Assembly: GCF_021134715.1 (NCBI RefSeq)
Contig: NC_060023.1
Coordinates: forward strand, 1,922,001 to 1,986,000
From: Daphnia pulex
Lineage: Eukaryota; Arthropoda; Branchiopoda; Diplostraca; Daphniidae
DNA length: 64,000 nt
Direction: 5' to 3'
Part shown: positions 1 to 64,000 of the stretch, piece after piece
Numbering within the stretch: the first letter of the stretch is position 1
Layout of the letters: each line of letters opens with the position of its first letter
Notes under the pieces: model-generated
Told to the model about the DNA's origin: nothing
The model's input: only the letters and a program-made list of their open reading frames with translations
The model's database searches: none
Made by a program: the position numbers and the translations under genes

Positions 1-239
1 GTTTATCTAAATGAAAAACGAAAAATGGGTTACAAGAAATATTGACAGAAACAACAATCAAGGAAACGTTGAATAAGAGACAAGTCATAATTGTTAATCA
101 ACAGGAAAATTTAAGGTTTCCATGTAATAAACTGCTTGTCACAAATTATTCAAATTAACTTGATTTCAAAAGAAATCGACAAAAGAAGGAAACCAGTCAG
201 ACTGCTGTTGAGAATAAAGTCTTTTCTAGTCACCGGCTG

Positions 240-1610
240 AACATGTTTGACAAACAAACAACTAACCAAACAAAATACTGGATTCGAATAGCCATAGGCT
301 AGCACATGAACTAAGTAACGACTATCTCCAATACCGTCGTAGGATTTAGATTCTCCCTACTCCTACAAAAAAAGTGGAAGAAAACCGAAAGAACCAAATG
401 CACCGACAGATGTGTGATTGTCATTTGTATACGTCAAATGTTCCAGGTCCAATAAAACAGAGTAAGTAATAAAAGGGATTTAGGGAGGGACGCAAGAATA
501 CACAATCTCTCCGGTAATGCTGCGTTCTGTCGTCGTTAAATTTTTTTTCTGTGGTAACACTATTTGATAGAGCGTACGTATGTGTCTACTTACAATATAC
601 ATACCGATATAAGTGGTAAAGTAAGTTCAGTCAGCGAGTCAAAGTAAGCATTTTTATCATCTGGGAGTCGATTGTAAACAACGGCGTCAGAACTGATTAA
701 ATAGAAGAGGATACCGGGATCAGAATGCGGATAGCTACCAAATCACATAAGATCTAGGTAGGAAAAAAAGAAGGGGTCAGGGTCAACATTCTTTTCACGT
801 TATGTCAAGAGATCTATGTAGGCTCGCTCTCGTCTTTCCTACAAGGAGAACAGGGTGATCAAAAGGATTTGACATAGAGAGAGGCAGTCCTGAAGGGAGA
901 TTTAAATTGAATAGAAAATATTTTGCCAGGATTATTGGCTGGTACTATGCAAAATGGGATTCATTTGTCAGATCTCAATGGCCAAATAAATAAACTTAGC
1001 ACGCGTGTACAGGTGAAAACAGCTAGCTGTTTCTTAGTTACAGATTTCTTCAGCCTAATGCCAAATGTTAAATATCACAGTTACATAATTGGCGGTAGTA
1101 AAAGGGAAAGCCTAGCTATATGGTGAAATGATGAAAGATTAGTTTAAGATGATTATTAGAAAAGGGGCTCATACATTACATCTGGAACCACAGCAGCGAT
1201 CGTATTTATGATTGGCAACATTTTGTTTCAATTGGCACTGACCGGTGGAAGAATCACACTGTAATTTTGAAAATCAGTATTAGCAGATTGAATGATAAAT
1301 ATTACAGTAACGTTTACCTGGAGGTTTACCTGATGGACAACCCGTCAAACGGGCAGGCAAAAACTGGGCTACCTGTCAGCCTTCTTCTCTCACTAGCGAA
1401 AATTTTTCTCTAGAAGAGATTTGTTTTTGTGTTCTTGTTATTTCAGGCCTTCAGGGAAAATATAGCATCTGGTATGGCTGGTATTCACATAGGTAGGTAT
1501 AGCTGAAGTTCACTATTTCAGGTATTTGATCTTCACCAGCATAGGATTTTTCACAAGCAGAGATGACTTTCGGTAGTGAAATGTACATGAAAGTTAATAT
1601 TTGTTGCTGT
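240..1610. repeat. Dispersed ~1.1-1.4 kb repeat, copy 1
   Basis: This stretch matches 11,478-12,620 in the same orientation, with many substitutions and small indels. Shared landmarks are a block about the 'catgtttgacaaacaa' string, a block around 930-960 ending 'ggtactatgcaaaatggga', and a block around 1,195-1,320 that matches 12,205-12,330. Short open frames exist in both copies but are not preserved between them, so no protein is supported. I saw no terminal inverted repeats or TSD. It may be a degraded transposable element or part of an older segmental duplication. Confidence 0.6.
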
Positions 1611-2925
1611 TATATTTGAGATAAACGGTGTGATATGGTAATGTTTTGGCCTGATAACAATACACCTAGATCAAAATCTTCTCGTGGCACTATTTTTCAG
1701 CACAGAGAGGGTGAATATTCAATGTAGGTGCAACAATCACTGCCTTGTTTTGTGCACCAATGAGATCTGGGAATCCTATGGACTTTTTTTTAGCACTTCC
1801 TGACTTGACTGCTTTGATTCAACCACGTGTGAGGGGGCGGGGCATGTAGATAACACAGGCAAGTCAAGTCACAGATATTACGATGTATAACTATTTCGTT
1901 AATGGATTTATTTTCCAATTCCTCATTACTCACTACAATCAACCAGTTCAGTGGCTAAAATTTTTATTTAACACTATGATAAGATAGCAGCAGATAGCAG
2001 CCTCGCAGTCGTTGGCCTAATGACTAATAACTATTAACGACAGTTACGTGACAGTGACGACTCGCCGATGTCACGGCCGAGTGCCAACGAGACAGAACGA
2101 GCAGACAAACTTTCGTCATAACCACAGGAAGCGTTGCTGCCAATTTATCAAGCTTGACGGCGTTAATAATTAATAACTGTTTAGATTCTTATTGATTCAG
2201 CAACAAAATTTTTGCTTTGTTATAAAAATGTTATTTTTATTTTCTATGCCATTTTTGAATATTTTAGGGGTCGAAAAACATCTAAAAGTGCATCCTTGTA
2301 CACGAAGGGAAGGACTTCAGTCTTACAACTTTACAAGTTTCGAACGAATTTTTAAAATATTTTGCTTGGCTCAAATAGTTGTCTTTGTTATAAATTTGCT
2401 TTGTTATATGTCGAGTTATATTTCCCTCTGTGTTTCTAGTTTCGTTGTTTTTGCCGGTTTTTACGAACTAAATTCAACCTCAATTTGATATGTAACAATA
2501 TGAGAGGATTACAGAGTGCATAATTAATATTTATAAAAGTCTACTCTGTATTCCTCAAAATTCCGAAAAAAATAATTCCATTTTTCAACATGTTATTTAC
2601 AGATTACTAAGCATAAGTTGTACTCACTAGTCAAAACTCTGCTATTCTCTGTCGAGTGGCGCTCGGGTGTAACCGTGTAAGCTATTATTAATAAATGTTA
2701 AACACAATATTGACGTCAATAGTAACAGCTGTAACTCAAATAACTAACTGGGAAAGTGAACTAATGTTTGTTGTATATTGGGACAGAAAGATTATGACCA
2801 AATGAAAAATTTGACTGCTGAGAGTATCTATTTTCTAATCAGTGTGTGTGGATAAGTTGATTAATGTGGTAATAAAAATTCGGAATGATCACAACGCTCG
2901 GAAATTAGTCCGATTATAAGGTGGA
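1611..2925. other. Non-coding interval, nothing recognised
   Basis: AT-rich sequence between the dispersed repeat and the cysteine-rich peptide gene. Only short chance open frames were seen, none with splice signals, a signal peptide or family motifs. It probably holds the 3' untranslated region and terminator of the downstream minus-strand gene near 2,860-2,925. Confidence 0.5.
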
Positions 2926-3292
2926 TTAATAACCACCGCAGTCTCCATTGGCGAAAATGCATGCCTCTTTTGACGTATCGGGATAACGACACAGATAGTG
3001 ATTGGGGTTCTGGCAACCAACTTGATGACCTTTGCATATGAAGGCATATCCGACATAACGGCACTGACAAGCCGTGCCTTGACTTGCTGGCCTCACCATA
3101 TAGCAGCCGCTGACCTTGTTACCGTTGTGACCCTCGTAAACGCGTTTGTAATCGCACTCACAGGCCAATGTTGTTTCAAGTAAGACTGCTACGACGAATA
3201 CCGAAATCAATACTTTAATCTGCAGAGGAATAAAATACATCCCAATTACAAAATTAGTTGGAAAAAAAGAACTTCAAATGCTGACATACCAT
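2926..3292 (-). CDS. Small secreted cysteine-rich protein (98 aa, two exons)
   Basis: Exon 1 contributes only the start codon (3,290-3,292) and is followed by a GTATGT donor. Exon 2 (2,926-3,219) begins after a 'tcctctgcag' acceptor. This gives a start of M-IKVLISVFVVAVLLETTLA, a clean signal peptide with cleavage expected just before the first Cys. An ATG at 3,238-3,240 lies inside the intron and would give a worse leader, so I chose the spliced start. The mature part is about 78 residues with ten cysteines, beginning C-x-C, and ends GDCGGY. This implies five disulfides and an extracellular location. I do not recognise the family. A secreted regulatory, defence or matrix peptide are all possible. 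Upstream, 3,400-3,500 probably holds the promoter and a further 5' UTR exon. Confidence 0.75.
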
Positions 3293-6180
3293 TTTCTCCA
3301 TTCTACAATCGTAAAGAAATAATCGAAAAAATTTAATTTTCTGGAATGAATAAAGACATATTAAAAAATGATATTACTTTAAAAAATAGGTTCACTTACG
3401 GTGCTTCAGTGTTCAGTATTAGTAGGGCGTACTGGTGCAATTGTCGAAGTGTCTAACTGAAACGGCAACGTGATCCTTTAATACGTGTGCACACTCCTTA
3501 GATGTATCCCATTGGCAATCGATAGCCTTCAAAGGATGTGGTCTGTGGAGTACTTTCTGGTTAAATATTTCCGTTTCTATTGGGGAAAATGTTGTAATAA
3601 GATGTCGACCACACGTGAAGTAGATTTCAATTAATTTATAAACAGAAATATTTTAACCGCTGATTAATTGTGGGTTCTGCCGTATACAAACCACCGTATT
3701 TCATTTCAATTCCAGTGAGAAAGAGCTATTACGGCTTCCACCTATTGTCAAACTGGTTTCGTACAATGCCTCTTTTATTTTTAATTTAAAAAAAAATCTG
3801 GAATGATTCTTTTTGGTTTTGAATGCTGATGATTAAAGAAATCTGTGGTTTCCTGAAAGAATTTCTGATCGCACTCTGTGAATTCAACTTTAAATAACGC
3901 ATTGAAGGGCAATATAGGAAGTGGTATGGTGCTGAACTTACACTAAATTTGACAACCGAATTCTCCGTCCATAGCCACTTCTCCCGAGAATAAATGGAGT
4001 CGCAAAAATATTTATATTCACTGTAAGATACAGGTATAATTTGTGTCTACCTTGTTTGGGTTGCTATGATGTGGCAATGGCAGCGGAGTAACGAAATGAA
4101 CGAACATTATTTGCTAGACAGCAGTCAAGTTCGGCAGAGCAACTTGAAGGCTCGCTTGAAGGATGCAATTTTATAGCCTGTTCAGGCAGGCGTGTAGCTC
4201 CTGGACGAAATACGCGAGCTGATCCAGGTCATCCGAGATCAGGAACCGAGATCTTCTTCAGCCGAAACGAATGATTCGATCAAACTCGACGGCACTTTAT
4301 CGAATTCCAAATCTATCCATTTTCACAGTAGCAACAAAATTAAAAATTTAATTTAAAGTTCCCAAGGGTAGGAATTGTATGCACCAGAATAACCACTTCC
4401 ACGGAATAACCACAAGTTGTCGGTTGCAACGCAATTTGTTCAACTGGATTGACTGGGAACGAACTAGGACCACTCTGATAAAACACTCCTTATTTCCTGT
4501 AAAACCCAACAAAATCGAATAAATTTAAGCCACAAATAATTCGTATGGAATTTTAGTATTTTACCCGGTAGGATATCTTCGGCAAGAAAAAAAGCACCCT
4601 TGTTTCGGTTCATTGCGGTGATGTTCAAGTCCGATGCGATGCAAACGGCCAAACAAATAATCGGCGCCGTACTTAGCGGGCGAATAAGTTGACGGCAGTT
4701 GCAGTTGACCTGGAGAACACTTTTAAGGATTGGGCCGCTGTTGCTGCTACCGGTTGTCGTTCCTGCAACAAGGACATTAGATTAACGATAACTAATATGG
4801 GCGGGCAACCGACGAAATTTTACACCATCCACCTCTTATATAATTTTTTCTCTACTGTAATTAATATAACAAGCATAAAGTTATCATGAAATTATAAATT
4901 TTTGGGATTGGTTTATCTTTTTCTTGGTTTACCTCAAAGACCGACATCAATGCCATGATAAATTGGATTAATTCGTGAGTCGTCGTCGTTTCTGTTTTTG
5001 ACTGGTGATCGTTGGTACTTTCGCCGAAGTAGTTTTTTTTTAACTTCGTAAACGACTTAGTCTATCAAAGTAATGCTGGTCATCGTGCCGGTTGTAGAAA
5101 GGCGACGTGATACCAGCACTGGTGGTTTTTAACATTAATTAAAACTTAAATGTTCTTGTAATATTGCAAGCTTTTCGTAAATAGGCTAACTTAATTCGGT
5201 TTCAACATCTGTACAAAAAAGTTCCATTTTGCAATCTGAACTCCCAGTGATTGATAGCCTAATTGCTGTCTCATTGCCTGTTAGTTGTTATTCAGTTGCA
5301 GGATGGGTAAATCTGAAATGGAGTCAGACCTATAGGCCTAAACAAAGGGAGTTTTAGTTCCACAGTAAGGTAATGATAACAAAGAAAAATGCAGTAAAAT
5401 AGTGACCTCTCGAGATTGAATAAAACTGAAGTATGCTATGCATTCCCAGTCGGGTTGGACAGGTTTAACATCCTTTTTGAAATATTTGCATTAATATTTG
5501 ATGTAAAACATTCAATATTTATTGGTTCTTGCTAATCTGTTAATTAAAAAATTAAGAATTTTGTAGTTAAGAGAAAAAAAATGAGCAATAATTATGGTAA
5601 CACATTGTCATGAAGCAGTAGATGTGCAAAAAAATATACTGATTCTGTCAGAGTTGTTGGGGATTCAAGGTAATAAATAGTTGTAGTTATGAGCCACCAA
5701 TTTCCTCATTAAAACCCAACACAATCTAACATTCAACTCAAATAAATTTGGTAATGCACTTTGTGTCCAACAAAATTGAATCTTATAGAATTAAAATGAC
5801 TGTCGGTGTCCTCTCTATTTCACATCAGTCTAAATAAGAAATACTGCATAAAACCGTCATACGAAGATCAAGCAATCTCAAGTTTCTTTTCTTCGGTTAT
5901 TACCAAATACCAACAGGCAGGAATGCAGGTGTCCAACACCACCACAACACAATAACAAAAAGATAGCTTTCGATTCGATTTCAGATTCTCGACGCGGGAA
6001 TGACGCAGACGACAAGCAATGCATCAATCAAAAATCAATTATGATTCGATGAAGCAGTACGAAATTCCTCCACTAGGTGCCTGAAGAATGAGGATTGCTT
6101 GAAACGGCTTGAAATGTGGAAATAAAAATTTGTTCAACTATAATCGTACCCGTGTATTTTCCATGATTGGATAACTGTAG
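3293..6180. other. Intergenic interval without a supportable gene
   Basis: About 2.9 kb of AT-rich sequence. Short open frames at 4,464-4,652 (minus) and 4,689-4,889 (plus) lack splice context, repeats or domain motifs. The part nearest the secreted-peptide gene probably contains its promoter. Nothing else was recognised. Confidence 0.5.
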
Positions 6181-6187
6181 CATTAAA

Positions 6188-6941
6188 TCAAGCATATGGC
6201 GGAATCAATGAAAATAACAGGATACTGATAAAAAACGTGACGATTTGGCTGATCCAAAGGTAAATATGTGGAAGCCAAGAGAAATGTAATCCCTCGTGGA
6301 AGGCGGTCATGAAGTAAACGAAAGTTACGATCGTCATGACAATTACATTCTCAGTCAAATAGCTCTGCATGACTCAAATGGATGCGAACGATAAATTAAC
6401 AAATGATATTTGCTCTTACGTCAAGAAAATATCAACCGCTCACCCAGTAGCTGTATGCCTTAAAGCCGCGCGGTTGTGCGTTTTGATCGCCCTCGGCTTC
6501 ATTCAAAGGATGCCAATAAGTTAAAGTTCGTATCACTGAAAATTTCCACGAATAGTCCATATTGCTATGCCTTGCCTCTTCTTCATCTTCATCCAACATG
6601 ATGTAAATTTGTTTCCATAAAAAAAAAAAAACACCCTAACTTAAATAAGATGTTAAATAAATGAAGCCGATGAGGCGAAAAGCTGAAAAAATGATTTCAA
6701 AATATGTATTATTAGCATTCATGGGGAAACATTTTAGGCGATTTCAAATTGATTGATTACCTATAAAAAAGAAATAGGCTGACAAAAGCAAACAGATGTG
6801 TAGAGCGGACATTTCTTTAAAAACGTCTCCCCATTTTATTGATATTTTTTCCTTGAAACTGAGATCGGATATTCCATGTCCGAAAGTCAGCGGGAGAGCT
6901 GAACTTGACCATTGAATAATTTCCGGTTTGTTCAATCCCAT
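6188..6941 (-). pseudogene. Decayed copy of the multi-pass membrane protein gene at 24.3-25.2 kb
   Basis: Exon 1 (6,761-6,941) starts MGLNKPEI and carries the conserved LPLTFG.GI and IKWGD.FK motifs also seen in the right copy. It ends at a GTAATC donor after 181 nt, in the same phase as the intact copy. Exon 2, after the acceptor near 6,690, runs into a stop after about 15 codons. It has also lost about 100 bp relative to the right copy, although the part near 6,430-6,600 remains alignable. Exon 3 (6,188-6,370) keeps hydrophobic helices and ends SLIPPYA before a stop, matching SLVPSCLF in the paralogue. Damage in the middle exon makes this a likely pseudogene. Function of the family is unknown to me. 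Confidence 0.65.
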
Positions 6942-7843
6942 CTTTCTGATCTTTTCTTAAACTAGAATTTAAATGCGAGGGAGTTTAATCTTGAGTTTAA
7001 TTGAAATTTTTGCCACGAATAATTCAGATTTTACCTCTGACGTTAAAGCGGATCGATGTCGTCTTCCAATGTAACTTAATTTCTGGGCAGAAGACAAAAT
7101 AACGTGGATGTGCGAGAGAGTAAGATGTACGTTAAGGTATGAACGTCAATGGGCCTCTAATAATGAACAAGCTACGATTATTCTTCTTGCAAGTGATTAT
7201 CATGTTCTAGGAATTTTGGCACTGCCCAAGCTTTTTCTATCAAGGTCAACGACATTTGGAACGAGTTCCAATCAAATGGATCAATTGCACAGAAAATACA
7301 GTATAATTACAGTATGTTAAATTGATGGAAGCCTTGCAGAATGGCGTATTCCGCGCAAGTAGTAATAAACATTTATCTTTTACAGAATGTACAAAATTTG
7401 CAATAAATGAGCGTCACAGCATTCAAGTTATTTCATCAGATACCTTTCGTATAGAGTTTGACGTGTTATATAAGAACAAGCGTCGAAATAAAAGCTTGAC
7501 AAAAAGGTGAACTAACCGGATTGAACGCCACTTTGTCACATCTGTGAGTGCGTTCGTCCTAATCAAAGCCAACTTTTAAAAATACTAGCTATATAACCAG
7601 TTCTTTGAGATATTCAAATATTTTGAGCTATCATCGATGGAAGGTAAAATCATGGAAAACCGGATTGTGTCGCGATTGCTATCGCTAAAAGTGTTATACC
7701 ATCCTTACGCGACGTGCCCTCAAGCTATCAAACATTACGTTTCAAGTTGCTTTGCATATGAGTGTTGTATTTGCATGAATAACGAATTCTACTTATAATA
7801 AAAGTGGTAGAAAGCAAATCAAAAGCAGATGGTTAAATATAAT

Positions 7844-8807
7844 TTAGGGCAGTCGAGTGGCAGTGACGATGGCCGGTGCCGGAACGAACAAGGCAGTCTT
7901 TGTTACAGGAGTAACTCTGCTGGCGGATGAAGAACTAGCAGTGGAAGAACTGGAGCTGGAAGAACTGGAGGAGCTAGTCGCTGAAGAAGAAGAAGAAGTT
8001 GAGCTAGTTGCTGAAGAAGAAGAACTAGAAGAAGGTGTTGAAGATGAGCTGCTGCTACCACCGCCGCCAAAAATTTGTGAAAGTATGGACGCAAGTGCAG
8101 CAAGTCCAAACCTGCCGTTTGGTACTACAGGTGCCATATAGAATGGATTAAATCCTGGAAATGCAGCAAACAATTTCATTACTAGGCTAATCAAAATCCA
8201 GTTTTCGGTGTTAAGAAAATTTGAAGTCTTACCGTAATACTGGCGGAAGCCTTGCAGAGGAGGATCGACGTTACTGTACGTGTTGAGTTTAGCGTTGTTG
8301 ATTGTATACATAGGTGCTTGAATACTGGGAACCACTACAGAGCACAAAATTAAATTTATTTAAAAAAGATTGAAAAAGAAAATGAGATGTTTTAAGTCAT
8401 CAGAAAAATCCAACTCACCGTAATCGTTGAAATCTGCAAATTGTCCTGGAAAGTGCATGGGTAGCATGATTTGTTTGGCCTCCCTTGCGGCCCACGTAGG
8501 TTCGTCAGATGACTTTGGTGTCGGACTTCCATTTACCAGCCACAAAGTCAATCCCAACTAATTCAATTAAACGGAAGTTAAATTCATTTTTCAGAACAGA
8601 CAATTAAAAAACAAATATTTGAGATCAACCAACGGGTTTTGGCGCATAGTATTAAGTCAACAAAATAAAAATCTAAAAAAAATTTGTTTAGTGTTATACT
8701 CTAGAAATAGTAATGCACTTTAGCGCTACACTTCTAAATCTATTTGACACAACTGTTAACGTTAATATGACTAAAAGTATTACCAGTAACATAGTCAAAA
8801 TGGACAT
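7844..8807 (-). CDS. Secreted serine-rich protein, left paralogue (191 aa, four exons)
   Basis: Exons: 8,784-8,807, 8,419-8,557, 8,233-8,334 and 7,844-8,154. All have GT-AG borders and the phases close to an open frame of 192 codons including stop. Exon 1 (MSILTMLL) plus the start of exon 2 (LGLTLWLVNGS) forms a signal peptide. The mature protein has a Pro/Tyr/Asn-rich middle, an Ala/Leu patch ending SQIFGGG, then about 60 residues of nearly pure Ser with scattered Thr/Ala, and a conserved tail ending TRLP. The gene at 26.2-27.2 kb has the same exon lengths except in the Ser-rich exon. Low-complexity Ser tracts with a secretion signal suggest a cuticle, matrix or mucin-like product. This is inference; no named family is recognised. 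Confidence 0.8.
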
Positions 8808-8917
8808 GATTGATAATGGTCTTTTCTTGGATGAATGAATGCAAGGAAATATTGGATGTACTGTCGTTGTTCACGACTTCGACTTTGTCTGGACAATCAT
8901 GAACACGCGGAACTCAA

Positions 8918-8923
8918 TTTATA
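8918..8923 (-). promoter_or_regulatory. TATA box of the left Ser-rich gene
   Basis: On the minus strand this reads TATAAA inside 'gcggtataaattgagttccg'. It lies about 110 bp upstream of the start codon at 8,805-8,807. The same block, including flanking bases, is preserved upstream of the right paralogue at 27,309-27,314 although nearby non-coding sequence has diverged. That conservation supports a real core promoter. Confidence 0.65.
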
Positions 8924-8949
8924 CCGCGTTTTCGCTATGCCAAGCCCAC

Positions 8950-10570
8950 AACTTGAGAAACCGCCTTCAGTGACTTGAGTGACTATCGACTGCAGAAATA
9001 TTTGACTTCATCAACTTATACAGAAGTCCTTCAACTCAGAAATGGTGCCCGATGTCATCGACCGAGTCAGCACTTAAAGCGGCGACGAAGGGCGAAGTAC
9101 ATGAACTGAATTTTCTAAAAGAGAATGCAAATTGCCTGTAGAGTACCGGTATCAATCTCACACTGACATTGAAAAATCATGTCCAGGATCACATAATTCT
9201 TAAAATAAAAAGCCATCGATCCATCATTTCAGTTGTCAACCAATTCATGTTTCACGCAAGAAGCTTAAAGTGCGAGTTTTACATTTCAGGCTTGATTATT
9301 TTTTTAAATTCATTTAAACTACTATTTGCTGTCGTTTAGCATTGAGATAGGACTTCCATATTGAGTCGTCCGGAATGGCTATATAACTTACGTAATTCAT
9401 AGAAAAAAACCACGAGAAAGCTAGATGAATGTCTTACATAAACGTAACCGTACAAAGTTGACATAACATTTAGTGTCGCGAAATATTTCTAGAAGATTTT
9501 TCTGCAAATGAAATCGGTTGGTGACTCGTCGGAGCAGGAGTACATGACATTTCCAGATACTTGAATTTTTACAATTTATACAAAACAAGCGACTCGAAGG
9601 CAAGGACTACTCTGAGCTTGTTTTTCCAGTTTTATGCAAATATCTATTACCTCCAAAATAAATAATATTTTTTTTTTCAGATCACCAAAGGAAAACAAAC
9701 AGAAGACACTGAACTTTGAATTTCATATACGCCCAGTTTTACTGGAAACAAGAATTGCTTCGGTTACATTTTTGATGTGACCTCCAGAAATCCTGCCAAA
9801 ATCTAAGAGGCACTCTTCTGCATATTAAGTGACTTAAGGTCTCTTGATTCGTGGACGAGCATTAAGTTCAAAATGGTTTTATTTATGTATATTATGCAAG
9901 TTTCGCTCAGTTGCAAGATAAAAGCGAAATTTCCGTCAAAGTTGCGCTTATGCCACTAAATGACAGGATCGCGGTCAACGCACTACTTTTAATCAGGCCG
10001 TTATTTTTCTGGCTCTTCCAAAAAACTACTTCTCAAATTCACAGCTGATTTTCATCAAACCAATAAAATTGAAAAGAAATTGGTTTGAAATGAATTAATG
10101 CATGAATTTATCGGAATTAAATCCCACCGAAAGCGTCGTGTGAAATCTTCCAACTCCGTTAGTAACGCAGCAAATGCACGACAAATCCAGCTGCATTTCT
10201 AGGAATGATTTAGATCGGGTCTCATTCACCTTATTTGTACGTCGGACGTATAAATGACAGTTTTCCTTATACAAGCGAAGAAACGCAATCGTAATTGAAA
10301 GCATTCAGGTTTTTTAGTTAGCTATGCTGAGTTTCTATTTCGTAGTCTATGATTAGAGATAAATACAAGCTGTCAAGGCATCTTAGAAGCAAATCCGCAT
10401 TTTTGTTCATTTATCTTTCTCGAACCAGATTCGATGTGAAATGTCAAAAAGTAACTGAGATGCTTCGCTAAAAATGACGGCTATAATTCTCATGACACAA
10501 ACTCAAATCGTCTAAGCTCAATTTAAAACAAAGAAAAGCCAAATGAAAAAATAAAGGTTAGAATACCTCG
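8950..10570. other. Non-coding part of the duplicated block
   Basis: This interval aligns patchily with 27,330-28,860 in the right copy (for example the blocks near 9,190-9,380 and 9,530-9,720). No conserved open frame was found between the two copies. It probably represents spacer and 5' flank of the Ser-rich gene. Confidence 0.5.
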
Positions 10571-11100
10571 GTGTATCAGATAACTAACCTGGAAGATTTC
10601 CAGCGATGTATGGACGTCACCTCCTCCGGCTTGAACGGGCTCGACGACCACACCGGCCACAAATCTGCCGGATTGGTTGAAACGCTCAAATTCCTCTTCC
10701 ACCAGGCATTTGCGATCCTCGGCTTTATTTTCCTCAAGTGGGTACTTGTACCGCTAGAAACTGGCAATAGGCCAATCCAGAGCGGGAATATCCAGCTTGT
10801 GAATCGCTTTGAGTGGGTTGTTGAAAGGACTCCAATTGTTCAGCCGTGGAAACCACCTGTGCACGAACGATTTATTCCAGTTAGGAAGACACAAAGGAAA
10901 TCAATTTAATAGAAATTCACCTTTGAACGACATGATGGTGAATGGCGTCGAGCCAGGAGCAACGTTCATCATGCAGCTGGTGTTTTCCTCTTCGGTGATG
11001 GGTGCTCCTCCTCGTTGCTTGTTTCAATACCACATGAACGCGGCTTTGAAGGCATTCTCGTTGGAGCAAGAGCCACAGGCCATTGTTGTCACCTAAAGGG
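10571..11100 (-). pseudogene. Fragment of 4-aminobutyrate aminotransferase gene
   Basis: This stretch copies parts of exons 3 and 2 of the complete gene (29,442-31,337), with the intron between them. It is disabled. A CGA codon in the intact gene is TGA here (around 11,026-11,028), a TAG arises where the intact gene has CCG/CGC around 10,750, and deletions of 6 and 12 nt occur in exon 3. No other aminotransferase exons are found on either side, and the active-site lysine exon is absent. It is the truncated relic of the aminotransferase end of the segmental duplication. Confidence 0.9.
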
Positions 11101-11477
11101 CAAATATTGGAATAAAATGGAAATTAAAAATCAAGGAGGCCACTTCTGGGCAAGAGAAGACTAGACGTGGGATGAGAGAAGTATGACCCCACATGGACAA
11201 ACAAATCGACCAAGATCTATTTCTTCATCCCATTAAACTTAATGGTATGGTTTCTCATTATTACCTAAGACATAATTTATTTTCTATTATCTTTCCTGAT
11301 GACAATGCCACATCTTAGTCTTACCATGGCCTTACCACAGGTTTCAGCGGTTTCATACTCTTACACACCAAATCCGCAGTTCCAGAAAATCCAGTGTTGC
11401 CCTAGAAGCTTCAGTCCACAGTAAGACTGCTCCAAAATTGAAAATAAACAATAAATAAAACAAAAAAACAAAAAAAA

Positions 11478-12620
11478 AACATGTTTGACAAACAACGAAC
11501 AAAACTAACCGGCTTCGAATAGCCATAGGCTAGCGTGGCTAGCGTATGAACTAAGTTCCTCTTCATCTTAATACTAGATGACGCAACAGCTCGGGTCGGC
11601 CCGTGTTCGACTTTCTCCAATAAGCAAATGCACCGATAGATGGATGATGTATTGATGTAAGTTCAGTCAACGACAGTAAGCATGCTTACCACTGGGAGTC
11701 GAGAGTTGTTTTAAGCAACGGCGTCGGAACCGATTAAACAGAAAAGGATCCCGGGATCAGATAGCGGATAGCTACCAAAGCACATCAGATCTAGGTGTGA
11801 ACAAAAAGGTCAAAATTATTTTCACGTCACAAGAGATTTATGTAGGCTCACTCTTGTCTTTCTTAAAAGGAGAACAGGGTGATCAAAAGGATTTGACCGA
11901 GGACGGTAGCTTTAGTAGAAAATATTTGGCCAGGATTATCGGCCGGTACTATGCAAAATGGGATTGATTATTCAGAGCTCAATGACCAAATAAATAAACT
12001 TAGTACGCGTGTACAGGTATAGACAGCTAGCTGTTTCTTAGATACAGATTTCTTCATCCTAATGCCAAATGTCACAGTTACATAATTGGTGGTATTAAAA
12101 AGGAAAGCCTATCCTACATGGTGAAATACTGAAATTATGGAAGATTAGTTTAAGACAATGAAGTTATTATTAGAAAAGAGGCCCATACACAATATCCGGA
12201 ACCACAGCGATCGTATTTATGATTGGCGACATTTTGTTTCCATTGGCACTGACCGGTGGAAGAATCCCACTGTAATTTTGAATATCAATATTAGCAGATT
12301 GAATGACAAATTCTACAGTAACGTTTACCTAGAGGTTAACCTGATGGAAAACCAGTCAAACCTGGAATATGTAGGCAAAAACTGGGCTACCTGTAATAAC
12401 CTTTTTCTCTCACTTCTTGCGGCACTTTTCTCCAACAGAGATTTTTTTGCCCAATAGGAAACTGTGATCCACATTGACTGAAGAGTGACTGACACACGAA
12501 GACTGAAGATTGTGTTCTTGTTATTTCACTTTTTCAGGTATTTGTTCTCACCACTGGATTTTTTAAGAGCAGAGGTAACTCTTAATAGACACATATACAT
12601 GAAAGCTAAGACTTTGTTTA
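11478..12620. repeat. Dispersed ~1.1 kb repeat, copy 2
   Basis: Second copy of the repeat at 240-1,610, same orientation. It contains an open frame at 12,158-12,457 (99 codons) beginning MKLLLEKRPIHN. The matching part of copy 1 is closed by changes, so I do not treat the frame as a gene. No terminal structure was identified. Confidence 0.6.
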
Positions 12621-13271
12621 TCCAACACACTGATTTGTAAAAAACTACAACTCATCAAACTCATCAACAAGAGCAAGGTTTTCACTTTTATGGCAACTAC
12701 CAGAGGGTTTTAACCTTTGTCATTGCATTCGGCTAAACTTGTCAATATTTCGTTATTACTTAAGTAGATATAACAAATCGTAACTGGGGAACTATGCTTT
12801 TGATGACGGCTACGAACACGTGGTGATTACATTCTTTTGAACGTTGTGATGCTAATGTTTTGTCTTCCAATTTGCACTTTCTGAAAAACATTCTGGAATC
12901 CATCTTCTTTGATTAGCTCAACTTGAACTCAAGTTTGAATGCTTAACAACGCAATTAAATGTGGGCAAACTATTACCTGCCGACAGTGTACCGCCCAATC
13001 GTTGTGGACACTGAACGATGAAGGATCGTCTGCTGCTGTTAAGCGGGGAAAACGAATAACTTATTAATTGCTAAACAGCATCCCAATCTGAATTATTTTC
13101 CAAGTAAAGACAATCTAGAGTGATTTGGAACGAGTTTCGATCTAACGGATCGATTGCACAAAAAATAATGATGTGAAGGGGACGACGAATCCAGTTTGTT
13201 TTTAAAAGTATTTTTTTTTAAGGGCAGAACGTCTACAATAGATAGCGCTTGTAATGCCCAACGTTAACGGG
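12621..13271. other. Spacer left of the large transposon
   Basis: No gene seen. A short block at 13,120-13,170 resembles 7,250-7,300 (both contain 'atttggaacgagtt' followed by a related stretch to 'gcaca.aaaata'). The spacer therefore contains scraps of the same duplicated block as the left copy. Confidence 0.4.
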
Positions 13272-13439
13272 GAAAACTATGGGGTGCGGATTGAACACTT
13301 TTTCCAAAAAAAATGTTCAATAATCGATTACCATATTTGATTTAAAAACAAATTGATAATCGATTTGAATATTGAAATCAAGTTGAAAATAGATTCAAAA
13401 ATTGAAAATCTTTTGAAAACGATTGCAAAAAGTGAAAAT

Positions 13440-13805
13440 GATTTTAATAAATGTCATTGGAAAACGAAAATGATTTTGAAAACTTACATTGAATTTGAAC
13501 AATGAAAATAATTAAAGAAAATGAAAATGATTTTGATAAAACGAAAATGAATTTGAAAAAATAAATTGAAAATGGTAGAATGATTTTGAACAAGTGAAAT
13601 GAATTTGAAAAATGAAAATGAATTTAAAAAATGTCATTGGAAAACGAAAATTATTTTGAAAACTTGTATTGAATTTGAACAATGAAAATAATTAAAGAAC
13701 ATGAAAATGATTTTGATAAAACGAAAATGAATTTGAAAAAATAAATTGAAAATTGAAAAATGATTTTGAACAATTTAAATGAATTTGAAAAATGAAAATG
13801 AATTA
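13440..13805. repeat. A-rich tandem repeat, ~180 bp period, in the TIR
   Basis: Two adjacent copies with a period of about 180 bp (both contain 'aatgtcattggaaaacgaaa', at about 13,451 and 13,631). They are built from shorter degenerate units of the type 'aaaatgaatttgaaa'. The mirror copy lies at about 23,580-23,945. The position between the terminus and the start codon suits transposase-binding sites or a promoter-proximal spacer. No function can be read directly. Confidence 0.8.
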
Positions 13806-13981
13806 AATAATCTATACATTAGATTAAAGTAGTTGAATGGAAAATTACGTGAAATTATTGGTTTTTTCAGCTGATAGCGACGGTGGCGCCGTCCCAACAA
13901 TAGCGCCACACGAGAAAAACCACCATTAAACGCCGTTTACTTGAAACAACGTAATAGTTAGATGTTTTATTCTCGTCCAAA

Positions 13982-16900
13982 ATGGACGGTTTTAAGGACA
14001 TCCAAGAGTTGCTCTCTCAACCTATTATTAGGAACATAGCAGATGCAGCCCTGCAATTCCTCCAAGGAATTGCACAGCACTCTCAAAATGATAATCCTGG
14101 CTTGGGATTGTCTCAGCAAACACCACGTATGTAAATTTTTATTTTCACTACTTGCTGTGTATGAAAAAAGGCCTAACAATGTTATTTTTCTTTAATCTTC
14201 TCACAGGAATTTCACCTGCCCAAACTGGAGGTGAGAATCCTGGAATTAATCCCATCCAAATGCTGGGCTCATCTCAGCCAGGTATCTCAGTTTTTTGTTC
14301 GATATTGGCTGTGTATGAAAAAGGCCTAACAATGTTATTTTTCTCTTCTCACAGGAATTTCAACTGCCCAAACTGGAGGGGAGAATCGTGGAATTAACCG
14401 CATCAACATGGTGGGCTCATCTCAGCCAGGTATCTCAGTTTTTTGTTCGGTATTGGCTGTGTATCAAAAAGGCCTAACAATGTTATTTTGCTCTTCTCAC
14501 AGGAATTTCAACTGCCCAAACTGGAGGGCAGAATCGTGGAATTAATCCCATCCAAATGTTGGGCTCATCTCACCCAGGTATCTCAGTTTTTTGTTCGATA
14601 TTGGCTGTGTATGATCAAGGCCTAACAATGTTATTTTTCTCTTCTCACAGGAAATTCAACTGCCCAAACTGGAGGGCAGAATCGTGGAATTAATCACATC
14701 CAAATGCTGGGCTCATCTCAGCCAGGTATCTCAGTTTTTTGTTCGATATTGGCTGTGTATCAAAAAGGCCTAACAATGTTATTTTGCTCTTCTCACAGGA
14801 ATTTCAACTGCCCAAACTGGAGGGCAGAATCGTGGAATTAATCCCATCCACATGCTGGGCTCATCTCACCCAGGTATCTCAGTTTTTTGTTCGATATTGG
14901 CTGTGTATGAACAAGGCCTAACAATGTTATTTTGCTCTTCTCACAGGAATTTCAACTGCCCAAACTGGAGGGCAGAATCGTGGAATTAATCACATCCAAA
15001 TGCTGGGCTCATCTCAGCCAGGTATCTCAGTTTTTTGTTCGGTATTGGCTGTGTATCAAAAAGGCCTAACAATGTTATTTTGCTCTTCTCACAGGAATTT
15101 CACAACCAGTTATTAGAGATCCTATTCAGCAGCAGATATCTTTTCAACCAATATATCGTTTTCAGCAGGACGGTCAGGATTCTCATCTTACATGTACTGT
15201 TGATTCACTTGGTGGTGTAGCGTCCTTACAAGACATTTGGACCTCGCATGCATTAGTACAACAAGGTTCTGTGCCCACATTGCCAGTGATGCACCAACAA
15301 CTTGTTGAAGAGATTCCAAGCAGTGGAGCAATCAATTCAACACCTCAGCAGTCCTTGATAGGTGTTTTACTTGTACCATTCTCCTAGATGTTAACATTCT
15401 TATTTTTTTTTAATTTGTTCTTACAATTCTTTTCAGAATTTTCCCTCCCAATATGTTCTTCAATCAACCCAACGGCAACAGATATCTGTGAACGTTTTGG
15501 GCACAATGTATATGCTATTTGTAACGATCAAATAAGTGATCATCGTGGACAATTTCCGACATTAAGCATTGATTTTTCCAATTCCTTTACTGCCGAATTG
15601 AAACAGCAATATTCCGATGAGTTTTCGATAGAAATGTTGTGTGATCTTCTTGGTAAGAATGGTGCGAGGTTCCTAATATCCTGCTAGATAATTTTTACTT
15701 GTAATGCAACACATTTCTCAATCCCAGATAAAGGTTACAATGTTCCAAAAATCTCCAAGTTACTGAATATTGAACGATGGAGGATCAAATATCACATGAA
15801 AAAGGCAGGATTAAAGTCACGTCAATTTTCCAACATCTCCAACCAGGAATTGGACTGCATAGTAAGCGAAATAGTTCGGATGTTTCCAAACTCTGGTAAA
15901 TATTTGGATAGTTCAAATTATAGCATTACAATATTTTATTTTTTATTTCTTTGAAGGTTTCAAAAACTTTATAGGTCAATACAATAGTCGAGGCCCTAAA
16001 GTTAGTCGGGAACGACTGAGGGAATCCTTCTGCAGAGTTAAGGAATTCAGGATGGATCCACCGAGAAGAACGATAAAGAGACGAGTGTACAATGTTAAAG
16101 GACCGCTTTCCTTGTGGCACGTCGATAGTCATCACAAACTATCTAGGTTAGTCAATTTCCAATATTTTAATAATTATCAACTTAATAATGTTGTTGTATT
16201 TAGATGGAAATTTTATGTACAAGGATGTGTTGATGGATTCTCCAGGTTAATGGTCGTATTAAACCTGGCATCCAACAACCGAGCAGAAACTACACTGCGC
16301 CAATTTCTTATCGCTGTTGCGAAATGGGGTTTACCGTTGAGGGTTAGGTATGTGTATGCCCTATAGAGTAAAAATAACAGTAAAATATCGTTATTGTTGA
16401 TTGTAGGTCAGACCACGGAACAGAAAACTACGGTGTATGCGACTTCATGTTGGTGGCCAGATCGGAGGTTTCCAATCCATTTATCGCCGGTACGTCAGTT
16501 CATAATCAGCGAGTGGAACGTTCATGGCGAGATGTATTTGAAACCGCGTTGGAGCCCTTTCATGCTATGTTTTAGTACGTATTTCTTGTTTTTTTTTTTT
16601 TACCAAACATTTTCATAATTTTCCTTTCTGTGTTTTAGTGCATGGGAGGGCAACGGACATTTAAATCCGTCCAACATGATCGATCTGGTTTCCCTTCACA
16701 TCTCATGTAAACCCCTCTTAATAAAAACAATTGAATGTTTTGCCCACGGATGGAACAACCACCCTCTTAGCACGGAACATAATGAAACTCCCACACGACT
16801 TTTCCACGGAAAGTTGATTGAATTTTGGAATGCTGAAGGCGACGATTGTGATCTCTTACGACAAGTGAGTGTCATTGTTCTAAAAAAACCAGTTCAATTA

Positions 16901-17123
16901 AACATTTTTTACATTTTTACATTATTAGGACGTTGCAAAGATGGAAGAGGCCTTATGTCAGCTACCTTCCTACCCTCACGATGACTACGATATTGAAGAT
17001 TTCTTAACGAAGGATGAAATTCAAAGTTTGAATGTAAACGGGAGTCTAGTTACCCTCGAGAACGCATTTCAAGTCTACATGTATGTGAGAACAGCTGTAG
17101 AAAATATCATTCGTCTCCGATAG
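13982..17123 (+). CDS. Transposon DDE integrase/transposase (predicted 722 aa, 15 exons)
   Basis: Exons: 13,982-14,126; six of 75 nt at 14,207, 14,355, 14,503, 14,651, 14,799 and 14,947; then 15,095-15,361, 15,437-15,652, 15,728-15,895, 15,957-16,146, 16,204-16,347, 16,407-16,574, 16,639-16,864 and 16,929-17,123. All borders are GT-AG and the frame stays open to TAG. Residues 1-48 form a helical start (MDGFKDIQELL), followed by six 25-aa Gln/Gly/Asn repeats (to about 198). A helix-turn-helix-like segment (KISKLLNIERWRIKYHMKKA) lies near 370-395. The integrase core follows: D472 in WHVDSHHKL, D529 in SDHGTENYG and E564 in NQRVERSWRD, a D-57-D-35-E spacing with the N-x-x-VER motif of rve integrases. 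It should cut and join the element ends in the nucleus. No inactivating change is seen, so the element may be autonomous. Confidence 0.88.
14207..15021 (+). repeat. Tandem array of 148-bp exon-plus-intron units (left arm)
   Basis: Six units at an exact 148-bp period. Each holds a 75-nt exon between AG and GT borders; 73-nt introns separate them. Every exon is phase 1 at both ends, so each adds 25 residues of the type GISTAQTGGQNRGINPIQML..., and skipping any number keeps the frame. Unit-to-unit differences are a few substitutions (for example NPIQ, NRIN, NHIQ; SSQP, SSHP). The mirror array in the right arm is at 22,364-23,178. Confidence 0.93.
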
Positions 17124-17779
17124 GTTATATTTGCTATATTTCTACGCCATTTAATCGCAGAAATACATTCCTATTACGAGCAAACGAAATCTCCCTAGAT
17201 TTCTTTTTTGGTTCACTTCCGTCGTTTGATGGGTCAACTTATCAACTTATTTAGTTATTCACTCAAGGCGAAAGCAAAAGGCATACGGTTAAAATTAATG
17301 GAAAGAAATTGTTTTTAGATTCAACCTGTTTATTGAAAAACAATTGGGAATATTGAAACAAAAATAATCAGCAGAATTACCAACAATTCTTGAAACAGTT
17401 CAACGGCTGACTCTGAGTAAGAGACTCAATCGGTTGACCTAACTGACCAAATTCGGATGTAATTATTCGACAAAAGTTACCGATGATTCAAATTCAGCAT
17501 CGCGTTAGCTGCAGAAATTCTAACCTTGAAATTCGGACAGCTCCGAAAAACCATCAGAAGACTATCTAGTAATTTTTCCTTAAGAGACAAAACTTTATTA
17601 TTTTCCAACTTGGCGACAAATTACATTTCGTTTTACCATCCAATGTGAAAACGCTGTAAGAAGCGTGATATTTTGCAATATTTTTCCGCACGCGTAGCAA
17701 GCATACCATCGATTATACAAACAGAAAATAAAGTTAGCAAAAATAGTCCTGCATGCTAAAGGGGAATGAAGAAATAACT

Positions 17780-18818
17780 TTCATTAAATTTCCTGTTGTA
17801 GCTTGTTTAGCAACGACCGAAATGGCCTTTTCCAGTAAATTGGCCGTATCACTTCCTTGAGTCGGAACATCCGTTATGATCTTAACGAAAATTCCCAGGG
17901 CACGTATTCCATTGCATCGAACCTGGAAAAGGTAAAAAGTATACTAGAAGTGTGAATTTATATACATATTGAAGTCAAAATGAGTAATTCTTACTTTCAT
18001 AGGCCCCTGAGCCGCATTAACGGCCGTTTGTATGAGATTAATCAAGAAATTTCGCGGCATGTCTTCTAACAACGAATTAATTAAAAAAATAAAATGTTGC
18101 TGGTTTTCAGTTTAAACAAGTAAAGTAGTAGGATACGTACTGGTCTTTATCCAATGTATCTACCAAATTGCCTAGTGCCCAACTAGCATTTAATGCCACA
18201 AGGAGATTACTGTGTAAAAGTAAAGGCAGTACTTTTTCCGAACTGTCCAACAATAACGATGCATCCTGTATTGTACCAAAATGTGTGCTATTAAAACATT
18301 CCGTCTTAGAATGCATTGAAACTTACATAATGGAGTGTGTTAAACGTGACGGGAAAGCCTAAAGTTCGTATGGAAGCTGCTCGAACCCCAGCGTCAGCAT
18401 CCACGGCACAGCCCAGGGCCAAGGTGACAAAGAGGATTCTCAATTCTCGCTAGAAACGGATGTTTTAGAATTAATGTGCATTTAAATTTGTTTGTAAAAT
18501 AACATACGGCAAACACTCGAATATTTGTGATCCAACAGTAGCAAGAGCGGCACAGGCTTCTGCTTTCAGGGGAGGAATAGAAGGCGCTTGTAGTACGTCT
18601 GCGAAACCATACCGAATTATGTAAATTCACAGCTGAATAGCTTCGTCGCGTGAAATAAATTGATCTGATAACACAGAAAGCATGACAAATTTGAAAAAAT
18701 TCGAAATAAATGTTTGAAATGTATTTACTGGTATCTTCCTTTTTCATTTCTTGTAAAATGCTGGCACCAACTTTTTCATACTGACGATCATGGATGACCG
18801 CTGGTGGAACTGCAATCC
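17780..18818 (-). pseudogene. HEATR6-like host gene fragment captured by the transposon
   Basis: Several minus-strand exons with intact splice sites encode HEAT/armadillo-type helices. One at 18,327-18,449 reads ...LALGCAVDADAGVRAASIR. One near 18,140-18,262 contains NASWALGNLVDTL. One near 18,005-18,065 contains NFLINLIQTAVNAA. One ending at 17,922 starts VRCNGIRALGIF. Their order and motifs match the middle of HEATR6 (HEAT repeat-containing protein 6), as I know that family. The N- and C-terminal thirds are absent. An exon near 18,505-18,685 shows a stop in the continuing frame unless a further acceptor near 18,610 is used. Another exon, 18,750-18,818 (...VIHDRQYEKVGASIL), I cannot place. 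Introns are retained, so capture was from genomic DNA. It is probably non-functional as HEATR6. Confidence 0.7.
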
Positions 18819-18885
18819 CTGAGAATCGTAAAATGAAAATTGGGTGAATGAATTTTGAAAAGGTAACAAATATTTTTTTAATTAC

Positions 18886-19425
18886 TTGGAGGCTACATCG
18901 ACGTATACAGTTTTGCAAAACGAATATGGAAATCGAGTACCAAGTTGCTCTTCGTAGAACTCAAAAGTTTCATGTACGTAACGAGCTGTTGAACGCAGAA
19001 AAGGCATCAGCGGAGGAAGGCAAAAATGAGTCAATTCTTGCATGCACGGATCCACTAAAATTTCAAATAATCTTATACTAAAATTTAAGTTAAATTAGAT
19101 TACCGAAATTTTCTAACATTTCATTTAAATTACCCAACAGCTAGTCCGATATTAGGTGCCGTAGTCGGCATGGAAAGTAAGTAGTGAAAAATTTTCCGTC
19201 GAAGGTCTTGGGTGTAGACTACCTCCGTCAAGTCACCACACGAGATGGCAGTCATGGAAGCATCTTCAGTGAACTCAAGTTTCCACGTACAAACCTAGCG
19301 TTTGGAATGTATCACGATAAAGAAATATGCTAACAATCGAAAATAAGAAATTATTTACGTTCTGACCTCTGAATAGGAATCGATGCAAGGAAACCACAAT
19401 CGTGCTGAATTTTCCCAGCCATAAG
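18886..19425 (-). pseudogene. TAF2 host gene fragment captured by the transposon
   Basis: Three consecutive exon pieces match TAF2, the TFIID subunit with an M1-aminopeptidase-like fold. They are 19,367 to about 19,419 (ending LWFPCIDSYSE), 19,134-19,294 (VCTWKLEF, then [16 protein letters not shown]) and 18,886-19,071 (FEILVDPCMQELTHFCLP, then FYEEQLGTRFPYS). Donors and acceptors are intact and the phases join. Only this inner portion of TAF2 is present: no start and no C-terminal part. The upstream exon has no clear acceptor, so the captured piece probably begins inside it. It is immediately followed on the same strand by the HEATR6-like fragment, giving a possible chimeric transcript. Confidence 0.8.
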
Positions 19426-19729
19426 AAACCCATAAGAAGAAACAACAAAAATTTGAACTTTTGAATTCTGTGTATGCAAACGGGTTTTTCCAGATTTAAT
19501 TGAATATATGGGAGTACATTCTTTTCCTTTGTAAAGTCACATGAGCAAAAAGAATGAAGAACAGTTAAAACGTAAAACGAATAAAATGAGTGAAGTAACC
19601 AACTCCCGTACATAAAAATTAGTTCCGAATAATAAAGTTGAGTTGAAGATGATAATCCTCAACGTATCTCATTGCAAACCAACGATCAAATCATTCACAA
19701 TCAGCTTAGTAGTAAAACACAAAAAATAA

Positions 19730-19800
19730 CCACCAAAAGACAACAATTGTTGTCTTTTGGTGGCAGCTACCATAAGACCTAGGTCTTATGGTAGCTGCCA
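19730..19800. repeat. Two overlapping perfect palindromes at the HECT stop codon
   Basis: 19,730-19,763 is a perfect 34-bp palindrome centred between 19,746 and 19,747 (central part caacaattgttg). 19,761-19,800 is a perfect 40-bp palindrome centred between 19,780 and 19,781 (central part gacctaggtc). They overlap by three bases. The HECT stop codon (19,779-19,781) sits at the centre of the second. They could form hairpins in the RNA or cruciforms in the DNA. Transcript 3'-end formation, a capture junction or a copying artefact are all possible. Confidence 0.9.
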
Positions 19801-22800
19801 TCCGTCTCTGTCAAGGCACTCAGCCACAACATATCCATTTCGTTTTGCGAAGATGTAATAGGAATCGAAAAATTATGAAAACAAGTCGACGCTTCAGGTC
19901 GTGTCAAGATATTTTTTTTACTTAACACAAACTTGTATGCTAACTTTTCCTTACGTACTCTAGGCACAATCTTGGACGCTGTGATGAACCGATAAACAGA
20001 AGCTACTGTCAATTCATTGCCGTCGCTATCTTTTCCTTTGATACGGCCATCTATATAGAAAATAAACGATATTTAGAGATAATCGTAAAATAATCATGCC
20101 AAGTGATACCTTCAATTCTTCGCACAAAAGACAGGAACTCATCGAGAGCTCTTTCCTCCGAAAAACGTTGAAAAGGGTTTTCTGCAGGTTCTTCTGCAGG
20201 TTCCAACAGATTTTCAAACTCTGTCGAGGATAATTTGATTGCCTGAAACAATTGCCGTATTCCTTTACGCTTAAGCAATCCATCCACATCCAAAATGCTC
20301 AAGCCCTCTTTAAACGGATGATCGTCCGGAAACGCATCATACCATTGTAAGATGAACGGGGAACAGATTCGAAGTTGAACAATACCAACGGCGCACCATA
20401 CTCCATAAGCGTAGAGGATTGAGTAATTCTCCTTTTTCGTTTCGCGGTCTTCTCCATTCTCACAGGATGAAATATAGGAGACATGAACGAGTTCCATTGT
20501 TTCTTCCATGCTATCATACATTCTCGTAATAAGGTCCGTTCTCAATCCTCCGTAATCCGAACCCGCCTCACCTACGAAAGTGATGATGAGGGGGAACTTT
20601 ATCTTTTCTCTGCAATGAAATGAAAGTTAGTTCTTACATTAAAGAGGCACTGTTCAAATAAATTACATGAAATTCTTGTTTCCGACTGCGGCAATACAAT
20701 CTTCATAAAGATGGCTTCGGCGAATGACCAGTTCATTTTTAAACTCAGAATCAGAATCGAAAATTTCACTGTGATCCGCAAACATTACTTCACTTTTATG
20801 TTTGAGTAAGGTGTCGATTCCATCGACATCAGAATCCGAATTCGTTGATGGTGAAAATTGGCTTGGGTAAGAGGACGGATCGGCGACAGAGTATCCTTCA
20901 GTAGGAGGTTTCGGAAGAGATGAAAGTAAATCCCTACCACAACCGGAAGGATCGGCGACATCTTCTTTGGAAATTTCACAGTTTGATTCCCCATGGGAGG
21001 CCACTGGATTTCTGTTACCGGACATGGATCGCAAAGAATATCCAAGACGATAACCAGACGGCCCAGCAATAGGAGATATATCCGATGACGTTGTACACGA
21101 ATTGCCAGCACAAGATCCACGGGTGACACTTTTCGATCTGGTGTTAGGCATGTCGTACTTTTCACTCTCGTCTTCGTATCGGGTCTTTTTCACCAATTTG
21201 GTCTCGGCTCCATAATCCTCATTTACATTACATGCGCTTGATATAAATAAAAACTTAAATTCTGTTATTATTTTTACAACCATGTATAACTTACCATTCC
21301 ATTTCGTGCGTATCTAAAATGGCCAAATCGTATTCTTTGCCGCAATGTTCGCATTGAGCCATTATCTGGCTCATCTCAACTGTTTTGGGTAGGCCTAATT
21401 GTTCATCCTCTCTGCGAGGTGAAACCACGATTCGACGGGAGCAGCCCTTCACAAAACAAAACCATAGTAACAGATAGACATTTAAAGATAATAAAATTTT
21501 ACCTTCAGTATGGAGCCGTTAACAATAGGGGAGCCCAACTCGTATAGAGACAAACTATTACCTCCACCAAATGCCCACATTTTGAGACCTCCTTTCAAAC
21601 TTCTGAAGATTGGAAATACTCTAATAGCAATACGATCGTTAGGACCTATTTTAAATGGAAAAAAAAATGAACTCACTCTTTAATACGCCAGTCGACGGTA
21701 GTGGATTGGTCTGTTTCCCAAAAAGTAACTTGTTTGATTCCCAATCCTTTCGATTGGAGAATCTTCTCCTCCATTTTGGTTGGAGCTCTTGGGTTTGTAC
21801 GGTCGACAGTTTCGACCCCGATCACGTTCATTTCGAAATCCGGTTTTTTCGGAATGTTGGAAAATATCATTTTCCTTCGATCGGCTGGTACCGAATGACG
21901 TCTAGGCGTTACACCGGCAGACCCGTTACTTCCTATGAAGGGTTAAATTGACAGTTGAGAGTTAACAGATAATAACGAAAAATCGTAACACCCTTAAAAT
22001 ACATAAAATTTTTGCACTTACTTGGTATGATTGAATATTGTTTGCCAAGGCCATCATAAATAGTAGGATATTCTGGACCGAGACCTGAGATTAATGATGA
22101 GATCACATTAGCTTATATTAATTTTACTCACACCCCCCTCCTTCATTAAACTGATCAGAAACCTAATTTTAAAGGAAACGCTATAGTATTCCGATGCTTT
22201 AGTGTATACCTGGTGTTAGCTGAGAGGAGCCCATATTGTGGAAGTGGTTCATGCCAGGATTCTGCCCTCCAGTTTGGGCAGTTGAAATTCCTGTGAGAAG
22301 AGCAAAATAACATTGTTAGGCCTTTTTGATACACAGCCAATACCGAACAAAAAACTGAGATACCTGGCTGAGATGAGCCCAGCATTTGGATGTGATTAAT
22401 TCCACGATTCTGCCCTCCAGTTTGGGCAGTTGAAATTCCTGTGAGAAGAGCAAAATAACATTGTTAGGCCTTGTTCATACACAGCCAATATCGAACAAAA
22501 AACTGAGATACCTGGGTGAGATGAGCCCAGCATGTGGATGGGATTAATTCCACGATTCTGCCCTCCAGTTTGGGCAGTTGAAATTCCTGTGAGAAGAGCA
22601 AAATAACATTGTTAGGCCTTTTTGATACACAGCCAATATCGAACAAAAAACTGAGATACCTGGCTGAGATGAGCCCAGCATTTGGATGTGATTAATTCCA
22701 CGATTCTGCCCTCCAGTTTGGGCAGTTGAATTTCCTGTGAGAAGAGAAAAATAACATTGTTAGGCCTTGATCATACACAGCCAATATCGAACAAAAAACT

Positions 22801-23403
22801 GAGATACCTGGGTGAGATGAGCCCAACATTTGGATGGGATTAATTCCACGATTCTGCCCTCCAGTTTGGGCAGTTGAAATTCCTGTGAGAAGAGCAAAAT
22901 AACATTGTTAGGCCTTTTTGATACACAGCCAATACCGAACAAAAAACTGAGATACCTGGCTGAGATGAGCCCACCATGTTGATGCGGTTAATTCCACGAT
23001 TCTCCCCTCCAGTTTGGGCAGTTGAAATTCCTGTGAGAAGAGAAAAATAACATTGTTAGGCCTTTTTCATACACAGCCAATATCGAACAAAAAACTGAGA
23101 TACCTGGCTGAGATGAGCCCAGCATTTGGATGGGATTAATTCCAGGATTCTCACCTCCAGTTTGGGCAGGTGAAATTCCTGTGAGAAGATTAAAGAAAAA
23201 TAACATTGTTAGGCCTTTTTTCATACACAGCAAGTAGTGAAAATAAAAATTTACATACGTGGTGTTTGCTGAGACAATCCCAAGCCAGGATTATCATTTT
23301 GAGAGTGCTGTGCAATTCCTTGGAGGAATTGCAGGGCTGCATCTGCTATGTTCCTAATAATAGGTTGAGAGAGCAACTCTTGGATGTCCTTAAAACCGTC
23401 CAT
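19779..23403 (-). CDS. Transposon-borne HECT-type E3 ubiquitin ligase (predicted 873 aa, 15 exons)
   Basis: The first seven exons lie in the right TIR (23,259-23,403, then six 75-nt exons down to 22,364) and are the same as those of the integrase. After 22,290 the gene has its own exons: 22,210-22,290, 22,022-22,084, about 21,687-21,932, 21,503-21,645, 21,295-21,446, 20,667-21,236, 20,110-20,609 and 19,779-20,050. A zinc-finger-like CEHC...HEMEC motif is split across 21,295-21,446 and the next exon. A Ser/Pro-rich linker follows. Then the HECT N-lobe (LIITFVGEAGSDYGGL), and a C-lobe with the catalytic motif RPEASTCFHNF (Cys about 840, 34 residues from the end). HECT enzymes carry ubiquitin on this Cys as a thioester. 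The donor at 21,687 (GTATTA) is weak; GTGAGT at 21,676 breaks the frame. No other defect is seen. Confidence 0.82.
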
Positions 23404-24107
23404 TTTGGACGAGAATAAAACATCTAACTATTACGTTGTTTCAAGTAAACGGCGTTTAATGGTGGTTTTTCTCGTGTGGCGCTATTGTTGGGACGGCGCC
23501 ACCGTCGCTATCAGCTGAAAAAACCAATAATTTCACGTAATTTTCCATTCAACTACTTTAATCTAATGTATAGATTATTTAATTCATTTTCATTTTTCAA
23601 ATTCATTTAAATTGTTCAAAATCATTTTTCAATTTTCAATTTATTTTTTCAAATTCATTTTCGTTTTATCAAAATCATTTTCATGTTCTTTAATTATTTT
23701 CATTGTTCAAATTCAATACAAGTTTTCAAAATAATTTTCGTTTTCCAATGACATTTTTTAAATTCATTTTCATTTTTCAAATTCATTTCACTTGTTCAAA
23801 ATCATTCTACCATTTTCAATTTATTTTTTCAAATTCATTTTCGTTTTATCAAAATCATTTTCATTTTCTTTAATTATTTTCATTGTTCAAATTCAATGTA
23901 AGTTTTCAAAATCATTTTCGTTTTCCAATGACATTTATTAAAATCATTTTCACTTTTTGCAATCGTTTTCAAAAGATTTTCAATTTTTGAATCTATTTTC
24001 AACTTGATTTCAATATTCAAATCGATTATCAATTTGTTTTTAAATCAAATATGGTAATCGATTATTGAACATTTTTTTTGGAAAAAGTGTTCAATCCGCA
24101 CCCCATA
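22283..24107 (-). repeat. Right terminal inverted repeat (1,825 bp)
   Basis: Reverse complement of 13,278-15,102, ending at 24,107 in CCGCACCCCATA. It carries the promoter region, start codon (23,401-23,403), first exon and six 75-nt exons of the HECT gene on the minus strand. The inner boundary is where the HECT gene's eighth exon departs from that of the integrase. Confidence 0.95.
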
Positions 24108-24330
24108 GAAAACCCCGGTTCAGTTCGATGTATCGATTAAATTCATTTCGAAACATAATGTTTCCTCCGGCTAAATGTGTTATAAAACCCACTGCATTCA
24201 ACCCAAAATATCCTGGATAATGGATTCCACGAGCAACGTAGAAAATTGAGACGTGGAATAAAAATTGGTTCAACAATATAATGCTTAGTACTCGTGTATT
24301 TGACGTGCTAGTGATGGGATCGCTGTAGCA

Positions 24331-25160
24331 TTAAAACAAGCATGACGGAACCAATGAAAATAAAAAGATACTGCCAAAAAACGACCCGATTTGGACGATC
24401 CAAAGGCAAATATGTGCAAGCCAAAATTCATGTAACCCCTCGAAAGTGGAAAGCATGAAGTAAAATCTATTGGCCACAGCCATGAGAAGTACACTCTCAA
24501 TAAAACAGACCTGCATGAATCAAACGGATCGATGCGATCAATAAATAACAATTGATTGAGATGTTCTTACGTACATGGAAAAATATTTGCTCAGTTACTC
24601 ACCCGGTAATAGGAACTTATAGAGACTTGCCAGACTAAGGATTGATTGTCTGATTCGTCTGATTGGCATCGGCGTCTGCTTCGGTATGTGGCATCGGCGT
24701 CTTTTTCAGAATGATACCAACAAGTTAACATTTGGAAGAATGCAATTCTCAGCAAGTCCATTTGATTATAATTTGTCTTATTATGCCGGTTTTTAACAAA
24801 CGTGCATAATAATAGGTAACAGCAAACACGCAAAGTAAGCCAACAACCGAAAATATACGGGGATAAAATGTGGCCCATGAGGCGAGAAACTGGAAAAATA
24901 AAATAAATAAATAAAATTATAAATAGCCTAAATCAGCGTTCATGATTAAATGTTACTCCCATTAATTGATTGATACCTGTATGAAAGAAATACGCTAAAA
25001 GCAGCAAAATGGTGGTTAGAGTTGACCTGTCTTTAAAAGTGTCACCCCATTTTATTAATATCCTTTCCTTGAAACCGAGTTCGGTTATTCCAGGTCCGAA
25101 AGTCAACGGGAGAGCTGATGAACTTGTAACCTGATTAATTTCCTGTTCCCTCAATCCCAT
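24331..25160 (-). CDS. Multi-pass membrane protein, right paralogue (216 aa, three exons)
   Basis: Exons: 24,977-25,160, 24,603-24,889 and 24,331-24,510, all GT-AG, closing to 217 codons with stop. The start MGLREQEI is shared with the left copy. Conserved exon 1 motifs are LPLTFGPGI and IKWGDTFK. Hydrophobic segments occur at the end of exon 1 (TILLLLAYFF), in exon 2 (WLTLRVCCYLLLC) and twice in exon 3 (ESVLLMAVANRFYF; CLWIVQIGSFFGSIFLF), so about four membrane passes are likely. The stop after SLVPSCLF matches the stop position in the left copy. The large transposon is inserted about 220 bp beyond this stop, probably in the 3' UTR. I do not recognise the family. Confidence 0.65.
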
Positions 25161-26183
25161 CTTTCATGAAGTAGAATTCAAATGCGAGCGCGGGTTAATT
25201 TAAATTTTTGGCCTGCAAAACAAAAATGTTATTTGGGATTTAATAAAAAGCAATTAAAATCTGACGCGCAATTATTGTAGATAATAATTCGACGCCAAAT
25301 AAATTTAACCTTCGCTCTTTTGCCTTGTTGGATTTCTTTCTTAAATTTTATAATACGTTGTGTAGCCATTGCGTAATAAATGGAAAAGAAAATGATTTAG
25401 ATTTACCTCTGCTGCAGTTAAAGCGGATCCATGAACAATGTCACTTTTTGGGGGAAAGAAGAGTGGATAGACTGCCTTGATATAGCTTTGAGAAGTAAGA
25501 TACGTTAAGGTGTACGTAAAATTGGCCTCCAATAATGAACAAACAACGATTAGCCGACTTCTCGCAAGTGATCATCATGTTTCTAGGAATCTTGACGCTG
25601 GTGTGACTATCCAAGCTTTTTCTTTCAAGGTCGACGACGTATATGTCCTTAATAGAATTTACAAGAAAAATATGAACGTCACAGTATCAAAATTAATTTA
25701 CATCAAATCGGCATCGAATACCTTTCGTATACGGAATTATGTACAGTGTATAACAGAAAAGCTATAATTAAGGGAAGCGAAGAGTGTCTTAATAATGGTT
25801 TAGGGAAAAGTGAACGAATCGAACGAACCTGTTTGCCGTTTGATCGGTCCGTACATTAATTCCAATCAATGAGAACCGTTAAATTAGAAATGTTAAATTA
25901 GCTACAATTTCACGAACCAGTTCTTCTTTCTTCAGGACACGTCAATAATTGGAGCTATTATCAATGAAACGTAAAATCATGGAATACCGCCGGCTGGAGT
26001 CGTGACTGCTGATATGGCTAAAAGTGTTATCACCCCATACTATTGAAAGTTCACGACTCAAAGGATCAATAACCGCAGCTCAAGTTCCTTTGCATGAGTA
26101 CATTGTATTTGCATGAATAACGATAATTCAACTTATAATAAAAGCGGTAGAAAGCAAATCAGAGCATATGGTTAAATAATAAT

Positions 26184-27188
26184 TTAGGGCAGTCGAGTGG
26201 CAGTGACGATGGCCGGTACCGGAACGAACAAGACAGTCCTTACAGGAGCAGCTCTGGTGGCGCCACTGGTTGAAGAGCTAGAGGAAGTGGTGGAAGAAGT
26301 GGAACTAGTCGTGGAGGAAGTGGAACTAGTTGTGGAACTAGTGGAGGAAGTGCTAGAGGTGGAACTAGTCGTGGAACTAGTGGAAGAACTAGGCGTGGAA
26401 CTAGTGGTAGAAGAAGAAGAACTTGAGGAGCTGGACGAAGTTGTTGAAGATGAGCTGCTGCTGCTACCGCCGCCAAAAATTTGTGAAAAAAAGGACGCAA
26501 GTGCAGCAAATCCAATCCTGCCTTGTGCTGGTACAACAGGTGCCATATAGAATGGGTTAAATCCTGGAAATGCAGCAATCAGACAATTATCGTACTATAG
26601 GCTAATCAAAATCAATTTTTCAGTTTAACATTTGAATTTATCTTACCGTAATAATGGCGGTAGACGTGCGCAGGAGGATCGACATGGCTGAAAGTGTTTA
26701 CTTGACCGTTGTGGATTGTATACCCGTTTGTTTGAATACTGGGAACCACTGCAGAGCACAAAATAAAATTTTATTTTAAGAAGATTGAAAAAGAAAATGA
26801 GATGTCATCAGAAAAATCCAACTCACCGTAATCGTTGAAATCTGCAAATTGTCCTGGAAAATGCATGGGTAGCATGATTTGTTTGGCCTCCCTTGCGGCC
26901 CACGTAGGTTCGTCAGATGACTTTGGTGTCGGACTTCCATTTACCAGCCACAAAGTCAATCCCAACTAATTCAATCAAACGGAAGTCAAATTATTTTTCG
27001 CTTCAGTTATCAAACATTTAAAAGAACAAAAAAACAAAAGAAAATTTGAAAGGACTTAATGGTAAACCAATGATCCTAAATATCGCTGCGCTAAACTTAA
27101 ATCAAATCTAATCGACACAATTTGTATTATACAACGTTAATTTGATTGAAATATAGTACATTACCAGCAACATAGGGAAAACAGACAT
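26184..27188 (-). CDS. Secreted serine/threonine-rich protein, right paralogue (214 aa, four exons)
   Basis: Exons: 27,165-27,188, 26,827-26,965, 26,647-26,748 and 26,184-26,563. The first three have exactly the same lengths as in the left paralogue (24, 139 and 102 nt), and exon 2 is almost identical. The signal peptide is MSVFPMLL plus LGLTLWLVNGS. The last exon is 69 nt longer because the low-complexity tract has expanded, here as Ser-Ser-Thr-Thr blocks (SSTTSSTSS type). It keeps the same tail ending AIVTATRLP. Exon conservation against diverged introns shows purifying selection on the non-repetitive parts. Likely a secreted structural or mucin-like protein; inference only. Confidence 0.8.
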
Positions 27189-27308
27189 GATTGGTTATAT
27201 CGTAAATGATCTTTTTCTTCGGTGAATAAATAGAAAGGAGATACTGCTGGATGTAGTTGTCCACGGACTTCGACTTTGTCTGGACATCCGTGGACGAGCG
27301 GAACTCAA

Positions 27309-27314
27309 TTTATA
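27309..27314 (-). promoter_or_regulatory. TATA box of the right Ser-rich gene
   Basis: Reads TATAAA on the minus strand within 'gcggtataaattgagttccg', the same block as at the left paralogue. It is about 120 bp upstream of the start codon at 27,186-27,188. A second conserved block (ccagacaaagtcgaag) follows about 40 bp downstream and may contain the initiator region. Confidence 0.65.
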
Positions 27315-27329
27315 CCGCGTTCGCTACCC

Positions 27330-29440
27330 CGCCCAAAACTACAAAATAACCGCCCTGATACTGACCTGAGAGTGACTGTGCACTGTAGAAATATTTGACT
27401 CGTCAACTTAATACACGTCCTTCAAACCGAAAATGGTGTCCGACGATGTCATCGACCGAGTATCAGCACTTACAGCGGCAAAAAGCAATGCGCTCCGAGT
27501 ATCAGTTGATTTGTAGAGGAATCTATTCTAACTTGAATGTTCAAAAACATGAATGCGAGTTGCCTGAAGGGGTTCATCGCAGACTGGCATTGAAAAATCA
27601 CGTCCAGAATCAATTCCTCCAATAAATAACTGCCGAATATCTATCAGTTCATTTGTCTATCGATTCACGTTTCTCATGCCAAATTTTTGAGAGTTTTCCA
27701 TTTCAGGCTGATTTATTTTATTCATAATCTCAGCTACTCTGTCGTTATTTAGCCATTGAATAGGACATAGTTCCTTCCAGAGAATAAAAGCGGAGAGGCA
27801 AATCTTTTATTCAGTCCATATTGAGTCGTGCGGAATGGCTATATTCGTTATACATGGAATCATCAAAGAGATGAATACATTAAATACACGTAACGAAATT
27901 TTGTTGCGAAATACAGTATCTATCGAAGATGTTCCGGAAAAGAAATCAGTGGTGGTGATTCATCGGAGCAGGAGCAGTTCATTTTCATTTCCACAAATCT
28001 ATAGGAATTAATGCTTATAGTGCGCCCAAAAATGACCAAGAATTATTTAAACTTAAACTCTGAAACTAGTTTGTTTTCCACATTGCTTTTCCTCTTTTTT
28101 TTTTTCAAACCTCCAATAATGGAAAACGAACAGAAGGCACTGAACTTATATCAAATTCCGTCTACGCAATCTGGAATGAAAAATTGCTCCGGTCGCATTT
28201 TTGCTGTGACCTCTACAAGTCATTCCAAAATCTACGAGACACTGAACGGCTTATTAAAAAGCAACTCATTCCTTATTTGTTTTAATAGAAATGGATTTTT
28301 TGTCTATGGTTGACCCATGGACGCCGTAAAGTTCAAAATTTGTTTTATTAGAGTTTCGCTCTTGCGAAGAATTCAGTCCCCACCACAAGCGTCCCAAATT
28401 CCCAATTGATTTCAGTAAATTCATCACTTAAATGCATTAATTCAGTTCATTAATAACGCACCAGCCATTACACGACAAATTCTAGTTGTTCCAGGAAAGA
28501 ATATCCAGGAAAGACATGAATGATGGGGTCTTCATCTTATTTGGAAGTTGAACGTGTTTCACAATAAGACTAGTAGTTGTAATAAAAAAGGATTGATTTC
28601 CTTATTCGTCGAGTTATACATTCTTCCTTATACGCAAAACAAACAAACAACACAGTCGAAGCCAAAAGAATTTAGGTTTTTCTTTTTGTTAATCTTATTT
28701 GTTTAGTTCCTAAAGTTTCAAGTTCGTTGGCTGCGATGAGACATATAATTAGGCTGCATCACTAGCATTTTTCGTCACTTTCTTGTTCACGAACCGGATT
28801 CAACACGGAATGTCATTGTAGTATGTTAGCTGAAATACTTTTAACTGTTAACTCAAATCGACTGTAAAAAGAAAATAAAAAAAAAAAGAAAGAAAATAAA
28901 ATTTAAAAAAAAAATAAAACGCTAGGATCTCTCGGTATATTATCAGTTGTTTAGCCGCCAAATGTTGTATTGATAAACTGGGATTGAAACATAAAAAAAG
29001 ACTAAACAAACCAAAACAAACAACAAACAAATGATTCTATCTATTGCAAATAGAAATTATGAAATAGAGAATAACAAAAAACACAGTAGAGATATACTGT
29101 TTTTTTTAAATCAGATGGAACAACAACCCAACTGTAGATACGAAAAATCAAGCAAACACGCTAAAATAACGGAATACTCCCGACAGTGAATATATAGTTG
29201 AACCAAAAAAATGTGTTATCAATGCACTAAAGGTGAAATGGAAGACCTTTGGAATATTGTATTTTTATTGAAGAGATGAGTGATGAACGGCAACACACCG
29301 AGTAGAATTCAAAAAGGAAGGGGAAATTGGAAAGAGGGATAAAGAAACATTTGCACAACTTAAAAAACAATCAACGCGTTGCTTTTCTAATTACTTCAAT
29401 CTCTCTCTCTCAAATTGCTGGCAGCGATTTTCTCTACTCT
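27330..29440. other. Intergenic part of the right duplicated block
   Basis: Patchy similarity to 8,950-10,570 up to about 28,860. After that the sequence is low-complexity A/T-rich (28,860-29,060). Short open frames at 27,395-27,625 and 28,011-28,313 are not preserved in the left copy. It should also contain the 3' UTR of the aminotransferase gene just below 29,440. Confidence 0.5.
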
Positions 29441-29441
29441 T

Positions 29442-31337
29442 CTAGACAGTTTTGATTTTCTTCAAAACCTTCTCAAACTTCTCGAGAAAGATGTCGGCGT
29501 GATACGGCTGGAACACCAGGGCTGGTCTTATACGAAGCGATAAATCACCACATCCTCCGGATTGAATGCCTTTTTAAAAATTTAGAATTATACAGTCAAA
29601 TTCAAATGTTAAAAAGGTTAAAACACGAGCCTACCCTTTTCTTTCAATTTGGCTACAATCTCGTCGCGCTTCTCGGCACTGCTGGAATCAAAGGCGCAGA
29701 ATGTGCCGATGCCTCGTACGTTCTTCACATGTTGAGGGTAGCGTTTCGACATGTCCATCAGTCCGTCCATTAGTTTTTTGCCTAGGAAAAGGAAGTCTTC
29801 AATTAACTGGACTTTTCCGTTTAACAGAAATCACAAGTGATGGGCCTACCGGATGCTTGGACAATGCTCAATAGATTATCACGCTTGATGACCTCGATAA
29901 CTTTGTCCAGCAACAACACTTTGGACGGCTCGCCCATCCACGTGTTGAAAATCCTGTATCCTTGTTGAGGTCTGGAGGGAATTGAAGAAATGATTAAGCA
30001 AAAACAAAAGATTGAAATGAATGTCAAGTTCTACCTGAATTCAGGCAAGCTGTAATATCCTCCGGTGAGCATCTTCTTGCTGAACGTGACGAAATCCGCC
30101 GGTTCGGGCAAGTGGAAGTGCTCATGGCACCAATATTTGCCAGTAGCTCCTCCACCTGTTTGGACCTCGTCGATGATGAGAGCTGCTCCATTCTGTTTTT
30201 TTTTTTTTAGAAAAAAAGGAACAGAATTAAAGCGACAATTGCAATTTTTGGAACAAAACCAAAACACCGGGACCTTTTTGGTGATGCGCTGGAGCTCCTG
30301 GAAGAATTCCGGTGAGGCGTGGTTGTCACCTCCTTCGGCTTGAACGGGCTCGATGACCACACCGGCCACATATCTGCCGGATTTGTTGAAACGTTCAAAT
30401 TCCTCTTCCACTTCGGCCAGGCATTTGCGATCCTCGGCTTTATTTTCCTCGGCGAATTCTTCAAGTGGGTACTTGTACCGCGGGAAACTGGCAATAGGCC
30501 AATCCAGAGCGGGAATATCCAGCTTGTGAATCGCTTTAGAGTGGGTTGTTGAAAGAACTCCAATCGTTCGGCCGTGGAAACCACCTGTGCACGATCGATT
30601 TATTCCAGTTAGGAAGACGCAAAGAAAATAACTTAAATAGAAATTCACCTTTGAACGACATGATGGTGAATGGCGTCGAGCCAGGAGCAACGTTCATCAT
30701 GCAGCTGGTGTTTTCCTCTTCGGTGATGGGTGCTCCTCCTCGTTGCTTGTTTCGATACCACATGAAGGCGGCTTTGAAGGCATTCTCGTTGGAGCAAGAG
30801 CCACAGGCCATTGTTGTCACCTAAAGGGTAATTTTGGAATGAAATGGCAATTAAAATCAAGGAGGCAAGGCTAAAGGCTCTTCTTACCTGAGAATGGCCT
30901 TTAGGAGCTACAGACAACAAACTGCTGGTTAGCTTTTGAGGCCAGCCTTGCCCTGGAAAGAGACCTAAGGACGGCCTGTTGATGAAAGTTCTTTGGTTGT
31001 CGGGATCTTGCAGAACTTTGAGAAGATCAGGGTGATTGTAACCCAGTGGCAGGGAAGAGATTTGGGTGTAAACGTCCAGCAAAACATTGCCATCGACATC
31101 GACAATGTAATTTCCTATGCTCTTGTTGTAGTCGGTGAAGTAGATGACAGTGTTGGCAAACTGGATAGTGTTGAGTTCGCTGATCATTTCCTTGGATTTG
31201 GGACCAGGAATGGGAGTCTTGACACTTGGGCCTGAGGGTTCCCCGAGTATGAGGTTTGACAGGCATTTGGCATTTTGCGGTAGTTGCCTGAAAAGACTAG
31301 ATTTAGTGGTAAATGTATTTAACCTGCTTAGGGCCAT
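29442..31337 (-). CDS. ABAT: 4-aminobutyrate aminotransferase (GABA transaminase), 495 aa, seven exons
   Basis: Mitochondrial PLP enzyme that converts GABA and 2-oxoglutarate to succinate semialdehyde and glutamate. Exons: 30,888-31,337, 30,649-30,820, 30,274-30,584, 30,035-30,192, 29,850-29,971, 29,635-29,781 and 29,442-29,569. Phases close exactly to 496 codons. The N-terminus ([19 protein letters not shown]) is basic and Ser/Thr-rich, as expected of a mitochondrial presequence. The CGSCSNE motif in exon 2 (C156, C159) holds the cysteines that bridge subunits through a 2Fe-2S cluster in mammalian [14 protein letters not shown] (D319) and FSKKM (PLP lysine, K351) are intact, as is the C-terminal [15 protein letters not shown]. 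The length matches animal ABAT (about 500 aa). The exon 3 donor (GTCCCG) is unusual but gives the conserved KK-NGAALI junction. A broken partial copy lies at 10,571-11,100. Confidence 0.95.
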
Positions 31338-32985
31338 TTTTAAATGTCAACGTGGAGTAATTCGAGACGGCAGACGAAAACAGGCCCAAACTGCGCTGCT
31401 GATGCACCCAAAACAATCGACAATCAAAGAGATAAAGACGGTGATATTAATATGCTAAACAAGCCACGTCTCTAGGCAGGGCTTCCCAAGCGTCAAAAGT
31501 CAATACCTTTGTGTGTTATTTTAATCCTGTATTTGAACAGCAACAGTTCTGAGCTGCCTCTTGCGTAGTAACAGGCCTCTCTCTGCCTTTGATACCTATC
31601 GTCCGCGACGTGTATGCAGATGCACGACCAATCAATAACATTCACGTCCCTCTAGCGGCAGCACGACGAATTTCGTTCAACACCGGCGCCAAATTTGAAA
31701 ACCCCGAAACAAAAACGAATTATATAATCATCCTCTACTTTTGTATTATTATTATTCATCAACGACCGAAAAAAAAAAAAAACATTTCACGAGCCGATTT
31801 TACACGCGGATGAAACAAAAGAACAGAGAAATACGCATCGGGAGAAGAGAAAGAAAATGTTTATAATAAGACGGCGGACATGACTACGCAGTAAGAATCT
31901 TATTTTGTTGTTGTTTTGTTTTCGATACGCAGTTTAGAATAATATTAATTCTTTCACTTTATCTTCATGAAGATTTTTATAAAATGGGGGGTTAGTTTTG
32001 AAGACGCATAGGCAATTAGCTAGTAAGTATACACAATTTCATCTGCTATCAGACGTGTTAATAAAGAGAGCTGCCCAATGTCTCGTTAAAAGGATTAGGA
32101 GGGAAAATATGTAGTTAATTACTACCCATTACAGGAAAAAGGAGGGAAAAACAAACAATTAAGTGATGAGAAAAAAGATGGTTCAAACACAATCACGCAC
32201 GGGAATAACTCGCAGGTGGCTATAACGTTACACACATTCATTCTTTAATAATAATTTTCTTTTTACTACTTGTTTCAATCTCCCTCGCTCGTCCATGAAG
32301 TAAAGATATATATCACAGTTTCCCACAAGGCCAGACGGTGGTTATTACTAAATTATTTTTTTTTGTTTAATTAATCCAATTTTTCTCTCTCACTTATTCC
32401 GCCCCCAGCTAAATTTAACACGCCAGTGTGTAACGACAGAAAAAACCAACAAATGTCCTTAATCTAATTATTTTTGTTTCGCAAACTGTTCTATAACTTC
32501 ATCCTAAATTGTCAAGCATGCAAACACACACACACAGAGAGAATAACACTAATAAGTCTAAAACTAAATTATTAGTTTTTTCAAGAGAGGAGACCAAAAA
32601 TACGCACAAGTGATGGATCATTTTCCCACTTTTTCTCTTCTCCCAAAAAAGTTTTGGTTTTTTTGAAAAAGATTATTCGACGGATGCAAGTGTGTTGGGT
32701 GGGTGGGAGGGCACGCTCTCTATGTACACAAAAGGAGGGGGGGGGGATGGTCTACGATAAGACTTTTGGTTCCCGTATACAAAAACAAAATCCCTAGTAA
32801 ATATATAATTTTGTTTCTTTTTTCTTATTTTTTTTTCGTTTCATGGCTTATTGAATGTCGATATATCGATTTATTGTTTTGGTTCTTGTTAACTTCTCTC
32901 TCTCTCTTTCCCCCCAAGGCGGTCAAAAATAAACAGGAATGTCTAGGATGGAGGAGGAGGAGGTTGCGCGGATGAAATTTCTGAA
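31338..32985. other. Intergenic: ABAT promoter side and nuf-type gene 3' UTR
   Basis: No gene seen. 31,340-31,700 is the likely ABAT promoter. From about 31,750 to 32,985 the sequence is rich in T/A runs, a short CA run (32,522-32,535) and pyrimidine tracts. This fits a long 3' UTR of the minus-strand gene ending at 32,986. Confidence 0.5.
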
Positions 32986-35900
32986 TCACGGCAGAGGTTT
33001 CCGCTCGAGAAGAGACGGCTGGTTCTCGACGATCGTCAACAGGATGCCTTCGATGTAAGAGCGCAATTGGGCGTTGACATCCTGCTGTTCTTTTAAAGCC
33101 GTCCGGATCTAGTGGGGAAATTAATAAAAAGAATCGAATGAATTTTATACAAAACCGTTCAAACTTATATGAATCGAATGAATGCCATCCATGCTGGCCG
33201 TTTTTATATTTACTTTTTCACTTACATCGTCTTGGCTCATGACTTCGAATTCGGCGGCCAAGCTGTTGCAGGCCACATGTTCGCTCAACAGAGTCCGGCC
33301 TTCCTCCAGGCCGCGTGAGAATAGCTGGGCCTGCAGCTCGTCGTTGGCTTCGCGTAGACCTGGACAGGAAAAACAAAACGGGCGGATGATAAGAGACAAA
33401 ATTATTTGATGTTATCGTTTAATCATTACTGTTGTTCTGTTGCTTAAGGGTTTTGATTTCGTTTTCCATCTCGCGGACGCGGGCGGCGCTGGGCGTCAGC
33501 TCCTCGCCGAATTCGCCGTGACTGCTGCTACTACTACTCTGCTGATGCTGGGTGGCCCGGAGCAGGTCGACTTCTCTCGACAGTTCGGCCGCCAGTTGCT
33601 TGCCGTTGGCGTTCTCGACGGCCCACTGCTCCCTCTCTCGCTTGACCAGGTCGCTCATCCGCCTCAGCTCCTCTTGCCCTTCCAGCAGACTCGATTCCGC
33701 CTCGTAGAGCCGCTGCTGGAGGGCCGATCTCTCGCCGCGCAGTCGCTCCGTCTGCCCGCGCAGCCGGGCGCACTCTTCCCTCGTCAGCTCCACTTCTCTT
33801 TCGGCCGCTTGCAATCTGACCAAAACAACAAAGAAAATGGTTAACAACTTTTACTTTTTCCCAACACACACAAAAGAAAACTCACTTGATGGTGCAATTC
33901 TCAATTTCCAACTGTTTCTCACGCTCGACTCTCACAATCAGCTCCTTGTTGCGTCGCTGCTCTTCGCTCAGCTGCTGGGTGGCTCGTAGTTCCACGTCGC
34001 GGAGACTCTCTTCCAGCATCTGCAACCTGTTGAATTTTTTTCCAGCCCATCCAAAAAAATAAAATGGGGAAACAAACAAAACATTATTATTATTATTTTG
34101 ATCATCATCTCGATCATAATTTTTGTTTCTTCTTCCAGACATTGTTTCCTCCTAAAAACCCACCCACACGCACACATTGGCGTGTGTATAATTTGGTGTT
34201 GAGGGCAGCCAATAAAAGCCAACGAATCGTGACTCGTAATAACCATACCATCCAATGACCACCCCCTCGTTCGTCTGAACTAAGATAATACACGAATGTC
34301 TCTTGTACACAAGTATTAAGAAAAATAAGGTAGACCGGAAACTGGCGGTTTCCAAGTTGCGGTTGATTGCCTAGCGGATAGTTGGGAAAAGAAACAACAA
34401 AAAAGATATCGACGACATGTACGTACCTAGCGGTAAGGGCGGCGTTCTCCTGCTTGCTACGGCTGTACCGGTCATCGCTGCTGAACTGCGTGTCGGCCAG
34501 GGCGGTAATCTGTTGCTGGAGTATTTGAACCTGTAACAAAATACAACAACAAAGTTAGAAACAATTGAAGCTACAAATATTTGGGGTTATTTTGAAGTTT
34601 AGTTTTCTTCCGCCATGTCAACACACTTTGTTAATGAGCGTGTGGTATTCAGATTTGAAGAAATGAACGAGACTGGAATTGTCGTGCTGGAGCTGATGGC
34701 CGGGCTGGCTAAAAGTGAACTGGCCCTCCCACAGGTCGTATTCCAGCTCGGCTCCTCCGCCGAGTGAGCGGACAGTGGCAAGGCTGCTGCAATCCAGGCT
34801 CGTGCTGTTCATCGCCGACGAGCGATGGCACACAATGTACGTCTCCTGCCCGCCGTCCGTCTGTAGAATCCCCAGTTTCAAGGGGGGTGTGGTGTCCAAG
34901 ACGACAACTTCACCAACAACAACAACAACAACAAACACTACAACCGAATCGATGGATAGATCGCCCACGACTGGCGTTTTCTTTTCCCAAGGACTCGACC
35001 ACCAGCCACCAGCGGCTCTACTCCCGAGCTGGAAGGGCGTACACCAAAAAATATGTGGTGGAGGGGAAGGGGAATAGCTCGATAACGGCTGGTTGTGTCT
35101 ACACAATCCGATCACGCTCAAACTAAAGCGGTCATCTTTCTTTCTTCCTGGGACCAATCGACAAAATCAAACGGGATAAACCAGCTGACTAACCGATAAC
35201 AAGTACACACACAGTTTCTCTTTGTATAAGAAACATGTTTGATCCATAAATTTTCTTAACTTTGGCCGAGGCAAATTTTCCTTTTTTTCGTCGGGAATCG
35301 CCGGAGCGCATCCGCACACACACACACACAACGCGATAAATAATGGGAATAAAATCGAGAAAAGAAATCTCTAGCTCGTAAATAACGGAAATAACAATAA
35401 AAATAAAGTTTCCCTCCCAAAAATCCCCCAAGTGGCAACTGCGGAGTAGTACGCGACTAGTACGTCGAGTTGACGGATGGTGTATGAAACTCATCCGGAA
35501 GCTTTTTTCCAAGGAAAAGAAATAATAAAAGAAAAGAAGCAGCCCAAGCAACTTCCTCTCACGACCGGGAATAAAGCCTCCAGGGGGGTGGGGGCTTAAG
35601 CTTTTTATCTTTCTTATTATAAAAGAAGTTTCTTTCAGACTTAAACAATTGACGAATCAATGAAAAGAGAAAACCTCAGTTGGTTTTGTTATTTTTCTTT
35701 TTACCTTATGGCCAAGATCGACGACGTCGTCTTCCAGTGAAGCATCCGAACAGAAATCCTCGTTGTCGCCACCGTTGGAGCTGCGACTGGACGTGTTGTT
35801 GACGTTCTTGCTGTACAACTGACTGGCCAACGCGTTCGATCCGGCCGCTATTCCTCTCTTGCCGGGACTGCAGTACAACACACCAAAAAATGAAACATTT

Positions 35901-38900
35901 AATCCCCCAATTCTTTTTCAAATTAAAACAAACAGACGAAATCCTTCACGTGTGAAAAACAAACCACCATCATCTCTGCTCAACCAAAATTTGAATTTGA
36001 AAACCAAAGGCGGGAAAAAAAATAAGATTCTCCCAAAAGATGAATAGAACATTTTTTGTTTGGGCAAGCGATTGACGTGCTACAAAACAAATAATATCAA
36101 AATCAAACGAAAAACTTACAGGCGTAGGGATCCGTAGCGTCGATGGAAAGCGCCATCGCCATGACTGCCGCATACAACAACATAATAACGTAACAATAGC
36201 GTAAGACAAACATGCGGAAATAGTACAAGAAATAAAACGAAACAAAATGTCCAACCCGAAATAAAAATATCAAATAGAAATACATCTACACCAGCCACTC
36301 ACTTTTGTACGTGCCTCCGATGGATTGCGGAAGAGAGATAACAAAAAAAAAAACAAGTAAAATGACGCAACAAGAAAATGTCTAGGAGGAGCGTTCGAGT
36401 TGTGTTTGGGTTGACGACTCGACGTTCAATGCGATTAGGTAACGAAAAAAGTAGACTCGAGAGCACTCCACCTATTTTTGCTGTGTGTCGTCATTTTGTG
36501 TCTGTTTTTATCTTCCGGAAAGCGAGACGAGCCCAACGAAAAAAGGGGGGAGGAAAATGTGCAAAGCCTTATAAAAATAAATGTAGGACTAAGGATAAGT
36601 GTGTGCACAGACAACGGTGGGTAGTACCACACCGTGACCGCAAAGAAGAACAATACCCAAATGGACGAGTAACTATAAGAAATTTGATAAAGAAAAGTGG
36701 CAGGCATCTAGAAAAAGTCGACAGAATAATAGGGGGGGGGGGGAATGAAGTCCAAAAGAAGAAGAAGAATCGACGGTGTTACCTGTTGTAATCGGATCGC
36801 CTCAAACTATTCCGCAGCATTCCGTTCATCCAGTTGGCTCGGTTGCCAATCATCTGAGGCACTGGACTGCAGACAGACAAACATACAGAAAAATATAAGA
36901 GACGGTTAGAATCGAGTTCTAGTCGACTGCACTTTTTCTTTTTTTTCCGACTATACTGACTTGGCGTCGGCGTCGCTAGGCGTCCCGTTCTCGATGGAAT
37001 GATCCGCCTCTCCGTAGCCTTCGAAGCTGATTTCTCTCTCCGACATGCTGGAACACCCACTGCGACGGACCCAATCCAGAAATGTATATAAGAGAAAGCT
37101 GCTCACGATTTTTATTAAATTATTTGGGGAACAAACCTGACGCTGCCGGTGGTGGGCGCCGAATCTGTTGGGCTGCTGCTCTTGCTGTAACCGGAATCGA
37201 CTTCGTCCGACGAGGAATTCCGGCGCTTGCCGGCCACAACGCTTCCGTCAACCGACGAAGCCAGGAGGATATCTTCGTCGTTGACCACCAGATGAGCCGC
37301 TTGTGTCGACGTCGAATGTCCCTCGCCCGTCACCAATGGCATGGTCAATTCGCTCCAATCAATCAGCGTCCGGCTCCGTTTCTAATGGCCAAAACAGGCC
37401 CCAAAAAAAACCAAAGAAAAATATAATATAGACTGCCGTCACGCTCAGATTTCAGTCCAGTTCTACTCCGCCTTTGACTCCCATCCGTCTTACTTCTTCT
37501 TCCTCCTAGACACCCCCCGAGAAATCAGAGCAGATGCTGCTGCAGCGTGTTTGCTCTAGTGCAACCGATATCCAACACTGTAAACGGGTGTAGACTCGCA
37601 CCCTCCTTTCAAACACCATACACTATACAGTGTGTATATATGCCTGCCCACTCATTAAATCCACGCGCCGGACCATTTCACACTCCCCTCCCAGCTTATA
37701 CGACGACTACTACTCAAAAACTACCAAAAAGATATTTATCCTATCGGCTCTGTGTGAGAGAATAATCTTGGCCGCAATCCCCAAAAAAAATACCCGGTTG
37801 GGAAAAATAGAAGAGTCTATCGAACTCTTCTTGTTTGGTAAAAGTGTGAAGATGTGGTCCTCCTCCTCCAGGGGGTGGAGAAAATGGGAACTCGGCCAAC
37901 GGCGAAAGAAAAGAGGAGCTAATGGAGTGCAAGGGATGAAAAGTGGATATGCGGATGACAATGTTCTTTTTGTGTGTGTCATCCGATCGATTGTCGAGCT
38001 CCATTCTTCTACTTCCGGCTTCCGTTCTCCTGATAAAAGGGTTGGTGTACGCAGAGACCACCACCCCGAGATATCTGGGGTGGATATAAATGGCCTAATT
38101 GAAGTTGATCGATTCTGATGGGCTTGTAAAAAGAAAATGTCGTCGAGCTCAAGTTGCAAGATCGATACGTCTTCTGCTTGTCTACTCGACTGCAACTGCT
38201 GAATAAACTCGATCAAATAAGAAAAAGAAGAATGACACGAGATAATACCGTTGGAGACGAGGAGGAGGTGGATGATGTCAGGTCTCGTGAGGTTGGCCCT
38301 TCTGTTGTTGGAAAAGACAAAAAGAGAAAATCGAGTTAGTGTACACACACGACTTGGGATAATGCACAATAGAAATTGGAATGTCAGGAATGGGGGAAGG
38401 AGGAATATAACAAAGATATTCAATTGCCGTGTTCATGTGCGTAACATCACATGCCCATAGCGACTGTTTCCTGTCATTTTGGACAACAACAAGAAAAGTG
38501 AAACTATTCACCCCCCGAGGGTATTTTAGCCCTACTACTTCGATCATGGTAATATGCCATTGTTTATTTTTTATTATTTCCCCCCAAAAAATTGAAGTGA
38601 ACCATTTTTCTTTCCCCTTTGAGAAAACATGTTATCCATTTCCGCTTTCTTACGTACAGCTTCTTCCCCCCACTAGCACGTAACAGACTTCCCGTGTCTC
38701 GTCAACCTGTCATCCAGATGTGGGGGTGGATGGACTCAGGTTGATCCCACTCAGCTGGACGAGTGTCTTAATGAGGTTTCCAGTTAAAAGCGTGGAGAAA
38801 GCTGGGGAAAATGGAAACAACCTTGTTTCGAGCAACAAGAAAAACCCCATCTAGTGGAATCAACAAACACAGGAAGGCCGGGCATGATGCAACCGAGTGG

Positions 38901-41900
38901 GAGTGTGTAGATAGCCAGCCCATCTCTGCGTCAGGCCTCCTCAAGAGGAGAAAACCTGCCAGCGTTTGTGTGCCAACAGCTGCGAGTTTCACCTTAAACA
39001 CAGGGAGGGGGGGCACAGGTGGCACATGTTGATGACGAATGTTGCCCGATATCTATTAATAGGCACTCAAAAGGGACATTCCACCACCACCACCATCCTG
39101 GGCTTTCAACCCGCATTCCGACGCACAGGTGAATAGGAGGAGGGGGGAGTTAGTAGTTACCACTCGACCTGAATTTTTTTTTGGTGTCTATCGACAACCA
39201 CAATCTCAACTTGTAACAAACCTGATCGTGTATTTTCCCAGGAGTTTTCTAGAGGCACTGGTTAATGGCAAACGTGATGAGTTTTTTCTTTTCTTTTTTG
39301 ATTTACGAAATTATAGAAAAAAACCAAATAAAAATAATAAAAAAAAAAACGGGTGTCTTGGCTGGGGGGGAGGGAAAGAGAGGCAACACACACAACCAAA
39401 CACCTTTGAAGTTTCAACCACACAAGTCCCTCGAACTTCCCCTTCTCCTTTTGTGTCACACTGGAGAAGGTGATACTAAAGAGCATCTTGCCAGCAGCAG
39501 CACATGACGTCACAACACAAACTTCTTTTCTCTTTTTTTCCTCACCATTTATCATGGGTTTTATTTTGTGTGTGGGTTATCTACGTCGTTCGTGAGCGCG
39601 TGAGAGTCGGAAAAATATACACAGTTTTATTCTTTTAAACTTTCGTGATGCAACTCGACAATGGAAATAAAAAAAACAGTCTAATTGTGTCGGTTTTCTT
39701 TCTAATTCGTTTAAGATTACTGCGTGAAACTTGATTATAAAACGATAGATCTTTGGTTTATTATCACTCTGCTTTTGTCGAAAACATTTTGCCGGACGGC
39801 CCAGCTAAAAAAGAAATGAGATTAAAAAAGAGTCATCGCGTGTTAGATCCATCAAAATCCATCTTTTTTCCGTCTGCTTAAGTGTTACAAATTTGATATT
39901 CATTTTTTCGGGGTCGTCCTTTTTGTGTTATCAGTTCAGTCCGCCATGTTTTCCAACCCCACCACGTCAAATATTTGAACGAGATGATGAAAATACGTCG
40001 TCACGGCCGTCGCTATCCTGCATTATGCAAACTCCCCCCCGTGACGGATCGTGACTAAGTTGACTATTCATAAGTCGATAGAATTTAAAAAATAAATAAA
40101 AAAGCAATCACGAGATGAAAAATATTCTCATTTCAAATTTTAAAAAAGAAAAATGCCAATCAATAAAATTGGGAAAATATAAATCAACTTTTGACATTCA
40201 AACCAGCCAACTCTTTTTTCCTATTTCTAATCTCATTAGACGTTAACGGAAGCTATATATATAACACGACTGGCACCAACTATAGTGCACATAGCGGTAC
40301 ATTTGACAACAACAAAAAACACATCCAAGGCTTATATCGCAAAAGGTCTTGTGTCGTGTGTGTTCCATGTCACGCGGACATTTCAACGTGCCCTCCAGTG
40401 ACGTACACGAATGTACACATGTGTGTATAGTATCTCTCGCCAGCAGTTGGATCATTTAGCCCAACCAAATTATCGACTGTCCAGACACAAAAATCCCGGT
40501 AGTACGCAAGTACCTGTGTATACCTGCTCATGGGATTTCCTTATCGGTTGTTAAATGGCCAAACAAAAAATCGTTTTAACTTTTTTAAAAAATGTCCTTA
40601 CTGCTGTCGTCGTCCGGCTCCATTTTGAGGTTTTGTTTTCTTTCGGCTGTTTAGCACGTCGACGACATGTCGACAAATGGAACCGACGAAATGTACCGTA
40701 TAGTTTTTCGTGATTATATTCAGAGAACATAACTAAGCTCCTGTATACGCAGTGGTGAGCGATGATCGAGTTCGATTAGCATTGCGGTTTGGGCAGTCCG
40801 TTTGTTTTCTTGGTATACGGAATTTTGTGGGGTTTGGACATAGGAGGAAAAATGAGGATGCCGGTTTTACCTGTGGGTGATTGCTGGATGATGGATCCGA
40901 CGCCTCTGCAAAATTCATCAAACGTCAGGGTGCCGTCTCCGAGCGGATCTAGCGAGCGCAGTGCATCCGCCAAATCCTGGATTTTAATCAATAATAAAAA
41001 CAAGAAAAAAGAATGAATCATGGAGGAATAAATTACTAAATCAATCTTCTCCCTGGCCTAGAAAAACAAATCAAAAATTAAATCAAAAATAAACAAATGC
41101 GGGCGCTTGAAAATCGCAGGTTCGCTGGACCGAAAATGATTCAAAATATTTATTTAAATTGAAAAAAAAAATAAAAATAGCAGCTGTTTTTGGTGTCGAA
41201 TAACCAGAGCTCGAATTTAACATCGTAGGTTCTGCTCTCATAACAACTGCGGAAAATTTATTTTAAAAATTAAAATAAAAAATTTAGGAATCGAGGTAAG
41301 GATATGGCGATTTTCTTAAAAATTCAATATGGGACAAGGAGAAAACGTCCATTATTACCAAAAAAAAAAATTAAAAACTTAAAAAATAAAAATTTTTCGC
41401 ACGTAATCGATACGCATCATTGGACTTGCCGGTTTCAAATAGCCCGGGTCAACTATCTACTATTGCGTCACGGTATTATTTTCCTAATAATTAATTTTTA
41501 GAAAATATCCAACACACACACACACACACCATTTTTTTTTAAGTGTTATATCCCCCCCAAACAAAAAAAAATGTCTGAGCTGTTTGGGGGGGATACGGTA
41601 CTTGTTTAAGAGTCGAAAAAAGAAAAACCACGGAGCCCTTGATCGTTAAAAAAAAAACAAGGAAAAATATAAAATAAAATATCCGAGAAGCCTAAGAAAG
41701 AAAAAATAACAAAATAATCCGTGTTATTATTATTACTACTGCTACTACTACTATACGTAACGTGCGGTGTGAAAGTCGGTTCGACTGCCAACCGGAGGAG
41801 CTATACTGTGCAAAAAACTGGGCCATCCGCGCACCCCCCTGTGTGGTGCCTATAGTGTGCATACACTTAAAAAAAAGAACCGCAAAATAATAATGCTGGA

Positions 41901-43399
41901 AATAAGACCGCACGAAATTCGAGAATAAGATAAGAAGATCGTTAAAAAAAACTTTTTGGGAAAATGCGAGAACTCTACTGGATGTTGTTGTTGTTGTTGT
42001 TGTACTACTAAACTAACTCGAAACCGTTTTCTTTTTCTCCCAAACTATCGCTGATGGCTGTTTTGACGCGCAATGGCCGTATGTAATCAACGAACCAAAT
42101 GGAAGAGAGAGAGAGCTGCTGCTAGCTGCTGCTGAGAAGAAAGAAAGAAACTCTGAACATTATGCGGTCGTTCAGAGATTCTTTCACTAATAGTCGCCAG
42201 CCATCCTCCTCCCATTTTCTTATTTCTTTAACTATTGATTGAGATTAAGTCGCAACGTTTTCTCTTCTTCCATTTTTTTTCGCACGCAAAAATCTGGTTT
42301 TTTGTTAAACTCTCCCAGCTGTTCCATGTCGAATTATGTAAAAATCTCTCCGACAGTGTTCAATCATTTCCCTGGAAATGTTTCGAGTATAGAACAAAAA
42401 ATGGGAGTGACGGAATTTCACAGGTATAGAGTACACCTTAAAATAAGACGGACGAGTTGGGGGGGGGGGGTGGATCGTGGAAAGTGGAACACAGCCAGTT
42501 CGTCTTTTGACACACAGAGAAATAAATTTAATTGTATATTTCTCTGAGGTACTATATTCATCACATTGAATTCGGGAAAATTATATTGCGGATAAGGGCG
42601 ACCGCATATTTCACATGACACTATCCCTCCATGTAGGTTAGTCAGATCAGGACACACACAGAGTCTGAACTTTGCTGGGCTGCTGGGCCGAACGGAAGTT
42701 ATACAAGGAATATAATAATAATAATAATAATAACCAGGAAAAAAATAAATTTTTTCGACGACCTCCCGTCACCTTTACAGATGACAGATCACGCATAATA
42801 ATAATACTACATCGTAGAAAAAAATAATTCAATGGACGACCAAAATAAAATAAATTTTTGCATAGAGGACCGCAAGGCGTTTCCACCATTTCCGGTCTAT
42901 ACTGGAAATTCTTTTATTTTTTGTCAGGATATGAGTTGTGATTATATTATTGTTGTTGCTGTTCGTATCATATCCAGCAGCACTTTAAATTTTTATTAAA
43001 GGATGGCCGGAACCGCAATAAAAACAACCTTGAGTGCACATCGTAAAATTGTTCGTTTTTTTCCTTTTAATTCTTAAGAGAAATCAGAAAATTATAAATT
43101 TACAACCCCCCCAGCGTATTATCAGTTGGCAAAATTCACTTGAACTAGGAGAGCTATACACACTTCCGCCTTGAATTAGCTTAATTCAATTCAAAATGAC
43201 AATTTACCTTGGTGTCTTGTCCGAGATAAGATTGTCCGAGTTCCAGTAGATCGTCGATGGAAATGTGACCGCGCCGCTGGACGTCGCACATTTGAAAGAC
43301 CCGCCTCAACAACTGCTGATGAACGTCAACATCTTTGCTGTTGTTAATGTTGTTGTTCAGATTCACTTGCTGCTGGCGGTCGCACAGCGGAGCCTCCAT
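32986..43399 (-). CDS. nuf: Rab11 family-interacting protein 4 / nuclear fallout type, about 13-14 exons
   Basis: Adaptor that binds Rab11 on recycling endosomes. Exons: 43,208-43,399 ([11 protein letters not shown], then an EF-hand-like [20 protein letters not shown]), 40,871-40,976 (EF-hand loop [12 protein letters not shown]), possibly 40,602-40,646, 37,137-37,381, 36,961-37,059, 36,783-36,866, 36,120-36,164, 35,705-35,867, 34,627-34,860, 34,427-34,530, 33,886-34,026, 33,430-33,815, 33,226-33,359 and 32,986-33,108. From 37,381 on, the frame closes exactly (585 aa). Three exons (34,026-33,430) form a long Gln/Glu/Arg-rich coiled coil. The last exon carries the Rab11-binding motif ([17 protein letters not shown]). 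Phases between the EF-hand exons and 37,381 do not match, so one exon in 37,390-40,590 is unseen. The start at 37,340-37,342 may serve a shorter isoform. The first two introns are long (2.2 and at least 3 kb). Confidence 0.85.
37390..40590 (-). other. Large intron of the nuf-type gene, one exon missing here
   Basis: Low-complexity, pyrimidine- and purine-run-rich sequence between recognised exons. Frame arithmetic requires at least one exon of length 3n+2 if the EF-hand exons join the exon at 37,381. I could not identify it. The chance open frames here overlap on both strands and lack family similarity. Confidence 0.45.
40977..43207 (-). other. First intron of the nuf-type gene
   Basis: About 2.2 kb between the two EF-hand exons. 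It contains simple repeats: CA at 41,511-41,528, GTT at about 41,982-42,003 and a TAA run at about 42,712-42,732. Probably holds internal promoter or enhancer sequence. No coding signal. Confidence 0.5.
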
Positions 43400-46300
43400 G
43401 GCTGGTCAAAACTTCACAACTCACTTTTTTTCGTCAAATCACAAATGACGTAAATGTCTAATGCAATATAATCCCCGTGTGTTAAACAAGGCACGTGCCA
43501 AGAGAGAGAAGAGTTGCTCCGTCTGGATCTGCTATCCGTTTTTCTAGACGTCCTACTCCGACGACCGTCGGTTGTAACACTGAAAGAACAAACGGCGGCT
43601 GGGCTCAGTCGGCCAGCCACACGGGCAAAAGGGAAGGGCTCAATACTACCGAGTTTTTAACACACACGCACGCCCCCGCTATAGTCTATACACACGTACC
43701 AAAATGCCACAAGACACCCAGAAATAAGAAGGAGGACCCGCCCACCGTTCTTATTTTTCCAAAGAGGATAGGCGACGAAAAACAGAAGCGAAAAAACAGA
43801 AAATCGAAAGTTTCTTTTTTCTTTTTATTTTTGGTCGCGTCAGATGTTTTTACTTGAAGGGGGAGGAGGATATGGAAGGAAAAAAGAAAAAGAGAGATAG
43901 TTCCGTAATAACATTATTTCCCTTTCACCGTGGGCTGTTCCGCCACTACTAAAATTCATCCATCCACTTCGGCTGCTGCTGCTGCTGAGGCTGCGGCCAT
44001 CTGCAATAATAACGGTCGAAAGTTTTTGTGTCTCCAGAGCTCTCGTATAATAAGAGAAAGTAAAATAGAATGGAAAATGGCGTGTTTTTTTCTCTTTTTC
44101 CATCTTTGAAATGTCCGGATGAGTTTTCCTTTTTTTTCTTTTCCAAATAAAAGGAGACGGTATTGTTTAGTCTAACGGTTTCATGTCTCTCTTTTTATTA
44201 GTTCTATATTCGTCCGCTTGTATAGTGCTGTGTGTATAGGAGGAGAGAAATTTGGGGGGGGGGAGTTTAATTGAGTCGAACACCATTTCCGCGTAGGCCA
44301 TCTAATAGCACGGAATCCAAACAGCAGCAGCAACAACAGCGTTTTGTCGAAATAAGCTTATATACAGTTAATATAATCGACTCCGGCCGGAATTCTTTTT
44401 CTGCTTCTGCCCACGGAATACACGTGCGACTTTAGTCCGTCAGCACAGAGACGACAGGATGCGTGTAATGATGGCCAACTAAATTTTTAAAAAAATCTAA
44501 TTATATCAATCATTTCGCAGGATAAATTCAGTTGATCGAAGATAAGAAGAAGAGAGAACGGGAATTCAGCCCTGAGACAAAAACCCAAGTGGACCATATC
44601 AAAAAGCGACTTGAAGTTGATATTAATAATAACCCATTGACAACACACAACACACACACAGTACGTACATTTTTATCGATTTCGAAACGTTACGGCTCAT
44701 CGGTTATTATTGGCAGTTTTCTCCGGTGAAAAATACAAAAGTTAATTTAATTAACTTAATTTTTTTTTCAACATTTGATTCGATATTGCACCTAACCTAT
44801 CAAATTTGAGAAAAAAAAATTAGGCTATAACATGGCAAGTTTGACCGCATTCAACTATTAACTTAAAGGTGAGGTGAGATAAAACCACGCAGGTTATTAT
44901 ATAACTGAGCTGGTGCTGCGGTTATATGGCGGGCATTTTGAAAAAAAAAAAATCGAAACATTTCGACAGTTCCCATCACAACATTTGAAACATTAAATGA
45001 CGGGTAAAATAGAGCACCGGTTTAATTTTAAAAATAAAAATAAAATAAAATCCCATATCCGAGAGATTTGAAATTGCTTCGTTAATAGATCCGATGGAAT
45101 ATTCTACTAAGGGAAAATGTTTGAGACTCTCTGCGGCTCACGGCCCGGATCGATTATCCGTTTCCTCCACTTTCCATTTTGCTGTGCAACCCACGACGAA
45201 TCTATCCGTCGCATGGAATATATATTTGGGGACCTAAACTCCGGATGATTATTACCGGGAATTTTAAACGTCGAAATTCTGTAGACGAGTTTCTCCTATT
45301 TAGCCTCAAGACAGCGCTACTACTACTACTACTACATGGTAATAGTCATAATATCGGTTGCTATGATTTGACATTGGGGTTTATTCACCTCAGCTTTTTT
45401 TAAAAATAAAATTTTATTTTAAGAAAAGTTAAAAAGAGAAATGGAAATCTCCTTTTTATTTTTCAAAAATAATTTCCCGCCGCCCCCGCAAAGCTGAAAA
45501 CCGCGGGGAAATTTCGGCGTTTGGTATTTAGCCAAAACTTTATTTACGGTGTACACGTATTATTCCCGTTTCGCGGTTTTGTATAACGCGCCATTGCTGC
45601 AATATTGTATAGACGACTTAAATATACAACTAGAGATATGTAATAATCATTGGCGAAAAAAAAATGACGCAACGTCGGAGTCGTCCCGTGAAATTTAATT
45701 TTTTTTCGGCCAACGCCTACATACACACGCCAAGAAAGTTGACTCGGAAAATCAACAAAGCGATTTGGGGTGGTGAGAACCAAGGCTAAAAATTCACACT
45801 TATCTTTTTAGAAAGTCATGTATAAATCGGTCACTGATTATTAGCCGAAAGAAGGTTATATTATAGAATATAATAATCAATTAGATTAATCAATATTACA
45901 TTCATTTCTAACCAACCAAAAATATACTCTTATATACTGGCTGCTGACCAGTGGTGAGTCCCAAGAGTTGACGTCTCGAAACTTTTTCTCGGGGTGGTGG
46001 GTTCTGTACATACTGTACTATTATACTCCGGCTCGTTTCGGTCCTCTGGGCTATTCCGCAGATGCGGAAGACTTGCTATACATACACAGACCTGATACGT
46101 GCCCTGCGGATGGCTGTGGGGGGGGGGGGATAGATCCCAATGCGGCATAGAGTATACACATCCAATCATCGGAGCTCTTTTTCTCTCTCCCGGAGCTCTC
46201 CGGAACGGACGTTGGCCTCCCACGTCTTTAGATTCTCATCCGCATTTGACGCAGTCGATGTTTGTTCACGTGGATTCGTACCATTTTCTCTCCAGTGCCT

Positions 46301-47957
46301 GGGAAACTTTAAAGATCACCGCAAAAATCTTTTTCTTTTATTTCTTATTTTCTGAAAGAAATTTGATTTTGGGTTGACAGAATTTCGAGAATTTTTTAAA
46401 ATTTGATTACATCAAAAAAACAACTTTCGGATTTGATTTAATAATCTAAATACAATCTGGGAAATTCCCTGGAAATCAATTTCAAGTGTACAGATCAAAT
46501 TGAGGACGCTGGTACATGGTATTATTGTTATTATTATTTGGTTGGATTTCGGCTGGGCTTATTCCATTGGCCATTACATGTCACGATTGATCGAGTAAAT
46601 GGGCCGATGGCATACATGTCAAATTGCCCGCCCACTCCACCTGCACATGTCCATACGTTCTTACATGTATCCCTTTCGTTTTCTATTCCTCGGTTGGTCG
46701 ATTTTAGCGGGGCCTCTCTAATAGCACAGCACTTTGTAATGGGCCAGATCTAAGCCATTAACTCTAATAGTTTCTCATCATAACTAAGGCCTTATTATAT
46801 ACGTATCCGTGCTGGTATTATATACCCCCAAATTGTGTCTATATAACAAAAAAAACCCACACAGAGAGTAGTCAGAGCCGGGAAAATATCTGTGTAATAA
46901 TATAACCAGGTGTATTACTACTATACAGTCTAATCACGATCAATTGTTACGTGAGACTGTTGGCTGATTTTATTTTTTGAAATTTTCTTTTAGCGCGCTT
47001 CGCTGACTCCACAGACAAAATTGGATGAATCGAGGACGGCCGTATGTAACAATGTACACTGAAGAAAAAAAAAATGTCGATCAATATGTGTTTGGAGATC
47101 ATGGGAAAATGTACACGTTTCAATTTCGCTTGTTATTATATTTGGGAAAAGCTTTTAAAGTGCAAATTTGATAGTTATATATGGCGATCGGATTGAATCA
47201 AAATTTCTTGTAATTCAATTTTTTCTCACGATGAAAAAGATCAATAACCCACCTGGGCGTGTATGTACATAGAAGAGAGAGATATAATAAATGAATGGAT
47301 CCCGCAGAGAGAGCCGGTCGTTACCACTAGTCGTTTCTTTTTTGGTGTGCGTGTAGATAGTTGCATCATCATTCACATCTCGGTCGTGAATTCTCTACCA
47401 GACGCTGGAGGCTAAATAGACAACTGTCCACTCTATTCCAGTGGAGGAAAGTGGCGAGTTCACGGCCGTTTAAATACGTCGAATAAAACCCTACCGTTCA
47501 ACATCTGGAAATGAATTCAAAAGAACCAGCATATCATCCGCACAGTTCGTCTACCCTCAGCGTATAGGGGTTCCGCTTTCGTCTGCATATATACAAATCG
47601 ATTCCAGCATATAACCGAAAAAACATCAAGAAATGTTTCCGATCATTGGGTAAATAAACGCAACAAGTTTCGGGAGAAGGGGACAATATATAGACTCTCT
47701 GCCAGCAACAGCCGTCGTCGCACCTGCTAGAAAAGGGGGTAGAAATAAGTAAACCGACGAATGAAATAAGAGAAAGAAAAGTGCGCCGAAACAGATGCGC
47801 CAGACGCGCAAGTGACAGGAGCTAATACCAAGGGGGAAACGACTGGACGACCAAACGGGACCAAAAGTTTAGTCAGTTTTTCACGAAACGTTCGGCTCGA
47901 TCGGTCAACTGATTTCTTATTTCTAGCCGGAATTATTTCATTTAAAAGAAAATAATT
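43400..47957. other. Intergenic region between divergently transcribed genes
   Basis: About 4.5 kb between the start of the nuf-type gene (minus) and the two-pass membrane protein gene (plus), so both promoters should lie here. It contains purine and poly-G runs and short simple repeats. No open frame shows splice-linked coding character. I saw no RNA gene. Confidence 0.5.
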
Positions 47958-48895
47958 ATGTCGAGCGGTTACCAAGCGCTGCTGAAGAGTCTGGACGAGA
48001 CGGAACGTGACGTGTCACGCGGATTGGGCCGCTCCGTCAAAATCCGCAAGCCCAGAAAGTGTTGCTGCTGTTCCGGCGCCGCCATGTGGACCTGCTTAGC
48101 CTTGGTCATAGTGTGCGGATTGGTCATCAGCGTTGGCCTGCCCATCCTGCTCACCGTTCCGGTCGATTCCAGCTGGCACTGGAAACACTGGATGCCCTGG
48201 GCTAATAGAGTCAATTCTTCCACTAACGACCAACATCTTTTACTAGGCGTAGGTTAACTTGTATTACACAATAGACTATCTCTCTCGTGTGTCAAATGTG
48301 TAACAGATTGTCCGTATGTTTTTTGTCGAAATCCGATCCGGCGCGCACAGGCGGAAGGAGAGGACAGTAATGGAACTGTCGTCTGGTCGGGTCTTGACCT
48401 TTCGTCAGAACCGGAAGCGGATCTTGCTGTCAATAATAATCAGACGACTACTTCGGTCAAATTCATCCACGACGCCATAACTCACCTCCACCAGATGATG
48501 GAGTGGACGGTATACATATGACCACACCCTTTTTCCTTTTCTATATTTTATTTAATTTGATGACTAATGACGTATACGTGTTTGGCGGATGTTATGACCC
48601 ACGCAGAGGGAGCAGTACGACAAGACGCCCAAAATTCCGCTCATTATCGGCCTGTCGGCTTTGCTGTTGGTCATCATGACCATCATTTGGCTGGTCGTCT
48701 ACAGGAAGATCCGGCGTCGCCAGAGGCGTCGAACCATTGGCGTATGCAATTTCCCATCTATTATATCCCATATCATTTATTTCACTTAAAAACAAAATTG
48801 GATATTTTTGTAAATAATCTCACATATAGAAACTGGTGACGGATCTCCAATCCGGCAAGACTTTACTCAACTCGGATGACAGCGAAGATGAATAA
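47958..48895 (+). CDS. Two-pass membrane protein, 232 aa, four exons
   Basis: Exons: 47,958-48,252, 48,307-48,509, 48,607-48,741 and 48,830-48,895. All are GT-AG and close to 233 codons with stop. The cytoplasmic-type N-terminus (MSSGYQALLKSLDETERD) ends in a basic Cys cluster (KPRKCCCCSG), a likely palmitoylation site. TM1 follows (about residues 37-62, TCLALVIVCGLVISVGLPIL). A loop of about 100 residues has potential N-glycosylation sites (NSS, NGT, NQT). TM2 (PLIIGLSALLLVIMTIIWLVVY) leads into a strongly basic stop-transfer run (RKIRRRQRRR) and an acidic tail (SDDSEDE). A hairpin with both ends inside the cell is the likely topology. The family is not recognised. Confidence 0.82.
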
Positions 48896-51150
48896 CGACG
48901 TCGAGGCGGGTGTTGACCGGGCAAATGCCATTTTCTCTATTTGATTTAGTTTTGATTTTAGTTTTATATCCTATAACAAAGTGAGGGGTGGGTGGGAATA
49001 TTTCATCTAGTCGAGTGTGTGATTTATCTTTTTTGCATCATTTTGCATTGAAATGTATACACGCCAATTTATGAATTTTATTTTATAAACTGTAAAAGCC
49101 TTTGGCCCATCCATTTCTCTTATATTATGTCTCTGAAATATCTTAAAAAAATACAATTCAACTTTTTAAAATTAAAGATTTTTGAAATGCGGCACAATTT
49201 CCGGTCGGTTATAGACACACACAACAAATTCCGTTATGAAAATTGTGTGTCGGCGGGCGATTTAATCGTTCAAAAAATATCCGCACCGAGTTAAAGTGCA
49301 ATCAGTGTCGCATACAAAGGGAAAAAATACGCTGATTGTCATAACTGCATAGTACATGGTGTGGGAACTTCCGGTCGGCTCGGATGAGTGTAATATTTAG
49401 TGGGTAAAAAAAATGACAACTCGCAACCAATTTGACCTTATTTTAAAATGAAATGTTTTCGCTCTTGAATAGATTTGAAATTTGTCTGAATTTAGACGTT
49501 CCTGATGGTACACATATTTTTTGACGCGTCGTACATCACTCAGCCCCTTACAATTATAAGCATCTGTAATAAAGAATAATTTGCTTCTACTTCAAAACAG
49601 AAATAAGAAAAGGCGGAGTCCGCTACTTTTAATTTTCGGGTTCTCTATTCTGAAATGGGCGTAGAAAATGTAAAAATGTTTTAACATTATTTTTTAGCTC
49701 CTGTTGTGGCGCGTTCTCAAACAGGAAACTCATTAAGAAGCAGCTCGGACGACGAATATTGTAGAGAAGAATAAGATCGTTAAGGTGTATACAATATAAC
49801 GGTGCCGTCAGCAATTGTTAACATTCAATATAATAAACAGTTGGAGGTTGGCAGTCTCAACAGTCTAAATTCCGAAATGGAAACTTGTATTATAGCAATA
49901 TAACATCTGTATTTAATATCCCCCCAATCTGGTGTAATTAGGTATCTCATTTGCAGATATTAGAAATGACAAAAGGCGTGGTGATGTAATAGTTGTATAA
50001 TTAATTTTGTAAATGGGCTTATATAGTACACATATGTTGTGACCGGAGGGTTTTTGTGTGTCTGTGATGCCGTTAGACAATCAGAGTCAACGACGCCGAT
50101 AAAGTGCCGGGGCTATTCTTTACGGCCGCTCGTTTAAAAAAAGAAAAAAGAAAATTTAGTTACGGCCGATGCGTCGAATAAATGAGCGGAAAAAACAAAA
50201 AACAAAGTTTTTTTGAAATCAACACGCTGCCGGTCTGGCCGCCTTTATTTTTCTTATTTTAAAAAATCATCTTTATAAGAAAAAAGACAAAAACAGATGC
50301 GACATATAAGGATTGAATTTAATAAGGTATATTCTAACTGTTTCATTTTGATGCACGATTGCATTTGTGTTTAGACCCCCCAGAAATTTCAGACTGTTTC
50401 TATGATAGTTTTGAATCCTTTGCGCACATAACACACGGATGACCAAACAAATAAATAACGATTACAATCGCGTCGTTATGATTGATGCGTTTGAATTGTT
50501 TTTCTATCTCTGTGTCTCTCTTGTATATAGTACGTAGGTATACACACAAGGATGGCGGCACTAAATTATTTGGTTTCGAAAATGGGGACAAAGTTGGATG
50601 ACAGCTGGGCCGTGTAGGATATCGGTCACGCTCGGCGTGACCGACGAAAGGGGGTTCTCGGTGTACATACAATATGACGCATCTATTATATCGACTGTAT
50701 AGGCAGAGTATAGTATGTGTAGTACTACTACTATACTAGTACGTGTCGCATCTCTTTCAGAACTCTTTCCGGTTGGATGTTGCGCAACGGTTTTAACTCG
50801 CCGACAAACCTCGTTCCCCCATTTCTCTCCTTTTAACTCGTGATTTATTTGAGTGATCTTTTTACAATCGTCTTCCTAAAAATAGTTGGACGTTTTAAAT
50901 GTTTCCTATTTGTCAGTTTGAGAGTTAAAAAACACAAAACAAAACCGAAGCTTTTATTTAAAAATAGAACCAAAGTATTTTCACTATACATATAACTGGG
51001 GATATGCAAATGTCTGTATAAGGCACACGCCTGTTTAGTATGGCAGCCAGGAAAAAAAATTCAAAACTCAGATCGCGGTGGGTAAATCACGCAGCTGAAT
51101 TACATATTTCGTATGCAAATAGTCTAACTTTCGGGGTTGTCCTTGCGTCG
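48896..51150. other. Intergenic, nothing recognised
   Basis: Presumed 3' UTR of the two-pass membrane protein up to about 49,150 (several AATAAA-like strings), then AT-rich sequence with short chance frames only. Confidence 0.5.
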
Positions 51151-51152
51151 CA

Positions 51153-52541
51153 TTTTCCCCCCCTTAAAGCTGTTGTCACTGTTCCCATACCAATGAATTG
51201 CACACACATATTTCTATGTGGTTTATTACAGTGCATAAATAGCCACGGGATATGTACTGGCGTCGGCATTTCTTTCTTTCGACTTAAAATAAAAAATTCG
51301 ACGCGCTATGCTGCATAAGAAAATCAAATATTTAAATGCCGCGGCGACTCTTGTGCATGCGTGACACAGTTTACACCCAAAGTTATCGAGCCTCTCTCAT
51401 CGTGAAACCCATTCGGATGACTGTAATGGCCTTATAGTATAGAGTGCGTAGAAACTAGAGGATTTTTTGGGAATAAGTGTATACTCGACTGCCTGGCTGC
51501 TCAAAAAGTGTGCAGTGCTGCGCTATTGTTACGGTTTCTTCGTTTCGTTCGCCATGCAAGCTGCTGGATGAGATTATTGTATTTTTTCCTCGTGCGGAAT
51601 TCAACCAAAATAGACTTTGTTGGTTTTGAATGCTTTCTCTATCCTTTTCTATGCTGTGATTTGTTTGAGAATAGAAGAAAACAACTTTCTCCTGTCCATT
51701 CTGTTATTCTTCCTCGTCCGAACCAAACGGCCGGATTTGAATGATTTTAACTTTTATTGCGAAATTGGTTGTTGCCGATTTGACTGTGAGCCAAACAATA
51801 ACACGTAGGCCTACGAATAAGGTTTCGCTATAATGGCGAACTATTTAAAATGTTTAAAAGCTAAAAGCAAAGGTTATTGAAGTGGTATATTAACCTGGGT
51901 GTTAGTACTGGGTGCAAGCTCGTACTTGATTGCTGTGCAGCATTCTGAGTCTTAATTCGACCTCCTTTATAGCGTTACCGAGTGAACGGTAACGGTTGAC
52001 GATCCTCAGGGGGTTAATCGTACGTCCCACCGGAAATCTTCGGAGCGTGTGAACTGCTATAGCAGACAATACTGGGTTTTAATGGGTTACGATCTTTATA
52101 GTTCAGCAGGATGCCTAATTGATCGAAAGTTGAGTTTACAAGTGAATTGAAGAGTAGGAGATTCGTGATGTAGTATATATGATGTATTGATTGGAGGTTA
52201 CAATATGCCAACGATGGTCAATGGACCACCAATTGATATCAAAACTGAATTCAAAACTTGAATCGACTTATTTTCTGTTAGGTTTTTGAACTCTGAAACT
52301 GTTCAGTTGAGATGATCGAAATTTCTACACTTCTAGTCATCTAGCGGTCTTTTCCAAAAGCATACTTCTAAAAAGTTTCAAAGGTATGAGTATGAAAATA
52401 AAATGTAAACGAAAGGGAATTTCAATTATTTTTTATTTCATGGAAATATTAGATAGTAGAATGGAGTTCAGTCAACAGTTTTATACGTGACAAATTATTT
52501 TAAAAATCATTTATTAGGCAACGTCAAGTTTCACAAATAGA
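51153..52541. repeat. Direct duplication, copy 1 (~1.4 kb)
   Basis: Matches 56,270-57,978 in the same orientation over its whole length. Examples are the blocks 'tgtcactgttcccatacca', 'agcgttaccgagtgaacggt' and the end at 'caacgtcaagtttcacaaat'. Divergence is modest. Copy 1 lacks the 311-bp insertion present in copy 2 at 57,270. No conserved open frame was found between the copies. Together the copies flank a unique 3.7 kb core. Confidence 0.88.
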
Positions 52542-52606
52542 GCTTTTTCCATTTGGTTCGTGTAAGTAGAGGGAAAAGTCGTGCGGCTAGTCGACTAGTG
52601 TGCACC

Positions 52607-53732
52607 ATGGCGGGGGATAGCCGAAACTTGCTGCAGACTTTGCTTGATCCGGTCAATCTCCCACGTAAGGCCATGTACTGTAACCTGTCAGGCTGTCAGC
52701 AGCAAAAGTGAAACCTGTTTTATTTCTTAAGTGTTTAAAATGGTAACAGCTTTTTGTTTGATATGTTCAACTTATGAAAAAAAAAGAGGCACTCGGCTCT
52801 TCTTCTTTCAATGAGTTCTTTCTCAATTGAATTACTGTTAATGTTGCATTCTGGCACTTTGAAAAATCTTCGGCGATCTCTTTTTTTTCATCAGTCAAAA
52901 GTCGTGCTTTTTCTTTTCCTTGCAAACGATAGAGTTGGGCCAACGTTTCCTTAATTTCGACAGAGGTATTGTCAATAATTTTATTGGTTTTTGCTATTAC
53001 TGGTTAATACGGACCTATAGTTACGAAACTAATCTCTTTCTTGTTATTGCAGTTTCGAAATTCACAAGCAAGGACGTCCCAAGCAAGCGATTCGTAGCCG
53101 ACCCTCCGAGGTCACTGAACGAGTCAATTGCAAACATCAAGGCGTACGCCACAAAGCTCGTGGACGACGACCGCAACGGTGATATCGAGGACGGTCAGAG
53201 ACAGGGCTGGAAGCTGCTCGAGGTCCTGTTTCAAATTGAGTTCTACGAGCTCACAGGGGCCACTCCACCCTTGGCTTTGCAAAAGGCAAAGCCTAAATCC
53301 AAGTGGGAGATCGCAAAAGCGGAGAAGTTTGAGAAAGAGGCCTTGGCCCTCTTGACTTCAGAACAGAGAGCTAAGTTCGACGAGGACGAAGCCCTCATTC
53401 GGAGAGACAAAGAGGCGCAGAACGCTCTACGACAGGAGGTTCGCGCGGCCAAAAAGAGGAAGTGGGACGCAGTGGAAGAGGCAAAGATACGCCTGGTAGA
53501 GAAGGAAGCGAAAGACAAGCGAGAGGCGTACGAGCGTTCTAAACTTCGTAGGGTTGATCCTCCAGCCTGTCAGGTTAACACGGCAGCCCCAGTCACGGTT
53601 CCGTTTGTTACACCAAGCGGAGACCCGGTTCTACCAGGACACTCCTACCACAACCTGTGGACGGCCATCACCACAAAGACATTCCCTATCCGGAATATAT
53701 ATTCAGATCAACAGTTTTTATATTCGTTTTAG
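52607..53732 (+). CDS. Unrecognised charged protein, two exons (about 246 aa)
   Basis: Exon 1 (52,607-52,664) encodes MAGDSRNLLQTLLDPVNLP and ends in phase 1 at GTAAGG. Exon 2 (53,053-53,732) joins after 'ttattgcag' and reads SKFTSKDVPSKRFV onward. It is richer in G/C than its surroundings. It has a compact N-terminal part (ADPPRSLNESIANIKAYATK; LLEVLFQIEFYEL) and then about 110 residues of Lys/Glu/Ala-rich helix, likely coiled coil (KFEKEALALL, VRAAKKRKWDAVEEAK). The last 20 or so codons after the Thr/Pro-rich LPGHSYHNLW may be read-through past a splice site. I know no family with this layout; a structural or nucleic-acid-binding role is conceivable but unsupported. The intron contains a copied piece of the SecA-like gene. 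Confidence 0.55.
52872..52991 (-). pseudogene. ~120-bp copy of part of the SecA-like gene
   Basis: Matches 59,722-59,851, inside the large gene at the right end, at roughly 85-90 percent by eye. Shared strings include 'tcagtcaaaagtcgtgcttt' and 'gagttgggccaacgtttc'. The copied coding strand is minus. It lies in the intron of the gene at 52,607-53,732, and small indels break the frame. Confidence 0.85.
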
Positions 53733-53751
53733 CTGATCAAATGTGATCATT

Positions 53752-53826
53752 ATGGGGATTCCTCTGTTTTATCAGTGGCTCGTAAAAAAATACCCCTTTA
53801 TTGTCAAGTATATAAATCCAGTGGAG
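53752..53826 (+). pseudogene. Possible first exon of an XRN-type 5'-3' exonuclease
   Basis: Starts MGIPLFYQWLVKKYPFIVKY and ends at a GTAAGT donor after 25 codons. XRN1/XRN2 proteins begin with MGVP-aromatic-W-x(4)-YP of the same spacing, so this may be an XRN-like first exon. No exon with the acidic nuclease motifs follows in the window. The next open stretch (53,899-54,066, RREPIKVFNFF) joins in the wrong phase. It is probably a fragment. Confidence 0.4.
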
Positions 53827-53879
53827 GTAAGTTACAAACACAAAGGCTTCTTTGTTTATAAAGGGTCACTTAGATCTGA

Positions 53880-54296
53880 AACATCAAATTCATTTTGATA
53901 GGTTACCCCTTTATCGACGTGAGCCAATAAAAGTTTTCAACTTCTTCCGAAGTGTGGCCGATGTTGCATCCCCCAAACGTCAACACTACAATATGAAAGA
54001 TTTTTCTCACTTTGAAGGTCTATCTGGAACGGTTTTCCTTTCTAGGCATTGCGTTGAGGCTGGGTGGTAAGTTTTCTTGCCTCAATTGAGATAAATTACT
54101 TTGAAGTTTAATTCTTGTTATTTTTACAGTACAATTGAAACTCCGGTGCAAGGGTTAGAGCCGATTTTTGACTGCCACGTTGTTTGGTATGTGTTTTTTT
54201 TTCTTTTAATTTTTTGGTACAGTAAGTCCTAATTTTTTTTTTTATTAATTTTTTTTTCAGTCTAAGCTATCAAAACTCACAACAGAACGATGAACC
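53880..54296 (+). other. Coding-like exons of unknown identity
   Basis: Open exon-like pieces with plausible splice sites: about 53,902-54,066 (REPIKVFNFFRSVADVA, then FEGLSGTVFLSRHCVEAG), 54,129-54,187 (TIETPVQGLEPIFDCHVV) and a further piece from about 54,261. Reading continues into the repeat-coding stretch. Conserved-looking composition and short introns suggest a real or recently dead gene, but I cannot name it or find its start. Confidence 0.35.
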
Positions 54297-54419
54297 TTGC
54301 ATGGACCAAGTGATTCAGAGAGCAGCCCCAGGCAAAAAAGAAGAAAGAAATCGAGACCTACACCCAGTACTCAGTACCTACACTCACCAACACTCCTGGT
54401 ACTCAGATGCTCAGCGCCA

Positions 54420-54995
54420 AGATGTTCGACGAACGGATGCCAAACGTCCGGTAGCCGAACTTCCGCTCGCCCAACGTCCGGTAGCCCAACGTCCGGTTGC
54501 CGAACGCCCGTTCGACCAACGTCCGGTAGCCAAACTCCCGTTTGTACACGCCCAACGTCCGGTAACCGAAAACTCGTCCGCCCATCGTCCGGTAGCCGAA
54601 CGTCCGTCCGCCCAACGTCCGTCCGCCCAACGTCCGTCCGCCCAACGTCCGGTAGCCCAACGTCCGGTAACCGAAAATCCGTCCGCCCATCGTCCGGTAG
54701 CCGAACGTCCGTTCGCCCAACGTCCGGTTGCCGAACGCCCGTTCGTACACGCCCAACGTACGGTAACCGAAAACCCGTCCGCCCATCGTCCGGTAGTCGA
54801 ACGTCTGTCCGCCCAACGTCCTGTAGCCGAACGTCCGTTTGCCCAACGTCCGGTAGCCCAACGTCCGGTAACCGAAAACCCGTCCTCCCATCATCCGGTA
54901 GCCGAACGTCCGTTCGCCCAACGTACGGTAGCCGAACGTCCGTCCGCCCAACGCCCGTTCACCCAACGTCCGGTTGCCAAACGATCGGATGCTCA
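54420..54995 (+). repeat. Coding minisatellite, 15-bp unit (RPVAE/RPFAQ)
   Basis: About 35 or more units of 15 bp of the type cgtccggtagccgaa and cgtccgttcgcccaa. One plus-strand frame stays open through the array and beyond (54,301-55,101) and gives pentapeptides RPVAE, RPFAQ, RPSAQ and NPSAH. Another plus frame and one minus frame are also open, as expected from a 15-bp period. The array has higher-order structure (a block with 'gtacacgcccaacg' recurs). It is either a repetitive protein domain or a non-coding minisatellite with fortuitous open frames. Confidence 0.75.
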
Positions 54996-55111
54996 TCACG
55001 AAGATGTTCAAGACCCAGATGTTCGACGCCATGATATTCGACGCCCTGAAATGGGAAGAGCTCGATTACCAGGCAAATACCCAGAACCATTCCAAAGATA
55101 AAGTTTATGTT

Positions 55112-56085
55112 TTAACAAGCGATCTCCCACTCAACCGGACCGAAATGGTGGGGGTACTTTTCGGATCGTAATCCGGAAAAGAACTTTACAAATCCGGACT
55201 AGGTCTAATCTGTTCAGAATCGCAAGGCGATTCCAACGGAATTAAGTCCGGATTTTTATCTTTTCCCGTTCACGAGATAATCACGGTTGAAAATCGTGAA
55301 ATATCACGAAAACCCAAAGTCTCCCCGTCCGACTACATCGCTTTTAGCCGTATATTCGGCTTGTAAAAAAAACTAATTGATACAAAATGTAGCCCTTTCA
55401 TCCCTCTTTCAGAATCCAAAAGGATTTTTTATAATTCTTTGAGATGTTTGAGATATCACGATTTTCGTGATACCCCCATTTCGACACATTTTTCAGGCAT
55501 TTCATTCGGCGTTGCCGATTGCCGTATATGTGCTTTTTGCCCCCTTTCCTGTCCACTCCTTCGCTTTTCCCCTGTTTCCTATGTATCAAGGCCTTGTATA
55601 TCGATACAGATGGGACTTGATACATAGGAAACAATGGAAAAAGCGAAGGAGTGGGGGCGAAGTCACATATACGGCAATCGGCAACGCCGAATGAAATGCC
55701 TGAAAAATGTGTCGAAATGGGGGTATCACGAAAATCGTGATATCTCAAACATCTCAAAGAATTATAAAAAATCCTTTTGGATTCTGAAAGAGGGATGAAA
55801 GGGCTACATTTTGTATCAATTAGTTTTTTTTTACAAGCCGAATATACGGCTAAAAGCGATGTAGTCGGACGGGGAGACTTTGGGTTTTCGTGATATTTCA
55901 CGATTTTCAACCGTGATTATCTCGTGAACGGGAAAAGATAAAAATCCGGACTTAATTCCGTTGGAATCGCCTTGCGATTCTGAACAGATTAGACCTAGTC
56001 CGGATTTGTAAAGTTCTTTTCCGGATTACGATCCGAAAAGTACCCCCACCATTTCGGTCCGGTTGAGTGGGAGATCGCTTGTTAA
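55112..56085. mobile_element. Fold-back transposable element, 966 bp, TTAA-flanked
   Basis: A near-perfect inverted repeat occupies almost the whole element. 55,116 onward (CAAGCGATCTCCCACTCAAC) is mirrored at the other end (...GTGGGAGATCGCTTG, ending 56,081). The arms are about 470 bp each around a centre near 55,600, and both flanks carry TTAA. The arms differ by few substitutions and small indels, mostly near the centre. Open frames inside are mirror shadows, not genes. A TTAA target with long inverted repeats fits non-autonomous relatives of piggyBac- or Kolobok-type transposons. The termini are not the usual piggyBac CCC, so I leave the superfamily open. Confidence 0.9.
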
Positions 56086-56269
56086 TAACCAAAGTTTGAT
56101 TCTTGACAAAATTTTTATTTAAATAACCTGTTTGGCATATTCAAGTTTCATTACTTTGGTATCACTCCGATATCGTTTCTTCCCATATTCTACGAAAGTT
56201 AAGCGGAAACATTCCAGTTCGACCTGCTATGCTGTAAATTCAATTTTGTAAGATGACTACTCGGAGCAT

Positions 56270-57978
56270 TTTTCCCTTAAAGCGGTTGTCACTGTTCCCA
56301 TACCAATGAATTGCGGCATTGCGCACACATATTTCTATGTGGTTTATTACAGTGCATAAATAGCCACGGGATATATACTGGCGTCGGCATTTCTTTCTTT
56401 CGACTTAAAATAAAAAATTCGACGCGCTATGCTGCGTAAGAAAATCAAATATTAAAATGCCGGCGACTGTTGTGCATGCGTGACACAGTTTACACCCAAT
56501 GTTATCGAGCCTCTCTCATCGTGAAACCACTTCGGATGACTGTATATAGCTAGCCTAATAGCCTTATAGCTCTAACTATAGGATTTTTTGAGAATAAGTG
56601 TACTCAACTGCCTTGCTGCTCTAAAAGTGTGTGCTATATTGTTACGGTTTCTTCCTTTCGTTCGCCATGCAAGCTGCTGGATGAGATTATTTGATTTTTT
56701 CCTCGTGCGGAATTCCGCCTAAATAGACTTGTTGGTTTTGAATGCTTTCTCTATTATACCCTTAACTTCGTTGTGATTTGTTTGAGAATAGAAGAAAACA
56801 ACTTTCTCCTGTCCATTCTTTTATTCTTCACCGTCCGAACCGAACGACCGGATTTGAATGATTTTGACTTTTATTTCTATTGGTGGTTGCCAGTTCGACT
56901 GTGAGCCGAACAGTCACACGTAAAAGCAATAAGGTTTTGGAAATGGCGAACAATTTAAAAAAATGTTAAAAAGCTAAAAGGAAATGTTATTGAAGTGGTA
57001 TATTAACCTGCTGGGTGTTAGTGGGTGCAAGCTTGTACTTGATTGTGCACCATTCTGGGTCTTAATTCGACCGCCTTTATAGCGTTACCGAGTGAACGGT
57101 AACGGTTGACGATCCTCAGGGGTTAATCGTACGTTCCATCGGAAATCTTCGAAGCGTGAGAGCTACTATAGCAGACAATACTGGGGTTTAATGGGTTACG
57201 ATCTTTATAGTTCAGCAGGTTGCCTAATTGATCGAAAGTTGAGTTTACAAGTGAATTGAAGAGTAGGAGCAGAGCCATAGATGTATGGTTTAACCACTTA
57301 CATGGAAAGGCCTTCCATTGCCTTTTCCCCCTGGAAGTGTTCTGGCCAGACCTTAGTTGCAGAGCCACAGCGGGTGTGTTGGGAAACACATTGTTTTTTT
57401 CCAGTACCAAAATGAACAAAGTTTCAGTAGATGGCCGCTGTTGGCGCTGACAATAAGGTCTAAATCGATACTTAAGCCCATTTTCCCACTTTCGATTCGC
57501 GATATTGGCTGCAACTTTGGGAAAAATTTCCGAGATGAAAATTTAACAGGCAGTGGTTCTACCATACATCTATAACTCTGGTAGGAGATTCGTGATGTAG
57601 TATATATGATGAATTGATTGGAGGTTACATTATGCCAACGATGGTCAATGGGCCAGCACCAATTGATATCAAAACTGAATTCAAAACTTGAATCGACTTA
57701 TTTTCTGTTAGGTTTTTCCGTTTTTGAACTCTGAAAGTGTTCAATTGAGATGTTCGAAATTTCTACACTTCTAGAGTCATCTAGCGGTCTTTTCCAAAAG
57801 CATACTTCAAAATTTCAAAGGTATGGAAATAAAATGAAAAAGAAAGGGAATTTCAATTATTTTTTATTTTATGGAAATATTAGATAGTAGAATGGAGTTT
57901 AGTTAACAGTTTTATCGTTTTATACGTGACAAATTGTTTTTAAAATCATTTATTAGGCAACGTCAAGTTTCACAAATA
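56270..57978. repeat. Direct duplication, copy 2 (~1.4 kb plus insertion)
   Basis: Second copy of 51,153-52,541, same orientation, interrupted by a 311-bp insertion at 57,270-57,580. Small indels elsewhere. No conserved coding frame. Confidence 0.88.
57263..57587. mobile_element. 311-bp hAT-like non-autonomous insertion (MITE)
   Basis: The element is 57,270-57,580. Its ends are CAGAGCCATAGATGTATGGT and, as reverse complement of the other end, CAGAGTTATAGATGTATGGT (18 of 20 match). The direct repeat GTAGGAG flanks it (57,263-57,269 and 57,581-57,587). The next outer base differs, so an 8-bp duplication with one later change is possible. The other copy of the duplication (about 52,149-52,160) reads straight through as 'gaagagtaggagattcg', which is the empty site. 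CAGAG-type ends and a 7-8 bp TSD point to the hAT superfamily. Confidence 0.88.
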
Positions 57979-58178
57979 AGCAATTTGGCATCACTCCGAT
58001 GTTTTTGCTTCTCGTTTTCATTTGCTTAACCTTAAGTTAAGCGGGAAAGATCTAATAGTTGCGAATGTGGTCTGTCCGAAAACTAATTAATTAGCCTTCC
58101 TACACAGTATGGTCCATGGTGCTTGACAAGAAAAAGCCATTTTAATTGTCTAGACTGAGAGTCTGTCCACGTAAATTT

Positions 58179-58645
58179 TCATCGTTCCTCGATGCCATAT
58201 TGTAAAACCCTATCAGTCTGTTATCCACGAGTTCCCTGTCAGCAAACATCCACCCATCCACTATAGTCTTACAAGGTATGTATTGGTTTCTATACTAAAA
58301 AATAAGTAATTTATAAGAATATCCATATTACCTAAAAGGTTTGAAGCAGCAAGGAGATATGTTCGTAAAGACTGTCCATCACAGACCAACACTAAGAGGT
58401 CCACATAATTTTTCATCGTTCCTCAATGCCATATTGTAAAATCCTATGAGTGAGTTCCCCGTCAGCAAACATCCGCCCATCCACTATATAGTCTTTTACT
58501 CTTTCGGTATGTATTGGTTTCTATACTCAAAAATAAGCAATTTATTAGAGTATATACATTATCTAATAGGCTCACACTCCTCACAGCAGCAAGGAGATAT
58601 GTTTGTAAAGACTGTCCAACACAGACTAACACCCACTAACGATTT
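58179..58645. repeat. Tandem ~230-bp repeat, two copies plus a partial third
   Basis: Copies at about 58,179-58,411 and 58,412-58,645, both starting 'ttttcatcgttcctc'. Both contain 'catccactata', a donor-like 'ggtatgtattggtttctata' and 'agcaaggagatatgtt'. A diverged partial copy is at about 59,047-59,185. Each unit looks like exon-intron-exon with a GTATGT donor, but no continuous reading frame links them. Confidence 0.75.
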
Positions 58646-59297
58646 AATGTGTGCCTAAGATTCTAACTGGTGGTCAACAAATCTATTTAAACATCCTGAA
58701 ACAGGTATTATGTTGTCATGTAAAGAAACAAAATAAAAGTGCTTTGATTACTAATGTTTCCTGTAGTATGAACCAATTTCTGGTATTTTTAAATCAGATC
58801 TTTCTGCTGTCATTGTCTTCAACGATGGGAGGCACATTCTCTATTAAGACTACTATAAAGGTTAAGATTCCTATTTTTTCAGATTATGTGTATTCCTATA
58901 ATCACAGCTGCCCTTAACTACTACACTGAAGCTCCAAAGAAATATTATTAGCCACAGCAGCTTAATTTGTATTGAGCATGGTGAAGCATTGCAAAATATA
59001 TTAATTTGTTCTTATTTGTTACAGTATTATTCTGGATTGCCTGCCGGATCTACCCATCCACTATGGTTATTCGGTATGTATTGGTTTCTCTTTCAGAGTA
59101 ATCAAAAACAAATAATTTATTCGAGTATCTAACAGATTTCTGTAATTTTTTTTATTAGAGTAATTGCAGTAAAGACTGTTGCTACAGAGACAGAAAAAAC
59201 CGGACCGGTACATAATGATTCTACCCTCAAAATGGATTCTAAGGTAAGACAACAGTTAAAATATCGATTCTAGACATTACAGGAAGCGGTTGACAGT

Positions 59298-62200
59298 TTA
59301 AGGATTAGTATTCGTTAGTTGTGTGATATGGTCAGAGGTGATTTGATGTATTTTTTGAGTCAATATTTCTACGACCTTTTCCGCTTTTCTGGCCAGTTCA
59401 CATTTCAAATCAGTCATCGCTCTATTTAGGAAACGCTTATTTTCTTCAACGTCAAAGTCGTCAGCCGTCGATGGTGATGGTAGAAGGTTATCTTTGTTTA
59501 CATCCAAGATGAACGTTTGTAAGTGCGTCCGAGTCTTGCACACCATCCACATTTTCGTATTTAAATCTTCCAATATTTGTTCAATGGATTGAATATCGGA
59601 ATTGAACACCTCGTAAATTAGTAAACCTCCCGTTTGTCGATTCTCGCTAATCTCGACGAGTTTTGAGGTGATGGTGATTTCCAACTCCGAAACCCATTCG
59701 CAACCGTCTTTGAACCATTCAACTGCGATAGCTTTTATTCTCTCATCAGTCAAAAGTCGTGCTTTTTGTTGTCCTTGCAAACGATGGAGTTGGGCCAACG
59801 TTTCTTTAATTTCGACAGAGTTTTGGTCAATAATTTTATTGATTTGCGCTTTTAGAAAGTCACAAAGAAGAAGACATTGAGAATGTAGCCGGCTGTGGAA
59901 GGATAACTTATTTTTTGGCTTGATCAGTTGGGTCTTATCGGATAAAAATGCTTCTCTTTGAGCCGTTATTTGTTTCCTGCTTTGTCGCATCCGTCTCTCC
60001 GATTCGGTGGTCATTCTGATTGCATTTTTAAGATCTTGGTCGGATGTCTCATGTGAATTTAACAATTCCAAAATAGTTTTGAACTTGTCGATGGGCTCAG
60101 CTTTCCCGATGACACTTCTAAGCCTTTGGCGAGTGAAATCGGCCCAAGTAAAGTTGCTGCGCGTTAAAATGGTTGTAACGGCGTATAAAATGTCAGAGAG
60201 ACCGCCACTAAAGAACAAATTTTTGCAAATTCCGAACTTCAATATTTTGCTGTAAACCAGGAACGCTCCGACGCCCACAGATGCGGCACCCCCGGCAATG
60301 ATAATCGTTGATATCGCTGATGTCAGACAAACCATTTTCCACGATCTTTCACGATCTTTAATACCGATGACTTGATTGAGTCCCACTAAATCGAATGTGT
60401 AGAGTTCGCTGGAAATGTTATTCAATTTTGGAATGTTGCGAACGTCTGCTTCGATAAAGTCGAGCACAATGTCAAAGTCTTTCATCCTGGGCGCATACAC
60501 TGGTTGGCGGCTTCTCAGAAACTCTACGATACATTTACACTCCTCTTCGTCGACATTTTCAATTTTTTTAACTTCCTCTTCCAAATCTACCGATGCATCC
60601 TCTGTGACCCGAGTGCCAGAGATGACGTGCGCAGCCATAAGATCGCTCAGCATATCTCGATAAGGCTTCAGAGGCAGTACATCTATTGCTTTGAGTCGCA
60701 AATTTTTCTCGTCCGTTTCTTGTTTCGCCTTAAAGTTTTTCCCCCCTTCATACGTCAAGTGCTTCTCAGCAGCCTTCAGCCAGTGACGCTTAACAATTTC
60801 GGCAGCGAACTTTCGACCGACCAGACGCACGACTGTGTCTTCGTAAGCAGGACAGTCGGAATAACTAAAATGTTGGTCATCGTACTCAGACGAGAGATTA
60901 CCAAATTCGTCAATAATATTTTGCTCTACCAAAGCATTCCAGATTCTTTCTTGTTCAGACGAATCAATCTTAACTCGACTCAAGTCATCTCTTCCCAGTC
61001 GACCAAACTGGTTCAGGTTGACTTTTTTGAGGTTCTCTATATTGAGTTTTGCGATTTTGTTGTACTCAAAGTTTGTCTTTCTCTGAAGATATTCTTCTTC
61101 CGTTAAAGTATCTTCAACGTACTGTTTGCTGAAAATCAATTTTTCCCCTCTCTCCAGTTCAGTTCTGTTGGCGTACGTTGGATTGAATAAGACGTAAATG
61201 TTTCGATTTTCATCCAGATTATATTTTATGTCAAACCCAAAGTCTAATGTAATTGAGCGATTTGTTGCGTCGAGTTTGGGTTCGATTTCACAATCCTTTT
61301 CCGACACGATAACGCATTTCATGTTGGAACATTTGCCCCCATCGATAACTTGCAATGCTTCCTCATCGACGAGTTTCTTCCAAAAAGACTTTCTAGTGCA
61401 CAGGATCAAACTTTCCTTTTCAAGTTTCTCTTCGATCTGCTTTTCTAATTCTTTTTCGATATCCTTTTCAGCCAGGCCCATTTTGAAAACCAAATCAAGT
61501 GTTTTATTCAGAGTTGATGCACTCACTCCGTAGTCGTAAGCTACCTGCTCGATAGCAGTTTCTAAATTCGATTTTGTTGTTGCTCCGTTTTCTTTCACTT
61601 TACTAATAATATCTTTTGGAAACGGAATTGTGTCGGAACTGTTGATCTTACAAACGGTGCATTTTGTAGACTTCACCAGTGAATGAAATAATTTTTCCAC
61701 TTTTTCGGGACAAATTTTGTTCTTCTTTGATTCTTCAACTGTTTTGCCAAACGGTTGGAATCGACTTGTATTTTTTTCGTAAAACAATTTGAAATTTTTA
61801 GCTGTTCGTTTAAAAAATTCCAATTCTTTCGGAGGAACGATTCCTGCTTGTTTAAGATCCGAAGCGCAGCAGTAATTATTGCCCAGTAAAGAGCGAATGT
61901 TACCGATAAAATATTCCAAAAGCTGAACCGTATTGTCCTTTTGCTGTTTGTAGCCATCAACAGCGCAAAAAGAAGGTGTTTGGTGTCGATTTGTCTGCGT
62001 AACTTTGCGGTAAAAAGTAAGTTCCATGTCTACGTGTTGGTTCAGCATGGATTCGCAAGTACGCAAGGTTCGAATAAATATTGCTTTATCTTTTTCTAGG
62101 TCTCCTCGGAATAAAACAAAAGCATAATAGTAAAAAGCGGATGGGTAGCAGAAGCAGTCGTTTAATGTCATGAGTGGTTTCAACATGTCAGCTGCTGTTG

Positions 62201-62651
62201 AGAGATTTGTTTTTTTCTTTTGTGTGGCCAGATATTTGGCCATGGCAACTGAACGGACCGGCGTCATCCAACTAATGTTGGCTGTTTTATTGTCAGGCAA
62301 TTTGAATTCGCTTATGAAATCTTTGAATTCTTCCATGTAATAGGAAAAAGATAGTTCCAGCTGGTCAACCGTTTCGTCAAGCCAAAGAGCCCATTTGTCT
62401 AGGATGCTATCGCATATGATTTTAATTTCCTGATCTTCGTGTTCTCGATATTTCAACTCATTCGTTGTACTGATGTAATCAACTGAAAAGTCCCCAAAAA
62501 ATGTTTCTTCGTGTTCGATGTTTCTGGCATCGTCGTCGAAACGGGACATTCGTTGCGACTCTTGCCATTGACGCTCTATTTTCATACTCACAAATTTACC
62601 AGCGCCCCACTTTTGTCCTCCTCTGGATGTTGAGTGTGCCAACTCGTCGCA
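59298..62651 (-). CDS. C-terminal ~1,117 codons of a giant SecA-like gene (after an in-frame TAG)
   Basis: Same reading frame as the SecA-like motor to its right, separated only by one TAG at 62,652-62,654. It starts CDELAHSTSRGGQKW right after that stop and runs without introns to a TAA at 59,298. The first part is helical and acidic and probably equals the accessory domain after a SecA motor. A middle region (about 60,700-61,700) is mixed alpha/beta with CTVCKINSSD and ILCTRKSF segments. Around residues 770-798 (60,250-60,338) is a striking Gly/Ala-rich hydrophobic stretch (STIIIAGGAASVGVGAFLVY). The last 250 residues are heptad-rich coiled coil (QLHRLQGQQKARLL). The C-terminal function is not recognised. 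If TAG is read as stop, this part lacks an ATG at its start. Confidence 0.75.
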   Translation of the reverse strand, partial: CDELAHSTSRGGQKWGAGKFVSMKIERQWQESQRMSRFDDDARNIEHEETFFGDFSVDYISTTNELKYREHEDQEIKIICDSILDKWALWLDETVDQLELSFSYYMEEFKDFISEFKLPDNKTANISWMTPVRSVAMAKYLATQKKKTNLSTAADMLKPLMTLNDCFCYPSAFYYYAFVLFRGDLEKDKAIFIRTLRTCESMLNQHVDMELTFYRKVTQTNRHQTPSFCAVDGYKQQKDNTVQLLEYFIGNIRSLLGNNYCCASDLKQAGIVPPKELEFFKRTAKNFKLFYEKNTSRFQPFGKTVEESKKNKICPEKVEKLFHSLVKSTKCTVCKINSSDTIPFPKDIISKVKENGATTKSNLETAIEQVAYDYGVSASTLNKTLDLVFKMGLAEKDIEKELEKQIEEKLEKESLILCTRKSFWKKLVDEEALQVIDGGKCSNMKCVIVSEKDCEIEPKLDATNRSITLDFGFDIKYNLDENRNIYVLFNPTYANRTELERGEKLIFSKQYVEDTLTEEEYLQRKTNFEYNKIAKLNIENLKKVNLNQFGRLGRDDLSRVKIDSSEQERIWNALVEQNIIDEFGNLSSEYDDQHFSYSDCPAYEDTVVRLVGRKFAAEIVKRHWLKAAEKHLTYEGGKNFKAKQETDEKNLRLKAIDVLPLKPYRDMLSDLMAAHVISGTRVTEDASVDLEEEVKKIENVDEEECKCIVEFLRSRQPVYAPRMKDFDIVLDFIEADVRNIPKLNNISSELYTFDLVGLNQVIGIKDRERSWKMVCLTSAISTIIIAGGAASVGVGAFLVYSKILKFGICKNLFFSGGLSDILYAVTTILTRSNFTWADFTRQRLRSVIGKAEPIDKFKTILELLNSHETSDQDLKNAIRMTTESERRMRQSRKQITAQREAFLSDKTQLIKPKNKLSFHSRLHSQCLLLCDFLKAQINKIIDQNSVEIKETLAQLHRLQGQQKARLLTDERIKAIAVEWFKDGCEWVSELEITITSKLVEISENRQTGGLLIYEVFNSDIQSIEQILEDLNTKMWMVCKTRTHLQTFILDVNKDNLLPSPSTADDFDVEENKRFLNRAMTDLKCELARKAEKVVEILTQKIHQITSDHITQLTNTNP

Positions 62652-64000
62652 CTAGATGAATATTCCGCTGCCAGGAGCTCCATTTCTAGCTGAACGTCCC
62701 ATTGCTTGCTCCTCAATCCGCTCATTTTTCGGTAAAAAGGTCAGACAAATGTGAAGCCCTCCGTTCTTTCTGAGTTTTTCGCTGATTTTTATGTTAGTCC
62801 CTCGTCCGGCCAAATTGGTGGTAACGATGACGTGACCAACCTCCAGTGATTGACTTTCGAAAGCGAATTTCTCGAAGTCACGCGTGTAGCAATGGATGTT
62901 ATCGGCATTGATTAATTCAGAACTTTTCAAGCTTTTGTGAATGAGGTTAACGGATTTGATGGAGTGACAAAATATGACGACGGAACGAGCCTCATGGCGA
63001 TCGGTAGTAAGAATTGTCTGCTCAGTTTCCTTGATGATGGTTTTCAACCAGGTTTCTTTTGATTTTAATACCTTCGGTGGTTTAAGATGAAAGCGTTTTT
63101 CGAAAGCTGTCGGAATGACGAAATAAAGGCATTTATAATTTCTCTCCATGAAGGTTCGATCGGTTTTAGTCCCCAGCGTACCGGACACTCCGGCTAGTTT
63201 TTCGTATTTCTTCATGTAGGTCGCGTTGGAAATAAAAATGGTTTTGAGACTTTGAAGTGTCAACTTGCAACCTTCCTTCAGCTGAATAAATTGATGAAGG
63301 GCTTCGTCCCACTGGGTTGAAATTTGGTCAGTCCCCGTGTCCGGATCGATGATAATTACTTGTGGATTAAGATCTGGACTTGTATCAGTTCGATCTTGGT
63401 CGACAACGTAGTCCTTGTCGATTTCTAGTTCCAGAGCATGAAAAGCGTTGTCTATCCAAGAGTTTAGGTGTCGATCGACGAAGGGCATCAAATGGTCGGG
63501 TATTCGGATGTGACGCTCGCGTTCTGCAACTTTGCGGAAATAAAAGGCGATCTTGGGGTTTAGATTTTCTTGATAATTGATTTTCTGGATTCCGTTTTTC
63601 ATTAACAGGTGCCCTTCTGCGTCGATGATTTTGTCTTCGATTAGATAGTTCCATAGTGCGTTCGTTTCTGATGGGTTGTCTTCTAATTGAGCGTGAATTG
63701 ATTTCAAATCTTCCTTGGTTATTGCCCCGTAGAGATCGTAAAGGACGGCCTTTTTAACAGACTCTTTCAGGATTGAATCATCTGTTTCGATGGAAGAAGT
63801 GCAAACTTTTTCCCAAATGAAAACGTAAACTGATTCTAGCGTCTCCATGCCCGGGATATCGTGCGACAGATAGAGAGTATTGTTGCCGCGGTCGAGCAGC
63901 ATGCAGTCTACTTCGTCAATAATAACAAGGTCCATCGTTCGATCACCTCGAATGTTATGATGGTAGAAGTAGTCCATCAGATAATCTCGCTGGAAGTTGG
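62652..64000 (-). CDS. SecA-like DEAD-type ATPase motor (5' end outside window)
   Basis: The frame is open to the window edge (QRDYLMDYFYHHNIRGD...), so the nucleotide-binding Walker A segment lies beyond it. Visible SecA-type motifs are DEVDCMLLDRG (motif II, about residues 22-32 from the first Met), VSGTLG (cf. TGT in SecA), VIVTTNLAGRGTNI (motif V, about 62,800) and EEQAMGRSARNGAPGSG (motif VI, about 62,690). In bacteria SecA drives protein export. Here there is no sign of bacterial neighbours, the base composition is like the host, and a degenerate copy lies at 52,872. It is therefore a nuclear gene of ultimately bacterial-type ancestry, probably with a new cytosolic role. It ends GIFI-TAG; relatives of SecA continue here, so the stop interrupts the protein. 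Confidence 0.85.
   Translation of the reverse strand, partial: NFQRDYLMDYFYHHNIRGDRTMDLVIIDEVDCMLLDRGNNTLYLSHDIPGMETLESVYVFIWEKVCTSSIETDDSILKESVKKAVLYDLYGAITKEDLKSIHAQLEDNPSETNALWNYLIEDKIIDAEGHLLMKNGIQKINYQENLNPKIAFYFRKVAERERHIRIPDHLMPFVDRHLNSWIDNAFHALELEIDKDYVVDQDRTDTSPDLNPQVIIIDPDTGTDQISTQWDEALHQFIQLKEGCKLTLQSLKTIFISNATYMKKYEKLAGVSGTLGTKTDRTFMERNYKCLYFVIPTAFEKRFHLKPPKVLKSKETWLKTIIKETEQTILTTDRHEARSVVIFCHSIKSVNLIHKSLKSSELINADNIHCYTRDFEKFAFESQSLEVGHVIVTTNLAGRGTNIKISEKLRKNGGLHICLTFLPKNERIEEQAMGRSARNGAPGSGIFI

Follow-up and report, generated by a model that had tools for sequence, protein, structure and literature searches.

How do two genes that face each other come to begin with the same protein sequence? 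In the window (the whole 64,000-nucleotide stretch of Daphnia pulex DNA analyzed here), a plus-strand integrase gene and a minus-strand HECT-like gene have their first 198 residues in common, and their first seven exons have the same sequence. The first-pass annotation had claimed two opposed genes with a shared N-terminus of roughly 200 residues; the sequence, the NCBI gene models, and the codon constraint on exon 1 all bear this out, and its coordinates and counts proved correct. The locus is probably an autonomous-looking transposon of the IS3EU type, in which two convergent genes receive a common start from the terminal inverted repeats (TIRs), with exon 1 as a putative tag and the following repeats as its linker.

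Two Genes within One Element

The DNA transposon occupies positions 13278-24107 (10,830 bp), with the termini TATGGGG..CCCCATA. The features of its two ends are as follows.

13272..13277, left target-site duplication (TSD) GAAAAC, read from the sequence; the identical six bases lie beyond the right terminus
13278..15102, plus strand, left TIR of 1,825 bp with the terminus TATGGGG, from arm comparison and terminus reading
13851..13981, plus strand, putative promoter or 5' leader of the integrase gene; 2 of 131 aligned sites differ from each arm of a relative on C1; mirrored at 23404-23534
13982..14126, plus strand, exon 1 of the integrase gene, with the start codon and an apparently constrained, predicted helical peptide
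14207..15021, plus strand, six 75-nt repeat exons of the integrase gene with a period of 148 bp (14207-14281, 14355-14429, 14503-14577, 14651-14725, 14799-14873, 14947-15021)
22283..24107, minus strand, right TIR with the terminus CCCCATA, an identical inverse copy of the left TIR
22364..23178, minus strand, six 75-nt repeat exons of the HECT-like gene
23259..23403, minus strand, exon 1 of the HECT-like gene, with the sequence of integrase exon 1
23404..23534, minus strand, putative promoter or 5' leader of the HECT-like gene, identical to 13851-13981 through the TIR
24108..24113, right TSD GAAAAC, read from the sequence

The arm-to-arm comparison gave 0 mismatches across 1,825 bp, and another comparison of the arms gave slightly longer ones. 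Each TIR contains the leader, the start codon, exon 1, and the six 75-nt cassette exons. Every repeat unit on the left equals its counterpart on the right (6/6), and all six units within one arm differ. The proposal that homogenization keeps the TIRs alike agrees with this pattern: 1,825 bp are free of mismatches, although repeat exons within a single arm show a mean difference of 6.6%. The identity stops 8 nt into exon 8 of both genes. The genes thus diverge at the inner edge of the TIR, as had been claimed, but this edge lies inside exon 8 and is no exon border. As for a common promoter, the sequences upstream of both start codons are identical, while the promoter itself is putative, assigned from sequence. 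A 38-bp core of the 131-bp leader is also retained at loci on C9.

The shared module is in phase, without a stop over its 198 residues, and none of 20,000 base shuffles remained open. It continues in frame into exon 8 of the integrase gene (15095) and exon 8 of the HECT-like gene (22290), each followed by seven more gene-specific exons and then a stop. The resulting models have 15 exons each and no internal stop, and encode 722 aa (integrase, plus strand) and 868 aa (HECT-like, minus strand). The splice sites were placed by hand, and GT-AG in all 14 introns per model, of which the first seven have one and the same sequence in both genes, is therefore to some extent built in. This does not apply to the open frame or to the match with the NCBI models. 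Two NCBI Daphnia pulex proteins, LOC124197236 isoform X2 and LOC124197233 isoform X4, are composed of exons from this window. One of the two (P0002) corresponds to the integrase model minus exons 5 and 6; the other (P0003) corresponds to the HECT-like model minus exons 6 and 7 and minus a further 39 residues from its interior. Their clusters have 5 and 9 member sequences. The NCBI pipeline derives alternative isoforms mainly from transcript alignments, and RNA reads inside the TIRs cannot be assigned to one arm. When residues 1-73 served as a protein query, these two D. pulex proteins were the only ones recovered from 27 candidates.

The interior of the element contains the gene-specific exons and two captured host gene fragments.

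15095..17123, plus strand, integrase exons 8-15, with the DDE core and a PF24764 match (15095-15361, 15437-15652, 15728-15895, 15957-16146, 16204-16347, 16407-16574, 16639-16864, 16929-17123)
17241..18771, minus strand, host gene fragment, HEAT-repeat-like, 88-94% identical to C11:754929-756776
18806..19428, minus strand, host gene fragment of TAF2, 92% identical to C10:2391067-2391689 and 93% to C8
19730..19800, at the HECT stop codon, two perfect palindromes that overlap each other, one of 34 bp and one of at least 40 bp
19779..22290, minus strand, HECT-like exons 8-15, with weak HECT matches (22290-22210, 22084-22022, 21932-21677, 21620-21503, 21446-21295, 21236-20667, 20609-20110, 20050-19779)

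The integrase matched the Pfam family rva_4 (PF24764) with E = 1.2e-64, and rve with E = 2.1e-6, below the rve cut-off. D422, D479, and E514 of P0002 are invariant across 7 aligned proteins. In the 518-aa integrase part, Pfam matched no zinc-binding integrase domain.

The HECT identity of the second gene is weak and comes from sequence comparison. Its product reached E = 0.017 and 15.2 bits against Pfam HECT, under the cut-off of 23.9 that would assign it to the HECT E3 ligases, and its best PDB match had E = 0.018. An N-lobe piece and a TCF active-site piece align weakly, in order, to pub2 and HUWE1, and neither is significant alone. The gene is absent among the 59 matches of a genome-wide Pfam HECT search, and the protein carries no precomputed Pfam domain. 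An AlphaFold model of P0003 alone was set aside (mean pLDDT 39). Exons 12-13 of the HECT-like gene encode a C2HC motif around CEHC...HEMEC, without a Pfam match above cut-off, which we take to resemble a UBZ-type ubiquitin-binding zinc finger. Exon 8 of this gene is itself a diverged seventh repeat unit, located outside the TIR. By eye, the HECT stop codon is in the same place in relatives on C5 and C2 and not in one on C8. The palindromes at this stop codon were not seen in the C5, C2, and C8 relatives compared, and are perhaps a template-switch scar.

The two host fragments, from different chromosomes, adjoin each other between the integrase and HECT-like genes. The C11 source gene, presumably HEATR6-like, gave weak Pfam matches only. 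The translation of the C10 locus corresponds to TFIID subunit 2 (TAF2; E = 3.7e-47). Outside the element, two similar serine-rich open frames (AAFPGFNPFYMAPVVP) lie at 7844-8359 and 26184-26594 (minus); since they are alike on both sides, the element may have inserted between tandem serine-rich paralogues.

Exon 1 and the Repeat Exons

We compared exon 1 between copies by first, second, and third codon position. The window and the minus arm of the C1 relative showed 2, 1, and 13 differences over 32 codons. The window and a C9 copy (L042) showed 6, 1, and 20, and the C1 minus arm and the C9 copy 4, 0, and 16. The excess at third positions (13/16, P = 1.2e-4; 20/27, P = 1.8e-5; 16/20, P = 2.5e-5) was evaluated by a binomial against one third, and the three comparisons share sequences and so are not independent. 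Another C9 copy (L053) differed from the window by 6, 1, and 21. For the window versus the C1 minus arm, NG86 gave dN = 0.069 and dS = 0.96. Two C9 copies of exon 1, with 4 differences between them, showed no excess (1/4 at third positions), and the window and C2 copies (14, 7, and 16 over 31 codons) are too diverged to test. From these codon patterns, exon 1 looks to be under constraint.

The repeat exons (~150 residues) gave no sign of constraint in the codon-position comparison: their variable sites numbered 4, 3, and 4 by codon position, and they vary more than their introns (0.066 vs 0.035). The structure prediction that the first-pass annotation had suggested for the module yielded two helices in the exon-1 peptide, at residues 2-11 and 14-34, with pLDDT values of 89, 95, and 91 in ten-residue blocks over residues 1-30. 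Exon 1 matched no Pfam family above cut-off. The idea of a common binding domain is therefore only partly supported: it could apply to ~34 constrained residues with two predicted helices, but not to a 200-residue fold, the rest being a variable repeat tract. Since constraint is confined to a short pair of helices and what follows is a loose repeat tract, we think that the module would be an association tag with a linker rather than a DNA-binding domain.

Relatives and the Origin of the Shared Start

With exon 1 as the genome query (E up to 1), we obtained 9 matches: the window and C1 contributed two each, C9 four, and C2 (6.2 Mb) a single weak one. A further relative on C2, at 9.49 Mb, was detected only through direct comparison. 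This C2 relative has convergent HECT-like and integrase genes, and its integrase begins with MDPFQNFQNLVANVPVIQSIVGAAINFLQEI, 41% identical to exon 1 within the match. On its HECT 5' side there is no exon-1 homologue in a region broken by an insertion (retroelement-like, as judged by eye), and no long TIR was found. A second C2 fragment has the HECT N-terminal exons, and exon 1 was not found in 24 kb. Fragments of relatives are also present on C8, C5, and C9, and integrase loci on C3 (one) and C10 (two). Three loci have both integrase and HECT-like pieces; those on C2 and at ~4.86 Mb on C8 are convergent, and that at ~4.91 Mb on C8 is not. At a distant integrase locus, L023 (C1:164654-168070), a 26%-identical match to the HECT C-terminal part lies at 435-686 of the locus, beside the integrase and on the same strand.

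The C1 relative is a short element with exon 1 in both arms and a TSD of its own. Its arms' inverted repeat also covers HECT sequence, and the arms may thus have originated, on sequence grounds, in a fold-back event. Both C1 arms carry the same exon-1 variant (3 differences/104 sites). Set against the C1 minus arm, the window shows 15 differences across 572 aligned sites of the outer TIR and 2 across the 131 of the leader. In exon 1 there are 13 across 92 sites of the first part, where 12 columns are gaps, and 16 across the remaining 52. Divergence is thus much higher in exon 1 than on either side of it, and in the first part it is mostly silent, so that elements seem to have exchanged variants of the module.

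Four dispersed copies of the leader and exon 1 lie on C9 near 3.57, 3.61, 4.07, and 4.19 Mb. The three copies that were read (L042, L052, and L053) sit in a larger repeated block, with main pieces 91-96% alike. In all three, the sequence that comes after exon 1, on its strand, resembles intron 8 and exon 8, which are specific to the HECT-like gene; at the third locus this match spans 37 bp. The corresponding window sequence lies outside the TIR. One copy (L052) also has a repeat exon. The C9 loci are ~24% diverged in DNA and are decaying, with the start codon lost in one of the three.

At C3:9145001-9160000 (L059, L062), a distant integrase element has 1,301-bp TIRs that are 99.85% identical and the TSD TAGCAG. 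Splice-like motifs were noted in its TIRs by eye, and no shared coding exon was recognized there. The TSDs of related copies read by eye are AAATAC and TAGCAG. In addition, eight pairs of inverted end pieces, paired by hand from the genome match rows, measure ~1.7-1.8 kb end to end and retain only the outer ~285 bp of the TIR. Their retention of this short end alone suggests that the coding part of the TIR is dispensable for mobility.

Whether related elements have the same layout thus received a divided answer: an exon-1 homologue occurs in the C2 integrase and HECT-side sequence accompanies exon 1 on C9, but none of the relatives examined proved to be another element whose two 5' ends are both intact. 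Because exon 1 is joined to HECT-side sequence on C9 and has a homologue in the C2 integrase, the shared-exon layout is probably not recent.

Second in likelihood comes a spread of one gene's start to the other through TIR copying. In its recent form, the TIR was lately enlarged by copying the module of one gene, probably the integrase, to the other end, and the HECT-like protein carries it by accident. The mismatch-free arms imply that copying was recent at least once, the C2 relative has no exon-1 homologue on its HECT side, albeit a broken one, and the C3 element indicates that long TIRs arise without shared coding exons. Against a very recent event, though without proving the contrary, the ~24%-diverged C9 loci have exon 1 joined to HECT-side sequence, and HECT exon 8 is a diverged repeat unit outside the TIR, so that the HECT repeat exons seem to predate the last homogenization. 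We regard such a recent enlargement as unlikely.

Much less credible is the view that the TIR exons are leader or noise, with the real proteins starting in the unique region and the module open by chance. It accommodates the repeat exons, with their lack of amino-acid constraint, but conflicts with the third-position excess in exon 1, the failure of any shuffle to stay open, the inclusion of TIR exons in the NCBI models, and the exon-1 homologue kept in the C2 relative. An inverse duplication of one end through mis-assembly would yield perfectly identical arms, but it is scarcely conceivable given the matching 6-bp TSD outside both arms, the inner boundaries leading into different genes, and the NCBI proteins of both genes, which derive from a contig of another length, whose assembly is perhaps, but not certainly, independent.

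Known Systems and a Proposed Mechanism

By its sequence, the element fits the superfamily IS3EU: it has a DDE core (rva_4), the TA..TA termini TATGGGG..CCCCATA that conform to TAYGG..CCRTA, and the 6-bp TSD GAAAAC. According to the available text on rust-fungus families (PMC10045372, PMC12730594), IS3EU elements have TA..TA, TAYGG..CCRTA termini and 6-bp TSDs, and their transposase and alpha-kinase genes are oppositely oriented. In a D. pulex assembly, IS3EU accounts for 0.05% in the portion of the source available (PMC8594854). The Daphnia element thus resembles IS3EU (IS3EU/GingerRoot), as far as these texts describe it, in the IS3-like DDE core, the termini, the 6-bp TSDs, and, for rust fungi, the opposed genes. 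It differs in its 1.8-kb TIRs with coding exons of two genes and in having a HECT-like partner gene; neither PMC10045372 nor PMC12730594 uses the word HECT in its main text.

For convergent genes driven from TIR promoters the precedent is MuDR of maize (Mutator), which has, in the accessible text, two such genes, promoters in both TIRs, and alternative splicing (PMC3440606, PMC3310237). In contrast to the Daphnia element, its promoter-bearing TIRs measure ~215 bp and its transposase is unrelated, the Daphnia integrase being rva_4 and not a Mutator transposase; shared N-terminal coding exons go unmentioned in that text. Pack-MULEs are similar in that the Daphnia element contains pieces of two host genes from other chromosomes, but the Daphnia element also retains its own intact integrase gene. 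Where viral or plastid genes straddle an inverted-repeat border, one gene end is duplicated because it lies inside the repeat. The second copy there is usually a truncated duplicate, unlike the start of a second intact gene at this locus. The first-pass annotation knew of no element organized in this way; likewise, shared coding exons in TIRs were not found in the open-access literature searched, as far as its texts were available, and coding exons shared through TIRs look new.

Under the reading we prefer, a transposon with a TIR-coded common start, transcription would begin in each TIR and run inward from both ends, the TIR providing the promoter and the first exons. From this arrangement we infer coupled expression of the two genes, as had been proposed. 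Alternative splicing would change the number of 25-residue repeats, and whole-arm gene conversion or copying would keep both ends alike; the identity of the TIRs may be kept for the sake of the proteins or simply by copying. The two-helix peptide of exon 1 (~34 residues) would serve both proteins as an oligomerization or docking tag, recruiting the ligase-like protein to the transposase's complex or site, and the repeat tract would form a flexible linker whose length can be adjusted.

A more speculative extension, which we advance tentatively and consider rather doubtful, is that exon 1 forms a common N-terminal badge through which the transposase and its ligase-like partner co-assemble, with a cassette-tuned linker, and that exon-1-only decoys damp transposition. 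Such decoys would come from exon-1-bearing copies, either short derivatives as on C1 or decayed ones as on C9. If transcripts confirm the layout itself, the TIRs here would code for protein, beyond serving as promoters and as sites where the transposase binds, and a single copying process would hold two proteins identical at one end. A selfish element would then have a simple route to co-evolve a two-protein complex, and concerted evolution between unlike genes could be tested directly at this locus.
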